Source: Gammaproteobacteria bacterium
Lineage (GTDB): Bacteria; Pseudomonadota; Gammaproteobacteria; Pseudomonadales; Alcanivoracaceae
Assembly: GCA_018067045.1 (NCBI GenBank)
Contig: JAGPVL010000006.1
Span: 1-64,000 of the forward strand
Reading direction: 5' to 3'
DNA length: 64,000 nucleotides
This document shows, piece by piece, positions 1 through 64,000 of the stretch; position 1 is the stretch's first letter, and each line of letters begins with the position of its first letter. The position numbers were made by a program, and so were the translations under genes. Below the pieces are notes generated by a model. The model was not told the DNA's origin. It was given only the letters and a program-made list of their open reading frames with translations, and did not search any database.

Positions 1-20
1 GGCATCTGCCGGCTTTTTTG
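1..20 (+). terminator. Partial rho-independent terminator at the window edge
   Basis: The first bases read GGCA-TC-TGCC followed by GGC and six T. This looks like the right part of a hairpin with a T-tract whose left arm is cut by the window start. It would end a plus-strand gene lying to the left. Confidence 0.45.
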
Positions 21-51
21 TTGCTCTTATTTAACGTGTACCTGAGTCTAT

Positions 52-2565
52 TTAGAATAGTTGTTCGGGTGATGTCGTGGTGCCGCCGTTATCAATCACG
101 GTGCTGTGATCTTGCTCTGGCAGATTTTCCTCTCGAAAGAATTCGAAAATGGCCGTTGGGTCGCCAGGGCGTGCGCGTTTTCCTGACTCCGGATTAATTC
201 GAACAGTGACGATGCCCGGGGGTTGTGGCAGGGTTTCTTCCGGTACGCCCTCCAATGCTGCTGCCATATACTGCATCCAGATGGGTAGCGCGGCGCGCCC
301 GCCATATTCGCCGCGACCTAGTGTGGAGGGCTCATCAAAACCAACCCATACTGTGGCGACCATTGCGGGTGCATAGCCTGAGAACCACGCATCGACTTGA
401 TCGTTGGTGGTGCCGGTTTTACCGGCAAGGTCGTGTCGACCGAGTGCGGATGCTTTGTATGCGGTTCCGCGTCGCACGACATCTTTCATCATTGAATCCA
501 TTAGCCATGCAGTGCGCGCATCAATGGCACGTTTGCGTTTTACTGTCGTATGGGGTTTGGCATTAGAGGCTGTGGTTGTGCCATCGCTGACTTCATCCTG
601 GGTCGCGCTGCAATCGTCATCACACAGCTGCACGGTTGGTGCCTGCCACAGAACTTCGTTGTTGCGATCTTCTATGCGTTCAATAAACCAAGGTTCGACA
701 CGATAGCCGCCGTTGGCAAAAATGCAGTACGCGGTGGCTAGCTCCATAGGAGAAAGTGCGGCGCTGCCGAGGGCGAGGGATAGGTCTCGCGGAAAGCGTT
801 CTGTCGGCAAGCCAAACTGACTGAGTGTTTGTTTGGCGTTGCCAATGCCTACTTGTTGAAGCATACGAATGGAGACAAGGTTTAGTGAGCGATAGAGTGC
901 TTCGCGGATTCTTGTCGGGCCGTAAAATTTGCTGCTGGCGCCGGTGGGGCGCCATGCGGTTTCGAGTTGTGAGTCTTCGAAAACAATGGGGGCGTCGTTG
1001 ATTAGGCTGGCGGGGGTGAGGCCATTGAGCAGCCCCGCGCTATAAATGAACGGCTTAAAGGCAGAGCCTGCCTGACGTTGTCCTTGTACAGCGCGATTAA
1101 AGTGAGACTGATAAAAGCTGTAACCACCCACGAGAGCGTTGATGGCGCCGGTTTTCGGATCGAGTGACACCATGGCGCTTTCTACTTGCGGCACTTGTGC
1201 TAGGCGCCAAGCCACCTTGTTGTGGCTCTCCGGCTGCGCGTTTGTTTCGGTTAGCTCGGGCTCGCTGCTTGAGTCTGTTGACGCGATTGGGCGCAGGCGA
1301 ACGATGTCGCCGAGTTTAAAAATATCGCTTGGCTGTGTTGGATCTTCGCCAACATAGTCAACGCTTTTATAGGGTTTTGCCCAGGCCATGTTCGCCCAGC
1401 TTAGGCTGACAATAGTACTGTCGGCGAGCATAAGTTGTGCGTCTTGTTCATCTATATGAGTGACTATGCCGGTGCTTAGGCCGCCCACTTCTTGTACTTG
1501 GCTTAGCCGTTTTCTTATTGGGGCCCAAAGGTCGTCACCCTCTGGATCGGACAATGCGGGGGCGGGAAGATCAATGTGGCCAATCGCGCCGCGCCAGCCA
1601 TGGCGTTCGTCGTATTCGTGCAGGCCGGTGCGAACTGCATTCACAGCGTTACGTTGTAGTTCGCTGTTAAGGGTGACAAATACGCGTAGCCCGCTGGTGT
1701 AGACCTCCTCTTGATCGTAGCGGCTGAGTATGTCTTGGCGAACCATTTCAGCAAGGTAAGAGGCGTCAACGTCTGGTGTTGTGCCGTGATAGCTAGCGGT
1801 AACGGGTTCTTCTTTTGCGGCGAGAAATTGTTCTTCACTGAGGATGCCGAGCGATGCCATGCGGCCGAGAATCCAGTTGCGTCGGGTTAGGGCACGACTC
1901 GGATTGGTGATCGGATTGTAGGCAGACGGTGCTTTCGGCAGGCCAGCGATCATTGCCAGCTGGGCGACACTGAGCTCGCTTAGCGATTTGCCGTAATACA
2001 CCTGAGCGGCTGCTTCGGCGCCGTAGGCGCGATGGCCGAGATAAATTTTGTTTAAGTAGAGAGCAAGAATCTCCTCTTTGCTCAGGATGTTCTCGATTTC
2101 GATCGCCAGTACGATTTCATTAAACTTGCGAATGAATTTCTGTTCACGGTCGAGAAAGAAGTTGCGGGCCACTTGCATGGTAATGGTGGAGCCGCCGGAG
2201 CGAATATCTTGGTAGCGCAATAGCTCGAGGGCGGCGCGGAACAGGCCGCGCATATCGACGCCGCCGTGCCGGAAGAATCGTTCATCTTCCGCGGCAAGAA
2301 CAGCTTTGACGAGATAGGGTGGAAATTGATCATATTGCAGTGGCGTGCGGCGCTTCTCGCCAAACTCGCCAATGAGTCGGTTGTCGCTTGAGTAGATGCG
2401 AAGAGGGATCTGATAATCCACGGAGCGCAGTTGCTCGGCGCGTGGCAGAAGGGGGGCAAGGTATAGGTACGTCGCCATTAGCACCATTAAAATCCCGGCG
2501 CAGCTAGCGACAAGCAGTAGGCCTAGGCGCCTCACCCATTTCCACGATTGAGGTTTTTGTAACAT
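52..2565 (-). CDS. mrcA: Penicillin-binding protein 1A (bifunctional transglycosylase/transpeptidase)
   Basis: Class A PBP that polymerises and cross-links peptidoglycan at the outer face of the inner membrane. An N-terminal membrane anchor (about residues 15-40) is followed by a GT51 glycosyltransferase domain with the EDERFFRHGGVD and GGSTITMQVARNFF motifs. After an OB-like insert comes the transpeptidase domain with the Ser active site in QAGSAFKPF, an SLN motif (YRSLNLVS) and KTGTT. The length (about 837 aa) fits PBP1A. I prefer the ATG at 2565, which has a GGAA about 6 nt upstream, over an upstream TTG at 2577. It is divergent from pilM, the same arrangement as ponA-pilM in Pseudomonas. 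The C-terminal tail is poorly conserved and Thr/Ser rich, as is common. Confidence 0.95.
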   Translation of the reverse strand: MLQKPQSWKWVRRLGLLLVASCAGILMVLMATYLYLAPLLPRAEQLRSVDYQIPLRIYSSDNRLIGEFGEKRRTPLQYDQFPPYLVKAVLAAEDERFFRHGGVDMRGLFRAALELLRYQDIRSGGSTITMQVARNFFLDREQKFIRKFNEIVLAIEIENILSKEEILALYLNKIYLGHRAYGAEAAAQVYYGKSLSELSVAQLAMIAGLPKAPSAYNPITNPSRALTRRNWILGRMASLGILSEEQFLAAKEEPVTASYHGTTPDVDASYLAEMVRQDILSRYDQEEVYTSGLRVFVTLNSELQRNAVNAVRTGLHEYDERHGWRGAIGHIDLPAPALSDPEGDDLWAPIRKRLSQVQEVGGLSTGIVTHIDEQDAQLMLADSTIVSLSWANMAWAKPYKSVDYVGEDPTQPSDIFKLGDIVRLRPIASTDSSSEPELTETNAQPESHNKVAWRLAQVPQVESAMVSLDPKTGAINALVGGYSFYQSHFNRAVQGQRQAGSAFKPFIYSAGLLNGLTPASLINDAPIVFEDSQLETAWRPTGASSKFYGPTRIREALYRSLNLVSIRMLQQVGIGNAKQTLSQFGLPTERFPRDLSLALGSAALSPMELATAYCIFANGGYRVEPWFIERIEDRNNEVLWQAPTVQLCDDDCSATQDEVSDGTTTASNAKPHTTVKRKRAIDARTAWLMDSMMKDVVRRGTAYKASALGRHDLAGKTGTTNDQVDAWFSGYAPAMVATVWVGFDEPSTLGRGEYGGRAALPIWMQYMAAALEGVPEETLPQPPGIVTVRINPESGKRARPGDPTAIFEFFREENLPEQDHSTVIDNGGTTTSPEQLF

Positions 2566-2751
2566 TTTGATTTCCAAGGGATGATTTCCTGTACTAGTAC
2601 TAAATACTCATGCGCTATCAGTGATGGGCGTCATTGTATGGCGGAATGTCTGTTGTGATCTAATATTCTTTCTGTTATTAGTAACACCTAAAGTGATTAG
2701 ACATGAGTATACGCTAAGTGTATATTTCTACGATAAAAAAAGGTCCGATAA

Positions 2752-4408
<1,657 letters not shown>

Positions 4409-4412
<4 letters not shown>

Positions 4413-5047
4413 GCGCGGCAGAAAAAAAGGCCTTTGATCTCCAGGAGTTTATTCAGTCTCTGCAGGAGCTGGATTACGAAAACGCCGGTGCGTGGCCTGC
4501 GGCTGTTAAGGCGTTGGCGGCCGTGGTGGTGTTAGTCATGGTTGTTGGTCTTGGCTACGTATTCGAAATTACGCCTAAATATGATCAGCTTCAGCGTTTG
4601 ACCGCAGAAGAGTCAAGCTTGATGGAGCAGTATGAAGCTAGGGCGTTTAAGGCACAAAATCTTGATCAATACCGTAAGCAGTTAGACGAAATGGAAGATA
4701 TGTTTGGGTCGTTATTGGCGCAGCTTCCGAAAGAAACCGAGGTGCCAGGACTGCTTGAAGATATTACGCACTCGGGTTTGGGTAGCGGTTTAGAGTTGCG
4801 CGAAATTAAGCTCGGGACTGAGGCGGTGAAAGAGTTTTATGCAGAGCTGCCGATTCAAATTGCGGCTACGGGCGATTATCACGGCTTTGGCGCCTTTGTA
4901 AGTGGTGTTGCTGCTTTGCCCCGTATCGTGACGCTCGGCGACTTTTCAATCAAGCGCTCCAGCAGCGATTTTGCCGGTTTGCTTAGTCTGGATATCACCG
5001 CTAAGACCTATCGTTATTCGTCCAGATCGGCAGGTAAGGGTAGATAA
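4409..5047 (+). CDS. pilO: Type IV pilus assembly protein PilO
   Basis: Inner-membrane partner of PilN. It has a short cytoplasmic segment with an acidic FIQSLQELDYENAGAWP stretch, one transmembrane helix at about residues 28-48, a periplasmic coiled coil (about 55-105) and a C-terminal ferredoxin-like domain. PilN/PilO heterodimers recruit PilP and set the spacing between the cytoplasmic motor and the PilQ secretin. At 212 aa it is typical. Its TAA stop shares one base with the first ATG of pilP. Confidence 0.94.
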
Positions 5048-5577
5048 TGATGAAAATTATTCGTATTTCATGTGTTTTGTTGTGCGCGGGGGCGTTGTTG
5101 GCCGGTTGCTCTTCCAATAATGAATACGCTGACTTGCAGGCCAAAATGGCTGAGATTAAAGCAAAGCCACGTGGTCGAATTCAACCGCCACCAGAGTTCA
5201 CGCCGATTGCTGCGGTTTCATACTCTGCGCATCAGTTGCGTAATCCGTTTATCCCTTCTGTGGATGGTGAGCTGGTGAACGTGCCAGTTGGGCGCAAGGT
5301 TGAGCCGGATTTCACGCGGCCGAAAGAATATCTTGAGCGCTTTCCGTTGGACTCTTTGCGTATGAAGGGTGCTTTGTCCAAGCCTGGCGGACCCTTGTAT
5401 GGATTGCTTGAGGATCCCTCTGGTGCTACCAATAGGGTGAAAGTTGGGGATTACGTTGGTAAGAACTTTGGCCATGTGGTGGAAGTAACTGAAACTGTTG
5501 TGAGTGTTTTGGAAATCGTTCCTGATGGCCAAGATGGGTGGGTAGAGCGCCCGCGAACCATTAAGTTGGTCGAATAA
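5047..5577 (+). CDS. pilP: Type IV pilus lipoprotein PilP
   Basis: Periplasmic lipoprotein that bridges the PilNO complex to the PilQ secretin. The signal peptide ends in a lipobox LLAGC with Cys21 from the first of two tandem Met codons. A flexible Pro-rich linker (about 40-65) contains the HQLRNPF motif, which in relatives contacts PilNO, and is followed by the compact beta-sandwich domain with RMKGAL, YGLLEDPSG and VKVGDYVGKN motifs. Either ATG (5047 or 5050) could start translation. pilQ follows after about 20 nt. Confidence 0.94.
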   Translation: MMKIIRISCVLLCAGALLAGCSSNNEYADLQAKMAEIKAKPRGRIQPPPEFTPIAAVSYSAHQLRNPFIPSVDGELVNVPVGRKVEPDFTRPKEYLERFPLDSLRMKGALSKPGGPLYGLLEDPSGATNRVKVGDYVGKNFGHVVEVTETVVSVLEIVPDGQDGWVERPRTIKLVE

Positions 5578-5598
5578 TTTATGCTGGAGATCGCAGCC

Positions 5599-7698
5599 AT
5601 GAAGTTTTCAAATAATCAAAAAATAATGAAGTCTCCAGTGCGTAACATGTGGCGGCTGTTGGGAGCGGGCGTCATTTTGCTTGCTACGTCGTCGGCGCAT
5701 GCGGTCGCATTGAAAAGTATGACTTATGCGTCATTGCCCGGCGATAAGCTCGAAGTGAAGCTTGAGTTTGATGGTACGCCGCCAGAGGTCAAGGGATACA
5801 GCATTGACCAGCCTGCACGGGTGGCGCTGGATTTGATCGGCGCAAGTAGTGACTTAGCGAGCAAGTACCATAACCTCGGAGCGGGCAACGCGCGCAATAT
5901 TACGGTGGTTGAAGCAAAAGACCGTACGCGTCTTATTGTTAACCTCGTGCAAGCGCAGGGTTACTCAACCGAAGTCGAGGGCAATAGCATTATTGTTGTT
6001 CTTGGGAATGACAAAGATACAAGCGAGTCAATCGCCTCTTCTAAGCAGGCGGCTGGCACCAATGCGCGGGGCTTAAAGGTGGTCGACTTCCGCCGTGGTT
6101 CGCAGGGCGAAGGGCAAGTTGTTATTAGTTTGTCGCAGTCATCTATTCCTGTTGACGTTCGTGAAGAGGGTGGTCGCATTATTGCTCGCTTTGTTGGGGC
6201 GGAGCTGCCGAAAGATTTGCATCGTCGCTTAGATGTAACCGACTTTGCTACACCGGTGCGTTTTGTTGATGCCAAGTATGACGGCAAAGACAGTGTTATT
6301 TCGATCGAGTCTACCGGTACGTGGGAATATCTTGCTTACCAGGCCGATGATCAGTTCACCATTAATGTGAAGCCTATGTCGCAGGCAGAGTCTGCTAAGC
6401 GCAAAAAAGACGCATTCCAGTATACCGGTGAGAAGCTTTCGTTAAGTTTCCAGGACATTGAAGTGCGTTCGGTGCTGCAGTTGATTGCGGATTTTACCGG
6501 CATGAACTTGGTGGCGTCTGACACGGTAAGCGGTCGAATTACGTTACGTTTGCAGAACGTGCCGTGGGATCAGGCGTTAGACCTGATTCTAAAGACCAAA
6601 GGCTTAGATAAACGTCAAGTCGGCAATGTGTTGTTAGTTGCGCCGGCGGATGAGATTGCTGCACGAGAGCAATTAGAGCTTGAAAGCCAGAAAAAGGTTG
6701 AGGCATTGGCGCCGTTGCGCACGCAGTATGTGCGGATTAACTATGCCAAGGCGGGCGAGATGGCGGCTTTAATTCAGGCTGAAGGTTCTTTGCTGACTGC
6801 GCGCGGAACCATTACTACAGATGAGCGAACCAATACGCTGATCATTCAGGATACCGAGGCTAAGTTGGCGGAAGTGAATGAAGTGGTTTCCATATTGGAT
6901 ATCCCGGTACAGCAAGTGCTGATCGAGTCCCGCGTTGTCATTGCATCGACCAACGTGGCAAAAGAGATGGGGGTTCGCTGGGGGGTTACGGCAATTAACC
7001 AAAACCCTAATGTAGGTCACTCGACGTTCTTTGGTGGTAGCCAGCTTGGCATACATGAGAATGTTGAGTCGATCACTCAAAACCAAGAGTTTACGTTTAG
7101 CAAGAACTCGCTGGCGATGGACTTCGGTGTTCAGGGCACAAACGCGTCGCGATTTGCCTTGGGTTTTTATGATGGAAATTCGGGTTTGATTGATCTTGAG
7201 TTGTCCGCGCTTGATGCGCAGGGCGATGCGGAGCTAGTGGCAACGCCGAAAGTGCTAACCGCGGATCAGCAGCCGGCTCTGATTGCATCAGGTCAACAGA
7301 TTGGTTATCAAACGGCGACAGCGTCAGGCGCTACGCAGATTGCCTTTATCGAAGCAGAGTTGCGCTTAGAAGTAACGCCGCAGATCACACCGGAAGGCAA
7401 GGTGCTGATGGAGATTAAGGTCAACAATGATTCGGTCAGCAGCGATTCATCGTCTAGTCAGCCGTTGCTGGATACCAACCGCTTGGAAACATCGGTATTG
7501 GTTGGCGACGGTGAGACGGTGGTGCTTGGCGGTATCTTCCAGCAGGCAACCAGTCATAGCATTATCAAGACGCCGCTGTTGGGTGATCTACCTTGGATTG
7601 GTAACCTGTTTCGCAAGAAGACCAATAGCGATATCAAACAAGAGCTGTTGATTTTTATCACTCCGAAGGTGGTCAAAGACACCTACGCAACAAACTGA
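5599..7698 (+). CDS. pilQ: Type IV pilus secretin PilQ
   Basis: Outer-membrane secretin forming the gated pore through which the type IV pilus is extruded; also used for DNA uptake in competent relatives. A signal peptide (hydrophobic stretch ending ATSSAHA) leads to two AMIN peptidoglycan-binding domains. Then come the secretin/TonB short N-terminal domain (LSFQDIEVRSVLQLIADFTG), an N1 domain, and the secretin core with VPLLGDLPWIGNLF-type C-terminal motif (here TPLLGDLPWIGNLF). I chose the ATG at 5599 because a GGAG lies about 10 nt before it; an in-frame ATG at 5581 lacks a ribosome site. Length about 699 aa. aroK follows after 10 nt. Confidence 0.95.
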   Translation: MKFSNNQKIMKSPVRNMWRLLGAGVILLATSSAHAVALKSMTYASLPGDKLEVKLEFDGTPPEVKGYSIDQPARVALDLIGASSDLASKYHNLGAGNARNITVVEAKDRTRLIVNLVQAQGYSTEVEGNSIIVVLGNDKDTSESIASSKQAAGTNARGLKVVDFRRGSQGEGQVVISLSQSSIPVDVREEGGRIIARFVGAELPKDLHRRLDVTDFATPVRFVDAKYDGKDSVISIESTGTWEYLAYQADDQFTINVKPMSQAESAKRKKDAFQYTGEKLSLSFQDIEVRSVLQLIADFTGMNLVASDTVSGRITLRLQNVPWDQALDLILKTKGLDKRQVGNVLLVAPADEIAAREQLELESQKKVEALAPLRTQYVRINYAKAGEMAALIQAEGSLLTARGTITTDERTNTLIIQDTEAKLAEVNEVVSILDIPVQQVLIESRVVIASTNVAKEMGVRWGVTAINQNPNVGHSTFFGGSQLGIHENVESITQNQEFTFSKNSLAMDFGVQGTNASRFALGFYDGNSGLIDLELSALDAQGDAELVATPKVLTADQQPALIASGQQIGYQTATASGATQIAFIEAELRLEVTPQITPEGKVLMEIKVNNDSVSSDSSSSQPLLDTNRLETSVLVGDGETVVLGGIFQQATSHSIIKTPLLGDLPWIGNLFRKKTNSDIKQELLIFITPKVVKDTYATN

Positions 7699-7708
7699 TA
7701 GGGGTGTT

Positions 7709-8239
7709 ATGTCGTCTGACATCCCTGCTGTTTTTCTAATCGGGCCCATGGGTGCTGGCAAAAGCACCCTTGGGCGCCACCTCTCTCAGCTATTAAAACG
7801 CCCCTTTTACGACTCGGATAAAGTGATCGAGGAGCGGACGGGTGCGGATATTCCGTGGATTTTCGACATGGAAGGCGAGGAAGGTTTTCGGCGTCGTGAA
7901 GAAGAAATTATTGATGAGCTGACCCAGCTTTCCGGTATCGTTATGGCAACGGGCGGGGGCGTCGTGATGCATGAAATTAATCGGCAGCGGTTACATGAGC
8001 GCGGCACGGTGATTTACCTTTGGACTCCGGTCGAGATTCAGTTGGCGCGGACACGGCATGACCGCGGCCGACCTCTGTTGCAAGGCAGCGACCCTGAATC
8101 GGTATTAATAAAATTGTTTGCGACACGAGATCCCTTGTATCGCGAAGCTGCTCACCACCTCGTATCAACGGCCTCCGGAAGCTTCCGTAAAGTGACCGAT
8201 GATGTTCTGGCTTGTCTGGGTCTAGAAGGCGCTGGATAA
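7709..8239 (+). CDS. aroK: Shikimate kinase
   Basis: Cytosolic kinase phosphorylating shikimate at the 3-hydroxyl with ATP, the fifth step of the shikimate pathway to aromatic amino acids. The Walker A loop GPMGAGKST is at residues 12-20, the shikimate-binding DSD motif follows near 34-36, and the GGG of ATGGGVV near 80. The lid carries RTRHDRGRPLL. At 176 aa it is a full-length single-domain enzyme. It lies in tandem with aroB, as in most gammaproteobacteria, downstream of pilQ. Confidence 0.96.
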   Translation: MSSDIPAVFLIGPMGAGKSTLGRHLSQLLKRPFYDSDKVIEERTGADIPWIFDMEGEEGFRRREEEIIDELTQLSGIVMATGGGVVMHEINRQRLHERGTVIYLWTPVEIQLARTRHDRGRPLLQGSDPESVLIKLFATRDPLYREAAHHLVSTASGSFRKVTDDVLACLGLEGAG

Positions 8240-8260
8240 TGCCTCGTTCAGGAGGCTCAC

Positions 8261-9346
8261 ATGAAAACCCTCAACGTATCACTCGCTGATCGCTCATACC
8301 CAATTTACATCGGCCCTGCTTTGCTCGGCGGCGATTATATTCGTCGTCATCTCCGCGCCAGCCAAGTTATGGTGGTGACCAATGAAACCGTTGCTCCTTT
8401 ATATCTGAATAGAGTGGTCGATGGACTCTCGGGATTACAAGTTGAAACGCTCATTTTGCCCGATGGCGAGCAGTTTAAATCGCTCGCCGTGCTCGAGCGT
8501 GTGTTCGATGCGTTGCTCAAGGGCAGGCATGCGCGTACGACGACTTTGGTTGCGTTGGGTGGCGGCGTTGTCGGTGACATGACCGGTTTTGCGGCAGCAT
8601 GTTATCAGCGCGGAGTTGATTTTATTCAGGTGCCGACGACCTTGCTGGCGCAGGTTGATTCGTCGGTGGGCGGTAAGACTGCGGTGAATCATCCGCTGGG
8701 CAAGAATATGATCGGCGCGTTTTATCAGCCTAAAGCGGTGGTGATTGATACGGATGTGTTAGTGACGTTGCCGGATCGCGAGTTATCGGCAGGCTTAGCG
8801 GAAGTTATAAAGTATGGATTAATTCGCGACGCGGAATTTTTTCGCTGGCTTGAAGTCAATATGGGGCTGTTACTTGCACGCGACGTTGCTGCGTTAAGCT
8901 ACGCTATTGAGCGTAGCTGCAATAATAAAGCTGAGGTGGTCGCCGCAGATGAGACGGAGCAGGGCGATCGTGCACTGCTTAATCTTGGCCACACCTTTGG
9001 TCATGCCATCGAAACGGCAACTGGCTACGGTCAATGGCTGCATGGCGAAGCGGTAGGCGCGGGTATGATGATGGCTGCCCGTTTGTCAGCTGCGCAAGGG
9101 TGGTTGGACCCAGGGCTGCTAGGCCGTATTGAGGTGCTATTAACGTCCGCAAGGCTGCCTGTTACGCCCCCGGAAAACATGTCGGCGGATGATTTTTCCC
9201 GCAATATGGCGCTGGATAAAAAAGTACACGACGGCCAGTTACGATTGATTTTGTTGAACGATATTGGCAAAGCCATTTTGACGGCGGATTACGATAAGCA
9301 GTTGCTTGATAACCTTTTGAAAGAACAGTGCCGCGGAGATAGTTGA
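8261..9346 (+). CDS. aroB: 3-dehydroquinate synthase
   Basis: NAD- and metal-dependent cyclisation of DAHP to 3-dehydroquinate, the second shikimate-pathway step. Visible are the NAD-binding [13 protein letters not shown] (about 97-109), the [19 protein letters not shown] active-site stretch, and metal ligands in EVIKYG and the [12 protein letters not shown] and [10 protein letters not shown] segments. The 361-aa length is normal. A strong AGGAGG lies 6-7 nt before the ATG. A TTG-initiated SPOR gene begins 1 nt after its stop. Confidence 0.96.
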
Positions 9347-9347
9347 G

Positions 9348-10631
9348 TTGGAAAATCGTTTGAGTCACGAAGAAGTTGTCGAGCAAAGTGCACAGGTCGT
9401 ACAGGGCGGTAGACTGGCCCTGCTGACCTCTGTCGATCCGTCGCTGCTCTCTTCGTTACTCGGCGACATTGCGGTATGGCTGATGGAGTCCGGCGACGAT
9501 GTTATGCGTATTGATGCGCTTGAATCACACTCTGCCGCAGATATTATCAGCGACCTGTGCCGCTATCTCGAGATCGGCGGTCAGGACCTCATGACTGGAT
9601 TGCGTATGCGGGGGGAGGCAGGTAATCCCGTATGCGTGGTCATTGATAATGTCGAATGCTTAGAGGGTAAGGCGCTGCAGGTTTTGCGTAGCGTGCTGGA
9701 GGGAACCTCCGGTGGGGTGGGCTTGCTGTTGGGCGGAGAGCCCGATACACAGCTCTATTTGGAAGACGCGGGCATCGCGCAGCCATTCTTTATTGATATT
9801 GATACAGACGCGGTGCTGCCTGAGTACCATGATGCTGAAGACGACGATGGCGCTGCCGTTGGCGTTGTCGCACAGCTGCCTTGGCGCCATATTTTTGCAG
9901 CGGCAGGCCTGGGGTTATTAGCGTGGCTTTTTTGGCCGACAGACCAAGTTGAGCCGGATACTCGTAATCTTAGCTTGCCAGCAAAACTGGATGATCAGAC
10001 TGTCGACGCAAAGTCGTCCGCCGATAGCGCTAGTGTAGATGGCGAGCAAATAGATAATGGCAGTAGTGATAAGGATTTGCCGCGTTTAGCAGCAATGGCT
10101 GAAGCGCCAGACGTTTTCGTGCCCAAGAAAAGAGCGCCCGACCTGACCGAGCCCGCCGCACGAGAAGCTTCATCTGCGCCAGAGGAGCCCGTCGCTAAGG
10201 CGCAAGCCGCGCCTAAGCCTGCTCCTAGCCAGCCGAAGCCGGTGCCGAAGCCTGTGACGAAAAGCCCGCCAGCTGAGAAGAGCGTAGCCGCTGTGCGTGA
10301 ACCCAGTCTTACAGGGCTTGCGGCAGATCTTGGCTACCACCAAGAAGAGTGGCTGCTGACGCGCCCAGCATCGCAGTGGGTGCTGCAGGTGGCGCTTGCC
10401 ACCAGCGAAGACGGTGCGCGTAGTTTGCTTGATCAGATCGGCCGCTCAGCTAGCGCGTATTACCGCACGACGCGCAACGATCGTCATGTCTACATCGTCT
10501 TGGCCGGCCCTTGGCCGACCCGTGATGCGGCTGCAGCCGGCAAGACGTCCTTACCGGCCGCTTTACGGGCTCTTGGGCCGTTTCCGCGGGCGCTGTCTAC
10601 GGTGCATAAGGAAATAGGGATAACGCCTTAG
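9348..10631 (+). CDS. DamX-like SPOR-domain cell division protein with degenerate ATPase-like N-terminus
   Basis: The layout matches the DamX-like protein after aroB in pseudomonads. An N-terminal AAA-like domain (about 1-150) keeps a Walker-B-like VCVVIDNVECL but has no GxxGxGKS/T Walker A loop (the spot reads GGRLALLTSVDP). One transmembrane helix follows at about 178-196, then an Ala/Pro/Lys-rich linker (about 255-320), and a C-terminal SPOR domain (about 345-425) with WVLQVALATSEDGA. SPOR domains bind septal peptidoglycan lacking stem peptides, so a role at the division site is likely. The start is a TTG at 9348; the next Met codons are far downstream. Length 427 aa. Confidence 0.85.
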   Translation: MENRLSHEEVVEQSAQVVQGGRLALLTSVDPSLLSSLLGDIAVWLMESGDDVMRIDALESHSAADIISDLCRYLEIGGQDLMTGLRMRGEAGNPVCVVIDNVECLEGKALQVLRSVLEGTSGGVGLLLGGEPDTQLYLEDAGIAQPFFIDIDTDAVLPEYHDAEDDDGAAVGVVAQLPWRHIFAAAGLGLLAWLFWPTDQVEPDTRNLSLPAKLDDQTVDAKSSADSASVDGEQIDNGSSDKDLPRLAAMAEAPDVFVPKKRAPDLTEPAAREASSAPEEPVAKAQAAPKPAPSQPKPVPKPVTKSPPAEKSVAAVREPSLTGLAADLGYHQEEWLLTRPASQWVLQVALATSEDGARSLLDQIGRSASAYYRTTRNDRHVYIVLAGPWPTRDAAAAGKTSLPAALRALGPFPRALSTVHKEIGITP

Positions 10632-10766
10632 CGCCCCCTACTTAACACAGGCTATTTGTCCGTTAGCAGCGCTGTGTGTAGAATGTCCCTCCCTTTTCGC
10701 CGTCGTCACTTTCCAGACGCGCATTGCCTTCGATAAGTCTCTGATTTCCAAAGAGGAATGGTTTAA

Positions 10767-16665
<5,899 letters not shown>

Positions 16666-16723
16666 GGGCATGACGTTTAAGTGCGTGTGTACACCGGCAC
16701 GGTAAAGAGAATGCGCCAAAAGA

Positions 16724-16746
16724 GGCTCGCGAAGCGGGCCTTTTTT
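16724..16746 (+). terminator. Rho-independent terminator after gltBD
   Basis: A 7-bp stem GGCTCGC-GAA-GCGGGCC (one G-U pair) is followed directly by six T. It lies 58 nt after the gltD stop and separates gltBD from hemE. Confidence 0.85.
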
Positions 16747-16849
16747 GTATCTACTGATTTTGTCGGAAGAGCCTTTCTAATGAAGTGTTTAGGCGCTTGT
16801 TTTTAAGCAATTTTAGATACTGCTTGTTGTGTAAAAGGGTAGACAGACT

Positions 16850-17899
16850 ATGACCGAATTAAAGAATGATCGTTTTCTTAAAGCGCTTGCTCGTGAGCCT
16901 GTTGATCGCACCCCCATTTGGATGATGCGACAGGCGGGTCGTTATTTGCCAGAGTATCGCGCCTCTCGTGCGAAAGCAGGCAGCTTTATGGATCTGTGCA
17001 CCAACCCGGATATGGCTTGTGAGGTCACCATGCAGCCGCTCGAACGTTACCCTTTGGATGCGGCGATTTTATTTTCGGATATTTTGACTATCCCTGATGC
17101 GATGGGGCTAGGGCTCTATTTTGAAACCGGCGAAGGACCGCGTTTTCGTAAGACAGTGCGTACCGAGGCAGAGGTAAGCGCATTAGAAATTCCTGATGTG
17201 AATACCAGCCTGGATTACGTGATGAAAGCGGTGAGCACAATTCGTGGCGAGCTGAATGGTCGCGTGCCGTTGATAGGTTTTTCAGGCAGCCCTTGGACCT
17301 TGGCAACCTACATGGTTGAAGGTGGCTCATCGAAAGATTTTCGGCGCCTCAAAGCAATGATCTATGATCAGCCTGAAATCGCGCATCAGTTACTCGATAA
17401 GCTGGCGCAAACGGTAACGGCGTATCTTAATGCGCAAATTCTCAGCGGCGCGCAAGCAGTGCAGATTTTTGATACCTGGGGCGGTGCTTTGTCGGCTAGC
17501 GCGTACGAAGAGTTTTCGCTCAGTTATATGCGTCAGATTGTAAGCGGGTTGATCCGCGAGCATGAGGGTCGCAAGGTGCCGGTTATTTTATTCACTAAGA
17601 ATGGCGGCCTGTGGTTAGAACAAATGGCTGACACAGGCTGTGACGCACTGGGCCTAGATTGGACAATTAATATTGGCGATGCCCGTCGTCGCGTTGGCGA
17701 CCGGGTTGCGCTACAAGGCAACATGGATCCGGCGGTGCTGTATGCATCACCGCAAACCATTCGTAAGGAAGTGAAAAAGATCCTGACCGACTTTGGTGAT
17801 CACCCTGGCCATATTTTTAATCTCGGCCACGGCATTACGCCTGAGGTTGATCCTGAACACGCGAAAGCCTTTATCGAGGCAGTTGTTGAGTTCGGCTAA
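16850..17899 (+). CDS. hemE: Uroporphyrinogen decarboxylase
   Basis: Cofactor-free decarboxylation of the four acetate side chains of uroporphyrinogen III to coproporphyrinogen III in haem synthesis. Signature 1 is [16 protein letters not shown] (about 23-38); the catalytic Asp lies in [14 protein letters not shown]; signature 2 is [17 protein letters not shown]; the C-terminus has [15 protein letters not shown]. At 349 aa it is full length. Its position after gltD is the same as in Pseudomonas. The ribosome site is weak (GTAGACAGACT). Confidence 0.97.
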
Positions 17900-17923
17900 T
17901 TAAACGGCCATGCGATGTAATCA

Positions 17924-17963
17924 GCACATCACCAGTCACAGCGCGCTCTGACTGGTGATGTGC
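17924..17963. repeat. Perfect 15-bp inverted repeat between convergent hemE and thioesterase genes
   Basis: The arms GCACATCACCAGTCA and TGACTGGTGATGTGC pair perfectly around a 10-nt loop. The hairpin sits between two convergent stops, so a bidirectional transcription end is likely, although neither side has a T-tract. Confidence 0.7.
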
Positions 17964-17971
17964 AAAGTAGA

Positions 17972-18448
17972 CTACATGCCAAACTTGCGTAGCTGATAAA
18001 CATTTTTCGTTAGCGCAACGACCTCTCCGGTCGCATCTTTGATGTCGACATTCCATTCAAAATCGCATTTCCCTACTTCTTCCGTTGTCGCTTCGATGCG
18101 ACTAATTTCGGCGTCGTCGAGATAAATTTCAACCGTGACATCCGTCGTTGCAGGACGGCGAAAACGGATGCTCATGTCTTTGACGATGGGGTAATACTTA
18201 CTGGTGTCGAAGCTGGAAAGGTATACCGTGCCGCCGGGCAATTCCGCAATGGTAAAGAGTGCGCCTGCGTACATAGTGCCGACGTGATTGACGTTGCCTT
18301 TGAGGGGCATGACCATTTTGCAGTAGCCGCGTCGGACTTCAATCACCTGAACCCCGCAGCGTGTGACGAAGTCGAATGGGCGCTCCGAAGCGAGACGAAT
18401 GGTTTCTAGCTGCTCTGCATTGAGTGCATTTTCTACTTTGAGTGTCAT
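17972..18448 (-). CDS. Hotdog-fold thioesterase-like protein (DUF4442/YiiD C-terminal type)
   Basis: A 158-aa single hotdog domain with VNHVGTMYAGALFTIAELPGG, which in the family forms the central helix and acyl-thioester site, followed by beta strands FRRPATTDVTVEIYL and CDFEWNVDIKDATGEVVALTKNVYQLR. Proteins of this type hydrolyse acyl-CoA or act as acyl-binding proteins; the substrate cannot be read from the sequence. An AAAGGA is placed about 12 nt before the ATG. It faces hemE and is divergent from the deacetylase gene with a short shared upstream region. Confidence 0.75.
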   Translation of the reverse strand: MTLKVENALNAEQLETIRLASERPFDFVTRCGVQVIEVRRGYCKMVMPLKGNVNHVGTMYAGALFTIAELPGGTVYLSSFDTSKYYPIVKDMSIRFRRPATTDVTVEIYLDDAEISRIEATTEEVGKCDFEWNVDIKDATGEVVALTKNVYQLRKFGM

Positions 18449-18510
18449 GGCGATGCGATGTCCTTTTTTTCTTCATGCTAGCATCTGTTCAGAGAAAGAG
18501 GATTGCAGGA

Positions 18511-19563
18511 ATGTTCAGAATGTTGATGCAACACGTCACTGCAGGCTTTTGCCTGATGGCGTCAGCAAGTTATGCGGCGGTTGTGCTGCAGTATCACCAC
18601 GTTGCAGAGGCGACACCGGCGTCGACATCGGTGTCGGTGCGGCAGTTTGCACAGCATTTGCAGCATCTGGAGGATGAAGGATTCGATGTCCTGCCGCTCG
18701 ACGTACTTGTTGATCGCGTGCGGGAGGGGCTAGATCCCCGCGAAAAGGTTGCGGCGATCACCTTTGACGATGGGTTTGTGGATGTCTTTGAGAATGCATT
18801 GCCACTGTTAGATCGCCGTGGTTGGAAGGCGGCAATGTTTGTTACGCCGTCACGGGTAGGGCAGACGTCGATGCTGTCGGCAGAGCAATTAAAGTCAATG
18901 GATCAGCGTGGCCATCTTGTACTGAATCATGGCTGGAGCCACGCCCATATGATTCGCCGCTTGGGCAGTGAGTCAGAGCGAGACTGGCGTCGTCGCATGG
19001 AAAGCGAAGTCGAACGTGCGCAAACAATACTGGAGGACTGGATAGGGCATGCGCTGCCGAAGTTCTTCGCCTACCCCTATGGTGAGCAAGACCCTGCATT
19101 GCGAGAGATTCTCCGCAGGAAGGGGTATGTCGCGTTTGGCCAGTATACCGGCGCTCTAGCGAAGGATGCAGACTGGCAGAATCTGCCTCGCATTCCCGTG
19201 AACCGTCATTATGCCGCGTGGTCGCCAACTACTGGTGCATCACTGCGCGACAAGGTGCGTGCTTTGCCTATGCCGGTGTCGTCACTGTCTCCGTTGTCTG
19301 CGCTCACGACATTGTCGACGGGCTCTGTTTCTTTTCTGTTGCCCAGCGCTTGGCGTGAACGGCAGCTAAATTGTTTTGCCGGTGGGGCAATGATGACGCC
19401 GAATATGGAGGTTCAGGGGGATGAGGTCCGGGTGACGTTAAATGCTGCTATCCCAATCGGCCGCAGTCGCTTTACCTGTACCGCCAGCGCGGAGGACGAT
19501 CGTTATTATTGGTTTTCGTGGATGTGGATGCGCAAACCTGAGCAGGGTTGGTATGCCGAGTAG
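18511..19563 (+). CDS. Secreted polysaccharide deacetylase (NodB-homology, CE4 family)
   Basis: Exported CE4-type enzyme expected to remove N-acetyl groups from a cell-wall or extracellular polysaccharide. From the ATG at 18511 a signal peptide ends near ASASYA. The NodB domain has YHHV near the start, the catalytic/metal motif ITFDDGF, the second metal motif NHGWSHAHM, and FAYPYGEQDPALREIL. An in-frame ATG at 18442 would put about 23 odd residues before the signal peptide; the 18511 start has GGATTGCAGGA before it. The C-terminal 100 residues form an extra beta-rich region of unknown role. Length about 350 aa. Confidence 0.85.
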   Translation: MFRMLMQHVTAGFCLMASASYAAVVLQYHHVAEATPASTSVSVRQFAQHLQHLEDEGFDVLPLDVLVDRVREGLDPREKVAAITFDDGFVDVFENALPLLDRRGWKAAMFVTPSRVGQTSMLSAEQLKSMDQRGHLVLNHGWSHAHMIRRLGSESERDWRRRMESEVERAQTILEDWIGHALPKFFAYPYGEQDPALREILRRKGYVAFGQYTGALAKDADWQNLPRIPVNRHYAAWSPTTGASLRDKVRALPMPVSSLSPLSALTTLSTGSVSFLLPSAWRERQLNCFAGGAMMTPNMEVQGDEVRVTLNAAIPIGRSRFTCTASAEDDRYYWFSWMWMRKPEQGWYAE

Positions 19564-19585
19564 ATCGCTCAGGGCCGGCGCAGCC

Positions 19586-19609
19586 AGAGGCTTTGTGCGG
19601 GCCTCTTTA
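19586..19609. terminator. Likely terminator between convergent deacetylase and rdgC
   Basis: The stem AGAGGC / GCCTCT encloses a 9-nt loop and is followed by TTT on the plus strand. It lies in the 62-nt gap between two convergent stops. Confidence 0.5.
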
Positions 19610-19625
19610 GGGAAGAGATAAGGGG

Positions 19626-20531
19626 TTAGCTTGGGTTTGCCTCAAAGTATTCATACAGGCTGTCGAGTGCCTCGCGCAATAGAGGCCCTTGTAGGCTAAT
19701 TAGTGCTTCGAGTTCACTGACGGCGTCATCACTTTCGAGCGTGCTGATATTTTCTTGCAGCATGTCGAGCGCCTTGATGCGTTTGATTTCCAGCTTGTCG
19801 TTTACATCCCATTCCAACGCATCGCGCCAGCATAAGTTCATGCGTACGGCAGCCATGTCTTTCTCAAGGTGCGCCAAGATTTCTTCCTGACCTAAATCGA
19901 GTGCGGTAAAGCGTACGGTGCTGCCCTCGTCGCGGGTGCTTTTCAGCTCGCAACGGTCGCCGAGCGAAAAGCCTTCAGGCAAGAGTTTTGGATCTTTCAG
20001 CCAGCTGCTAAAGCTGTTGTAGGGTGCGTTGTTGGCCACTGGGTAGGCAACCGGCAGTGTGCCTAAAACACGCCGCAACGCGGCGACAATCTCTTCGGCG
20101 CGGCCGGCCGCCGAGGAATCGACCATGACACGCTTACGCACGGTGTCGATCAACACGGCAGTGCGGCGCGAACGGGTAAAAGCGCGCGGCATGAGTTCAA
20201 AGGTGATTTGTTCTTTTAAATCGGCTTTTTCTTTACGCCCGACTTTGCGGCCCTCTTCATTCTGAATGTGCTCAACTTTCTCATCCAGTAGCTCTTTAAT
20301 CACTGGGCCAGGCAGTAGGCGAATAATTTCTTTGTGGTGACACAGCAGGAAACCGTTGACGGCGTAGACCATTTGTTCATGGCCGTTGAGTGGCGGCACG
20401 AAACCTTCGGTACGTTGTGTTTGTGATCCACACGGCGGGCAGCGGTTATCCGCAAGCAGTGTGTCGAACTCTGCGGTAGACCATGAAAAAGGTTCTGAGC
20501 CAACAAAGACGGTGAGGTTCTTGATCCACAT
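19626..20531 (-). CDS. rdgC: Recombination-associated protein RdgC
   Basis: Non-specific DNA-binding protein that forms a ring-shaped dimer around DNA and restrains RecA. The N-terminus MWIKNLTVFVGSEPF, the PPCGSQTQRTEGFVPP segment and the region with LLPGPVIKELLDEKV are characteristic. 301 aa is the usual length. No operon partner is evident: it is bounded by convergent deacetylase on one side and 190 nt without a gene on the other. Confidence 0.95.
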   Translation of the reverse strand: MWIKNLTVFVGSEPFSWSTAEFDTLLADNRCPPCGSQTQRTEGFVPPLNGHEQMVYAVNGFLLCHHKEIIRLLPGPVIKELLDEKVEHIQNEEGRKVGRKEKADLKEQITFELMPRAFTRSRRTAVLIDTVRKRVMVDSSAAGRAEEIVAALRRVLGTLPVAYPVANNAPYNSFSSWLKDPKLLPEGFSLGDRCELKSTRDEGSTVRFTALDLGQEEILAHLEKDMAAVRMNLCWRDALEWDVNDKLEIKRIKALDMLQENISTLESDDAVSELEALISLQGPLLREALDSLYEYFEANPS

Positions 20532-20718
20532 ACTGTTGTCCTAATAAAGGGCCTTCACTGTTCGGGAGGCCTTTGAGGTATTGGGCGTGTCATGCAAATA
20601 AAGGTGCGGACAGGCGCGGGGAAGCCACCGTATCGAAATGTGGCGAAGGCCTCAAGATGAAAAAACGAATGCGCGACGAACTGCGCAAAAGTGATTAAAT
20701 AATCAGCGTAAGCATTGC

Positions 20719-21501
20719 TTAATGATTATCAAAGCGTTGGAAATCATTGGCACGAATGAGTGCGCGTAAGGTGCGGATATAGGTATCGCCAATTGCAGAG
20801 TAGCCATGTAATCCGGCGGCCAGCTCTTGCCCGTCTACAGGGCGTTGCTCTTTGCGTTGTGCCTCGCGTAAGAGCCTCAATTGAGTATAGCGGGGGTGTG
20901 AATTGAGGTTGAGCATATAGCGCTGGACGCTGTCTTCGACGGAGTCGAATGTTTCGACTTCGTAGCTGGCGCCCGCGGGTCGTTGGCTTGGCACGATGCC
21001 GCAGCCGCGGCTAAAACACCACTGGCCGAAGTAGTTATCCCCCTCGGTTGCAAAGCGTGAGGTGCCCCATGCAGATTCCATTGCAGCCTGCGCCAAGGCT
21101 AGGTCCGCAGGGATAATGTCGAGCCGGCGTAACAGTAGGCTAAGCCATTCGACGTCTGGCGCATCCGTCTCGGGGAGTCGGTAATGTTTGCCTTGTTGGT
21201 TTAGCCATTTCAATTCACGTTTTCGTAAATCTCTATTATTTTCCGCCCTTGCAAACAGCTTGTGTGCTTTCTCTCGTTGTTTCAGTAATGCGCGATTGTT
21301 GCGTTGGATGGCAGGTAGAAGATTGTTCACCATGTGCGCTTTACGTGCTTCAGTGGCGTCTTCTGGAATAGGGTAAATGGGCAATGATGATTGGTAGCTC
21401 TGTTGCCAGAATATTACCCAAGGCGCGATAAGCAGCGCGCTCAGAAACAGTATGAGAATAGCTCGCCAAAAGAAATAAGCGGGCATTAGTGAGGTTGCCA
21501 A
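20719..21501 (-). CDS. Bax-like glucosaminidase-family protein, membrane-anchored
   Basis: An N-terminal transmembrane segment (about 9-30) anchors a periplasmic domain. The C-terminal half (about 120-250) has the mannosyl-glycoprotein endo-beta-N-acetylglucosaminidase fold seen in E. coli Bax, with AQAAMESAWGTSRFA (putative catalytic Glu), NYFGQWCFSRGCG, and YMLNLNSHPRY. This predicts N-acetylglucosaminidase action on peptidoglycan. The frame begins with a TTG at 21501; an in-frame ATG at 21486 would shorten it by 5 residues. Neither has a clear ribosome site, so the start is uncertain. Confidence 0.82.
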   Translation of the reverse strand: MATSLMPAYFFWRAILILFLSALLIAPWVIFWQQSYQSSLPIYPIPEDATEARKAHMVNNLLPAIQRNNRALLKQREKAHKLFARAENNRDLRKRELKWLNQQGKHYRLPETDAPDVEWLSLLLRRLDIIPADLALAQAAMESAWGTSRFATEGDNYFGQWCFSRGCGIVPSQRPAGASYEVETFDSVEDSVQRYMLNLNSHPRYTQLRLLREAQRKEQRPVDGQELAAGLHGYSAIGDTYIRTLRALIRANDFQRFDNH

Positions 21502-21588
21502 TGGTTGGGGGCCGTTAGGCTAAACAGAATCAGTGCGGGAGTTGTCGGCAGAGGCATGCGCGCAGGAAGGCTCCAGAGAGAATAACGT

Positions 21589-21927
21589 TCAACTAATGTA
21601 TAGCTGATCGGTGCGCGCAGCACAAATAAAGTCGTTGCGGTGTAGGCCGTGTATTTTGTGTGTCCACCAGATAACGGTGACGCGTCCCCACTCTGTGATT
21701 AGCGCAGGGTGGTGGCTAAGCGATTCGGCGAGTTCGCCAACGCGGTTGGTGAAGGCGAGGGCATCGGCAAAATTCGTGAACGAGAAAATGCGCTGAAGCT
21801 TTGGTGTGCCGTCTTCTTCCACCAGCTTCCATTCAGGAATCTGTGCTTTTAATGCCGTTAGCTCATCATCGCCAACGCGTGGGGCGTCGGCATGGCAAGC
21901 GCTACATGTTTCGTTAACGAGCGTCAT
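21589..21927 (-). CDS. phhB: Pterin-4-alpha-carbinolamine dehydratase
   Basis: Dehydrates 4a-hydroxytetrahydropterin to quinonoid dihydropterin, recycling the cofactor of aromatic amino acid hydroxylases. The active-site signature is visible as [20 protein letters not shown] followed by GLHRND near residues 70-100. 112 aa fits the family. No phenylalanine hydroxylase gene is next to it, so it is a stand-alone copy here. An AAAGGAA precedes the ATG. Confidence 0.93.
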
Positions 21928-21951
21928 CGCGTTCCTTTTTTCGCGTACGGA

Positions 21952-22689
21952 CTATCGTGTCCCGACTGTTGGCGGCGCGCATAAGCGTACGGGATCATTC
22001 TTGTGTTCGCCCGGGGCCAGTCTTGCCAGCATGCGTCGAGTTCGTTCCATCTCAGTATCATCGCGCGCTACGCCAGGAATTTCCATACCGTCTGCTATAC
22101 GCAGCAGTACCGACTTCATCGTTTCCTGCATCAAGGCAGGCTGACGGTGCTGCACGATGTAGGCGCGGTCATCCTGCTTAAACAGCAGTAAGCCGTAATA
22201 ATAGGTGCCGGTCACGGGTGGGACGCTAGCGTCTTTGCTGGCGTCGATGTCGAGGCTAACAATGGTAAAGAGAGACTGAGGGTCGCTTTGCTGGAGAAAC
22301 TCGCGATGAGCAACCTCGGCCGTTTTGACCATCGGTGCTTCGGTGATAATGCCACGCAGGTAGGCGTTGAGAACGAGGCTTAGCAGAGTTTGATCGGAAG
22401 CAAAGCGCGGGGCTCGAATATTGGGGTTGCCTTCGAGTTGCACATAGTCAACGCGGAACATTCTACCGCTGCTGTCCCACAGGGTGGTCGAGCCACCGTA
22501 GCGATCGCAGCGCTCGTCCAAGGTGACGCGCCCACGGAAGGTATTAATACCAAGATCGATGCTATAAGCACCGGCTGGCGCGTTATAGAGATCTCCCTCG
22601 CGGGAGCCTTGCAGATTCTGGCAGCCGGACAGTGTAAGCGCACATGACAGTGCCAATACTTGTGCCGGACGGAGGATTCTTATTGTCAT
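21952..22689 (-). CDS. Lipoprotein of unknown function
   Basis: A signal peptide with lipobox TLSGC (Cys near residue 23) marks it as a lipoprotein; Gln follows the Cys, so outer-membrane sorting is expected. The mature 220 residues contain a beta-rich stretch (AYSIDLGINTFRGRVTLDE, then YGGSTTLWDSSGRMFRVDY) and a later hydrophobic YYYGLLLF strand. I do not recognise the family. It lies just upstream of, and in the same direction as, the pterin dehydratase (24-nt gap), so they may be cotranscribed. Confidence 0.7.
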   Translation of the reverse strand: MTIRILRPAQVLALSCALTLSGCQNLQGSREGDLYNAPAGAYSIDLGINTFRGRVTLDERCDRYGGSTTLWDSSGRMFRVDYVQLEGNPNIRAPRFASDQTLLSLVLNAYLRGIITEAPMVKTAEVAHREFLQQSDPQSLFTIVSLDIDASKDASVPPVTGTYYYGLLLFKQDDRAYIVQHRQPALMQETMKSVLLRIADGMEIPGVARDDTEMERTRRMLARLAPGEHKNDPVRLCAPPTVGTR

Positions 22690-22787
22690 TATTGTGTCCC
22701 GAAAACGTACAAACGCTCCGCATCATAGCATAGCCTTCGGCGCTGTCACTCGCGCAGTTTCACACAGATGCTACGGCTTAGCGTTTG

Positions 22788-23183
22788 CTAGAGTTCCGGT
22801 AAGCGGTTGATCGGGTGAACGACTTTGAACGACCGCTGGGAAGAGAGTTTGGCGTAGCTTTCGTGCGCAGTTTGGCTATCGGCAAAAACCTTAGGGGTGA
22901 GGTTATCAAGACGCTTACAGCCATCGATACGGCCCAGCACCTTGTTAAATCGTTTTAGCGCCTTGTGTTGGGCATCGACGTTAAGGCTTTCGGTTGGAGC
23001 TGCACACTGGTCGGATGAGGCGGTAAAGCGCTGCGGCTCCGGGGACACAAGAACATGGTGAACAATGTCGCGGCTGCCGGCGTCGCGAATTTCAAAGCAG
23101 TCTGAAGCCCAGTAGTAGTAACACTGTTGGGCGGCGGCACCATTGGCGGCTAATAGGGTCAGTAGGGCGATAATAGGACGCAT
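22788..23183 (-). CDS. Small exported protein of unknown function
   Basis: 131 aa with a clear signal peptide (MRPIIALLTLLAANGAAA) and four Cys in the mature part (CYYYWASDC, QCAAP, GCKRL), suggesting two disulphides in the periplasm or outside. The central segment NVDAQHKALKRFNKVLGRIDGCKRL may form a helix. The family is not recognised. It begins 3 nt after the desaturase stop in the same direction, so it is probably the second gene of that transcript. Confidence 0.6.
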   Translation of the reverse strand: MRPIIALLTLLAANGAAAQQCYYYWASDCFEIRDAGSRDIVHHVLVSPEPQRFTASSDQCAAPTESLNVDAQHKALKRFNKVLGRIDGCKRLDNLTPKVFADSQTAHESYAKLSSQRSFKVVHPINRLPEL

Positions 23184-23186
23184 GAC

Positions 23187-24065
23187 TTATCCTTCCTGTC
23201 TTGCTGCGCGGCGCTCTTTATCGGGCTGCCACTGCAGAAACATAGTGTTGGTGATTAGGTGTTCGGGGATGCGCGCGCGGATGCGTTCGTGCAGCTCTGG
23301 GAGCTTGCTCCAGTGCAAACCGGGCAGCATGTGATGCGCGGTATGGAAGCCGAGGTTCCAGCTGGTCAGGTTGTAGAGTGGCAGCTCAACATTGCGCGAC
23401 GCTTCGAAATGGTTATCTAGGCCGGTGCCGGCATGCTGTCCCCAAGTGTTGTCGAGTAGCAGCACAAGCAGCAGGACCATGGGTAGGACGAACACCAGCA
23501 ACGCCCGTAGCGGATCAATCATGAATAGTGCCGCGAGGGGCAAGTTAGCGAGTACAAACATACGCTTGAACTTGCTATATACATGTGGGTACGCCTTACC
23601 AATCTGCATTATCTCAGGGTAAATTCGGGCCGCGTTGATCACGTCAAAGTATAGGCGGTTCATCATTTTGCCGTTTGCGTGCTGCCATGGTGCTGGGTCA
23701 TTCTGTGGGTCTAGGTAGTGACGGTGGTGGCCAATATTGTGGTGGATGGTCCAGCTAAATGGGCTGGTGCCGGTTTGCAGATAAAGAATGCTTTCATAAA
23801 CCCGGTTAAGCCACTTGATGCGGAAAGTATTCACATGATGATGGTTATGGCATATCGCGCCGCTAGAAACTTGAATGCCAAAAAGTAAGGCAATGCAGCC
23901 GAGCGCGGCCAGCGTGCTCTCGACAGCGAAGAACACATAGAGCTGTGCTGCGGCGACAGCAAGCACCAGCAATACAGCAGGAATATCGGAGCGGTAACGA
24001 ATCAGGCCCATAGTAGTACGACTCGGCTCAGAAAAAGAGCGTATTTTAGTCGAAGCGCACATCAT
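23187..24065 (-). CDS. Membrane fatty acid desaturase family protein
   Basis: Integral-membrane diiron enzyme of the fatty-acid desaturase/hydroxylase superfamily. Three His boxes are present: HNHHH (about residue 73), HHNIGHHRHY (about 108-117) and HTAHHMLPGLHW (about 244-255). Hydrophobic pairs flank them (for example VLLVLAVAAAQLYVFF and VFVLPMVLLLVLLL). At 292 aa it is short for an acyl-CoA desaturase and may act on another lipid or carotenoid-like substrate. An alternative start is the ATG at 24011 (MGLIRYRSD); upstream TTAGGCCTT is a weak ribosome site for 24065. Confidence 0.8.
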   Translation of the reverse strand: MMCASTKIRSFSEPSRTTMGLIRYRSDIPAVLLVLAVAAAQLYVFFAVESTLAALGCIALLFGIQVSSGAICHNHHHVNTFRIKWLNRVYESILYLQTGTSPFSWTIHHNIGHHRHYLDPQNDPAPWQHANGKMMNRLYFDVINAARIYPEIMQIGKAYPHVYSKFKRMFVLANLPLAALFMIDPLRALLVFVLPMVLLLVLLLDNTWGQHAGTGLDNHFEASRNVELPLYNLTSWNLGFHTAHHMLPGLHWSKLPELHERIRARIPEHLITNTMFLQWQPDKERRAARQEG

Positions 24066-24195
24066 TACAAAGGCCTAATGGGCCAAATAGAGAACAGATG
24101 TGTCCGCAAGTAACTGGTGTCAGTAACCGAAGAGCTATGCGGGGTCAGGGTTTGCGTACTGATGCGAGGGTTTTGGCCGGGCGACGAGCGGCTTT

Positions 24196-24903
24196 TTAGA
24201 GGGATGTAATGATGGGAGAGGGAGCGTAGTTGACGATCATGACTCGGCCATGGTCTCCGGCACTGTTGGCGGCCATGACGATGTCCTCGCCCCGTAATCG
24301 AGGGTGAGTGCCATCGAAGAATTTGCCCGCCGCGTAGGCATTGAGAGTGCGGGCTGAGGCCTGTTCGAGGGTGACGGCGTTGTCCGTGTCGTCGTTTGAG
24401 CTGTCAAGCAGCAAGGTGCGAATGTACTGCGCACAGGCGACGTCTTCATCGCCGGTTGGATGTGACGCAATGAGCGAGACTTTTTGCGGATGCTGTTTTA
24501 GGGAGCACTGGTTAAGAATGTAGCGTGCCGTCGCTTCTGCGTTGATGAGCCCTGCGACCAACACCTCGGCGCTGTCGCGTGCTCTAAGGGTGGCTGCAAC
24601 GCCGTTAGTGGTGCGCTGAACCAGCTCGCGGCCGGCTAATGATGCTTGTTCAATTTCCCACGGAGAGTTGCCGAAGTCGAAGCCGGCTATAGGTAGCGCG
24701 TCGATTTCGCCAGATAAGAGCAAGTCTGGTTGAGCGCTTTTGAGCTTAAGGGCTTCTGGGGCGGTGGCCACAAGGTGTATGCGCGAGACGCCGCCGTCGA
24801 ACGCATAGTGCGCGGTGGTAAACGCCCGAATGACATCAATGACAACAGTGATGCCGCTCGGGTTGGCGGGCGGGTAATGCCCTTGGCTGATAATGACGTC
24901 CAT
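24196..24903 (-). CDS. 2-phosphosulfolactate phosphatase family protein (ComB-like)
   Basis: Matches the ComB family, Mg-dependent phosphatases whose archaetype converts 2-phosphosulfolactate to sulfolactate in coenzyme M synthesis. Visible family motifs are VVIDVIRAFTTAHYAF (about 20-35), LLSGEIDALPIAGFDFGNSP (about 81-100), QRTTNGVAAT and SHPTGDEDVACAQYI. No other coenzyme M or sulfolactate gene is nearby, so the substrate here is unknown. Length 235 aa. It is 17 nt upstream-adjacent to the small exported barrel gene on the same strand. Confidence 0.85.
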   Translation of the reverse strand: MDVIISQGHYPPANPSGITVVIDVIRAFTTAHYAFDGGVSRIHLVATAPEALKLKSAQPDLLLSGEIDALPIAGFDFGNSPWEIEQASLAGRELVQRTTNGVAATLRARDSAEVLVAGLINAEATARYILNQCSLKQHPQKVSLIASHPTGDEDVACAQYIRTLLLDSSNDDTDNAVTLEQASARTLNAYAAGKFFDGTHPRLRGEDIVMAANSAGDHGRVMIVNYAPSPIITSL

Positions 24904-24920
24904 CGATTTAAACGGTTGGC

Positions 24921-25460
24921 TTAAAACAGCAAACCAATACCCCAGGTGGCATTGTCGAAGATCTCTTCATCGGAGTCGTTATATTGCTCAGCGGAGATGG
25001 AAAAGGTCAGTCGGTCGGCCAACAGCATGCGGTCTTTCGGTGTGACTTTTCCGGAGAGAAAATCAGCAACGGCGCGGAAGTTGAAATCCGAGCGCAGACG
25101 TAACACGTCGCCATGATTTCCGTAGCCGTACTGGAACATTAAGATACGGCTAAAACCAACGCCGGCATAGACGTTGTTGACGCGCTCGCCGTCGCCGGCT
25201 TTGCCACTGTCGCTGCTAGGGCGAATAGGCGTGTCGCCAAATTTCTTTGTCGCGGCGCCGATGTTAAGGGCCACGCTAGAGTAATTAATGTCGAAGTAAT
25301 GCCCTGTGCCGATGTCTTCGGTGGGGTCGACGCGACCTGCAGAGAAAACGGTGCCTCGTAATACCTTGCCGCCAGAATATCGGCTCGACTGTTCCGCTAA
25401 TACTGTGGCGCTGGTGCTACAAAGGCCAATGGTTAACAGCGCGATAGCAATCCGTTTCAT
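24921..25460 (-). CDS. Small outer-membrane-type exported protein
   Basis: From the ATG at 25460 a signal peptide (MKRIAIALLTIGLCSTSATVLA) leads to about 157 mature residues of alternating amphipathic strands (HYFDINYSSVALNIGAA, NNVYAGVGFSRILMFQYGYG, RLTFSISAEQYND) ending WGIGLLF, a C-terminal aromatic typical of outer-membrane beta-barrels. An 8-strand barrel is plausible. A GTG- or other upstream in-frame start at 25496 would add 12 residues before the signal peptide and is unlikely; AAGGAAAAATAAT precedes 25460. Function unknown. Confidence 0.68.
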   Translation of the reverse strand: MKRIAIALLTIGLCSTSATVLAEQSSRYSGGKVLRGTVFSAGRVDPTEDIGTGHYFDINYSSVALNIGAATKKFGDTPIRPSSDSGKAGDGERVNNVYAGVGFSRILMFQYGYGNHGDVLRLRSDFNFRAVADFLSGKVTPKDRMLLADRLTFSISAEQYNDSDEEIFDNATWGIGLLF

Positions 25461-25585
25461 TATTATTTTTCCTTGCCAGTAAAAGTCAGGCGTCATTATG
25501 CCTTACGTCTGGATGCCCCGATACCCGTCTACTTTCATGCGGCAACCATGCGGCAACAGCGTGGCGTTACGATGAGACGACTGAG

Positions 25586-26296
25586 CTAGCAAGTGCGTGC
25601 GAGCGCTAGAACTTGTGTGGCGCTCGCGCCTGCTTCAATAAGGCATTGGCAGGCGGCGCGGACCGTTGCGGCGGTGGTCACCACGTCGTCGATCACGGCA
25701 AGGTGTAGTCCTGTTACGTCCTCTGTGCAGCGAAATGCATGCTCAACATTCTTTTGCCGTGCCTTCGCGCTTAATCCTTGCTGGCGCCGAGTGGGCGTGG
25801 TGCGGGCGAGCGCCTGGATGACGGGAATGTTCCAGTGCCGTGACAGCGTGTCGGCGAGGCGCAGGCTTTGGTTGAAGCCGCGCCCCCAATGCCGCTGCCA
25901 GTGTAGTGGTATGGCGACGAGAGCGTGAGGGAGATGCTTGGGCGGATGCTGACGCCACAGCGAGGTTAATAAAGGCTCCAGCGATAGCTGGCGGTGATAT
26001 TTATATGCTGGGATGAGTCGGTCGAGGGGCCATTGATATCGATACGGGCTAATAAGCCGGTCGAACGGGGGTGGCCGGTGTAGGCAGCGTCCACAGAGAG
26101 GTGGGAGCATTTCTGCGGCATTGCGCTGTTCTATAGAGGAATTGGCGGGGGCGGCAACGGGCAGACCGCAGCGGCAGACCTCACCATCGTGTCGCGGCAG
26201 ATCAGCTTCGCACTGATCGCATAAACTGGGAGTTTGGTGGCAGTTGGCGCGACACAGCAGACAGGTGTTACGGATATAAGTATAATTATTGATCAA
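25586..26296 (-). CDS. comF: ComF family phosphoribosyltransferase-like protein
   Basis: Cytoplasmic protein of the type I phosphoribosyltransferase fold, linked to DNA uptake in naturally competent bacteria. An N-terminal zinc-ribbon with four CxxC-like pairs (CLLCRANC, CDQCEAD, CRCGLP, CGRCLHR) precedes the PRTase domain with ALVAIPLHWQRHWGRGFNQS and the PRPP loop VIDDVVTTAATV. 236 aa is standard. The start is a TTG at 26296 with AAAGG 7-8 nt upstream. It is divergent from bioB, as in Pseudomonas. Confidence 0.88.
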   Translation of the reverse strand: MINNYTYIRNTCLLCRANCHQTPSLCDQCEADLPRHDGEVCRCGLPVAAPANSSIEQRNAAEMLPPLCGRCLHRPPPFDRLISPYRYQWPLDRLIPAYKYHRQLSLEPLLTSLWRQHPPKHLPHALVAIPLHWQRHWGRGFNQSLRLADTLSRHWNIPVIQALARTTPTRRQQGLSAKARQKNVEHAFRCTEDVTGLHLAVIDDVVTTAATVRAACQCLIEAGASATQVLALARTC

Positions 26297-26330
26297 TGGT
26301 AAACCTTTGTGCTGCTCAATTCGTTGACAG
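26297..26330. promoter_or_regulatory. Candidate BirA operator between comF and bioB
   Basis: The half-site TGGTAAACC (8 of 9 to TTGTAAACC) is separated by 16 nt from CGTTGACAG (6 of 9 to GGTTTACAA). This is the half-sites and spacing of the E. coli biotin operator. The right half contains a perfect -35 TTGACA at 26324-26329, with a weak -10 (TAGGCT) 17 nt later, so BirA binding would block the bioB promoter. The left half overlaps the comF ribosome site. Confidence 0.55.
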
Positions 26331-26438
26331 TGCCGCGCCGCATTCTTAGGCTAACGAGCATCCTCGGCGCTGTTTGCCGGCCCTGTATTGCTACCCACTG
26401 CTGTTGCGAACTACGTTCGCCGGTTCGGAGTTCCTATC

Positions 26439-27587
26439 ATGAATAGCCAGATTGCCCCCGTCTGTGAGACTGAGTCCGTGAGTGCTGTCCGTCATGACTG
26501 GCAACGTGACGATATTGCTGCACTGTTTGCGCTGCCGTTTAACGACCTACTGTTTAAGGCGGCGGGGGTGCACCGCAATCACTTCGACCCGAATGCGGTA
26601 CAGGTGTCGACCCTGCTGTCGATCAAAACTGGAGCCTGCCCAGAGGACTGTAAATACTGTTCGCAGTCTGGCCATTACAACACCGAGCTACAGAAAGAAA
26701 AGCTGATTGAAGTGCAGAAAGTTTTAGCAGAAGCGCGTGCGGCGAAAGACAAGGGCGCGTCACGTTTTTGCATGGGAGCTGCTTGGCGTAGCCCACGTGA
26801 TAAAGATATGCCTTACGTATTGGAGATGGTGCGTGAGGTGAAGGCTATGGGGTTAGAAACGTGCATGACCCTCGGCATGTTGTCGAATGAGCAGGCCGAG
26901 CAATTGTCTACGGCGGGCTTGGATTATTACAACCATAATCTCGATACCTCGCCAGAATATTACGGCCACATTATTTCCACGCGTTCCTATAGTGATCGCC
27001 TGCAGACGCTTGCTCATGTGCGCGACGCAGGAATGAAGGTCTGTGCGGGCGGGATCGTTGGCATGGGCGAAGACCGAAAAGATCGCATCGGTTTGTTACA
27101 GCAGCTGGCGAACTTGCCGGCGCACCCAGAATCAGTGCCAATTAACATGCTAGTGAAGATTGAAGGAACACCGCTGGCCAATGTCGCCGATCTGGATATG
27201 TTTGAGTTTGTTCGCACTATTGCCGTAGCGCGCATTGTTATGCCGAAATCGTTTGTGCGGTTGTCGGCAGGGCGGCAAGAAATGAATGACGAAATGCAGG
27301 CGTTATGTTTCTTTGCGGGCGCGAACTCTATTTTCTACGGTGACCGTTTACTAACCACAGATAACCCCGAAACGGATCACGATCAGAAATTATTTAGTCG
27401 TTTGGGAATTTATCCGTTGGACCCGCGCGGGGAGTGTTCGGATGAAGTGACCGAAGGCGCGCTGCTAGATCAGGTGGCAGGGCAAAATTCTACGCAGCAA
27501 AAAAATAGCACGCCGATGTTTTATGATGCGATGAGCAGTCGTGCGGCAAAAACCGTTAAGCCTCGTCGTGAAGCGGGCGTGGAATAG
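26439..27587 (+). CDS. bioB: Biotin synthase
   Basis: Radical SAM enzyme inserting sulphur into dethiobiotin. The radical-SAM cysteine motif [14 protein letters not shown] is at about residues 65-78 counted from the ATG at 26439; later conserved segments are [40 protein letters not shown] and the 2Fe-2S-ligand region [10 protein letters not shown] chose 26439 (CGGAG 9 nt before it) over an upstream in-frame TTG at 26388. The C-terminus extends about 30 residues past the E. coli enzyme. First gene of bioBFHCD. Confidence 0.95.
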
Positions 27588-27662
27588 CGCGGCTATTTAT
27601 TTTCAAGGCACGATAAGCCGCGTGCCAATAAACAGTGCCATGACATTTGACCAGTCGCCGTT

Positions 27663-28853
27663 ATGAGTGAACCCTTTGATCTGCGTGCCGCGCTTGATGA
27701 GCGACTCGACCTTCACCGTTATCGCTTTCGCCTAACGCAGCAGGCTCACTGTGGCCGAGAAGCGTTGATCGATGGCAACCGTTATCTCAATTTTGCCAGC
27801 AACGATTATCTCGGTCTTGCCAATCATCCTGATGTTATCGAAGCATTTAAGCGCGGCGCTAATGAATTTGGTGTTGGCAGCGGTGCTTCGCATCTCGTGT
27901 CCGGCCATAGTCAGTATCACCATGCGTTAGAAGAACAGCTGGCGGATTTCTGCCAACGCCCGCGTGCGTTACTTTTTTCCACCGGCTATATGGCTAATCT
28001 AGGCGTGTTGAGTGCGCTGCTAACGGCTGACGACGCGGTGTTTGAAGATAAGCTGAATCACGCTTCGTTGCTCGACGGCGGCCTTGCCAGTGGCGCTCGT
28101 TTTCGCCGTTTTTTACATGCCGATGTGGCGTCGTTAGAAAAACAACTCAGCACCAGTCAGGCGCGCCGTAAACTGGTTGTCACCGATGGCGTGTTTAGTA
28201 TGGATGGAGATATCGCACCGCTTGCCGAAATGGCACGTACCGCTCGTGGCCATCAGGCATGGCTAATGGTGGATGATGCCCATGGTGTCGGTGTGCTCGG
28301 AAAAAATGGCCGTGGCGTTATAGAGGATCTCAGTGAAGCAGAGCAGCCGCAAATTTTAATGGCGACGCTGGGTAAAGCGTTCGGCACCTTTGGCGCCTTT
28401 GTGGTTGGCAGCGAGGAATTAATTGAAACGTTAATTCAATTCTCGCGCAGTTATATTTATACCACCGCTCTGCCGCCTGCGGTGGCGGCAGCCAGTTTAG
28501 CCAGCTTAATGCTGGTGCGCGAAGAGCATTGGCGGCGTGAGAAACTCAATCAGTTGATTGAGCAATTTCGGCAAGGTGCACAGCAGATCGGATTGCCTTT
28601 GCTGTCGTCATCAACACCCATTCAACCCTTGTTAATCGGTTCCGATGAGAAGGTCATGGCAATAAATGAGTTGCTGCGACAGCGCGGTTTTTTGGTGGGT
28701 GCGATACGTCCGCCAACGGTGGCGCCAGGCAGTGCCAGGCTGCGTATTACGTTGTCGGCGTCCCATGACGAGTCTGATATCGATGCCTTACTGGCGGCGC
28801 TAGACGCTTGTCGCGGTATTCTAAGCGATCAATTTGATGAGCCCGTTTTATGA
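27663..28853 (+). CDS. bioF: 8-amino-7-oxononanoate synthase
   Basis: PLP enzyme condensing pimeloyl-ACP/CoA with L-alanine. The substrate and PLP residues fall in NFASNDYLGLA, SGASHLVSGHSQYHHALE, DDAHGVGVLG and the Schiff-base Lys in ATLGKAFGTFGAF (about residue 238-250). 396 aa is normal. The start ATG at 27663 has a weak ribosome site. The stop overlaps the bioH start (ATGA). Confidence 0.95.
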   Translation: MSEPFDLRAALDERLDLHRYRFRLTQQAHCGREALIDGNRYLNFASNDYLGLANHPDVIEAFKRGANEFGVGSGASHLVSGHSQYHHALEEQLADFCQRPRALLFSTGYMANLGVLSALLTADDAVFEDKLNHASLLDGGLASGARFRRFLHADVASLEKQLSTSQARRKLVVTDGVFSMDGDIAPLAEMARTARGHQAWLMVDDAHGVGVLGKNGRGVIEDLSEAEQPQILMATLGKAFGTFGAFVVGSEELIETLIQFSRSYIYTTALPPAVAAASLASLMLVREEHWRREKLNQLIEQFRQGAQQIGLPLLSSSTPIQPLLIGSDEKVMAINELLRQRGFLVGAIRPPTVAPGSARLRITLSASHDESDIDALLAALDACRGILSDQFDEPVL

Positions 28854-29659
28854 GTCAGTTAACGCCATTTTATAATACCTATCGGTGCACAGGCGCGGCC
28901 GCCGAAGACGCCGAAGACTTAGTGCTGCTGCATGGTTGGGGCCTGCATTCGATTGTCTGGGATGACGTAATGCCAGCGTTGCTTGAAACCTTTCGCGTCA
29001 CTGTGATTGATTTGCCCGGTATGGGGCAAAGCCCGTTGCCCGCAGATGAGTACAGCTTGGATTTTATCAACGCACATATCGAAGCAGTGTTGCCGCGAAA
29101 ATTTCATCTATTAGGTTGGTCGTTAGGAGGGTTGGTGGCGCTTGCTCTGGCGGCGAAAATTCCTGAACGAATCCAGACCTTAGTGACCGTTGCTTGCTCA
29201 CCCAAGTACGTTGTTGCGGATGATTGGCTGCCCGCGATGCCTGCCGCCATTCTGGATAAATTTTCAGAGATTTATGCAGAGGATAATGAAGGAACGCTAA
29301 TTCGCTTTCTGGCGCTGAATGCGAAAGGCAGCATGACAATGAAGGAAGATGTTAAGAAATTAAAAGACATTTTGTTTTTTTGTGGTCTTCCTGCACCGCG
29401 GGCTTTGCGCGAAGGCCTTGGTATTTTGCGTGACACTGATTTGCGCAACACGCTTGCTGCGCTGACGATTCCGACCCTAATGATCTTCGGTGAGCAGGAT
29501 CAAATCGTTCCCGTTGCCGTCGCAGCAGAAATTGAAGCACGGGGTTATCCTGTCAAAATATCGATTATAAAAGGCGTTTCACATGTGCCGTTTATTTCAG
29601 CGCCGGATATTTTTACGGAAGCGTTGAGAGAGTTTTGGCAAGGGGCCAACGTTACGTGA
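28850..29659 (+). CDS. bioH: Pimeloyl-ACP methyl ester esterase
   Basis: Alpha/beta hydrolase that frees pimeloyl-ACP from its methyl ester, closing the BioC-BioH route. The oxyanion LLHGWGLH lies near residue 26, the nucleophile elbow GWSLGGL near residue 94, the acid in IFGEQDQIVP near residue 210, and the His in GVSHVPF near residue 240. Its place between bioF and bioC, with overlaps on both sides, supports the assignment over a generic hydrolase. 269 aa. Confidence 0.92.
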   Translation: MSQLTPFYNTYRCTGAAAEDAEDLVLLHGWGLHSIVWDDVMPALLETFRVTVIDLPGMGQSPLPADEYSLDFINAHIEAVLPRKFHLLGWSLGGLVALALAAKIPERIQTLVTVACSPKYVVADDWLPAMPAAILDKFSEIYAEDNEGTLIRFLALNAKGSMTMKEDVKKLKDILFFCGLPAPRALREGLGILRDTDLRNTLAALTIPTLMIFGEQDQIVPVAVAAEIEARGYPVKISIIKGVSHVPFISAPDIFTEALREFWQGANVT

Positions 29660-30558
29660 TGACGAATACGCTAAGTCATACGTCGCGCGAGAATAAGTCG
29701 TTGGTTGCCAAGGCATTCGGTCGTTCGGCACGTAGTTATGACGAGCACGCCTGTGTGCAGCTCGCTGCTGCGCGTACGTTGGTGTCCTTTATTCAGGAAA
29801 ACGCTAAGGCGCGAGCAGAAAGCCATGCGGTAAAAATAGATGCAGAAGAGATTCCCGGTAGGTTAGAAAGTGGAGGCTTGCTAAAGTCGACGCAAGAGTG
29901 GGCGGTGGATCTTGGTGCCGGCACGGTGCCTATGGCGCGACCGCTTGCGGAATCGTGCCCGACGCATCGTTGGTTGGCTCTGGATGTTGCGCTGCAAATG
30001 CTGGCGGAGGCTAGGCAGCGTGGGCGCCTAGATGAACGTTGGCAGCCGTTATGTGCCGATGCCGCCGCGTTACCGTTACGTGATGGCAGTATTTCGCTGA
30101 TTTATTCTTCCTTTGCATTGCAATGGAGCGACTCGTTGGCGGTGACATTGGCGGAACTCTGTCGAGTTTTGCGGCCAGGGGGAAGCGCTCACATTGCCAT
30201 TCCGGTAGCAGATTCATTGCGCGAGTTTTCGCAAAGCTGGCGGCAAGTCGATGACCGAGTTCATATCAATACGCTGGCGAGCGTCGCTGACTGGTTGGCG
30301 GCGACAACACAGAGCGGGTTGATCTGTGAGCATCATCAAGTCACCACCATCACTGAGCATTACACAGACGTACGCGCCATTGGGCGAATGTTAAAAGCTA
30401 CTGGCGCACATCACGTGCATCGGAATGCGCCTGTGGGCTTAATGACGCCGTCACGCTACGCAATGCTCGTGGCCGCGTATGAACGCTTGCGTCAGCCGCA
30501 AGGATTGCCATTGAGCTGGAATATTTTATTTCTGTCTTTAGAGAAGCCGCTTAAATAG
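29659..30558 (+). CDS. bioC: Malonyl-ACP O-methyltransferase
   Basis: SAM-dependent methyltransferase that caps malonyl-ACP so fatty acid synthesis can build the pimeloyl chain. Motif I reads VDLGAGTVPMA (about residue 90), and LPLRDGSISLIYSSFALQWSDSL matches the BioC post-II region. At 299 aa it is about 50 residues longer than E. coli BioC because of an insert (about residues 45-80) before motif I. The ATG at 29659 overlaps the bioH stop and has AGGGG 13 nt upstream; the frame stays open to a TTG at 29635. Confidence 0.9.
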   Translation: MTNTLSHTSRENKSLVAKAFGRSARSYDEHACVQLAAARTLVSFIQENAKARAESHAVKIDAEEIPGRLESGGLLKSTQEWAVDLGAGTVPMARPLAESCPTHRWLALDVALQMLAEARQRGRLDERWQPLCADAAALPLRDGSISLIYSSFALQWSDSLAVTLAELCRVLRPGGSAHIAIPVADSLREFSQSWRQVDDRVHINTLASVADWLAATTQSGLICEHHQVTTITEHYTDVRAIGRMLKATGAHHVHRNAPVGLMTPSRYAMLVAAYERLRQPQGLPLSWNILFLSLEKPLK

Positions 30559-30638
30559 AGAATCATTTTTTCGATACTAGGTGGTATGGCGAGTCGTATA
30601 AGGCGTTGCATAATTTATTAATAGAATGGGATGTCGTC

Positions 30639-31265
30639 ATGTCTGCGTTAAAAGGAAATTTTTTTGTTACTGGAACAGACACTGATGCGGGTAAGACATG
30701 GGTGAGCTGCCGGCTACTTGAGGCCGCCGCTCGCGAGGGTTTGGAGTGCTATGGCTTAAAGCCGGTTGCGGCCGGTTGCGAAGAAACAAGCGACGGCTTA
30801 CGTAATGATGACGCTGTTGCTTTGCTCGCTAGCGCTTCGGTAAAGCTGAGTTATGATTTGATCAACCCTGTGGCGCTGCGTGCCGCCATGGCTCCGCATC
30901 TCGCTGCAAAGCTGGAGGGGCGAACGTTACGCGCATCCGCTTTAAAGGGGTATATCAACGGCGCCATTATGACCCGTCGCGCAGACCTTATTTTGGTGGA
31001 AGGCGCGGGTGGTTGGAGGGTGCCATTGAATGATGCAGAGATGCTATCGGATCTTGCGACGTCGTTAGCGCTACCGGTCATTCTTGTTGTGGGGATGCGA
31101 TTAGGCTGTATTAACCACGCCTTGCTGACCGCGGAAGCAATCGTGCGCGATGGCTGCAAGTTGGCGGGATGGGTGGCGAACGACTTAGGTAATCCGATGC
31201 CTGCGTTAGCTGAAAATATTGCCACCTTAGAGCAACTTATGCCGGTGCCCCGCATTCACGTTTAG
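30639..31265 (+). CDS. bioD: Dethiobiotin synthetase
   Basis: ATP-dependent carboxylation of 7,8-diaminopelargonate to dethiobiotin. The P-loop FFVTGTDTDAGKTWVS is at about residues 8-23 from the ATG at 30639; GLKPVAAG and VEGAGGWRVPLND are further conserved segments. I preferred 30639 (GGGAT upstream) to an in-frame ATG at 30606. Final gene of the biotin cluster; bioA is not in the window. A REP-like palindrome follows. Confidence 0.94.
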   Translation: MSALKGNFFVTGTDTDAGKTWVSCRLLEAAAREGLECYGLKPVAAGCEETSDGLRNDDAVALLASASVKLSYDLINPVALRAAMAPHLAAKLEGRTLRASALKGYINGAIMTRRADLILVEGAGGWRVPLNDAEMLSDLATSLALPVILVVGMRLGCINHALLTAEAIVRDGCKLAGWVANDLGNPMPALAENIATLEQLMPVPRIHV

Positions 31266-31270
31266 CACCA

Positions 31271-31332
31271 TGTAGGAGTTTGCTTGCAAGCGATGCTTGT
31301 AAAACACTCGCCAGCAAGCAGGCTTTCACAAG
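31271..31332. repeat. REP-like palindromic element
   Basis: The arm TGTAGGAGTTTGCTTGCAAG and its imperfect reverse complement (CGCCAGCAAGCAGGC then TTTCACA) enclose a short loop. It belongs to the family seen at 38330-38462, 42073-42150 and in the array at 45716-46115, and lies between convergent genes. Confidence 0.75.
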
Positions 31333-31413
31333 GCTTGGGTCTATTTGTTGGGCGTTTTTTTGTGCATGGCTCGCTTAAACGTCTGGCTGCAGCAAAAGAA
31401 TAGGCAGTGCTAG

Positions 31414-31881
31414 CTAAAAAATCCCGTTGTCTAATCCCGCGGCCATATACAAGCCGAGTTCTTCGGCTTGCTCGATAAAATTCGGCTGCCAAGCGCCGCG
31501 ATAAATTACAATATCCTGAACAAGCTTCCAACGTAGCCCAGTTAAAATAGATTCAAGCGCACGTCGTGTACCGGTGCCATCTTGCCCGGCGCGAATGTAC
31601 ACCGCGCAAGGCAAACCTTGTTTTTCCTCGAGAATCGGATAGTAACTGCGATCGAAAAAATCTTTCATCGCGCCACTCATGTAGGCGAGGTTTTCCGTGG
31701 TGCCAAGAATAATGGCATCGGCGGCACGTACATCGTCTGGTCCGGCATCCAGCGGCGCTAATGTTGTGACGTGGACGTGTTCAATGTCAGGGTGCTGGGC
31801 GCCGCGCAGTATTGCGTCACGCAGAGCGGTGGTGTTGTCTGAAGGAGTGTTCGCAATGATGAGTAAATTTTTTGTCGGCAT
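31414..31881 (-). CDS. Flavodoxin-like NAD(P)H-dependent FMN reductase family protein
   Basis: 155-aa flavodoxin fold. The phosphate-binding loop is IANTPSDNTTALRDAIL (about 8-24), the second FMN segment is AIILGTTENLAYMSGAMKDFFDRS (about 56-79), and the third is AVYIRAGQDGTGTRRALE. The length and motifs match small NADPH-dependent FMN reductases or WrbA-like trimmed flavodoxins. Its partner is unknown. TAGGT precedes the ATG. It is a single gene between bioD and the PhaC-like gene. Confidence 0.8.
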   Translation of the reverse strand: MPTKNLLIIANTPSDNTTALRDAILRGAQHPDIEHVHVTTLAPLDAGPDDVRAADAIILGTTENLAYMSGAMKDFFDRSYYPILEEKQGLPCAVYIRAGQDGTGTRRALESILTGLRWKLVQDIVIYRGAWQPNFIEQAEELGLYMAAGLDNGIF

Positions 31882-32018
31882 CGTTGACCTAAGTCGGCAA
31901 GAGATCTTGCTAACAGGTTACGCCTTGCAGGTTGGTTATAAAAGGGTTGCACTGCCTTGGGCTGTGGCCAAGGCAGTGCTGTTAGTGGCACGTGATTCGC
32001 GCCACAGTAGGTTAAGCG

Positions 32019-33254
32019 TTATTTAATGGCTGCGTCTGCCGTCTTATTTTTGCGGCGCAATGTGTTTTTAATTTTCTGCATCCCCGCTTTGGCGGCGGAG
32101 GTCTGTGTGGCAGGAGCGTTTTCCGTATTACCGCTACGTAGCGCTAGCCAATCTGCGATATGGGTCCAGCTTTGTGCGGGTGCGCGGCTGCCACTAACGA
32201 TGCCCATATGGCCACCATCCACTTCGATCAAGGTTTTGTCGGAGCTGCTGACTTGATCCAGTAACGCCTCTGCACAGTCCCTGTTAACGATGATGTCTTG
32301 GCGGCCAACGATAGCGAGTATGTTCGCATTGATTGACGACAAGTCGCTCTGGCAGTCGCGCATGGGTAATTTTCCGTGCGCTAATACATTGTCGACCCAA
32401 AGGTGTTGAATAAAGTCCTGCACAACGGCGCCGGGGTAGGCGACCATGCGATCAAGGAACGCCGCGTTGGTGGCGTGAGCAGACACATAGTCGCTGTCGT
32501 GAAGGTTCTTGAGTAGCGCGGTGTAACCCTGAAGGCTGCCGATTGGATTGGTCAGTTTAAAGCTGAGTGCATTGCCCCAGCCCGGCGCACGAAAAAAGCG
32601 TTTACGGCTATTGTGCACGCGCCAGCCAAAGCGTTTCTCGATGCTACGCAAGCGGCGACTGAGTTTTTGATAATAAACGCCGAGCTGGCCATTGGCATGG
32701 TAATCATTCGGGGCGCCGACCAAGGCGAGATTGATAATATTGCTGTCGCCGAGTGCTGCAGCGCAATAGCTAAACAGGCCGCCAAAACTCCAGCCATGTA
32801 GAGAGAGTTTTTCTGAGCCGCTGTGAGCGCGAACGCGAGTGAGTAGATCCGGCAAGAGATCGGCGAAATAGGTCGCGAGGTTTTGATGATTATGGTGCGC
32901 TGTCGGTGTGCCCCAATCAACGAGATAGACTTCAAAGCCACGGGCACGTAAATAACGAACGAGGCTGCGCTCTGGAAACAAGTCGTAAATAAACATATTG
33001 ACTGCCAGCGGCGCAACGATCACCAGCGGGATTGGTAGGGGTGTTTTTTCGACTACGACGTCCCGCCCGTCAATAATCACGATGTCTTGTGATAGTGGCG
33101 GGTAATAGCGCAGTTGGACAATGTCTTCCTCGTAGATTACGTCGTAAGGCGTCCGTCCGGCCTGTACGATATTTTCGTCCAATGTTAACCAGTCGCGTGC
33201 GTTTTGTGCCAGCGTGCGGCTTTGGGCGATATGTCTACGGATGGATCTCAGCAT
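32019..33254 (-). CDS. PhaC-like alpha/beta hydrolase with a serine nucleophile
   Basis: Overall sequence follows class III polyhydroxyalkanoate synthases: PLAVNMFIYDLFPERSLVRY (about 83-102), FEVYLVDWGTP, then the lipase-like box, WVDNVLAHGKL, acid VGRQDIIVN and His DGGHMG (about 372). The nucleophile elbow reads HGWSFGG (about 154-160), so Ser replaces the Cys that PHA synthases use in GxCxGG. Length 411 aa with a basic, Lys-rich tail. It may be a hydrolase, a thioesterase or an atypical synthase; no phasin, phaE, phaA or phaB gene is nearby. It has no signal peptide. AAGAGC precedes the ATG. Confidence 0.75.
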   Translation of the reverse strand: MLRSIRRHIAQSRTLAQNARDWLTLDENIVQAGRTPYDVIYEEDIVQLRYYPPLSQDIVIIDGRDVVVEKTPLPIPLVIVAPLAVNMFIYDLFPERSLVRYLRARGFEVYLVDWGTPTAHHNHQNLATYFADLLPDLLTRVRAHSGSEKLSLHGWSFGGLFSYCAAALGDSNIINLALVGAPNDYHANGQLGVYYQKLSRRLRSIEKRFGWRVHNSRKRFFRAPGWGNALSFKLTNPIGSLQGYTALLKNLHDSDYVSAHATNAAFLDRMVAYPGAVVQDFIQHLWVDNVLAHGKLPMRDCQSDLSSINANILAIVGRQDIIVNRDCAEALLDQVSSSDKTLIEVDGGHMGIVSGSRAPAQSWTHIADWLALRSGNTENAPATQTSAAKAGMQKIKNTLRRKNKTADAAIK

Positions 33255-33503
33255 GGCGAAGCTCTTTATTAAGGAAAAGACTAGGGGCGTGCGTGCCGCA
33301 CAGCGGGCAGTTTAGTGATTTTACCGGGGAGGTCACTGACTCGATTACTCAAAACGGCGGCGTTCTGGCAAATGGTCGCCGCCTCCACGTCTGGCGCGCC
33401 AGTACGCAGTGCGGCGTACCGCCTGTCTTTGCGGTAATATTACGACGTACAGGTCGCCGTATATTTTATTGTGCGCCCGATTGCCCATCCACACCTGAAT
33501 GGA

Positions 33504-35315
33504 ATGTCTATGAAGCCTTCATCAAGCTGGCATGCTCTCGGCCGTCTTCTGCGTTATGCCCGTGGTTATCGCTCACGTATTCTCGCCGCAACGGCTAGTT
33601 CAGCGATCAATAAGTTATTCGATATTGCGCCCGAAATACTCATCGGTATTGCCATTGATGTGGTGGTGAATCAGCAGGAGAGTTTTGTTGCGGCGCTGGG
33701 TTTTGTTGATGCCAAAGAGCAAATTGTAGTCTTGGGTGTCCTGACCTTCCTGATCTGGGCCGGCGAATCACTCTTTGAGTATTTGCATTTGGTGTTGTGG
33801 CGAAACCTTGGCCAACAGCTACAGGCGGATCTGCGCCAAGATGCATACGGTTCAATGCAGCAGCATGATCTTTCCTTTTTTGAAGGCCGTAGTTCAGGCG
33901 AACTCGTTTCGATTTTGAACGATGACGTGAATCAGCTAGAGCGTTTTCTCGACGGAGGCGCTAACGATCTCGTTCAAGTCGTTGTGTCGGTCGTTGCAGT
34001 TGGCGCTGTTTTCTTCGTTATTTCCCCGCTTATTGCGCTGCTCGCGTTTACGCCGATGCCGATTATTATCTGGGGCGCGTTCTACTTTCAGCGTAAAGCG
34101 TCGCCGTTGTATGCCAGTGTGCGCGAGCGTGTTGGCACGCTTGCTAGCCGTTTGGCGAACAACATTGGTGGCATGGCAACGATCAAAAGTTTTACCGCAG
34201 AACAGTACGAGTTGGCGAGGTTGGTTGACGAGAGCAATGCGTACGTTGAAGCGAATCGTCAGGCCATCGCTGTTAGTTCGGCATTTGTACCGATCATTCG
34301 TATGGCCATTCTGGCGGGATTCTTATTGACCTTTATTGTTGGTGGCTTGCAGGCGCTTGCTGGCGATCTCAATGTGGGAGCCTATGGTGTTTTGGTTTTC
34401 CTCACTCAAAGGCTGTTATGGCCGTTGACACGCTTGGCGCAGACGGTTGATTTGTTTGAGCGAGCCATGGCAAGTGTTAAGCGAATCTTGGATTTAATGC
34501 AGGAGCAGCCCGGCGTTAAAGACAGCGGCACATTGAACTTGCCACAGCCTTTACGTGGCGAAGTCGTTTTCGAGAATGTCTCCTTTACTTATCCGCACGC
34601 TAACGCTGGCGTAGAAAATATTTCTATTGCCGCCCGTGCCGGTAAGACGTTGGCATTTGTTGGTGCGACGGGCTCAGGGAAATCGACTCTGATTAAGCTG
34701 TTGTTGCGTTTCTATGCGGTAGATAAAGGCCGTATTCTGTTAGACGGCGTACCAATCAGTGATGTGTCACTTAAGGAGCTACGTGGCGCCATTGGCTTGG
34801 TTAGCCAAGATGTCTTTCTGTTTGAAGGTTCTGTGCGCGACAATATTGCCTACGGTAAACCTGATGCTTCTGATGAAGAAGTAGAGCGGGTTGCCCGTAT
34901 CGCAGAAGCGTGGGAGTTTATTGATAAGTTACCGTTAAAGCTGCACACCCTGGTTGGCGAGCGTGGCGTGAAATTATCCGGAGGCCAGCGTCAGCGGTTG
35001 TCGTTGGCTCGTGCATTGCTGAAGAATCCGCCCGTGTTAGTACTGGATGAGGCCACCAGTGCGGTGGATAACGAAACGGAAGCAGCTATCCAGAAATCGT
35101 TAGCCCGTATTGCTGAACAACGCACGGTCATAATGATCGCTCATCGACTGTCCACCATTGTTGAGGCTGATCAGATTGTTGTAATAGATCAGGGTAAAGT
35201 GGCTGAAGTGGGCACGCACAGTAAATTGTCAGCAGGGGATGGTTTGTACGCGATGCAATGGCGCGTGCAAACAGGGCAGCGAAAGAAGAAGTGGTTGGCG
35301 TTTCCGTTTCGCTAG
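33504..35315 (+). CDS. ABC exporter, fused permease and ATPase (MsbA/multidrug type)
   Basis: Half-transporter with six predicted membrane helices (residues about 20-310) and a C-terminal nucleotide-binding domain. Walker A is GATGSGKST, the signature is LSGGQRQRLSLARAL, Walker B VLVLDEATSAVD, and the switch His is in MIAHRLSTI. A homodimer would export lipid, drug or peptide; the cargo cannot be inferred. It starts at 33504 or 33510 (two in-frame ATG); an upstream in-frame ATG at 33471 would add a poorly conserved leader. A 17-bp perfect terminator hairpin follows. Confidence 0.9.
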   Translation: MSMKPSSSWHALGRLLRYARGYRSRILAATASSAINKLFDIAPEILIGIAIDVVVNQQESFVAALGFVDAKEQIVVLGVLTFLIWAGESLFEYLHLVLWRNLGQQLQADLRQDAYGSMQQHDLSFFEGRSSGELVSILNDDVNQLERFLDGGANDLVQVVVSVVAVGAVFFVISPLIALLAFTPMPIIIWGAFYFQRKASPLYASVRERVGTLASRLANNIGGMATIKSFTAEQYELARLVDESNAYVEANRQAIAVSSAFVPIIRMAILAGFLLTFIVGGLQALAGDLNVGAYGVLVFLTQRLLWPLTRLAQTVDLFERAMASVKRILDLMQEQPGVKDSGTLNLPQPLRGEVVFENVSFTYPHANAGVENISIAARAGKTLAFVGATGSGKSTLIKLLLRFYAVDKGRILLDGVPISDVSLKELRGAIGLVSQDVFLFEGSVRDNIAYGKPDASDEEVERVARIAEAWEFIDKLPLKLHTLVGERGVKLSGGQRQRLSLARALLKNPPVLVLDEATSAVDNETEAAIQKSLARIAEQRTVIMIAHRLSTIVEADQIVVIDQGKVAEVGTHSKLSAGDGLYAMQWRVQTGQRKKKWLAFPFR

Positions 35316-35326
35316 GACGGGAAGTA

Positions 35327-35364
35327 GAAACATAAAAGGGGCCTTGCGGCCCCTTTTATGTTTC
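35327..35364. terminator. Perfect bidirectional terminator between ABC exporter and desaturase
   Basis: A 17-bp perfect stem GAAACATAAAAGGGGCC pairs with its complement around a TTGC loop. The stem has A-rich and T-rich shoulders on both sides, so it can end the plus-strand ABC gene and the minus-strand desaturase gene. It touches the desaturase stop. Confidence 0.9.
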
Positions 35365-36470
35365 TAGGCGACGGAAGCTACCGGCTGCCTATTTGTTTTC
35401 TTTACGGGGTGCATTCTATTGGCGCGCCGGAAAGAGCCGATGTCATTAAAGCGGACACCGTTTTCTTTTAGTACCGGCAGCGCTCTTTTTGCGGTCATTT
35501 GGCGAACGTAAAAGGGATCACGTACGACAAAATGATGGATTGCATGGGTGTTGCCAAAGTTAAAGCAGAACAACTGCAGCGGAATTAGCCACCAAACATT
35601 GAGCACTTGGCACTGTTCTACAATGACGCCCTGCTTGTTATCTCCGTAGTAGTGCATATTGGACGAAATAAAATGCAGGCAGAATGTGCGCAAAGCGTTA
35701 GGCGCAAACAACACTACAGCTAGAGTGGTGAGCCACGGCATTTGATCGAGCAATAGGCTTGGCCAAGGGATGCTCATGCTAAACATCCACGCTACACCGT
35801 TGGCAAGATGAAAAAGAATAAACCCGTGCCAAAGCATGTGCGAAACAATGCCGAGGGGGTTGTAGCTAAGTAACCCGATAAGACGAAAGTTTTTTAGATC
35901 ACGTCTGGTTACCTTGCCTTGTCGATAGAGGCGTAATGGCTCGAACAGGTATTTAAAGGGCCGCAAGTATACGGCTAGCATATTGTCGCTAACCATCAAG
36001 AGTCGTTTTATACCCCATTGCTCACCATTGGTGATGCCTCTTTCTTCAATGTCCGTAGCCGAGCCGGAGTTCTTGTGGTGATGAAAATGTATGTGCCTGC
36101 GAACCCAAGGGTTGACGGTAAACGGCCGGAACACATACACGCCAAGCATCATGAGATGATGAATTGCCTTATTCTTTTTGAAGTACATCCAATGAATAAG
36201 GTCATGCTCTAGTTCGTGCAAGATAGAGGTCCAGAACGCGGTGCCAAGGATAACCATCCACGCGGGCATCACGCCCTGAATATACAAGTAGGCATTGAGT
36301 AGGCATCCGAAAATGCTAATCGAAAAAATGCTGAGACCAATAGTATCTTGATATTTCAGCCATGGACGCTGGCTGCGAATATCGTCACTAATCGCAATAA
36401 TTTCCTGCTGTACCCTTTTGTCTCTGAGCTTGTCGGCATTGGCCGTAGCGCGGCTCGTCGTGTTAGTCAT
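35364..36470 (-). CDS. Membrane fatty acid desaturase family protein
   Basis: Integral-membrane diiron protein of about 368 aa with His boxes HELEHDLIH (about 103-111), RRHIHFHHH (about 147-155) and NTHAIHHF (about 314-321), and several hydrophobic helices. This places it in the desaturase/alkane hydroxylase superfamily; the substrate is unknown. It differs clearly from the 292-aa desaturase at 23187. I start it at the ATG at 36470 (TGGAG upstream); the frame is open to 36500. It is divergent from an AraC-type regulator, its probable controller. Confidence 0.82.
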   Translation of the reverse strand: MTNTTSRATANADKLRDKRVQQEIIAISDDIRSQRPWLKYQDTIGLSIFSISIFGCLLNAYLYIQGVMPAWMVILGTAFWTSILHELEHDLIHWMYFKKNKAIHHLMMLGVYVFRPFTVNPWVRRHIHFHHHKNSGSATDIEERGITNGEQWGIKRLLMVSDNMLAVYLRPFKYLFEPLRLYRQGKVTRRDLKNFRLIGLLSYNPLGIVSHMLWHGFILFHLANGVAWMFSMSIPWPSLLLDQMPWLTTLAVVLFAPNALRTFCLHFISSNMHYYGDNKQGVIVEQCQVLNVWWLIPLQLFCFNFGNTHAIHHFVVRDPFYVRQMTAKRALPVLKENGVRFNDIGSFRRANRMHPVKKTNRQPVASVA

Positions 36471-36623
36471 GACATAACTCCAGAATGATAACACGCCCAC
36501 AATAGCCTCCTATGGAGGGCGTCTGCTCAACTGGCGCCGCCATTCGTTTGGCTTGAGCCGCCATTTTTTAGCCGCGTGGCGAATGAGATAAGCAGGGATA
36601 GGCAAGATAGGGAGGTTATAGCC

Positions 36624-37634
36624 TTGGATTCAATGGGATCGTCATATCAGCGCGCCGCAGCGATTTTGTTGCGCCCGCTCGTGCAATTATTGCAAAAACA
36701 GGGCGTAGACGCGGAGGCGCTGTTTGCTAAGCATGGCATCGCTATTGCGGATACCGGCAATCCCGATGCACATATCGACGTTGCGGCGTCGACGGCATTG
36801 CTAAGCGATGCTGTCGAGCTGATAGGCGATCCATCCCTTGGCATTAACATGGCGCGGCATGCGGAATATTCATCATTTGGCGGGCTTGGCCTGGCGATAG
36901 CGGCGGGCGGCAGCATGCGCAGTGTGCTGCAGCGGATTATTCGTTTTCATCGCTTAATTAGTGATGTTGTGCGCCCCGAATTCAGTGAAGACGAGCGCTA
37001 TGTTGCGATTCACTTTTCGGCGAATGGTGAGCACATCCCGCACCCGCAAGCTATCTTGTTGGTTATGGCCAGTATCGTTCGGTTGCTGCGTATTCGTATC
37101 GACCCAAAATTAAATCCAATCAAGGTTCAAGCACCGGAAATCGCGGATATGAACGACGCATTTCATCGCGCGATGAGTCGATACTTTCGTGCGCCAGTTG
37201 ATGTTTCGCCGAGATTCTCGTTGTACTTCGAACGTGCTGCGGCGACGGTTCAATTGCAGGCTAGTGATAGTCAGTTGGCGGCGATGCTCGATGCAACGTT
37301 AAACCAACGTTTAGCCGCTATTGAAAAAGGCTCTTTGGCTGTGCAGTTGTCGCTGTGGATTGAGCAGCGCCTGCCGGAAGGTGAGCCGCCCTTGGCGGAA
37401 GCGGCGAGTGAATTCTGTTTAAGTACTCGTAGCTTGCAGCGTCGTCTGGCAGAAGAGCAATTGAGCTGGAAAAAGCTGATTGAAAATACTCGCAAAACAT
37501 TGGTTGAGCGCCATCTTCGTATTCCCGGCATGAGCGTTACGCAGCTGGCGTTCTTGCTTGGTTTTGCGGATGTGAGTTCGTTTTCGCGAGCGTTTAAAAA
37601 ATGGTATGGGATGACACCAACGCAATTCCGCTAA
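36624..37634 (+). CDS. AraC-family transcriptional regulator (Arabinose_bd plus HTH)
   Basis: The N-terminal 190 residues match the AraC-ligand-binding domain found in OruR/ArgR-like regulators, with LGLAIAAGGSMRSVLQRIIRF-type segment split by Gly. The C-terminus has the double helix-turn-helix: LAEAASEFCLSTRSLQRRL and VTQLAFLLGFADVSSFSRAFKKWYG in part. The start decision rests on AGGGAGGT at 36608-36615, which is 8 nt before a TTG at 36624; GTG 36576 and ATG 36633 are alternatives. It is divergent from the desaturase and convergent with the Lrp-type regulator. In related pairs this type controls the adjacent lipid-modifying gene. Confidence 0.87.
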   Translation: MDSMGSSYQRAAAILLRPLVQLLQKQGVDAEALFAKHGIAIADTGNPDAHIDVAASTALLSDAVELIGDPSLGINMARHAEYSSFGGLGLAIAAGGSMRSVLQRIIRFHRLISDVVRPEFSEDERYVAIHFSANGEHIPHPQAILLVMASIVRLLRIRIDPKLNPIKVQAPEIADMNDAFHRAMSRYFRAPVDVSPRFSLYFERAAATVQLQASDSQLAAMLDATLNQRLAAIEKGSLAVQLSLWIEQRLPEGEPPLAEAASEFCLSTRSLQRRLAEEQLSWKKLIENTRKTLVERHLRIPGMSVTQLAFLLGFADVSSFSRAFKKWYGMTPTQFR

Positions 37635-37651
37635 TAGAATTGTGCGCGCCT

Positions 37652-38140
37652 TTACTCCAAATAACCTAACGGCAGTGCGCTGGTATCGCGCACCTTGCGC
37701 ATGACAAAACTTGAATGCACACCGCTGACCCCGTCGATACGGGTGATCTTATTCAGAAGAAACTGCTGGTAAGCATCCATGTCGGGTACGACTACCTTTA
37801 GCAAATAATCCGCCTCTTGCCCTGTCACCAAATAGCACAGCTGCACCTCGGCAAACGCGCTGACAGTCCTTTCAAAGTTTTCGAATCGCTCCGGCGTATG
37901 CCGATCCATGCTGATCTGAATAATAATGGTGAGGTCGAGCCCCAGCGCTTTCTGATTGAGTTGCGTGGTGCGGCCAATGATAATGCCAGCGTCTTCCAAC
38001 GCTTTGACGCGCCGTGAACAGGGCGAGGCTGACAGTCCTACGCGTTCTGCTAACTCGAGGTTGGAGAGGCCGCCGTTGTGCTGTAAGGCGTCGAGAATTT
38101 GACGGTCAGATCGATCCAGTTTGTGCAGCGTTTTAGCCAT
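37652..38140 (-). CDS. Lrp/AsnC-family transcriptional regulator
   Basis: The N-terminal winged helix-turn-helix LDRSDRQILDALQ...LSNLELAERVGLSASP matches Lrp/AsnC, followed by the RAM effector domain (about 70-155) with ERFENFERTVSAFAEVQLCYLVTGQEADYLLKV broken by charged residues. About 162 aa. It starts at the ATG at 38140 or a GTG at 38146. Its divergence from leuA suggests control of branched-chain amino acid synthesis with leucine or another amino acid as the effector, which is inference. Confidence 0.9.
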   Translation of the reverse strand: MAKTLHKLDRSDRQILDALQHNGGLSNLELAERVGLSASPCSRRVKALEDAGIIIGRTTQLNQKALGLDLTIIIQISMDRHTPERFENFERTVSAFAEVQLCYLVTGQEADYLLKVVVPDMDAYQQFLLNKITRIDGVSGVHSSFVMRKVRDTSALPLGYLE

Positions 38141-38146
38141 TTTCAC

Positions 38147-38515
38147 AATATCTCACTATTAATCTATGTATATCCGCAATGTTATTCTAATAATGCTAAA
38201 AAATAGGGCGAATAAGCAAGCTCATTGCGCATTGCCGCCTCTAGAATGTGTTCCTGAGCCTAACAAGTGCCAAAAGCACCAAGGCTAGCGCTCCTGCCGT
38301 TGTCTTATCCAGGCAACCGGCTGGGCGTATAGGCGCCTGCTTGCAAGCGATCAGTGCTTAACCCAAGGCCTATCGCCTGCAAGCAGCCTCCCACAAGCTC
38401 TTAGCAACGCGACGCGCCATCAATCTGGCCTCTGCCTTGTAGGAGCTTGCTTGCAAGCGATCGGCGCTCAGCAAGAAACCGCGCTATCAATAACAGAACA
38501 TTTTTGGAGCAGCAC
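38147..38515. other. Intergenic region between Lrp-type gene and leuA
   Basis: 369 nt with no convincing gene. It holds an AT-rich stretch just upstream of the regulator (about 38141-38215), where a divergent promoter is likely, and a REP-like palindrome plus a half-element close to leuA (38330-38400 and 38436-38462). GGAG at about 38504 is the leuA ribosome site. Confidence 0.7.
38330..38462. repeat. REP-like palindrome and adjacent half element
   Basis: One full element has arms CGCCTGCTTGCAAGCGATC and ATCGCCTGCAAGCAGCC (ending near 38400). A second copy of the left arm, TTGTAGGAGCTTGCTTGCAA, follows at 38437-38456 without a matching right arm. Same family as the elements near 31.3, 42.1 and 45.7-46.1 kb. 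Confidence 0.75.
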
Positions 38516-40207
38516 ATGGCATTCGATCATCGTAAATATCAGCCCTTCACCCCGGCGGCAAAGAAGGACCGTCGCTGGCCGGATCGTGTCATTCAGCACG
38601 CACCGGACTGGTGTGCGGTGGATCTACGTGATGGGAATCAAGCGCTGATTAAGCCTATGTCGGTGCCACAAAAAATTGAGTTGTTTGCACTGTTAGTGAA
38701 AGTAGGGTTTAAAGAAATTGAAGTTGGCTTTCCGGCTGCAAGCCAGACAGATTTTGATTTTGTTCGTGCCTTGATTGAACGGGAACTCATTCCCGATGAC
38801 GTGACCGTTCAGGTGCTTACTCAGGCGCGCGAAGATCTTATTGCGCGTAGCTATGAAAGTTTACGTGGCGCAAAGCAGGCGGTCATGCATGTTTATAACT
38901 CCACGTCTCGTGTGCAGCGCGAGCAAGTCTTCAACCTCGATAAAGATGGCATAAAGCAAATCGCCATAAACGGCGCGCAGTGGGTAAAGCAGTACGCCGC
39001 TCATTATCCGCAAACCGACTGGACCTTTCAGTATTCGCCGGAATCGTTTACCGGCACTGAGTTGGACTACGCCATTGAGGTGGTCGATGCCGTTAACGCG
39101 GTATGGCAGCCGCAAGAGGGCCAGAAGGTGGTGATTAATTTGCCGGCGACCGTCGAAGTGAGCACGCCAAACGTGTACGCCGACATGATTGAAACGGTGA
39201 TCGATACCATGCACAATCGCGAGCATGTACGTATTAGCTTGCACACCCATAATGATCGCGGCTGTGGTGTTGCAGCGGCGGAGTTGGCCGTTATGGCTGG
39301 CGCGGATCGTGTCGAAGGCACCTTGCTCGGCAACGGCGAGCGTACCGGCAATATGGACTTAGTCACCATGGCGATGAATTTATATTCCCAGGGCGTCGAT
39401 CCGAAGTTGGATTTTTCCGACATGAAAAACATTGTCGCGGTGGTCGAAAGTGTCACGGATATTAAAGTTCACCCACGCCATGCTTATGCTGGTGAATTGG
39501 TCTATGCCGCGTTTTCCGGCAGCCATCAAGATGCGATTCGCAAAGGCTTAGCAAAGCATGCCGAAGGCGAACCGTGGCAAGTGGCGTATTTGCCGATAGA
39601 CCCGAGTGACGTCGGGCGCCGTTATGAAGAAGTGGTACGTATCAATTCGCAGTCAGGAAAGGGCGGCGTCGTGCACGTACTTGAACGTGATTACGGCATT
39701 ACCTTGCCACGTTGGCTACAAGTCGAATTCGCCAAAGTGGTGCAGAAAGATGCTGAAGACAGCGGCGGAGAAATTAATGCGGCGCGTGTCCATCAACTTT
39801 TTAATGCCTGTTACTTGCAGACTGTCTCGGGCTGGCAGATGCAATCTTATGATTTGCAGCGCAGCAGTGAAGGTGTACAAGGCAAGATCACTATTGGCGC
39901 CGACCCTGACAACGTTACGGTGGTGAGCGGGCAGGGAAGTGGCGCGGTGTCAGTTTTGGTTGATGGATTGTCGCGTCAGTACAAAACAGAGATTCGTGTC
40001 GAGGCGTTTGACGAGTTCTCCCTTGGCGATAATACCGATGCCAACGCGATGGCCTGCGTGCGAGTCAAAGTCGGTGAGCAGCTGCATAGCGCTGCCGCAT
40101 TGGCAGAGGATACGACGTCGGCGGCATTGCAGGCGGTGTTAAGTGCGGTTGGGCAGCGGTTAGCGGCGCAGACAAGTGTGCCCTCTTCGCTGGAGGCGGC
40201 CATCTGA
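38516..40207 (+). CDS. leuA: 2-isopropylmalate synthase
   Basis: Claisen condensation of acetyl-CoA with 2-oxoisovalerate, the committed step of leucine synthesis. The catalytic barrel has WCAVDLRDGNQALI, the metal-binding HTHNDRGCGVAAAELA (split at about 242-257) and GNGERTGNMDLV. A C-terminal regulatory domain for leucine feedback extends to residue 563, the long form also found in Pseudomonas and unlike the 523-aa E. coli type. I start at the ATG at 38516 (GGAG upstream), not at the ATG/TTG at 38447. The Lrp-type gene is divergent. Confidence 0.95.
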   Translation: MAFDHRKYQPFTPAAKKDRRWPDRVIQHAPDWCAVDLRDGNQALIKPMSVPQKIELFALLVKVGFKEIEVGFPAASQTDFDFVRALIERELIPDDVTVQVLTQAREDLIARSYESLRGAKQAVMHVYNSTSRVQREQVFNLDKDGIKQIAINGAQWVKQYAAHYPQTDWTFQYSPESFTGTELDYAIEVVDAVNAVWQPQEGQKVVINLPATVEVSTPNVYADMIETVIDTMHNREHVRISLHTHNDRGCGVAAAELAVMAGADRVEGTLLGNGERTGNMDLVTMAMNLYSQGVDPKLDFSDMKNIVAVVESVTDIKVHPRHAYAGELVYAAFSGSHQDAIRKGLAKHAEGEPWQVAYLPIDPSDVGRRYEEVVRINSQSGKGGVVHVLERDYGITLPRWLQVEFAKVVQKDAEDSGGEINAARVHQLFNACYLQTVSGWQMQSYDLQRSSEGVQGKITIGADPDNVTVVSGQGSGAVSVLVDGLSRQYKTEIRVEAFDEFSLGDNTDANAMACVRVKVGEQLHSAAALAEDTTSAALQAVLSAVGQRLAAQTSVPSSLEAAI

Positions 40208-40263
40208 TTGGCTTAGGTTGTGGGCATCCGTGCCAACTGCACGCCTAGTTTAGTCTTGGTCTA

Positions 40264-40289
40264 AAGGGCTCGCTTGATGCGAGTCCTTT
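40264..40289 (+). terminator. Probable terminator after leuA
   Basis: The stem AAGGGCTCGC / GCGAGTCCTT has one G-U pair and a TTGAT loop and is followed by TTG TCG TTT. It lies 57 nt after the leuA stop. Confidence 0.65.
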
Positions 40290-40386
40290 GTCGTTTGGGG
40301 TAATCTTTATGGTGTGATCCACCGTATTTTATTTGTCCTCTTTCCCCTAAAATAGCCGCTGATATTCATTCTGGAGCAAGATTCGT

Positions 40387-41106
40387 ATGGGCCGCGCTTA
40401 CCAAAACCGCAAAGAATCCATGGCCAAAACCTCGGATATGAAAGCCAAGGTATACAGCCGTTACGGTCGGGAAATTTATGTCTGCGCGAAAGCGGGCGGC
40501 CCTGATCCGTCTGCCAACTTGTCCCTACGAGGCATGATTGATCGCGCCAAGAAGGATCAGGTGCCGGCTCACGTGATCGATAAGGCCATTGATAAGGCCA
40601 GCGGTGGTGGCGGCGAAGATTATGCGCCAGCCCGTTATGAGGGGTACGGTCCCGGCGGCAGCATGGTCATTATCGAATGCTTAACGGATAACCCCAATCG
40701 CACCTTTGGCGATGTGCGCAGCGCCTTCACCAAGACCAAATGCAAAATCGGCACGCAGGGCACTGTTGCGCATATGTTCGATCATGCGGCGATCTTCGTT
40801 TTTGCCCACGACGATGAAGACGCCGTGCTAGAAGCGCTGATGGAAGCGGACGTCGATGTTACCGATGTTGAGAATGAAGACGGTCAGATCTCGGTGTTTG
40901 CACCACACACCGAATACGCAAAAGCGCGTCAGGCGTTGACCGAAGCGTTCGACGGAATTGATTTTGAAGTGGATGAAATTCAGTTTATTGCGCAGAGTTA
41001 TACCACCGTGGAAGGTGATGATTTGGCGGTGTTGGAGAAATTTCTCGGCATGCTCGATGAGCTGGATGATGTGCAGAACGTCTATCACAACGTTGAAATG
41101 AGTTAA
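40387..41106 (+). CDS. YebC/PmpR family protein, YeeN type
   Basis: 239-aa TACO1/YebC-family protein. Members are reported as transcriptional regulators or as ribosome-associated factors easing polyproline translation. The N-terminus [20 protein letters not shown] resembles the YeeN branch rather than YebC itself; conserved segments are [38 protein letters not shown], and [13 protein letters not shown]. It is a single gene with a 146-nt gap before mtfA. Confidence 0.9.
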
Positions 41107-41253
41107 GGCTTCGTTTGTCACTCAGTGGATGGCTTCAGTATTGCTGGGCCACCTTTGCCGTGATTGAGTGTGCCGCTTTTGCTCAGTCAGGTTCGTCGCG
41201 GCTTCTTTCTGAGGCGATTTTCCTTGAAGTTCTTCCCATTATTGTGAGCCATA

Positions 41254-42042
41254 ATGTTTAAATCCATTCGCCATTGGTTCGAAGACCGTCGTGTTAAAAG
41301 AATGGGCTTCACCGCAGCGCAATGGCAGGCAGCGGTGGCTGATTGGGCGGTGATAGAACGTTATCAGGGCGCTGACCGTGTTGCGCTGAGAGATATGGCA
41401 TTTCGTTTTCTGGCGCGTAAAAGTTTTGCGCCGGGCGGTGGTTTTCAGTTTACCGATGAGATGTTATTGCGATTGGCAACTATGGCGTGTGTGCCGATAT
41501 TGCGTCTCGGTTTAGATTGGTATGACAGCTGGCAAACGGTGATTTTATACGAAGGTGATTTCGTTTCCAATCGTCCACACCAGGGGGCAGATGGTTTAGT
41601 TCATGATCAGGCGCCGGGGTTAAGTGGTGAAGCATGGTTGCGCGGGCCGGTGATTTTGTCATGGCAGGCAGTATGTGAAACGGGAGCGCATGCGCGACAA
41701 GGTAAGGCCAGCAATGTCGTTATCCATGAGCTGGCGCATAAACTCGATATGTTGCGCGATGGCGCCAACGGCTCGCCGCCACTACACCCCGAGATGCGTC
41801 AGGGTGAATGGCATACAATTTTTACAGCTGCGTGGGAGCGTCTACAGAAAGATTGGCAGCAGGATCGTAGTTTGCCACTGGATGATTATGCCTTAACCAA
41901 TCCGGCAGAATTTTTCGCAGTATGCAGTGAGACGTTTTTTGAGGCGCCCGAAGAAATGAAAGAAGGTATGCCTGAAGTGTATCGTCTGCTTTGCCAGTTT
42001 TACCGACAGCAGCCCGTGGCAATCGCCACGCCCGGTTTGTAA
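41254..42042 (+). CDS. mtfA: MtfA-like zinc metallopeptidase (M90 family)
   Basis: Cytosolic gluzincin of the MtfA family; the E. coli homologue binds the glucose-PTS repressor Mlc. The zinc motif HELAHKLDML lies near residues 158-167, with a downstream Glu in ALTNPAEFFAVCSETFFE. An N-terminal DRRVKRMGFTAAQWQAAV and YEGDFVS are also typical. 262 aa matches. No Mlc homologue is in the window. A REP-like palindrome separates it from the convergent glutamine amidotransferase. Confidence 0.9.
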   Translation: MFKSIRHWFEDRRVKRMGFTAAQWQAAVADWAVIERYQGADRVALRDMAFRFLARKSFAPGGGFQFTDEMLLRLATMACVPILRLGLDWYDSWQTVILYEGDFVSNRPHQGADGLVHDQAPGLSGEAWLRGPVILSWQAVCETGAHARQGKASNVVIHELAHKLDMLRDGANGSPPLHPEMRQGEWHTIFTAAWERLQKDWQQDRSLPLDDYALTNPAEFFAVCSETFFEAPEEMKEGMPEVYRLLCQFYRQQPVAIATPGL

Positions 42043-42072
42043 GCATCCCCCACAAGTCTCTGCGGTTTAGCT

Positions 42073-42150
42073 TTGTAGGAGTGTACGTGCAAGCGAGCAG
42101 CTCTAGACAAAATGCCAAGCCTATCGCCTGCCAGCCTGCTCTTATAGTAG
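42073..42150. repeat. REP-like palindromic element, degenerate
   Basis: The left arm TTTGTAGGAGTGTACGTGCA and right arm CTATCGCCTGCCAGCCTGCT are diverged copies of the family. It lies between convergent mtfA and the amidotransferase gene. Confidence 0.65.
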
Positions 42151-42167
42151 GAGATTTTATTTTGTAA

Positions 42168-42866
42168 CTAGAGCGTTTTACTCAGTTCGCGGAGAATTTT
42201 TTCCATTAACGCGTTTGCTTCGTGAAAGCGTTGCTCCGATGCCAGCATGGAAGCGGCGGACTGAATATGCGTTGCAGCAACGAGTTCACTTTCGCATTCG
42301 CGGCATAAGGCGTCAGCGCCTTGCGCAGTCGTTTCCAAGTGGAACTGCAATCCTAGAACCTTCTCTTGATACAAAAAACCTTGGTTCTCACAGGCATCAC
42401 TGCTGCACAGGTGCGTTGCGCCGGCTGGAATGGCAAAGGTATCGCCATGCCAATGAAAAACGCTCTGCGCTTCGCTTAGCACTTTGCCGATGGATGTTTC
42501 CTTACCTGCTGCGGTCACATTAATGGGAAACCAACCAATTTCCTTTTCTATTCCTGCAGATACTTTTCCACCAAGAACATCCGCAATCAGTTGTCCGCCA
42601 AGGCAAATGCCGAGAACGGTTTTATCGGCGTCTATGCAGGCGCGAATAAATTGCTTCTCGGTTTTTAGCCAGGGGTGTTGATCATAGTTATAGATGCCCA
42701 TCGGGCCGCCCATGATGATTAGCCAATCTATGTCGCGAACTTCCGGTAGCGATTCATTATCGTAAAGGCGGGTGCAGCGAATGGTGTGTTCATGTTGCTG
42801 CATCCAAGGCTCGATACTGCCGAGCCCTTCAAATGGAACATGCTGAAGATAATGAACCCGTGCCAT
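42168..42866 (-). CDS. Class I glutamine amidotransferase-like protein
   Basis: Stand-alone GATase1 domain. The nucleophile Cys is in VLGICLGGQLIAD (about residue 82), and the His-x-Glu in LGLQFHLETT (about residue 170), with an oxyanion IIMGGPMGIYN. Such proteins (YagE/GuaA-amidotransferase-like) often process gamma-glutamyl or amide substrates; the role here is unknown. I choose the ATG at 42866; an open frame extends to 42911. About 232 aa. It precedes the META-domain gene on the same strand with a 71-nt gap. Confidence 0.85.
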   Translation of the reverse strand: MARVHYLQHVPFEGLGSIEPWMQQHEHTIRCTRLYDNESLPEVRDIDWLIIMGGPMGIYNYDQHPWLKTEKQFIRACIDADKTVLGICLGGQLIADVLGGKVSAGIEKEIGWFPINVTAAGKETSIGKVLSEAQSVFHWHGDTFAIPAGATHLCSSDACENQGFLYQEKVLGLQFHLETTAQGADALCRECESELVAATHIQSAASMLASEQRFHEANALMEKILRELSKTL

Positions 42867-42937
42867 GACAAAATCCGTATTGTTTTGTGTTGGAAAAACG
42901 CTAGTGAACATTAGGGCTGACTAGCGCTACTGAGGTT

Positions 42938-43756
42938 TTAGTAAAGGTAAACCGCTTCAAGTGTTGCCAAAGATTGCCCCGATTCGGTTTCAAGGTACAG
43001 ATACTGGCCGTCGATGCGGTAGCTGGCAGTATTGCTCAACGCAAGATGAACGGCGCTCTCTAACGGCATGATTTGCGGGCATGCCATGCGTGTACCAGCG
43101 ATGCCGCTAAATTTTAGCGTGTCGTCGTGATGAGTGTATTGCCCGAACATAGCGTTGCAGCCGCTGTGCCCTTTCATGTTGCCGTCATTGGCGAGAATGA
43201 TGCGTGGTTCTTCACGCAGCCCGGCGGGCATGACGTCAAAACTTGCGACGCGATTAACGCGCCAGTAGGTGCCAATGAGTGCTGCTTGGGGTAGAACGCA
43301 ATGTTGGTCGGCGTCGATGCCAATAAACCGATCGATGATGAGGTGTGGTTTTTGCGTGCCAGTCTCCATGCCTTCTATTACGTCGATATGCGTTTCAATT
43401 GATAGAGTGATTGGTTGCATGGCTTGGTTGTCTTGGCTAGCGGCTTCTAAGTAAGCGCGCTCAATGTCGGCCGCTTCTTCAGAAGGAGCAATGGGCCAGC
43501 TTTGGCCGGTGTTGCATTCAGTGAACATGGCTGAATCGGCAAAGTAACGGTATTGCCCGCGTTTCACCGTGCTGTTTTCATTATTCGTGCTGTCGCTTGA
43601 GACTGCGTTGGATGGCAGGTCGGCACTGGCGACAATGTCCTTGTCGGCAGGCGCGGCGAGTTCAGAATTTGAGTCGCAGCCACTGAGTGAGATGGCTGTG
43701 AGCGCGAAAATTAACGTGCCAATATATTGTGCTGCGTGATGTCTTAGATGAAGCAT
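42938..43756 (-). CDS. META-domain lipoprotein
   Basis: Exported lipoprotein with lipobox SLSGC (Cys near residue 27) followed by Asp, which may favour inner-membrane retention under the classical +2 rule. A Ser/Asp/Asn-rich linker runs to about residue 60. The C-terminal META/HslJ-like domain shows YWRVNRVASF, LANDGNMKGHSGCNAMFGQY and GTRMACP near 180-245. Members such as HslJ are linked to stress or antibiotic tolerance. I start at the ATG at 43756 with GGAGAG upstream; the frame opens at 43798. About 272 aa. MtgA lies directly upstream in the same orientation. Confidence 0.8.
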   Translation of the reverse strand: MLHLRHHAAQYIGTLIFALTAISLSGCDSNSELAAPADKDIVASADLPSNAVSSDSTNNENSTVKRGQYRYFADSAMFTECNTGQSWPIAPSEEAADIERAYLEAASQDNQAMQPITLSIETHIDVIEGMETGTQKPHLIIDRFIGIDADQHCVLPQAALIGTYWRVNRVASFDVMPAGLREEPRIILANDGNMKGHSGCNAMFGQYTHHDDTLKFSGIAGTRMACPQIMPLESAVHLALSNTASYRIDGQYLYLETESGQSLATLEAVYLY

Positions 43757-43820
43757 CTTGGCTCTCCGTAAAAAATGTTGATGTTTTGCCGATCCCAAAA
43801 AGTATCCGGAAGCTGAATGG

Positions 43821-44543
43821 CTATTTCGGCAAGATAACCTTCGGCATGCGTCGCTGAATAATGCCCGTTTTTTGCTCCAGCCATTCTGTACTGCCTACCT
43901 GTTGATAATAACGGGGCTTTGGCAGCATGGCGGCTAATCGCGCCGCTTGCCAGCTATTGAGTTGGCTTGCGGAAATGCCGAAGTAATAGTGTGAAGCGGC
44001 ATCGATGCCATATAGGCCGCTGCCCCACTCGGCGTAGTTCAGGTATAGCTCCAGAATACGCTCTTTGCTGAGCAATATTTCCAATTGCAATGTGATGATG
44101 GCTTCCTGCGCTTTTCGGCCATAGCTGCGCGAGCCGGTCAGAAAAAGATTCTTGGCTAACTGTTGGCTAATGGTGGAGCCGCCCGCCACTTTTTCGCCGG
44201 CGCGCAAATTCTTTTTTATAGCATGACGAATGCCTTCGACATCGAAGCCAAAGTGACTGGCAAACTTGCTGTCTTCGGCACCTAAGACTGCGCGCTTGGC
44301 GTTGTCGGAGATTTTTGGGTAGGGCACGAAGCGTTGCGTTAGCACGGCGTTTGGTTTGCTTTCGTGCAAGCGAGCCAAACCAATTTCCATGTAGGACGTT
44401 GTGGTTGGGTTGTGCTGACGCAGCCATAGCACTTGGGCGCCATACCAAAGCTGCAATCCAATAAAGAATAGAAAGACAATGAGCAGGATGCGCAGACTAT
44501 ATCGGCGAGTGCGTTGCCAGACGTTAGATCGCTTATGAGTCAT
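43821..44543 (-). CDS. mtgA: Monofunctional peptidoglycan glycosyltransferase
   Basis: GT51 enzyme that polymerises lipid II without transpeptidase activity. One membrane anchor (about 13-32) precedes the GT51 domain with the catalytic Glu in VLGAEDSKFASHFGFD (about 86-101), GGSTISQQLAKNLFL, and RILELYLNYAEWG. It ends after the glycosyltransferase, so it is not a truncated class A PBP. 240 aa is normal. Second peptidoglycan polymerase of the window next to mrcA. Confidence 0.94.
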   Translation of the reverse strand: MTHKRSNVWQRTRRYSLRILLIVFLFFIGLQLWYGAQVLWLRQHNPTTTSYMEIGLARLHESKPNAVLTQRFVPYPKISDNAKRAVLGAEDSKFASHFGFDVEGIRHAIKKNLRAGEKVAGGSTISQQLAKNLFLTGSRSYGRKAQEAIITLQLEILLSKERILELYLNYAEWGSGLYGIDAASHYYFGISASQLNSWQAARLAAMLPKPRYYQQVGSTEWLEQKTGIIQRRMPKVILPK

Positions 44544-44689
44544 TCATATGTCCTGGCGTCGTGGCCCGATATTTGGATTTCTGGGCTAAGTGACGCGTTT
44601 GAATTGTCTGCTATTGATGGACGATTGTCTGCGACCCGTTTGTCATTCGCGTGGATGTGGGTGAGTAGGCGTTGACGAATAAGAGGAGA

Positions 44690-45649
44690 TTAGTGGGCTG
44701 GTTGGTAGAGAAGTTCCGCGGGGTCTGGGGTGCGGTCAGTCTGGATTTGTTCGCTGATCCAGAGGTTGATGTCATTGACGACCTGTTGCCACTGAGCGCC
44801 CTGCAACAGCAGATGCGGGCCGCCGGGATAAAAATGATAGGTGCTGATATTGCCGAGGTGCTGGTGTAATCGTTCGATTGAGATTGCAGGAACCGAGCCG
44901 TCGGCGCCGCCGTAGAGCAGCAATGTGGGTGTGTTCAAGGTGTCAGCAATGTCGCTGGCGCGGTCGGCGTAACGAATAAGTCCTTGGTAATGGTCCATGC
45001 GCACGTTGCGTTGCACCAGCGGATCGTTGGCAAGGCGTTGTGCCGCATGGGCAGAAAATCGTGGGTCGTCTTCGTGCCGTTCGACGTTGAGCAAATAGCC
45101 GGGGCGCACCAGAGCGGCGGCACCAATGGCGACGTTCCAGCCGTAGCGGGCGGTAATCCCTTCGCGTACAGCCGGTGCGGCGAGAATTAATCCATCGATA
45201 GGCAGTTGTGGATTGCGAGCGGCAACGTTGATGGCGACCGCGCCGCCGAGGCTTTCTCCGAGGATAAACAGCGGTGCGTCGTGACGCTGAGCGATTTCAT
45301 TTACGCGGGTGATGAGGTCTGATTCAAGCGCGTCTTTGCCCGGCCATTTTCCGGCATTGATATTGCTGCCAAAGCCACGCTGATCCCAGCTGTAAACGGC
45401 GATGCCCTGTGCCGCGAACCACGGGCCGAGCTGATCAAATGCGGCGCTGTAATCGCCGAAGCTGTGCAGCGCGATCACCACGGCGCGGGGTTCATCTGTC
45501 GGTAGCCAGTTGCGAATTATCGGCGGCGGCAGCACGGCCAAGGCGTTATTGGAGGCGGCGTTTTTTGCCATGAGCGGATTGCTCCATGAGGGGAAGCATG
45601 ACAGCAATAGTAGCGGCAGCAATATCAATGCTCTGAGGATTTTAAACAT
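44690..45649 (-). CDS. Exported alpha/beta hydrolase (lysophospholipase-like)
   Basis: A signal sequence (MFKILRALILLPLLLLSC, possible lipobox LLSC) precedes an alpha/beta hydrolase fold. The oxyanion ALHSFGDYS is near residue 60, the nucleophile elbow GESLGG near residue 134, acid in YGGADGSVP, and His in PGGPHLLL. Related to monoglyceride lipases/lysophospholipases (Hydrolase_4). About 319 aa. It lies beside a 121-bp repeat array on its upstream side. Confidence 0.82.
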   Translation of the reverse strand: MFKILRALILLPLLLLSCFPSWSNPLMAKNAASNNALAVLPPPIIRNWLPTDEPRAVVIALHSFGDYSAAFDQLGPWFAAQGIAVYSWDQRGFGSNINAGKWPGKDALESDLITRVNEIAQRHDAPLFILGESLGGAVAINVAARNPQLPIDGLILAAPAVREGITARYGWNVAIGAAALVRPGYLLNVERHEDDPRFSAHAAQRLANDPLVQRNVRMDHYQGLIRYADRASDIADTLNTPTLLLYGGADGSVPAISIERLHQHLGNISTYHFYPGGPHLLLQGAQWQQVVNDINLWISEQIQTDRTPDPAELLYQPAH

Positions 45650-45715
45650 GCGCCGATGCTGTCATGGCCGTAGTGGGCGCCGCGTGAAGAGGCTTGCCTT
45701 TGGGCTGTTGGTTTT

Positions 45716-46115
45716 TGTAGGGGCTTGCTTGCAAGCGATCGCCCGCGTGGCCGGGCAGCAAAACATTCGCCTGCAAGCAGGTTCCCACAAGGTGGGTGCT
45801 TTGGTTGTGAGGCATGGCCTTTGTGTTGTGGGCTTGTGTGGGAGGTTGCGTGCAAGCGATCGCCCGCGTGGCCGCGCAGCAAAACATTCGCCTGCAAGCA
45901 GCCTCCCACAAGGTGGGTGCTTTGGTTGTGGGGCATGGCCTTTGTGTTGTTGGCTTGTGCGGGAGGTTGCTTGCAAGCGGACGCCAGCTTAGCCGGCCAG
46001 CAAAACATTCGCCTGCAAGCAGGCTCTCACAAGGTGGGTGCTTTGGTTGTGAGGCCTGGCCTTTGTGTTGTTGGCTTGTGTGGGAGGTTGCTTGCAAGCG
46101 ATCGCCCGCTTGGCT
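45716..46115. repeat. Tandem array of 121-bp REP-containing units
   Basis: Three full units and a partial fourth repeat with an exact 121-bp period (GCAAGCG cores at 45731, 45852, 45973, 46094). Each unit has a REP-like hairpin, arms TGTGGGAGGTTGCNTGCAAG and CTGCAAGCAGCCTCCCACA, and a constant spacer around GTGGGTGCTTTGGTTGTG. Units differ at a few bases. The array fills the gap between the hydrolase start and the purK stop. ORFs across it on both strands are repeat artefacts. Confidence 0.92.
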
Positions 46116-46126
46116 GGCGGCTTAAT

Positions 46127-47185
46127 TCAGTGGTCGACAAACCACTCAAGCACGGCCTGATAATTTTCCGGCATCAAGGTGAGCAGTTGCGCGGTGGTGT
46201 CGCGAAGATGCTTGGGAGTATCTGAGACCAAATTGACGTGGCCGAGCTTGCGACCGGGGCGCACTTCTTTGTTGTACCAGGTCAGGTGGGAGCCGGGTAC
46301 GGTGAGCCACTGATCGTTACGTTCAACGCCCAGTAAGTTAATCATCACTGTCGGGGAAAGCACCACAGGGCGGGTCAGTGGCAAGCCTGCCACCGCGCGA
46401 AGGTGCAGCTCGAACTGACTGATATTAGCGCCGGTCATGGTCCAGTGGCCGCTGTTATGCACGCGGGTGGCGATCTCATTGATCAGTAATTTCTCGCCAA
46501 CGCGGAAGCATTCCATCGTCATCACGCCGTGATAATCCACGGCGTCCATGAGTTTGCCGAGCATCTCTTCGGCTTGCGTTTGGAGGTGGTCGCGCTCTGG
46601 CAGCGGTGACTGAGAGGCTAGCAAGATGCCGTTCTGGTGCAGGTTGCGCACCAGCGGATAAAACACTTTTTCGCCTTGGGCATTACGGGCGCCAATTAAT
46701 GAGAGCTCTTCAGAAAAACCAATACCTTGCTCGGCGATGGCGTGTTCGCGCCAGCCGTCTAAAGACGGTAATGGCTCGCCCTGTTTCAGCCAGAGCTGGC
46801 CTTTGCCGTCGTAGCCGCCACGGCGTTGCTTTAGCAGCACGCGCTCGCCCAAAGCCTTATGCAGGGCGTCGATATCAGTACTGTCGGTAAGTGGCTGCCA
46901 CGGAGAGGAGGCTAGCCCGAGCTCGTCGAGCTTGCTCTTTTGCAGCTGACGGTCGGCTAAATCTTGAATAGTTTGCAGGTTGGCAAAATTCGGGTGGTTG
47001 GCAAGGCTGTTGGTGGTGGCATTGGCGGGCCAGTGCTCACGCTCGGCGGTGACGAGATCGTCGGCGCCAAGTTGTTGTGGGCCGATATCGTCGATACCGA
47101 CTGGCACAACCTCTAAGCCTAATGGCATGCCGGCGTGACGCATCAACATGCCCAATTGACCGTTACCTAGTACCCAGAGCTTCAT
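46127..47185 (-). CDS. purK: N5-carboxyaminoimidazole ribonucleotide synthase
   Basis: ATP-grasp enzyme making N5-CAIR from AIR, bicarbonate and ATP in purine synthesis. The N-terminal Rossmann-like [17 protein letters not shown], the Gly-rich lid [11 protein letters not shown] and the [14 protein letters not shown] segment are characteristic. 352 aa is full length. The ATG overlaps the purE stop by 4 nt (ATGA), so purEK is one coupled operon. The 3' end abuts the 121-bp repeat array. Confidence 0.95.
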
Positions 47186-47673
47186 GATTCGCGCGGGTCC
47201 GGCTTGGCCAATACGGCGTCAGTTTGTGCTTGGCGGAAATCTTGAATGCGCTGAGTGAGCGCCGCGTCGCTAGTGGCCAGAATCTGCGCGGCAAATAAGC
47301 CGGCATTAAATGCACCGGCTTCACCGATGGCGAGCGTACCGACTGCAACGCCTTTAGGCATCTGCACGATCGACAGCAAGCTGTCTTGGCCACTCAGCGC
47401 ACGGCTCTGTACCGGCACACCGAGCACCGGCAGATGGGTTTTCGACGCCACCATGCCCGGCAAATGCGCGGCGCCGCCAGCGCCAGCAATAATGACTTTA
47501 AAGCCTTTATCTGCCGCTTCAGCAGAAAACGACATGAGCTTGTCCGGAGTGCGGTGGGCCGAAACCACTTCCACATGAAAGGGAACACCGAGCTTTTCCA
47601 GCACGCTGGTGGCGGCCTGCATAGTGGGCCAGTCACTGCTGGACCCCATGATGACGGCGACGACAGGTTGCAT
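47182..47673 (-). CDS. purE: N5-carboxyaminoimidazole ribonucleotide mutase
   Basis: Class I PurE mutase that converts N5-CAIR to CAIR. The signature [15 protein letters not shown] (about 7-21), [11 protein letters not shown] with the catalytic His, [15 protein letters not shown], and [20 protein letters not shown] are all present. 163 aa is normal. CAGGAGAG precedes the ATG. Two small hairpins lie in the 203-nt region upstream. Confidence 0.96.
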
Positions 47674-47708
47674 TGGACTCTCCTGAACAAGCCTCTAAAA
47701 CACAAAAA

Positions 47709-47756
47709 GCCGGTTACAAACCGGCGTGGGGGTGAATTAAACCCGCATCAGGCGGG
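47709..47756 (-). terminator. Two tandem hairpins with T-tracts upstream of purE
   Basis: Reading the minus strand, CCCGC-CTGAT-GCGGG followed by TTTAATT (47742-47756) precedes GCCGGTTTGTAACCGGC followed by TTTTTGTGTTTT (47709-47725). They can end transcription of the upstream HxlR gene or act as a leader for purEK. Confidence 0.6.
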
Positions 47757-47877
47757 AAAAGCGAGCTTCGAGCAGCACAAATTACAGTCTGGATAAGAGG
47801 GGTAATTGGTTGTGCCGTAGCTGGTGCGGAAAGCTTGGCGTTTTTACTTGGCCTTCAGTGCTCGGTCAGTACTGGGT

Positions 47878-48384
47878 TTAAGATGCGTCCGAGGCGCGTT
47901 TTTCTGCGGGAGGGTTAGCGCTCCCCGCGCTGCGGGATGCCTGCAAGCCAGGCCCCGCCATAGGAATAACGTCGCGGGCGGTCACTGATTCCCCGCACTC
48001 AGAGCACACCATCTTGGGGGTCATTGTCTGGCCACAGCCCTTGTGTTGGAAGATGAGGGGCGCGCCGCGGCCTTCGTCTAGCCAGGTGTCACCCCAGCCT
48101 GTTATGGCCAACAGCACGGGATACAGCCCTAAGCCCATTTCAGTGAGTCGGTATTCGTACCGGTTCGGTTGATAGGCCTCTTTGCGGAAAACCCCAGCAT
48201 CGACCAGACGTTTGAGCCGATCCGCCAATACGTGACGGGTGACGCTCAACTGAAGCTGGAAATGGTCAAAACGGCGCGTACCCATAAAAGCATTGCGCAG
48301 AACCAGCATAGTCCAGCGATCACCGATTACAGCCATGGTTCGTGCCACCGAGCAGGCTTGGCTGCCTACATCATCCCATTTCAT
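47878..48384 (-). CDS. HxlR-family transcriptional regulator
   Basis: Winged helix-turn-helix of the HxlR (DUF24) type: CSVARTMAVIGDRWTMLVLRN (split as ACSVARTMAVIGDRW then TMLVLRN) and RFDHFQLQLSVTRHVLADRLKRL region. The C-terminus has a Cys quartet (GCGQ, VCSECGE) suggestive of a zinc or redox site, then a Ser/Ala-rich tail. 168 aa. Divergent from the ferritin-like hydrolase/thioesterase pair. Three matching palindromes lie in the shared upstream region and are its likely operators. Confidence 0.88.
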   Translation of the reverse strand: MKWDDVGSQACSVARTMAVIGDRWTMLVLRNAFMGTRRFDHFQLQLSVTRHVLADRLKRLVDAGVFRKEAYQPNRYEYRLTEMGLGLYPVLLAITGWGDTWLDEGRGAPLIFQHKGCGQTMTPKMVCSECGESVTARDVIPMAGPGLQASRSAGSANPPAEKRASDAS

Positions 48385-48435
48385 GGTCTGTGCCTATCTA
48401 GATTTGGAGAGAAGTGACTAAGTGTAACGCCCATG

Positions 48436-48453
48436 AGTTCCAAAAAGAAACTT
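48436..48453. promoter_or_regulatory. HxlR operator-like palindrome 1
   Basis: AGTTCCAAAAAGAAACTT, 52 nt upstream of the HxlR start. Shares the RGTTCCAAWA core with two other copies. Confidence 0.6.
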
Positions 48454-48459
48454 AATTGC

Positions 48460-48488
48460 TTGACAGGTTCCAATATAGAACTTAGATT
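48460..48488 (+). promoter_or_regulatory. Sigma-70-type promoter containing HxlR operator-like palindrome 2
   Basis: A perfect -35 TTGACA (48460-48465) and a -10-like TAGATT (48483-48488) are 17 nt apart. The palindrome GGTTCCAATATAGAACTT (48466-48483) fills the spacer, an ideal place for repression. Confidence 0.6.
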
Positions 48489-48608
48489 CGTGTCATTGTT
48501 CAATGTCATCGTGCGGATTTGCGCTGCATACAAGGCGTATGTGCCCGATTTTGAGGGCTTGGAGCGTGGTAAGACCATGCGAAATCAATGAATACTTACG
48601 CCTTTATG

Positions 48609-48626
48609 AGTTCCAATACAGAACCT
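48609..48626. promoter_or_regulatory. HxlR operator-like palindrome 3
   Basis: AGTTCCAATACAGAACCT, near-identical in core to copy 2, lying 120 nt into the leader of the plus-strand transcript. Confidence 0.6.
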
Positions 48627-48873
48627 ATCAAAAGGTTAAGTTGGGGCTTTTTGATGGGCTGTCGTACTACTCACAACTGGCGCAACGGTTCGGTGTAGTG
48701 CTCCGTTTGGAGGCAGGCCGGTTAACCCGCCGTTCCGAAAAATTAGGGCGCAAAGACATCACTCATCGCGTGGCAAGCAGTCTCCCCAGTTCGAGGTGCC
48801 GCCGCGTTAGTAAAAATCAGCCGTTTCACCGGATGGCTGATGGGTTAAGCAGAGATACCAAGAGGTGTTCCTA

Positions 48874-49734
48874 ATGTTGATTAATGAAAATCCGAGTAAT
48901 GAAAAAGTATCCGCTTCGTTTCCAGTGCGCCGCATGGATTACACATTCGAAGAAATTCCTCGGTACTGGTGCGACAACGAACCGACCTTTACCCATTATT
49001 TCACCGGATTATCCACATTGTTTCCGGAGGGCGAATCGTATTTCGTGCGTTCAGTGCGGGCCGTGCGGAACAAACTCAAAAATAATCCACAGTTAGACCG
49101 AGATGTTGGCGCGTTCATTGGTCAAGAGGCCATGCATTCAAAAGAGCATCACGAGTTTCATGTTAGTGCGCAGAAGTTTGGATTGGATCCAGAGTCTTTA
49201 GAAAAAGCGACCGGCGCCATTCTTAAAACAATCGAGAAATTGTTTCCTGAGAAATGGAACCTGCTGATTACGGTGGGCCTAGAGCACTACACCGCCGTAT
49301 TGGTGGTTCATATGATGAAAGATGTACACAAAAGAATGACAGATACGCGTATTCGCAATCTGTGGCTATGGCACAGCATTGAGGAAACGGAACATAAAGC
49401 GGTGGCATTTGATGTATATGAATATCTCTACGGACAAGGCATGGGCGCCTACATCCCTCGCATCGCTCTGTTTTCCTTCAGCTTGGCTCTTATTTCAGTC
49501 ATGTCGATAGTTTATCAGCTCGTACTTCTTCGCAGGGATAAGCAGCTACTTAATCTAGCCTCTTGGCGTAAATTTGGTAAGTTTGCTGCGCAGTCGTACA
49601 AAGTGCTGATTCCAGGATTCTTGCAATATTACCGATTTAATTTTCATCCCAATGACACGGATGAGTCAGAGCTCATTGCCAAAATAAAAGAAAAAATTGG
49701 GTTGTCGGATGAGCCAGTAAGACTGACTAGCTAG
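48874..49734 (+). CDS. Ferritin-like metal-dependent hydrolase family protein (PF10118-type)
   Basis: About 286 aa. Helical diiron-type ligands are visible: GQEAMHSKEHHEFH (about 84-97) and HSIEETEHKAVAFDVYEY (about 166-183), with an N-terminal PRYWCDNEPTFTHYFTGLS typical of the family annotated as metal-dependent hydrolase. A hydrophobic helix (ALFSFSLALISVMSIVYQL, about 203-221) suggests membrane association. The natural substrate is not known. ATG at 48874 with AGAGGT 7 nt before; a GTG at 48865 would add 3 residues. A thioesterase gene follows after 67 nt. Confidence 0.82.
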   Translation: MLINENPSNEKVSASFPVRRMDYTFEEIPRYWCDNEPTFTHYFTGLSTLFPEGESYFVRSVRAVRNKLKNNPQLDRDVGAFIGQEAMHSKEHHEFHVSAQKFGLDPESLEKATGAILKTIEKLFPEKWNLLITVGLEHYTAVLVVHMMKDVHKRMTDTRIRNLWLWHSIEETEHKAVAFDVYEYLYGQGMGAYIPRIALFSFSLALISVMSIVYQLVLLRRDKQLLNLASWRKFGKFAAQSYKVLIPGFLQYYRFNFHPNDTDESELIAKIKEKIGLSDEPVRLTS

Positions 49735-49801
49735 TCTTACCCAAGAAGCAATCCCACATAAATAATCTAACTAACCGACTAAGACTTTACTTGATAGAGA
49801 T

Positions 49802-50245
49802 ATGTTGACTATGAATCCGAACGAAATGACAGGCTTAGACATAATGACGGCGTTTTCAAAGGGACTTTTCCCTGCGCCGGGTATTGCCAAAACGATGCCG
49901 ATGGAACCCGTTGAAGTAGAGCATGGGCGTATTGTCTTTCAAGCAACAGCTAACGCGACACATTCAAATCCGTTGGGTGGTGTACATGGAGGCTTTGCGG
50001 CCACGGTTCTCGATTCTGTGACAGGCTGTGCTACGCATACTGTACTGGCCGCAGGTGAAGGGTACGGAACGACTGATTTGAATATAAAAATGTGCCGTCC
50101 TATTCCGTTTAATGCAAAGATGATTGCGGAAGGAAAAGTGATTAATGTAGGTCGAAATCTGGTGATTTCTGAGGGCTATCTCCGAGACGAAGCGGGAAAA
50201 CTCTACGCGCATGCAACGGCCACCAATATGATTATTAGGAAATAG
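49802..50245 (+). CDS. PaaI-family hotdog thioesterase
   Basis: 147-aa hotdog thioesterase. The catalytic loop NPLGGVHGGFAATVLDSVTG (about 59-78) and TTDLNIKMCRPI segment match PaaI/YdiI-type acyl-CoA thioesterases. It follows the ferritin-like gene in the same direction and probably shares its HxlR-controlled transcript. An aromatic or fatty acyl-CoA substrate is possible; the sequence does not settle it. Confidence 0.85.
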   Translation: MLTMNPNEMTGLDIMTAFSKGLFPAPGIAKTMPMEPVEVEHGRIVFQATANATHSNPLGGVHGGFAATVLDSVTGCATHTVLAAGEGYGTTDLNIKMCRPIPFNAKMIAEGKVINVGRNLVISEGYLRDEAGKLYAHATATNMIIRK

Positions 50246-50362
50246 AAGGCTACACACTGGAATGAAGTTAATTTAGGGGCGAGCGCTAAAGCACGATAGC
50301 GCGTAAGCGCCGTCCTTGTCGCCTGCGGAACTGTCTCGGTTAGGGATTTTTTCGATTAGGAA

Positions 50363-52117
50363 CTATCCCGCTTTGCCGGATGCGGCGGAGGCAGCACTTT
50401 CCTGATTGGTAAGGGCTTCCGTCGGTCGCGTTTCGGGAGCGAAGACATCGGAGTAATTACGTAATTTCTTTGGCTCAAGCGGGTTACCAATAAGCCGAGA
50501 ATGGGCGCTGAAATCTGCAGAGAAGATACTGCGATCTGCCTTGAAGGAATCAAAAGAGAGCCCCGCAGCGTCGGCCCACGCATAAATAAAATCTGCCGTG
50601 CTGTAAGGGCGGTTGCGGTAGCGTTGCCACTGTTCGGTATTGTTCGCCGCAGCGTATTCCGGATTGGCCCAGGCCATGAAGGGCACGGTATACATGGCCG
50701 CGGTGGGCGCTTCTTCGGAGCGTCCGCAAAACTGCTTTTCGGGATAGTCGTAAACTTCTTCACCGTGATCGGCGAAGTACATCAACAGGCTTTGCCCCGA
50801 CTGCTGGCGCAGCGTGTCAATTAGGCTCGCGACGACAAAATCGTTGTAGCGAATAGCGTTGTCGTAATCGTTATATTCCTGCAGGTTGTCGTCGGCGACC
50901 CAGTCGGGGGCGCCGTTACGATCAGTGAAGTAATTGAAGTTTTCAGGAAAACGATAGTCGTACTTACGATGCGTGCCGAGCAGATGCACGATAATCATCT
51001 TTTTTCGTGCGCTAGATTTAAGTATCTTTGCAAAAGGCGCGAGCACCTCGCCGTCGTACTGGTCGGCATTTTGCGCGCGATTATTATTCAGGTAAACCTG
51101 ATGGTCGGCTAGCTGAGAGAGAGACGTGAGCATGGTGTTACGTTTTGTTTGTGTTTGCTGGTTGGTGATCCACGTTACGTCGTAGCCCGCTTGCTGCATC
51201 ATATTGAGCAGCGTGGGCTTGCTGAAGTAATCTGAAATGGTCGTGCTGTCCGCAAAGGAAAGAGCCTGCTGAAGCGCCTCAATAGTGTACGGGCGAGATG
51301 TCACAACATCCTTAAAGACGATCAATTCTTTGCCGAGGCTGTCCAGCTGTGGCGTAGTGTCGCGCGTATAGCCGTAGGCCCCCATACGCTGACGATTGGT
51401 GGATTCGCCGATCACCAATACCAGCGTTTTTTCAGCATCGGGCTGTCGCTCTACCAAGTTCTGCAGCGGTGGAATCTCGCGGTTGCTCGCTAATATAGCC
51501 TCCATGGCAGTGAGCTGTTCGCGATACTTTACATAACCCATGACTAAATTCCATGGCGTTGCCGGCTCTAGGCGCACCACTTGATGGTATCGGCTTGCTT
51601 GCCATCCTTCGCCCTTAATTATCAACGTATTCAGGAACGGCCAGAAAACGAATAGCGCGAACGCACCGGCGAGTACATACCGGTATGAACGGCTTTGTGT
51701 GGCGGGGGTAATCTTACGCCATAAGAAATATGGCGCAGCGCTAAACAGCGCCATGGCGCCGACGTGCCAGACTTTCAGATACGATTGAATAAACTCCAGG
51801 GATTCTTCCATGCTGGATTCAAAAATAATAAAAATAACGCTTTGCGAAAAATCTTGGCCGAACACCAACCAATAACTAAAACCAACCAGCGACCCAGCCC
51901 ATAAAAATACGCCGATAATCGCTGCAATAGGTTTCGCTTTATGAGGCCAGACCAATAACGGAATGAGCCACAGCAGGCTCATAAAAAACGCCTGCCGTAA
52001 ACCGACCGTGCCAGACATGCCCGATGTCAGAATCAGGAGCTGCGTTGCTGCGGAAAAGTACAGAAAGAAAAGGTACGCCCACAGCAGTGGGTGGCGTTGA
52101 GAAAACGTGCCCAGCAT
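50363..52117 (-). CDS. Phosphoethanolamine transferase, CptA/EptA-like
   Basis: Membrane sulfatase-fold enzyme that moves phosphoethanolamine from phosphatidylethanolamine to LPS (core or lipid A) or glucans. An N-terminal set of about five membrane helices ends near residue 200, then the periplasmic catalytic domain with VLVIGESTNRQRMGAYGYTR (nucleophile Thr in GEST, as in CptA), IVHLLGTHRKYDYRFP and YFADHGEEVYDYPE metal sites. I start at the ATG at 52117, which has GGGAG 8 nt upstream; the frame stays open to 52336 but that leader has no membrane character. About 584 aa. Which of EptA, CptA or OpgE it matches best needs a tree. Confidence 0.85.
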   Translation of the reverse strand: MLGTFSQRHPLLWAYLFFLYFSAATQLLILTSGMSGTVGLRQAFFMSLLWLIPLLVWPHKAKPIAAIIGVFLWAGSLVGFSYWLVFGQDFSQSVIFIIFESSMEESLEFIQSYLKVWHVGAMALFSAAPYFLWRKITPATQSRSYRYVLAGAFALFVFWPFLNTLIIKGEGWQASRYHQVVRLEPATPWNLVMGYVKYREQLTAMEAILASNREIPPLQNLVERQPDAEKTLVLVIGESTNRQRMGAYGYTRDTTPQLDSLGKELIVFKDVVTSRPYTIEALQQALSFADSTTISDYFSKPTLLNMMQQAGYDVTWITNQQTQTKRNTMLTSLSQLADHQVYLNNNRAQNADQYDGEVLAPFAKILKSSARKKMIIVHLLGTHRKYDYRFPENFNYFTDRNGAPDWVADDNLQEYNDYDNAIRYNDFVVASLIDTLRQQSGQSLLMYFADHGEEVYDYPEKQFCGRSEEAPTAAMYTVPFMAWANPEYAAANNTEQWQRYRNRPYSTADFIYAWADAAGLSFDSFKADRSIFSADFSAHSRLIGNPLEPKKLRNYSDVFAPETRPTEALTNQESAASAASGKAG

Positions 52118-52538
52118 CGCGATTGCTCCCAATAAAAGGTCCTTTAGCCGCCCTGCAGCGAGCGTGAACCTGTGCCAATGCAGAAACGAGCAGCCACACT
52201 CTGGCGCCCTGAGCACGAATCGTATCGGGTGAAGTGTTGGTTTTTCGTTTTGAGGTGGTAATGGTGTTAAAGGCGTTGAATGCCCTGCATCGCATGGTCT
52301 GATAAGTAAGGCGTATCGGGTTTTATAGAGATTCAATGCCTTCTGGTTAGCTAAATCGTCTCACTTTATTGAGTTTAAGCCAGATGATTGCGCGCCGGCG
52401 TCGGTCGTCCTATTTATGTGCTCCCCAATCAATTTGTCCGCATCGAATAGCGTTCATCGTCTGCGATATCGTTTTGAGGGCGTAGAAAATCAGTCGCTTA
52501 TAGCTCGGATAATAATAATAGATAAATAGGAGAGCAGC

Positions 52539-53411
52539 ATGAGCATTAGAAATCTATGGACGTTTTTTATCGTCGCCATGGCCGCGCTATTACAGGGCTG
52601 CTTTGGTGGTTCAGAAGAAGATCCCAATGCGAATGGACTTGGCGGCACGGGCGACTACGAAGTTTGTAGCTACACCGACAACCTCGACTCAGAAGGTTAT
52701 GGCTCTGCGCGTATGACCTATCCTTGTGATTTGTCCGAAGGCCCGTTCCCATCAACCACCTTGACGGGCGGTTTTACTAACACCAAAGAGCAAATGGTAT
52801 GGCTTAGCGAACACCTAACCAGTCATGGATATGTGGTGCTGACCATTACGCCAACTAATATTCTCGCCAACCCACCTACGTGGAAAACCGCGCACCTTGC
52901 TGGCTTTTCTCAGTTGCAATCAGAGAATGAAAGAGCTGCCAGCCCGTTGCGAAATAAAATTGCACAAGACAAGCGCGCCATTATGGGTTTCTCCATGGGT
53001 GGCGGCGGCACATTATTGGCGGCAGGTGAGCTTGGTGAAGGTTTTGGCACCGCGATCGCATTAGCACCTTACTTAGGTTTACGCGAGCCAGATTATGCCA
53101 ATATCAAAGAGCCTATGTTGGTGCTTGGCAGCGCCGAGGATCTTCTTGCGCCAGCGTCTAGTGTTAGCAGCTATTACTACACCTTGCCAACAAACATCAC
53201 GCGCGCAATAGCCATTTTTCGCGATTCCGATCACCTTGATTGGTTCGGTTCGGGTGAGCAAACCGAAAAATCAAAATTCAAAGTGATGATCACTGCATGG
53301 CTGAATCTTCATCTGAAGGGTGATGCAAGCGCGCGAGGCTATTTCGATGGCGCCGAACATGCAGAGCATGAAGCCAATGATTGGTTTACCGAGTACGACT
53401 TTCGTCCATAG
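52539..53411 (+). CDS. PETase-like alpha/beta hydrolase lipoprotein (cutinase/polyester-hydrolase fold)
   Basis: Exported lipoprotein (lipobox LLQGC, Cys21). The mature part follows the polyester hydrolase layout: GGFTNTKEQMVWLSEHLTSHG near 77-96, then nucleophile elbow GFSMGGGGT with Ser152, ALAPYLGL, LVLGSAEDLLAP with Asp201, and His232 in DSDHLDW. The G-x-S-M-G-G-G-G stretch and order of motifs resemble PETase/cutinase-type enzymes and bacterial dienelactone-hydrolase relatives. AGGAGAG precedes the ATG. A strong terminator follows. Activity on polyesters is not shown by sequence; lipase, esterase or chlorophyllase-like action is possible. Confidence 0.78.
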   Translation: MSIRNLWTFFIVAMAALLQGCFGGSEEDPNANGLGGTGDYEVCSYTDNLDSEGYGSARMTYPCDLSEGPFPSTTLTGGFTNTKEQMVWLSEHLTSHGYVVLTITPTNILANPPTWKTAHLAGFSQLQSENERAASPLRNKIAQDKRAIMGFSMGGGGTLLAAGELGEGFGTAIALAPYLGLREPDYANIKEPMLVLGSAEDLLAPASSVSSYYYTLPTNITRAIAIFRDSDHLDWFGSGEQTEKSKFKVMITAWLNLHLKGDASARGYFDGAEHAEHEANDWFTEYDFRP

Positions 53412-53468
53412 AGCGTTCTAGTGTGTGACGATTGACAGTAAGATGTCATTCACTTGAATCGTAGTAAT

Positions 53469-53500
53469 AAAAAAGACCGCCTGTAAGGGCGGTCTTTTTT
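53469..53500 (+). terminator. Strong rho-independent terminator after PETase-like gene
   Basis: A 13-bp perfect stem (AAAAAAGACCGCC / GGCGGTCTTTTTT) with a 6-nt loop TGTAAG ends in seven T. It lies 57 nt after the stop and works in either direction. Confidence 0.92.
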
Positions 53501-53895
53501 TGTGCCGATGATAGTGCTGTGTCAGGCTGGAGTTACCCTAGCGATACCGCCAGGAATGGACGATCACTAACGATACTGCGCTAGTATTTTGGGACTATTG
53601 CGGTGTTCTGCAAGTCGACGGTAAGCCTTATACGAAGATCCATTTATCCGTGTTGTCTTCGTCAATGATTAGTTTTGCCTGCGCAATCCGTAATCTTTCT
53701 GGGCAGTCTGAAAGAATTTTTTGTCCGTAGCTTTCGACACAATGCAGCACTAATTTTTATTGCACAAATATTCCTATTTTTTATGTAACGAATAAAAGAT
53801 ATTAGATAGGAGGGGATTATTTAATTGGAACCAATTTAGAAAATATTCATATCCATACGTTTTAGTTTCGCTGTATGGACGAGGCCAAATATTTT

Positions 53896-53913
53896 ATTTA
53901 AAACGTTTTAAAT
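53896..53913. promoter_or_regulatory. Perfect palindrome resembling a LacI-family operator
   Basis: ATTTAAAACGTTTTAAAT is a perfect 18-bp palindrome with a central CG, the pattern of LacI-family sugar regulators. It lies about 395 nt before the cytochrome gene start in an AT-rich leader. The regulator itself is not in the window. Confidence 0.5.
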
Positions 53914-54124
53914 CGTAGATACATATTCATATCAACTTTCTATATTGAGTTAAAAAAGTTAATTTTTTGGTGATATCAATACGGCAGTCAAAATGATTTT
54001 TGTTTTATAAGGCATATTGATGTTGAATCGACACGCGTAGACAGCGCCATATTTGCTCTTTACTCTGGCCCCGGTATTAAGAAAAACAAAGCGTCGAAAT
54101 GATTTCGACGGAGGCGATACAGGG

Positions 54125-54295
54125 ATGTACTGGGGCAGGTTTAATCAATTTACTTATTTAGGTTTCTTCGTGACGTCCGTTGCGTGGTTTCTTTTGTGCA
54201 TCTCCGTATATTCTTCCCAAAAATTAACACGACACTTCTCAGAAAACGATTTCTGGGGAGATGAATGTCTGCGCATACCAAAGGAGAAACAATGA
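54125..54295 (+). CDS. Possible small membrane protein at the head of the dehydrogenase operon
   Basis: A 56-aa frame from the ATG at 54125, with GGAGG 10 nt upstream. It has one hydrophobic stretch (FTYLGFFVTSVAWFLLCISV, about 9-28) and a charged tail. Its TGA overlaps the ATG of the next gene (ATGA), a layout typical of coupled genes. The frame is open back to 54053. No family is recognised, and its real existence is uncertain. Confidence 0.35.
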   Translation: MYWGRFNQFTYLGFFVTSVAWFLLCISVYSSQKLTRHFSENDFWGDECLRIPKEKQ

Positions 54296-55734
54296 TCAGG
54301 TTAAAGCCGAGCGTTTTGGCTCCCTTCTTTATGTTAATGATGTTGTACGGGTGTGATGGAAACGTCGCTGAGGATAAGCCATCGGTTGATTCGGCCAATA
54401 TGGTTAATACAGCGAATGTTGCGCCGTCGAGCATCGACTACACGAGTGCAATGCAGTTGCATCAGATGGCGGGAGTGGAGATTAATTATGTGGCACCTCC
54501 GCCTGATATTTATCAGCCGACGAAAGTGCCGGAGTGGGCGAAAGAGCGTGATCTGAAGAGTATTCGTGAGCACGCGTGGCGTATCTGGGGCGGCATTACG
54601 GAGCGCACAGGGCAAGCGTATCCGGCTAAATCGGAGTGCGTAGCACAGGCCGATCTGGCGGTTTGGGATACATGGTATAGCGAAGCGGAGACTTTTCAGC
54701 GTGAAACGAAGTGTGAGGATGGTCAGGCGTGCCGTGAGTTCCACATTCCGCGGCAGACAGGCGGAACAGAAGTTCTATCTTTTAATAAATACAGTCAAGA
54801 ATTTCTAACATGGGTTGATCAGAATGCATTTTACGATGAGAGCACGTTTATCGAAATGAACGAGGAGATGACGAAGAATAATACGCCCACTAAAGATCGC
54901 ATTATCGGCGCTATCCCGCCGGATTCCGCCACCATGCTTAAGCCCACGTTTTGGGTGGTCAAGAGTGACGAGCCGGCAATGATGCCCTACTGGGAAGGGC
55001 CGCATCTAGACATTAATGGCACGCTGAACCCTGATCGACCGGTAGTCAGTACATGGACCAGTTTTGTGTTGTTCGATCCGACGGGAGAGGCCGATCCCAA
55101 TAAAAAATATCCAGTTGAAATTCTTGGGCCGAATGGGATCGAGAAGCATATGGTCAAGCCGAAGAAGGTCGTTAATGCGGCTGATTTTTATGCTGTTCCG
55201 CTTACTCAATCGGATGTGGACTATATCAAGAATGGGAATATCTTCACCATCGGTGGGCTCGCGCCAGATCAGCTTGCGCCTTGCGACCTAGCGTTACTTG
55301 TGGGTATGCACGTTACGACGGCAGAGTTTGATAATTGGACTTGGCAAACGTTTTGGTGGTCACCGTTCCCAGAGGACAGTAACCAGCCTACGGTAAAGCC
55401 GCCGTTCACTCATTTTAATGTGGCTACGGCATATTACTTTGATGATGCGGCTGGCAATCCGCATATCGCGTTTAACCCTTATCTAGAGCCGCCGATTGAA
55501 GGCCCCATTTTTATGAATCCTTCTGATCATGGTTCACACAGTAACTGTATGACATGCCATCACGCTGCAGCCTACCCAACCCCGAACCGAAGCGCCAATC
55601 CCGGGGAAATGCTGCAGGGTGCGTATAAGGCCACTGGCGAAATTACCGGTGCAGAGCAATGGTTTGGTGATCGCGTGAAGACTCGTTTTATGTGGGGGAT
55701 GCTGATGGAGGCGCAGATGCAAGGAAAGCGCTGA
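54292..55734 (+). CDS. Lipoprotein with a single c-type haem site (cytochrome subunit candidate)
   Basis: From the ATG at 54292 (AAGGAGAAACA upstream) a lipobox LMMLYGC anchors the protein in a membrane facing the periplasm. The long middle part is not recognised; near the C-terminus a haem motif CMTCHHA (Cys419, Cys422, His423) is present, with a further Met-rich tail. A 480-aa mono-haem lipoprotein next to a GMC dehydrogenase suggests it takes electrons from the dehydrogenase to the quinone pool or oxidase. It differs from the multi-haem c cytochromes of known FAD-glucose or gluconate dehydrogenases. An upstream in-frame ATG at 54265 would add 9 residues before the signal peptide. Confidence 0.7.
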   Translation: MIRLKPSVLAPFFMLMMLYGCDGNVAEDKPSVDSANMVNTANVAPSSIDYTSAMQLHQMAGVEINYVAPPPDIYQPTKVPEWAKERDLKSIREHAWRIWGGITERTGQAYPAKSECVAQADLAVWDTWYSEAETFQRETKCEDGQACREFHIPRQTGGTEVLSFNKYSQEFLTWVDQNAFYDESTFIEMNEEMTKNNTPTKDRIIGAIPPDSATMLKPTFWVVKSDEPAMMPYWEGPHLDINGTLNPDRPVVSTWTSFVLFDPTGEADPNKKYPVEILGPNGIEKHMVKPKKVVNAADFYAVPLTQSDVDYIKNGNIFTIGGLAPDQLAPCDLALLVGMHVTTAEFDNWTWQTFWWSPFPEDSNQPTVKPPFTHFNVATAYYFDDAAGNPHIAFNPYLEPPIEGPIFMNPSDHGSHSNCMTCHHAAAYPTPNRSANPGEMLQGAYKATGEITGAEQWFGDRVKTRFMWGMLMEAQMQGKR

Positions 55735-55813
55735 TCCGTTCTACGTTTATCGGCACCTGTCGTTTGTGAAGGTGTCGCTACATTGGGTGAAGGAATAGGT
55801 AAAGGAAAAGAGT

Positions 55814-56566
55814 ATGGATACGCCAACGTACTATCAAAATATCAAACCGCTTTTTTCGCAATATGATCGCATCAAGATGATGTACTTTGCGGACCTTTGG
55901 GATTACAAGCAGGTTAAAGCGCATGCAAAAACTATTTTGCTTTCGCTTAAGCCGCGCATGGTGGATGGCAAGCCTGATCCGGCGGGTTGGAGTGAGTTGC
56001 CGGAAGTGCATGTGATGCCGCTGTACACAGGGCCATGGCCAAAATCGCAAGTAGCGATTTTTGAAAGTTGGATTGCTGCAGGCTGTCCGGAGGGTGAGGC
56101 GCCTCCAGCTCCGCCGACGCCTGGCCCGTTGGTGGAAGGTTTTCTAACGTTGTCGAGAGTGCTAACCGGTTTTGACGACCTAAATGATAAGGTGTTGGCG
56201 CAAACATATATCAACCGGTTATTAGCCGAGTCGAATGCCGCAAAGAATAACCAACTGGAAGCGTTGCTAACGGCGTTTTCTCACAATCCGCAGGTTCTGG
56301 ATGCTGACGGAAATTGCGTTTCTTCTTACAGCCAATACCTAGCGCTGATCCAAGACATTACCGTGCTGTGGTACTTATCGAGTATCGATGGCGCACTTGG
56401 TACGCCGGAAAATAATCAATACATTCAAGGGTTGGTATGGCCTGCGATAGATGCGCACCCCATGGGCTTTGCGAATACCAATGAGCAGTTTTATTGGCGC
56501 TACAAGCCTGAAGGCGGTGACTTTACAGGTCTGCAGATTGTTGTGCCGCGTGCGGCGAAAAAATAA
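55814..56566 (+). CDS. Dehydrogenase small subunit-like protein (sorbitol/gluconate dehydrogenase small-subunit fold)
   Basis: 250 aa in two parts. Residues about 1-100 contain NIKPLFSQYDRIKMMYFADL, a WDYKQVKAHAKTIL stretch, and GPWPKSQVAIFESWIAAGCP, a heme-less domain often found in front of oxidoreductase partners. Residues about 105-245 (FLTLSRVLTGFDDL, LWYLSSIDGALGTPENN) resemble the small subunit of FAD-dependent sorbitol/gluconate dehydrogenases. Known small subunits carry a Tat signal and ferry the flavoprotein across the membrane; this one shows no signal. AAAGGAAAAG precedes the ATG, and the GMC gene starts 12 nt downstream. Confidence 0.65.
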   Translation: MDTPTYYQNIKPLFSQYDRIKMMYFADLWDYKQVKAHAKTILLSLKPRMVDGKPDPAGWSELPEVHVMPLYTGPWPKSQVAIFESWIAAGCPEGEAPPAPPTPGPLVEGFLTLSRVLTGFDDLNDKVLAQTYINRLLAESNAAKNNQLEALLTAFSHNPQVLDADGNCVSSYSQYLALIQDITVLWYLSSIDGALGTPENNQYIQGLVWPAIDAHPMGFANTNEQFYWRYKPEGGDFTGLQIVVPRAAKK

Positions 56567-56578
56567 GGGAGAGCATAA

Positions 56579-58426
56579 ATGACGGAACAGACTTTCGACG
56601 CCGTAATTGTTGGCGCAGGCATTTCTGGTGCTTTGATTGCAAATGAACTTTCCGAAGCGGGTTTCTCCGTTCTGATACTGGAGGCGGGAAGTCAGGCGGA
56701 TAATCGTCAGCAGTATATTGATACGTACTATGCGGCAGAAATAAAGACACCTGATGCCCCCTATGGCATTCAAGACGGTAGTGGTGGATCTAAGGTGCAA
56801 GCCAACCCGTCTGCTCCCCATCCTGGGGTTCCGATAGATGCGCGCTGGAAAGATCCGAATGCCTACAAAACCGATCCACGTTATTACTTCGTGCAAACAG
56901 GTTCGGTGGCATTTGGAAGTAACTATGAACGCATTGTCGGTGGCACCACGCAGCATTGGTTAGGCACGTGTTTACGTTTTATGCCGCAAGATTTTACGAC
57001 CAAAACATCGTTTGGCTTCGCCGTAGATTGGCCGATTGGGTATGCGGACCTAGAGCCGTGGTATACAGAGGCTGAATCGCAATTGGGTGTTGCTGGCAAC
57101 GTTGCCGCAGACGAAGCAATTGGTATTGAACATACGAAGCCATACCCAATGGAAGAAGTGCCTGTCTCTTATCTCGATCAGTACATGGGAAAAAAACTCA
57201 ACGGTAAGCAGGTGGGTGGGGTAACGATAACGGTGGAGTCGACACCACAGGCACGTAATACCGTCGGCTATGACAATCGGCCGCCGTGCATGGGGAATAC
57301 CAGTTGTGTGCCGGTGTGTCCGATTCAGGCGAAGTACGATGCCACTGTTCATTTGAATAAAGCTACCAAGATGCGTTTGCTCGGTTCAGGTAAAAGCAGT
57401 GTTCCAGCGAAGCTGGTCACCAAGGCTGTGGTCTATAAAGTTGACGTGGGTGCCAGTACGGATCAGGTCACGGCGTTGCATTACAAAGACTGGGACGGTA
57501 ACGATCACAAAGTATCAGGTAAGCGCTACATTCTTGCTGCGCATGCGATCGAAAACCCCAAAGTCCTCATGATGTCGCCATGGAAAAATGGCAAAACGGT
57601 TGCTAACAGTAGTGGTCAAGTGGGTAAAAACTTAATGGATCACATCTGTTTGGTGGCGTGGGGTAAAACGGCAGACGAACCTATCTATCCGTTTCGTGGC
57701 CCGCTTTCTACCTCTGGCATTCCGCAGTATCGCGGTGGCGCGACGCGCAAAACGCGTGCGGCCTACCGTGTTGAAATTGGCAACGAAGGTTGGAATTGGT
57801 CCGCCGGTGCGCCGCAAAGCAATGTCATGGAGTTGGTGACGCCAACGGGCAATGTTAAACCGTTGTTTGGGACGGCGCTGCGTAACCAACTCAACAAAGA
57901 ATGTACCCATCAGGTTCGCATCGCCATGGAGTTAGAAGCAACGCCATTGCAAACGAGCTATATCAAGCCGTCAGAAACGCACATGGATCGTTTCGGTTTG
58001 CCGCGTCCAGAGGTGCATTACGAAATTATGGGTGGCGCAAAAGATGTAACGTACGCTGGCACCGACGGTGAGTACACGGTGAAGGGGTACGTTGAGTCCA
58101 ATAACGTCGCACAGCAATTGTTCGAGCAAGCCGATATCAGCTGGGATACAACGGTGGATGCCAGCAACAGTACGCCCGGTGTTTTTATCTACAACAATAC
58201 GCGTTACCAGTACCGAGGCGCGGGTCATGTGATCGGCACACATACGATGGGCGCGGACAAAAGCAGTTCAGTGGTCGACAGTTATCAGCGTAGCTGGGAT
58301 CACAGCAATCTGTTTATTGTTGGCTGCGGTTCTTTTCCCACAACGGGCACGGCAAACCCTACTCTAACGATGGCCGCGTTGGCATTGCGCACGGCGAAGG
58401 AGCTGTGCAATGACCTTAGCAAGTAA
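56579..58426 (+). CDS. GMC-family FAD dehydrogenase with Fe-S-type cysteine motif
   Basis: 615-aa flavoprotein of the glucose-methanol-choline family. The FAD fold reads IVGAGISGALIANEL (about 10-24), with GGTTQHWLGTCLRF near 121. A cysteine motif RPPCMGNTSCVPVCPIQAKY (C237-x5-C243-x3-C247) matches the 3Fe-4S binding segment of FAD-dependent glucose dehydrogenases. The active-site His lies in GAGHVIGTHTMG (His550) and the Asn in TANPTL (Asn593). This implies oxidation of an alcohol, sugar or hydroxy acid, with electrons passed through Fe-S to the neighbouring cytochrome. No signal peptide is visible. GGGAGAG precedes the ATG; ALDC overlaps the 3' end by 17 nt. Confidence 0.88.
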   Translation: MTEQTFDAVIVGAGISGALIANELSEAGFSVLILEAGSQADNRQQYIDTYYAAEIKTPDAPYGIQDGSGGSKVQANPSAPHPGVPIDARWKDPNAYKTDPRYYFVQTGSVAFGSNYERIVGGTTQHWLGTCLRFMPQDFTTKTSFGFAVDWPIGYADLEPWYTEAESQLGVAGNVAADEAIGIEHTKPYPMEEVPVSYLDQYMGKKLNGKQVGGVTITVESTPQARNTVGYDNRPPCMGNTSCVPVCPIQAKYDATVHLNKATKMRLLGSGKSSVPAKLVTKAVVYKVDVGASTDQVTALHYKDWDGNDHKVSGKRYILAAHAIENPKVLMMSPWKNGKTVANSSGQVGKNLMDHICLVAWGKTADEPIYPFRGPLSTSGIPQYRGGATRKTRAAYRVEIGNEGWNWSAGAPQSNVMELVTPTGNVKPLFGTALRNQLNKECTHQVRIAMELEATPLQTSYIKPSETHMDRFGLPRPEVHYEIMGGAKDVTYAGTDGEYTVKGYVESNNVAQQLFEQADISWDTTVDASNSTPGVFIYNNTRYQYRGAGHVIGTHTMGADKSSSVVDSYQRSWDHSNLFIVGCGSFPTTGTANPTLTMAALALRTAKELCNDLSK

Positions 58427-59162
58427 GCGTGGATGGCTCGCGGTTGTCGCCGTGACGGCATCGACATTAATTGGCTGTACCCAATCCCAAGTCATCTGGC
58501 AGCCCGGTCCGACGATCGGGTTGCTTAATGGCGTCTATGACGGCACGGCAACTGTTGCGGAGATTAAACAGTACGGCAATCAGGGCGTTGGTCTATGGGA
58601 TAAAGCCAACGGAGAGGGGTTGATTGTTGACGGTGTATTTTATCAGATCACGGTCGATGGCGTTGCCCATATAAAACAGGACGACGACATTATGCCGTGG
58701 GTGATGATTGCGCCGTTTGAAGCGGAGCACACGATTCAGTTGCCTGCCGGGATAACACTTCGAAATATTGGCGACTATGTTGATAAGTTATTACCGACGG
58801 TAAATACCTTTTATGCGCTTCGTCTTGAAGGAGTCTTCCGGTTCGTGCAGGCGCGCAGCGTGCCAGAGCAACACAAACCTTACCCGCCATTCTCAGAAGT
58901 TGAAAAGCACGAAGTGAAGTTCGATTTCGAGAATGTACGGGGTGTGATGGTTGGATTTCGGTCGCCACCATATGTGACCAACATGAGTGTGCCCAATTAT
59001 CATGTTCATTTTCTTAACGAAGAAAAGACATCTGGTGGTCATGTTCTGCAGTTTATCACCGACGATGTTCGTTTAGTGATTGATCGTGTTGACGAATTTC
59101 ATACGGTGATTCCCACCAGCAAGGAATTTGAAGACGCGGATTTGAATAAGATCATCCAATAA
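58410..59162 (+). CDS. Alpha-acetolactate decarboxylase homologue, predicted lipoprotein
   Basis: Matches BudA/ALDC, which decarboxylates (S)-2-acetolactate to acetoin. Shared segments include GVYDGTATVAEIKQYGNQGVG, then LIVDGVFYQI, RSVPEQHKPYPPFSEV and ENVRGVMVGFRSP (overlapping about 40-185). The zinc ligands His198, His200 and His211 in NYHVHFLNEE and SGGHV have the spacing (+2, +11) of the Bacillus brevis enzyme. An N-terminal lipobox TLIGC (Cys23) predicts export and lipidation, which is unusual for an acetoin-pathway enzyme though secreted ALDCs exist. It overlaps the GMC gene and precedes the TIM-barrel gene by 21 nt. Confidence 0.9.
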   Translation: MTLASKRGWLAVVAVTASTLIGCTQSQVIWQPGPTIGLLNGVYDGTATVAEIKQYGNQGVGLWDKANGEGLIVDGVFYQITVDGVAHIKQDDDIMPWVMIAPFEAEHTIQLPAGITLRNIGDYVDKLLPTVNTFYALRLEGVFRFVQARSVPEQHKPYPPFSEVEKHEVKFDFENVRGVMVGFRSPPYVTNMSVPNYHVHFLNEEKTSGGHVLQFITDDVRLVIDRVDEFHTVIPTSKEFEDADLNKIIQ

Positions 59163-59183
59163 TGCGAAAAAAAGGACGTTGTT

Positions 59184-60113
59184 ATGAGTCAGCCCTCGTT
59201 GCACGACTATATGCAAGTCGGCATTGTTCAGTTCATGATCTATCCGCAGTGTATTGGTGGTGCTGGCCCGATTATCGAAACGGTCAGTTCACTTGCTGAA
59301 GATACCTTTTTTGATTTTCTTGAGTTGGGCCGCATTAATGGTAGTGCTGTGCGCAAGCAAGTGATCTCTGTGTTGTCGCAGGCACGGGTAAATGTTGAGT
59401 ACGATGGACAGCCATTTACTTTGTTGCCTGGTCTTGATTTGGAAGCAGAGCAGCCTAGCGATCGGCACCAAGCGATCGATGCCATGAAGCAGGCGATTGA
59501 TCAGGCTGCGGAATTCTCATCGCCGACGTGTGGCGTGATGAGCGGAAAATTCTACCCCCGAGACTTGAATGTTGATGCAGCTGTGGGTCGACTGACGGAG
59601 TCGTTGGTCGGCTTGTGTGAATACGCCCAACAATACGGAATTACGCTTTGCTTGGAGAATTTCGACCAGACGCCGTACTCGAAAGACTGCCTGATTGGGC
59701 CAACTGCTATGGCGGCAGAATTAGCGAAATCCGTTCGTGGTAGCGCCCCGAATTTCGGTTTACTTCCTGACTTGAGTCACACGCCGATCATGAATGAAAC
59801 CCCACGGCAGATGGTTGAGGCGGCCGATGGCTATATTATCCGCACCCAAATCGGTAACGGTTCCGCCAATCCATATAGCGCCCATTATGGTGATAACCAT
59901 CCCTATTTCGGTGCGCCACTAACGGGAGTGGGCATTGAGCAGCTAACCGAGTTTTTGCAGGGGTTGGTGGATGTTGGGTTCTTATCGAAAACGCATCGCG
60001 GCAAAGTCGGTTTCGAAGTGAAGCCAGCCAGTGGTGAAGATCCGCTGGCGATTATTGCGGGGTCGAAGCGCGCGTTAATACAGGCTTGGCAACGGGTGAA
60101 ATTACCGGAGTAA
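59184..60113 (+). CDS. Sugar isomerase/epimerase-type TIM barrel (AP endonuclease 2 family)
   Basis: 309-aa xylose isomerase-like TIM barrel with likely metal ligands in LCLENFD (Glu), LPDLSHTP (Asp/His), and GKVGFEVKP (Glu). These proteins isomerise or epimerise sugars and keto sugars, or act on related acids. AAAGGACG precedes the ATG. No signal peptide, so it is probably cytosolic, whereas the neighbouring ALDC is exported. Last gene of the operon; the acid phosphatase gene follows after 113 nt. Confidence 0.82.
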   Translation: MSQPSLHDYMQVGIVQFMIYPQCIGGAGPIIETVSSLAEDTFFDFLELGRINGSAVRKQVISVLSQARVNVEYDGQPFTLLPGLDLEAEQPSDRHQAIDAMKQAIDQAAEFSSPTCGVMSGKFYPRDLNVDAAVGRLTESLVGLCEYAQQYGITLCLENFDQTPYSKDCLIGPTAMAAELAKSVRGSAPNFGLLPDLSHTPIMNETPRQMVEAADGYIIRTQIGNGSANPYSAHYGDNHPYFGAPLTGVGIEQLTEFLQGLVDVGFLSKTHRGKVGFEVKPASGEDPLAIIAGSKRALIQAWQRVKLPE

Positions 60114-60226
60114 TGAGTCTTATCGGGGTGCTCAAAATCTATTTGAGTGTGCCTTAAATACATACTGTAAGAATATTCCCGATAGACACTATAGATAAAC
60201 ACCATAAAGGGAATGGAGCTTCGAAT

Positions 60227-61171
60227 ATGAACAGTGTTTTTAAAGTTTCGTTTATACCCTTTGTCGCAGCATTTTTGGCGGCGGCGGGTTGTGCTCATGG
60301 TGACGGCTCGCAGGGCGCCGTTTCGTCTTCCGCGGCACGCGCAGGTCAGTTGAGTAACGTCGCCGTATCGCCGAATGACAATATGAATGCTGTGCTGTGG
60401 ATGCAAACGGCCGCGGAGTATCGCGGCAATAGTTTAGTGATCTATCAGTCGGCGGCGGGAAAACTCTCACACGTGATTGCTGCAAAAGATCATACTGCAT
60501 CGATAGAGCAGGGAGAAATGGCGGGGTGTGTCCCTGGCCACCCTTGTGCTAATGCAAAATTCAAGAAAATGCCGGCGGCTATTGTATTAGATATTGACGA
60601 AACCGTGCTGGATAACAGCGCGTATCAAGCGCGCCTGATACGCGATAATGCACAGTGGGATGCTAATACGTGGGATGAGTGGATTGCCTCTCGCGAGGCG
60701 GGAGCCATTCCCGGAGCGGTAGACTTTATTCGAGCTGTTAAAGAGTCAGGCGCGGCAGTGGTATATATAACCAACCGAAACTGTTCCGTACGCAGCAAAA
60801 ATGCAGGGGCAGATCCGTGCCCACAACGGGAGGATACTCTGGAGAATATGAAGGCACTCGGTTTCCCTTCGCTATCTGGAAAGGATTTACTCTTGCTACA
60901 AAATCAACGGCCGGAATGGGGGGCATCAGAGAAACGTGCTCGTCGAGAGTATGTTGCGAAGTCGTATCGTATAGCGATGTTGATCGGCGACGATCTCGGC
61001 GACCTTGCGCCAGACGTAAAAAACCTTCCTATTGATGGCCGTTTCGATGAGGTGAATAAGTATCGTGATCTGTACGGCGTCTATTGGTTTCAGTTAGCGA
61101 ATCCAACTTATGGCAGCTGGATGAATCCGTTTAAGGGAAAAGATAAGCGCGACTTTTTGAGATATGACTGA
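60227..61171 (+). CDS. HAD-family acid phosphatase lipoprotein, e(P4)-like
   Basis: Outer-membrane-type lipoprotein (lipobox AAAGC, Cys22) of the class C acid phosphatase/5'-nucleotidase e(P4) group. The HAD motif I is VLDIDETVLDN (Asp122, Asp124), motif II VYITNRNC, and motif IV near MLIGDDLGD. The 314-aa length and the EYRGNSLVIYQ region fit. It removes phosphate from nucleotides or sugar phosphates in the periplasm. GGAATGGAG precedes the ATG. It may be separately transcribed from the operon upstream. Confidence 0.9.
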   Translation: MNSVFKVSFIPFVAAFLAAAGCAHGDGSQGAVSSSAARAGQLSNVAVSPNDNMNAVLWMQTAAEYRGNSLVIYQSAAGKLSHVIAAKDHTASIEQGEMAGCVPGHPCANAKFKKMPAAIVLDIDETVLDNSAYQARLIRDNAQWDANTWDEWIASREAGAIPGAVDFIRAVKESGAAVVYITNRNCSVRSKNAGADPCPQREDTLENMKALGFPSLSGKDLLLLQNQRPEWGASEKRARREYVAKSYRIAMLIGDDLGDLAPDVKNLPIDGRFDEVNKYRDLYGVYWFQLANPTYGSWMNPFKGKDKRDFLRYD

Positions 61172-61594
61172 TGATTGACTGACGTTATTGCGCTTTTCGA
61201 GTGTGACGCGTCATTTGGTTGGGCACAAAAAAGGACGTCATGAGACGCCCCTAAATGTCTATTTGGTGGGCCGGCGGGATATTAACCTGATGTCCACAAC
61301 GCATTGATTTTTAAAAGACTCATTACAGTTTGGATTGGGGTGTTTCAGCGTAAATTGTACTAGAGTTTTTCAGCCGGATTCAAAGTTAGACCTTTGGTGC
61401 ATGTGTGTGCCAAACCCATTCTAGACCCAGTTGGAGGCCCCAGCACCGTGGGAATTGCCATGTGGGCTGTTTCGGAGCCTAACCGCGTTAGGCGCAGACA
61501 GGAAATCGAGATGCAAAAGATGAAGGGTTTTTGGCTGTCTTTTAACCTTGTAGGACTTTGCTCCTTTGAACTTGGGTTCAATAGATAAGAGGCA

Positions 61595-61618
61595 ATTCCG
61601 CCCCTTCGGGGGCGGAAT
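61595..61618. repeat. Perfect 10-bp hairpin with TTCG loop
   Basis: ATTCCGCCCC-TTCG-GGGGCGGAAT forms a very stable hairpin with a UUCG tetraloop. There is no T-tract immediately after it, so it may be an RNA structure or insertion-element remnant rather than a simple terminator. Confidence 0.7.
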
Positions 61619-61709
61619 ACTAACCATCCAAGGTACGGGATATTAAAAATTACTTTTACGTAGGGCTGCAACTTGCAAGACGCAAACTGCATTGCATGAA
61701 GAGCATTGG

Positions 61710-61726
61710 ACCGCTGAGCGGTTTTC
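61710..61726 (+). terminator. Short terminator-like hairpin
   Basis: ACCGC-TGA-GCGGT followed by TTTTCT. Weak but clean. Confidence 0.4.
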
Positions 61727-61764
61727 TCAATTGCCTAGGAGACGCATCGAGTCGCTGAGGCTAG

Positions 61765-61787
61765 CATAACTAAGGATACCCATAAAA
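61765..61787 (-). repeat. Inverted copy of the module-flanking repeat
   Basis: Its complement shares about 17 of 23 bases with the repeat at 61842-61863, and a longer block (TTATGGGT, TCC, TAG, TAT) with 63883-63903. It lies about 55 nt from the left flanking repeat, in the opposite direction. Confidence 0.55.
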
Positions 61788-61832
61788 TTTTCTGACTATT
61801 GTGAGTTTTGGCTTACGGCTGGAATATCAGTA

Positions 61833-61863
61833 TCGGAATAAAGTTATGAGGGTCCTTAGGTAT
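61833..61863 (+). repeat. Left flanking repeat of the nuclease/HEPN module
   Basis: Starts TCGGAATAAAGTTATG and continues through a CCTTAG block. About 80 percent matching to 63873-63903 with one base of length difference. It lies just after the 3' end of the nuclease gene. Confidence 0.6.
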
Positions 61864-61882
61864 GAGTGATTCCGGCGACGGG

Positions 61883-62950
61883 CTACGTTATTCCCCAGAT
61901 AGTTTTCAAGCGGTTTACCGTGTGCTTCCACTTTTCGGCTTTGGGCCGTGCCACGGAGTTTTGGTTGCCGAATAAGCCGACTTCGTTCACCGCTTGGGAT
62001 TCGGGCACGGCCTTTATCCAGCGCATACCAACGCAGTAGTCCGCCGTGTCTTCGCCATGTTCGCTGGCAAAGTAGTAATGACCTTCGAGTTGCATACCGT
62101 CTTTAACAAATTCATCAATCACGACAGCGGGTGCGGCAACTTCGCCAACAGCGACATAGCCGGTCTTCGGAACCAGTACCCAGACACGGTCGCCGGGCTT
62201 CAGCATAAACAGCGTTTTGCTGTGCCATGAGCCGCCGCCAGCCGCGAGGAAGTTGTATTTAAGCGCGTCGTTCCAAGCGCGACCGCCGGGGCTGACGCCG
62301 AAGGAGCCGTAATATTCACCGTTCCAGTCACCTTTATGGCCGGTGTTAATGGCGCGCTCTTCGGTTTCGCCGGGGTCGATCATCCAGGCGCGGCTCAGGT
62401 ATTGATTGTCGCCATCTTGAAAGACGCTAAAGAAAACCGCGTTAACGGCAACGTTAGCCTTGTCGTTTAAGTAATTAATAATCCGTTCGGTGCTGGCGTC
62501 TAGCTCGGCAGCGACCACTACCATTTGGTGCGAGCTGTTGATCTCGTCTTCCGTTGGTGCACTGCCGAACTTGTCGATAAACGCCTGATTAAAGTTTGAG
62601 TTAGATAATTGGTAACGCTGCGCAAACGATTCGTAAATCTGTACCACGCGATCAGAGCTGAGCGTTTCTACCCAAGAGGCGTAATCAATCGTCTGTGCAA
62701 CCACATCGCGGGGCGTCTTGTGTTTTTTAAGCTCAATAACGATTAGCGAGCCGGTAATATCAATGGCGATCAAGTCCAGCGGCTTGCCAAAATCTGTGTA
62801 AACCTGTCGGCCAATCAATAGCCAGTTGCCATTGAGAATGGAAATATCTTTGAAGATAAGCTCTTCGAGTAACTCTTCCGACGCCATGGTGGTGTTGCTC
62901 AAGGCTTGGGGTTGCTCGCCGATTTTCCAGATTCCGTGTTGGATGGGCAT
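61883..62950 (-). CDS. Putative PD-(D/E)XK nuclease, DUF91/NucS-like
   Basis: 355 aa. Residues about 25-110 form a restriction-like core: Glu28/29 in ELLEEL, Asp59 in GKPLDLIAID, then Glu73-x-Lys75 in LIVIELKKHKTP, and a Gln86/Tyr90 pair in AQTIDYASWVE. This order matches PD-(D/E)XK proteins related to NucS/DUF91. The C-terminal 200 residues contain a beta-rich region (FLAAGGGSWHSKTLF, DRVWVLVPKTGYVAVGEV) and a YCVGMRWIKAV strand, not recognised, perhaps for DNA or ligand binding. AAGGA precedes the ATG and overlaps the end of the HEPN gene, which stops 2 nt upstream. Together they are a tight two-gene unit. Confidence 0.75.
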   Translation of the reverse strand: MPIQHGIWKIGEQPQALSNTTMASEELLEELIFKDISILNGNWLLIGRQVYTDFGKPLDLIAIDITGSLIVIELKKHKTPRDVVAQTIDYASWVETLSSDRVVQIYESFAQRYQLSNSNFNQAFIDKFGSAPTEDEINSSHQMVVVAAELDASTERIINYLNDKANVAVNAVFFSVFQDGDNQYLSRAWMIDPGETEERAINTGHKGDWNGEYYGSFGVSPGGRAWNDALKYNFLAAGGGSWHSKTLFMLKPGDRVWVLVPKTGYVAVGEVAAPAVVIDEFVKDGMQLEGHYYFASEHGEDTADYCVGMRWIKAVPESQAVNEVGLFGNQNSVARPKAEKWKHTVNRLKTIWGIT

Positions 62951-62952
62951 GG

Positions 62953-63717
62953 TTAATCCTTGTTATTGCGGGTCGCTACGGGCCGTTCGCTGCTGCTGTA
63001 AATCTGATTAATAAACTCTGAAACCATTTCAAAGGTGCCGAGCACGTGATTGTGAAGTGTGGTGCTGCCGTGGTTGTAGTTATTTCGAGTCTTGTTGGTG
63101 TGAATAATCAGGTGTTGGATATGGTTATAGTTGGGGTCTGGCGGTAGTTGTTTGAACTCGATATCGGGCGTTTCAATCTCGGTGGATCCTGTTCTCTGCA
63201 TTTCAGCTATGGCCCACAGAGTCTGCTCGTCCCTAGCTTGATCGTAAGCCAGACTGCTAGCGTGTCGGTGCCATTGGCTGAAGCCCTCATTTCGGACAAG
63301 TTGTTGGTCCCGACAATATTCCATCAAGGTCTTCATGCCAATTCGGATGCCGCCTCTCTTGCCCGTCTTTGCTTTATATTCGCTGTTGCGCTGTTTGATG
63401 TACCGCTTTATCTCCTTATCGCCAATACGCTCTTTCATGCCCAGTTCCAGTGAGTTGAGCGCATGTGCTTCGGCGATATTAAAGAAGCGGTATTCAAACC
63501 AAGCGTAGAGATATAGGTTGCGGGCGACGTCATATTGAATGGCGACGTTTTCAGCAACGTCATCGTTCAGTGAGTAGTGTTCGATCTCGGCGTAGTGGTC
63601 CTCTAATGTAATGCGTCGCCACTCACCAGTTTTCCGATCGATTTGCACACAATGGGTGTTGCGAATGTCTGTCTTGCACAGTTCAGCAAGGGGTTGTAAG
63701 CCATCTCTTTCCGCCAT
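62953..63717 (-). CDS. Putative HEPN-domain protein with RX4H motif
   Basis: 254 aa from the ATG at 63717 (GGGAAAGG upstream, spacing loose; a GTG start at 63759 would add 14 residues). An alpha-helical stretch ARNLYLYAWFEYRFFNIAEA and then LNSLELGMKERIG (about 65-99) has the feel of HEPN helices. Near the C-terminus TNKTRNNYNHGSTTLHNH contains Arg211-x4-His216 preceded by Asn, the HEPN ribonuclease RX4-6H motif, followed by a helix GTFEMVSEFINQIY. The middle (RGGIRIGMKTLMEYCRDQQL) is basic. An RNase toxin or abortive-infection effector is the leading guess; overall identity with a known family is not visible. Confidence 0.6.
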   Translation of the reverse strand: MAERDGLQPLAELCKTDIRNTHCVQIDRKTGEWRRITLEDHYAEIEHYSLNDDVAENVAIQYDVARNLYLYAWFEYRFFNIAEAHALNSLELGMKERIGDKEIKRYIKQRNSEYKAKTGKRGGIRIGMKTLMEYCRDQQLVRNEGFSQWHRHASSLAYDQARDEQTLWAIAEMQRTGSTEIETPDIEFKQLPPDPNYNHIQHLIIHTNKTRNNYNHGSTTLHNHVLGTFEMVSEFINQIYSSSERPVATRNNKD

Positions 63718-64000
63718 TATGCAACTACCTTTCCCGCCTCGATATAGCCACGGCGACAATTAAGTTGATCGTCGGGTGTCTTTGGGTTATCGAATTTATT
63801 CACCTAAATCGTGCCCCTACGCCTTTAAACTCATCAACAAAAGCGGCGATCTTTTCGAAAACGATTTGCTTCTCGGATTAAAGTTATGGGTTCCCTAGCT
63901 ATTTTTTCCTACTATTGATATGAAATTTATCATCAATTCAGCTCAAATTTTTGAACGTAACTGCTTAATGTATTTGCCTCTTTCACTTCATCATGAGGAA
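63718..64000. other. Upstream region of the HEPN gene with right flanking repeat
   Basis: 283 nt without a gene. Contains AT-rich sequence, the right flanking repeat at 63873-63903, and probably the promoter of the two-gene module. The window ends before any feature to the right can be judged. Confidence 0.6.
63873..63903 (+). repeat. Right flanking repeat of the nuclease/HEPN module
   Basis: TCGGATTAAAGTTATGGG followed by TTCCCTAGCTAT. Same orientation as 61833-61863, bracketing a block of about 2.04 kb that contains both genes. Confidence 0.6.

Follow-up and report, generated by a model that had tools for sequence, protein, structure and literature searches.

A putative operon combining a leaderless GMC dehydrogenase module with an acetolactate decarboxylase-family lipoprotein and a TIM-barrel protein in a gammaproteobacterium

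Acetolactate decarboxylase (ALDC) is an enzyme of acetoin formation that acts on alpha-hydroxy-beta-oxo acids, and no member of the ALDC family is known to us to act outside acetolactate metabolism. A gammaproteobacterial locus, located in the 64,000-nucleotide stretch of DNA analyzed here (the window), raises the question of what a protein of this family might be doing in an operon that lacks an acetolactate synthase (ALS) and also encodes a GMC dehydrogenase. Five tightly packed genes, all on the plus strand (54292-60113 of the window), code in order for a mono-haem cytochrome lipoprotein, an FAD-SLDH-type small subunit, a GMC dehydrogenase, an ALDC lipoprotein and an AP_endonuc_2 TIM barrel. 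These are the genes and the order given in the earlier note, whose family names are borne out by Pfam and NCBIfam matches and whose account of tight spacing agrees with the intergenic distances calculated from the coordinates, i.e. 79, 12, -17 (the GMC and ALDC genes overlap by 17 nt) and 21 nt from 5' to 3'. Genes packed in this manner are probably cotranscribed as one operon. Between the operon and a PETase-like gene upstream of it sits a terminator-like element (53470-53499), a 12-bp inverted repeat with a T run at its end, recognized by eye and absent from the pattern-scan listing. A perfect 16-bp palindrome, TTTAAAACGTTTTAAA (53897-53912), coincides with the start chosen in the earlier note (53896) and lies 379 nt 5' of the first gene, where it might possibly be an operator; a single exact copy was found in the genome, and 5 genomic sites match it with no more than 2 mismatches, as against 4 for the reversed control.

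The catalytic subunit of the dehydrogenase (615 aa; 56579-58426, plus strand) comprises the Pfam domains GMC_oxred_N and GMC_oxred_C. Its closest relatives of solved structure are the FAD glucose dehydrogenase 6a2u (1.1e-86) and the fructose dehydrogenases (FDH) 8k6k (1.4e-73) and 7w2j (2e-73), and its best NCBIfam family is pyranose oxidase, albeit far under the cut-off (70.5 vs 544.9). PMC6719666 identifies Cys212/Cys218/Cys222 of the Burkholderia cepacia FAD glucose dehydrogenase (BcGDH) as 3Fe-4S ligands, His105 as FAD-linked and His476/Asn519 as catalytic; these align, respectively, with C237/C243/C247, H126 and H550/N593 of the window protein, which is predicted to be of the FAD/3Fe-4S type that hands electrons to cytochromes. 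Asn474/475 of BcGDH, which correspond to the cellobiose dehydrogenase residues in contact with O2 (through a main-chain carbonyl) and O3 of the ligand, are not kept; Ala548/Gly549 stand in their place. Neither a signal nor an earlier in-frame start was found in this protein.

The small subunit (250 aa; 55814-56566, plus strand) matches PF12318 (FAD-SLDH) with a score barely over the cut-off (25.1 vs 24.2 bits), the only other Pfam match being TTC7_N below its cut-off. A profile built from 34 of its relatives finds the FDH small subunit (E 0.0012), and residues 104-239 of its structural model (mean pLDDT 68.9) align with the gamma subunit of 6a2u (Z 8.2, rmsd 4.0, 102 aligned) and with 8jej (Z 8.1, rmsd 4.0, 111 aligned), after which the matches drop to Z 3.0; Foldseek's own E-values for the matches of this model are 0.27-0.39. 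The modeled fold appears to match those of the BcGDH gamma subunit and the FDH small subunit. Again no signal peptide and no earlier in-frame start were found, and with them the TAT signal that defines the hitchhiker in FAD-GDH/FDH complexes is missing. According to alignments, residues 1-95 (55814-56098, plus strand) form an extra N-terminal domain fused to the small subunit. The sequence from L031 aligns with the whole protein from residue 3, and the N-terminal domain alone has no match at 1e-3 in 80 GMC loci (a count in which L087 and L088 share sequence). In a Bradyrhizobium plasmid this domain (E 2e-3; 3e-9 in a three-locus search) is a separate 77-aa ORF situated 18 nt behind the gene for a mono-haem protein.

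The first gene of the operon (54292-55734, plus strand), whose ATG is preceded by AAAGGAGAAACA and whose listed ORF begins 27 nt earlier (54265), codes for a 480-aa lipoprotein, in which inspection by eye shows a lipobox-like LYGC with Asp after it, and which has a single CxxCH haem-c motif, CMTCH, from residue 419. Pfam and NCBIfam give no match to it at E up to 1, and it has no match at 1e-3 in 89 GMC loci. It is 28% identical to a Sinorhizobium plasmid protein; the Bradyrhizobium mono-haem protein, 34% to the latter, matches it only at E 0.009.

The ALDC-family protein (250 aa; 58410-59162, plus strand) has the lipobox LIGC (by eye), matches PF03306 at 1.7e-65 and passes the equivalog cut-off of TIGR01252 (204.1 vs 180.65 bits). 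Its H198/H200/H211 correspond to the zinc ligands His194/His196/His207, and its E69 and R149 to Glu65 and Arg145; all 20 aligned ALDC sequences share these residues. The departures concern Thr58 and Glu253 of the C-terminal tail. At the commonly conserved Thr position the window protein, alone among the 20 sequences, has a Leu (Leu62), and it ends before the C-terminal tail and is thereby missing the tail Glu. The latter is present in 12 of the 20 sequences, as is the combination of Thr and tail Glu, and its absence from the other 8 means that this loss is not peculiar to the window. All four ALS-linked ALDCs (L130-L132 and L143) have both residues, whereas the window protein has neither. Its branch is long (2.02), as are those of L142 (2.3) and L146 (1.86). 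Because the operon includes no ALS, and because the pocket and tail depart from those of the four ALS-linked proteins, the protein may plausibly act on something different from acetolactate. Acetolactate is itself still a possible substrate, since the genome encodes two ALSs elsewhere, an IlvI-type and a PRK08322-type, both over the cut-off and neither located on the window's contig (C4).

The last gene (59184-60113, plus strand) encodes a 309-aa isomerase/epimerase-like TIM barrel of the AP_endonuc_2 family (PF01261; 7.8e-15), which includes ketose epimerases. No NCBIfam equivalog reaches its cut-off, the best being IolO (5.3e-6; 25.9 vs 300 bits), and no NCBIfam match to hydroxypyruvate isomerase was found at E up to 1; its relatives are only 23-36% identical and score far under every equivalog cut-off. 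The class comprising IolO, hydroxypyruvate isomerase and ketose epimerases has an E/D/H/E metal-site pattern, of which E158, D196 and E278 are present in the window protein with Gln222 at the position where three aligned relatives have His; H199 is present too, and in a Thermus relative Lys takes the place of the first Glu. No signal or earlier in-frame start was found. A relative in Enterococcus gilvus is encoded in an operon with the order glyoxylate-carboligase-like / TIM / 2-hydroxyacid dehydrogenase / glycerate kinase (carboligase 636 vs a cut-off of 791; glycerate kinase over cut-off), and the gene for a Klebsiella relative adjoins one for a 2-hydroxyacid dehydrogenase. Near the Thermus relative, the third-best NCBIfam matches of the neighboring genes are IolM and IolN, all weak and under cut-off. 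According to PMC12632266, IolO and its analogue LguG epimerize 5-keto-L-gluconate.

A set of 89 related GMC loci, 85 of them distinct, gave no ALDC or TIM match, and 22 ALDC loci gave no GMC or TIM match; the conserved neighborhood that the earlier note had put forward as a check was thus negative in every sample. None of the other loci examined combines the dehydrogenase with ALDC and TIM, and the link between the two modules accordingly rests on one genome. Cassettes of cytochrome, small subunit and GMC, by comparison, are common: 64 of 80 GMC loci have a cytochrome of another family and a small-subunit match on the GMC strand.

As the cytochrome and ALDC have lipoprotein signals, and the small subunit, GMC and TIM have none, the steps of the operon may take place in different compartments, and a linear route from GMC through the exported ALDC to TIM would therefore cross a membrane. 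We tentatively favor, as a possible if doubtful reading, that a respiratory dehydrogenase module has recombined with two further proteins, an exported ALDC put to a new use and an isomerase of keto acids. The first module (cytochrome lipoprotein, small subunit and GMC) would be a leaderless offshoot of the FAD-GDH/FDH-type FAD/3Fe-4S dehydrogenases, in which the FAD would oxidize a hydroxyl and the 3Fe-4S cluster would relay the electrons to the mono-haem lipoprotein, the latter perhaps being the docking partner of the small subunit's extra domain. The second, the re-purposed ALDC and the TIM-barrel isomerase, would act on the oxidized product, for which an alpha-hydroxy-beta-oxo acid (C3 to C6) is the likeliest candidate; ALDC would decarboxylate this acid, and TIM would interconvert its 2-hydroxy-3-oxo and 3-hydroxy-2-oxo forms, or epimerize it, in the way that hydroxypyruvate isomerase and IolO handle acids of this kind. 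That the respiratory GMC feeds a neofunctionalized ALDC directly, with a polyhydroxy acid converted to a 3-oxo acid, zinc-dependent decarboxylation following and TIM acting third as keto-acid isomerase, we consider unlikely. If true, sugar acids would be oxidatively decarboxylated in unphosphorylated form at the cell envelope, in a process linked to electron transport, and an ALDC-family enzyme would be working outside acetolactate metabolism.

The earlier note had GMC oxidize an aldonic or other 2,3-dihydroxy acid at C3, ALDC yield a ketose and TIM epimerize or isomerize it, as an unphosphorylated parallel to the 6-phosphogluconate dehydrogenase reaction. Its substrate class is plausible in view of the altered ALDC, whose tail and Thr position would allow a new substrate, and of the TIM relative in the glyoxylate-carboligase-like operon; the chemistry of the ALDC and PF01261 families fits, and the closest solved GMC relatives oxidize sugars. 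However, the linkage is not conserved in the GMC and ALDC loci, the signal of the ALDC places it toward the periplasm or outer membrane while TIM is signal-less and the operon has no transporter gene, and nothing bears on C3, the O2/O3-contact equivalents being Ala and Gly; nor does anything point to gluconate or galactonate in particular. We regard this route as distinctly improbable, and give the same low credence to an acetoin/diacetyl system in which the exported ALDC turns leaked acetolactate to acetoin, the dehydrogenase oxidizes acetoin or butanediol with electrons going to the respiratory chain, and TIM is incidental. The ALDC score above the TIGR01252 cut-off, the two ALSs of the genome and the frequency of ALDC-family proteins that have a signal-like N-terminus but lack an ALS match nearby (13 of 18 extracted sequences) are consistent with such a system, but the placement of both ALSs off the contig, the missing Thr and tail Glu, and the sugar dehydrogenases closest to GMC argue against it.

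Bacterial glucoside-3-dehydrogenase and C-glycoside pathways oxidize C3 and then eliminate from or isomerize the 3-keto product; a GMC protein paired with a PF01261 TIM barrel occurs in 3-keto-sugar metabolism, where the small subunit is of the gluconate-2-dehydrogenase type. Here GMC might by analogy oxidize a pyranoside at C3, TIM eliminate from or isomerize the 3-keto product and the ALDC-like lipoprotein perform a related enolate reaction. That pairing and the pyranose oxidase match of GMC, far below cut-off as it is, speak for this; yet the small subunit is of the FDH/GDH type (PF12318) with no Pfam match to the gluconate-2-dehydrogenase type, the five operon proteins gave no Pfam or NCBIfam match to glycoside hydrolases or sugar transporters, and a literature search on the pairing gave nothing relevant. 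We hold the scheme to be quite improbable. Least probable, in our view, is the modification of a specialized metabolite or peptide, with the cytochrome and N-terminal domain as a generic redox partner of tyrosinase, RiPP or ferritin-like oxidoreductase clusters and ALDC and TIM acting on the same metabolite. The Sinorhizobium relative of the cytochrome adjoins Nif11/radical-SAM RiPP genes, the more distant Bradyrhizobium one tyrosinase and S8 peptidase genes, and GMC relatives adjoin PF12902 ferritin-like proteins in L098 and L155, but Pfam and NCBIfam revealed neither a precursor peptide nor a synthase or radical SAM gene in the operon.

If the ALDC family has a second function, a good candidate for it is a variant with its zinc site kept and conserved pocket and tail residues missing, encoded beside a respiratory dehydrogenase. 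The locus also draws attention to two neglected groups, namely the ALDC-family proteins with export-signal-like N-termini away from any ALS match, and the cytochrome/small-subunit/GMC cassettes in which the small subunit mostly has no TAT signal, the feature that underlies the hitchhiker role.

Among known systems, IolO/LguG and hydroxypyruvate isomerase share PF01261 with the window TIM, and one TIM relative takes the place of hydroxypyruvate isomerase in the glyoxylate-carboligase-like operon, although the window protein scores far under the IolO cut-off and Gln replaces the His of its relatives. With acetolactate decarboxylase (TIGR01252; 4bt2, 6j3d) the window protein has in common the zinc His, the Glu65/Arg145 equivalents and a score over the family cut-off, but it differs in the Thr58 to Leu change, the absent tail Glu, the lipoprotein signal and an operon without ALS. 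The B. cepacia FAD-GDH (6a2u, 8grj) and Gluconobacter FDH (7w2j) have the same 3Fe-4S Cys, FAD-linked His and catalytic His/Asn, and on both sides genes for a gamma-type small subunit and a haem-c partner adjoin; the window small subunit, in contrast, has an extra N-terminal domain and no TAT signal, its partner has one haem motif instead of three, and Asn474/475 are replaced by Ala/Gly. In the leaderless cassettes of Pseudomonas and others (L019, L020; 64 of the 80 GMC loci) the cytochrome does not match that of the window, the N-terminal domain alone has no match at 1e-3 and the available flanking sequence gave neither an ALDC nor a TIM match, whereas the cytochrome/small-subunit/GMC order is the same, the small subunit likewise has no clear signal and the GMC proteins are 38-46% identical.

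The five genes that the earlier note had described as one operon do lie on a single strand in the order it gave, spanning window 54292-60113: a mono-haem cytochrome lipoprotein, a dehydrogenase small subunit, a GMC dehydrogenase, a lipoprotein of the acetolactate decarboxylase (ALDC) family and an AP_endonuc_2 TIM barrel. An AAAGGAG ahead of the ATG at 54292 marks the most likely start of the cytochrome gene, and the gaps between successive genes (79, 12, -17 and 21 nt) form a packing from which we infer co-transcription. Neither codon usage nor G+C gave a foreign-DNA mark of recent acquisition for the operon. Upstream of it lie a terminator-like inverted repeat recognized by eye (53470-53499) and a perfect 16-bp palindrome (53897-53912). 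A reading of the latter as a LacI-type operator found no support beyond the uniqueness of the exact copy in the genome; at two mismatches there are 5 sites against 4 for the reversed control.

The gene directly upstream (52539-53411) encodes a PETase-like hydrolase (PF12740, 3.1e-31) with a lipobox seen by eye, which scores under the NCBIfam BHET hydrolase cut-off. Downstream, on the same strand, is a lipoprotein e(P4)-type acid phosphatase (60227-61171; PF03767, under the TIGR01533 cut-off), for which a search of low power gave no match in seven family genomes, including the only one of the same genus. Beyond it, a minus-strand gene pair (61883-63759) combines a protein with a NucS_C domain (25.2 bits against a cut-off of 24) and a weak match to Shedu SduA (E 0.044) with a second protein that has no family match; this is a possible defence pair.

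The conserved neighbourhood by which the earlier note had proposed to check its reading was not found. Searches by tblastn gave no ALDC or TIM match in 89 GMC loci, 85 of them distinct (L019 duplicates L049, L020 duplicates L042, L021 duplicates L066, and L087 and L088 share sequence), and no GMC or TIM match in 22 ALDC loci. The GMC alignment scan covered the best 80 of 263 relatives, each with at most 7 kb of flank, and some loci are short (3656-6291 bases in the shortest four), so that partners lying slightly farther out would escape notice. The ALDC sample, comprising 20 loci and two plasmids, several of them shortened by contig ends, contained no match at 1e-5 to the GMC protein, the TIM barrel, the small subunit or a cytochrome of the window type. 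A single-protein scan of genome contigs with the GMC protein returned no relative; with the own genome counted throughout, GMC matches occur in 5 of 369 class genomes at 1e-60 and 3 of 293 order genomes at 1e-80, and ALDC matches in 6 of 57 relatives at 1e-3 and 16 of 369 class genomes at 1e-20. Among the open-access papers covered, none linked an acetolactate decarboxylase with a GMC protein.

The window ALDC scores over the TIGR01252 cut-off and, like all 20 aligned sequences, keeps the three zinc-ligand His together with a Glu and an Arg. It is the only sequence with Leu at the position of Thr58 (4bt2 numbering; Thr in 13 of 20), and it alone carries Gln where the other sequences have Phe, Thr or Ile. 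It also stops short of the C-terminal tail. The tail Glu occurs in 12 of the 20 sequences; all 12 ALDCs with this Glu have the Thr, and 7 of the 8 lacking it, the window protein included, have another residue there. Both Thr58 and the tail Glu (Glu253) of the 4bt2 enzyme presumably have functional roles. The alignment leaves out the ALDCs of L138, L144 and L145 because the motif filter missed them. The Thr and tail Glu are both missing in the ALDCs of L142, L146 and L148-L151. The window ALDC forms a long branch (2.02), as do those of L142 (2.3) and L146 (1.86), in a poorly resolved tree where 4 of the 17 inner branches have good support.

An acetolactate synthase (ALS)-like gene is found near the ALDC in 4 of the 22 loci. 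By hydrophobicity, 13 of 18 extracted ALDC sequences have a signal-like N-terminus (L138 and L144 fall outside this count because the motif filter missed them), and an ALS match is found in none of these 13 loci (L133, L134, L137, L139, L141, L142 and L145-L151), four of which (L148-L151) come from closely related members of a single genus. The own genome encodes two acetolactate synthases, of the IlvI and PRK08322 types, on contigs other than that of the window. For an archaeal ALDC homologue, which the relevant part of PMC4836417 does not describe as exported, proton consumption has been proposed.

The window TIM barrel is rare: its own genome was the sole match among 369 class genomes at 1e-15 and among 378 phylum genomes at 1e-25. 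Relatives were found on plasmids of Thermus (36%), Enterococcus gilvus (33%) and Klebsiella (25%), all three of which have His at the position of Gln222 in the window protein. The E. gilvus gene occupies the place of a hydroxypyruvate isomerase, flanked on one side by a glyoxylate-carboligase-like gene (636 bits against a cut-off of 791) and on the other by those for a 2-hydroxyacid dehydrogenase and a glycerate kinase. The Klebsiella gene adjoins a 2-hydroxyacid dehydrogenase gene on the opposite strand, and the Thermus neighbours include a zinc dehydrogenase and a protein of the creatininase family, for which IolM and IolN rank third among the matches, all under cut-off. We lean towards reading these contexts, of which that of E. 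gilvus alone is clear, as pointing to hydroxy-keto acids, which form the substrate class of ALDC.

The earlier note had envisaged oxidation of an aldonic or other 2,3-dihydroxy acid at C3 by the GMC protein, followed by decarboxylation and isomerization or epimerization. The substrate class it named is chemically coherent and draws mild support from the neighbourhoods of the TIM relatives and from the residue changes in the ALDC. In the reading that we favour, though with rather low confidence, the respiratory dehydrogenase would form an alpha-hydroxy-beta-oxo acid, which would then serve as substrate for an exported, re-purposed ALDC and for a keto-acid isomerase.

The small subunit carries an N-domain (residues 1-95) that is absent from aligned relatives except that of L031, a Deltaproteobacteria MAG locus (28% over 237 residues to the whole window protein); searched alone, the N-domain had no match at 1e-3 in the 80 GMC loci, L031 included. 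On a Bradyrhizobium plasmid its homologue is a separate gene for a 77-aa leaderless protein (E 2e-3 in the plasmid search, 3e-9 in a three-locus search), placed 18 nt behind that of a mono-haem protein whose N-terminus resembles a signal (L160:3793-5216; the same cluster includes tyrosinase and S8 peptidase genes). Over 148 residues, this mono-haem protein shares 34% identity with a Sinorhizobium protein related to the window lipoprotein; its match to the lipoprotein itself is no better than E 0.009. The position of the N-domain gene behind a mono-haem gene of this related family suggests that the N-domain may be a partner of the cytochrome family of the window lipoprotein, and its fusion may tether the dehydrogenase to the cytochrome. 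A haem-less cytochrome-c fold, considered for the N-domain, found no support: the two-sequence model was poor (mean pLDDT 60.7) and Foldseek gave no match. Residues 1-103 of the whole small-subunit model returned a single row, IL-15 at Z 2.1.

A different recurring cluster places related GMC and small-subunit genes beside PF12902 ferritin-like proteins (L098:6456-13683, L093:6370-13479 and L155:8563-16793), the family being assigned by Pfam in L098 and L155 and by eye in L093; the L098 cluster also has a PF04185 phosphoesterase. In L155, a neighbouring gene (14301-15179) whose product by eye resembled an acetoacetate decarboxylase matched no Pfam family, and the suspicion was dropped.

The nearest PDB entries to the window GMC protein are the Burkholderia FAD glucose dehydrogenase (BcGDH, from B. 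cepacia) and the Gluconobacter fructose dehydrogenase (FDH). Its Cys237, Cys243 and Cys247 align with the 3Fe-4S ligands of BcGDH, His126 with the FAD-linked His105, and His550 and Asn593 with the likely catalytic pair His476 and Asn519, roles taken from parts of PMC6719666. Asn475 and Asn474, which the same parts of that paper describe as potentially able to recognize glucose, are replaced by Gly549 and Ala548 in the window protein and likewise in the four aligned relatives. The window enzyme has the BcGDH/FDH architecture, yet a role as glucose dehydrogenase is improbable. Its small subunit lies just over the PF12318 cut-off, and a profile search retrieves the FDH counterpart at 0.0012. Residues 104-239 of its model (34 sequences, mean pLDDT 68.9) superpose on BcGDH gamma (Z 8.2, rmsd 4.0, 102 aligned) and the FDH small subunit (Z 8.1, rmsd 4.0, 111 aligned), the following rows having Z of 3.0 or less; Foldseek's own E-values are weak (0.27-0.39).

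Cassettes with a cytochrome of another family and a small-subunit match on the GMC strand occur in Pseudomonas and other groups, in 64 of the best 80 of 263 related GMC loci (L031-L110; for example L032:5215-8827 and L049:2772-6580), with a median of 6 nt from cytochrome stop to the start of the small-subunit match. Lack of a small-subunit signal seems common to this large group, though the cytochrome looks exported: among 67 CxxCH-containing ORFs upstream, some of them doubtful as cytochromes, 59 have a signal-like N-terminus from some start when the most hydrophobic is chosen. Just one of 40 non-redundant small subunits (L108) has a twin-arginine signal by eye in its first 30 residues, starts being taken at the nearest ATG, which biases towards short N-termini. 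Against this, the N-terminus from some possible small-subunit start passes the hydrophobicity threshold in 11 of 70 loci, and an RR motif lies within the upstream open frame in 8 of 70; among these, several possible starts fall within the cytochrome gene. In BcGDH, according to portions of PMC9727119 and PMC6719666, the small subunit acts as a TAT hitchhiker, and the electron partner is a three-haem protein; unlike these, the window small subunit has neither a signal nor an earlier in-frame start, and its partner lipoprotein has a single CxxCH.
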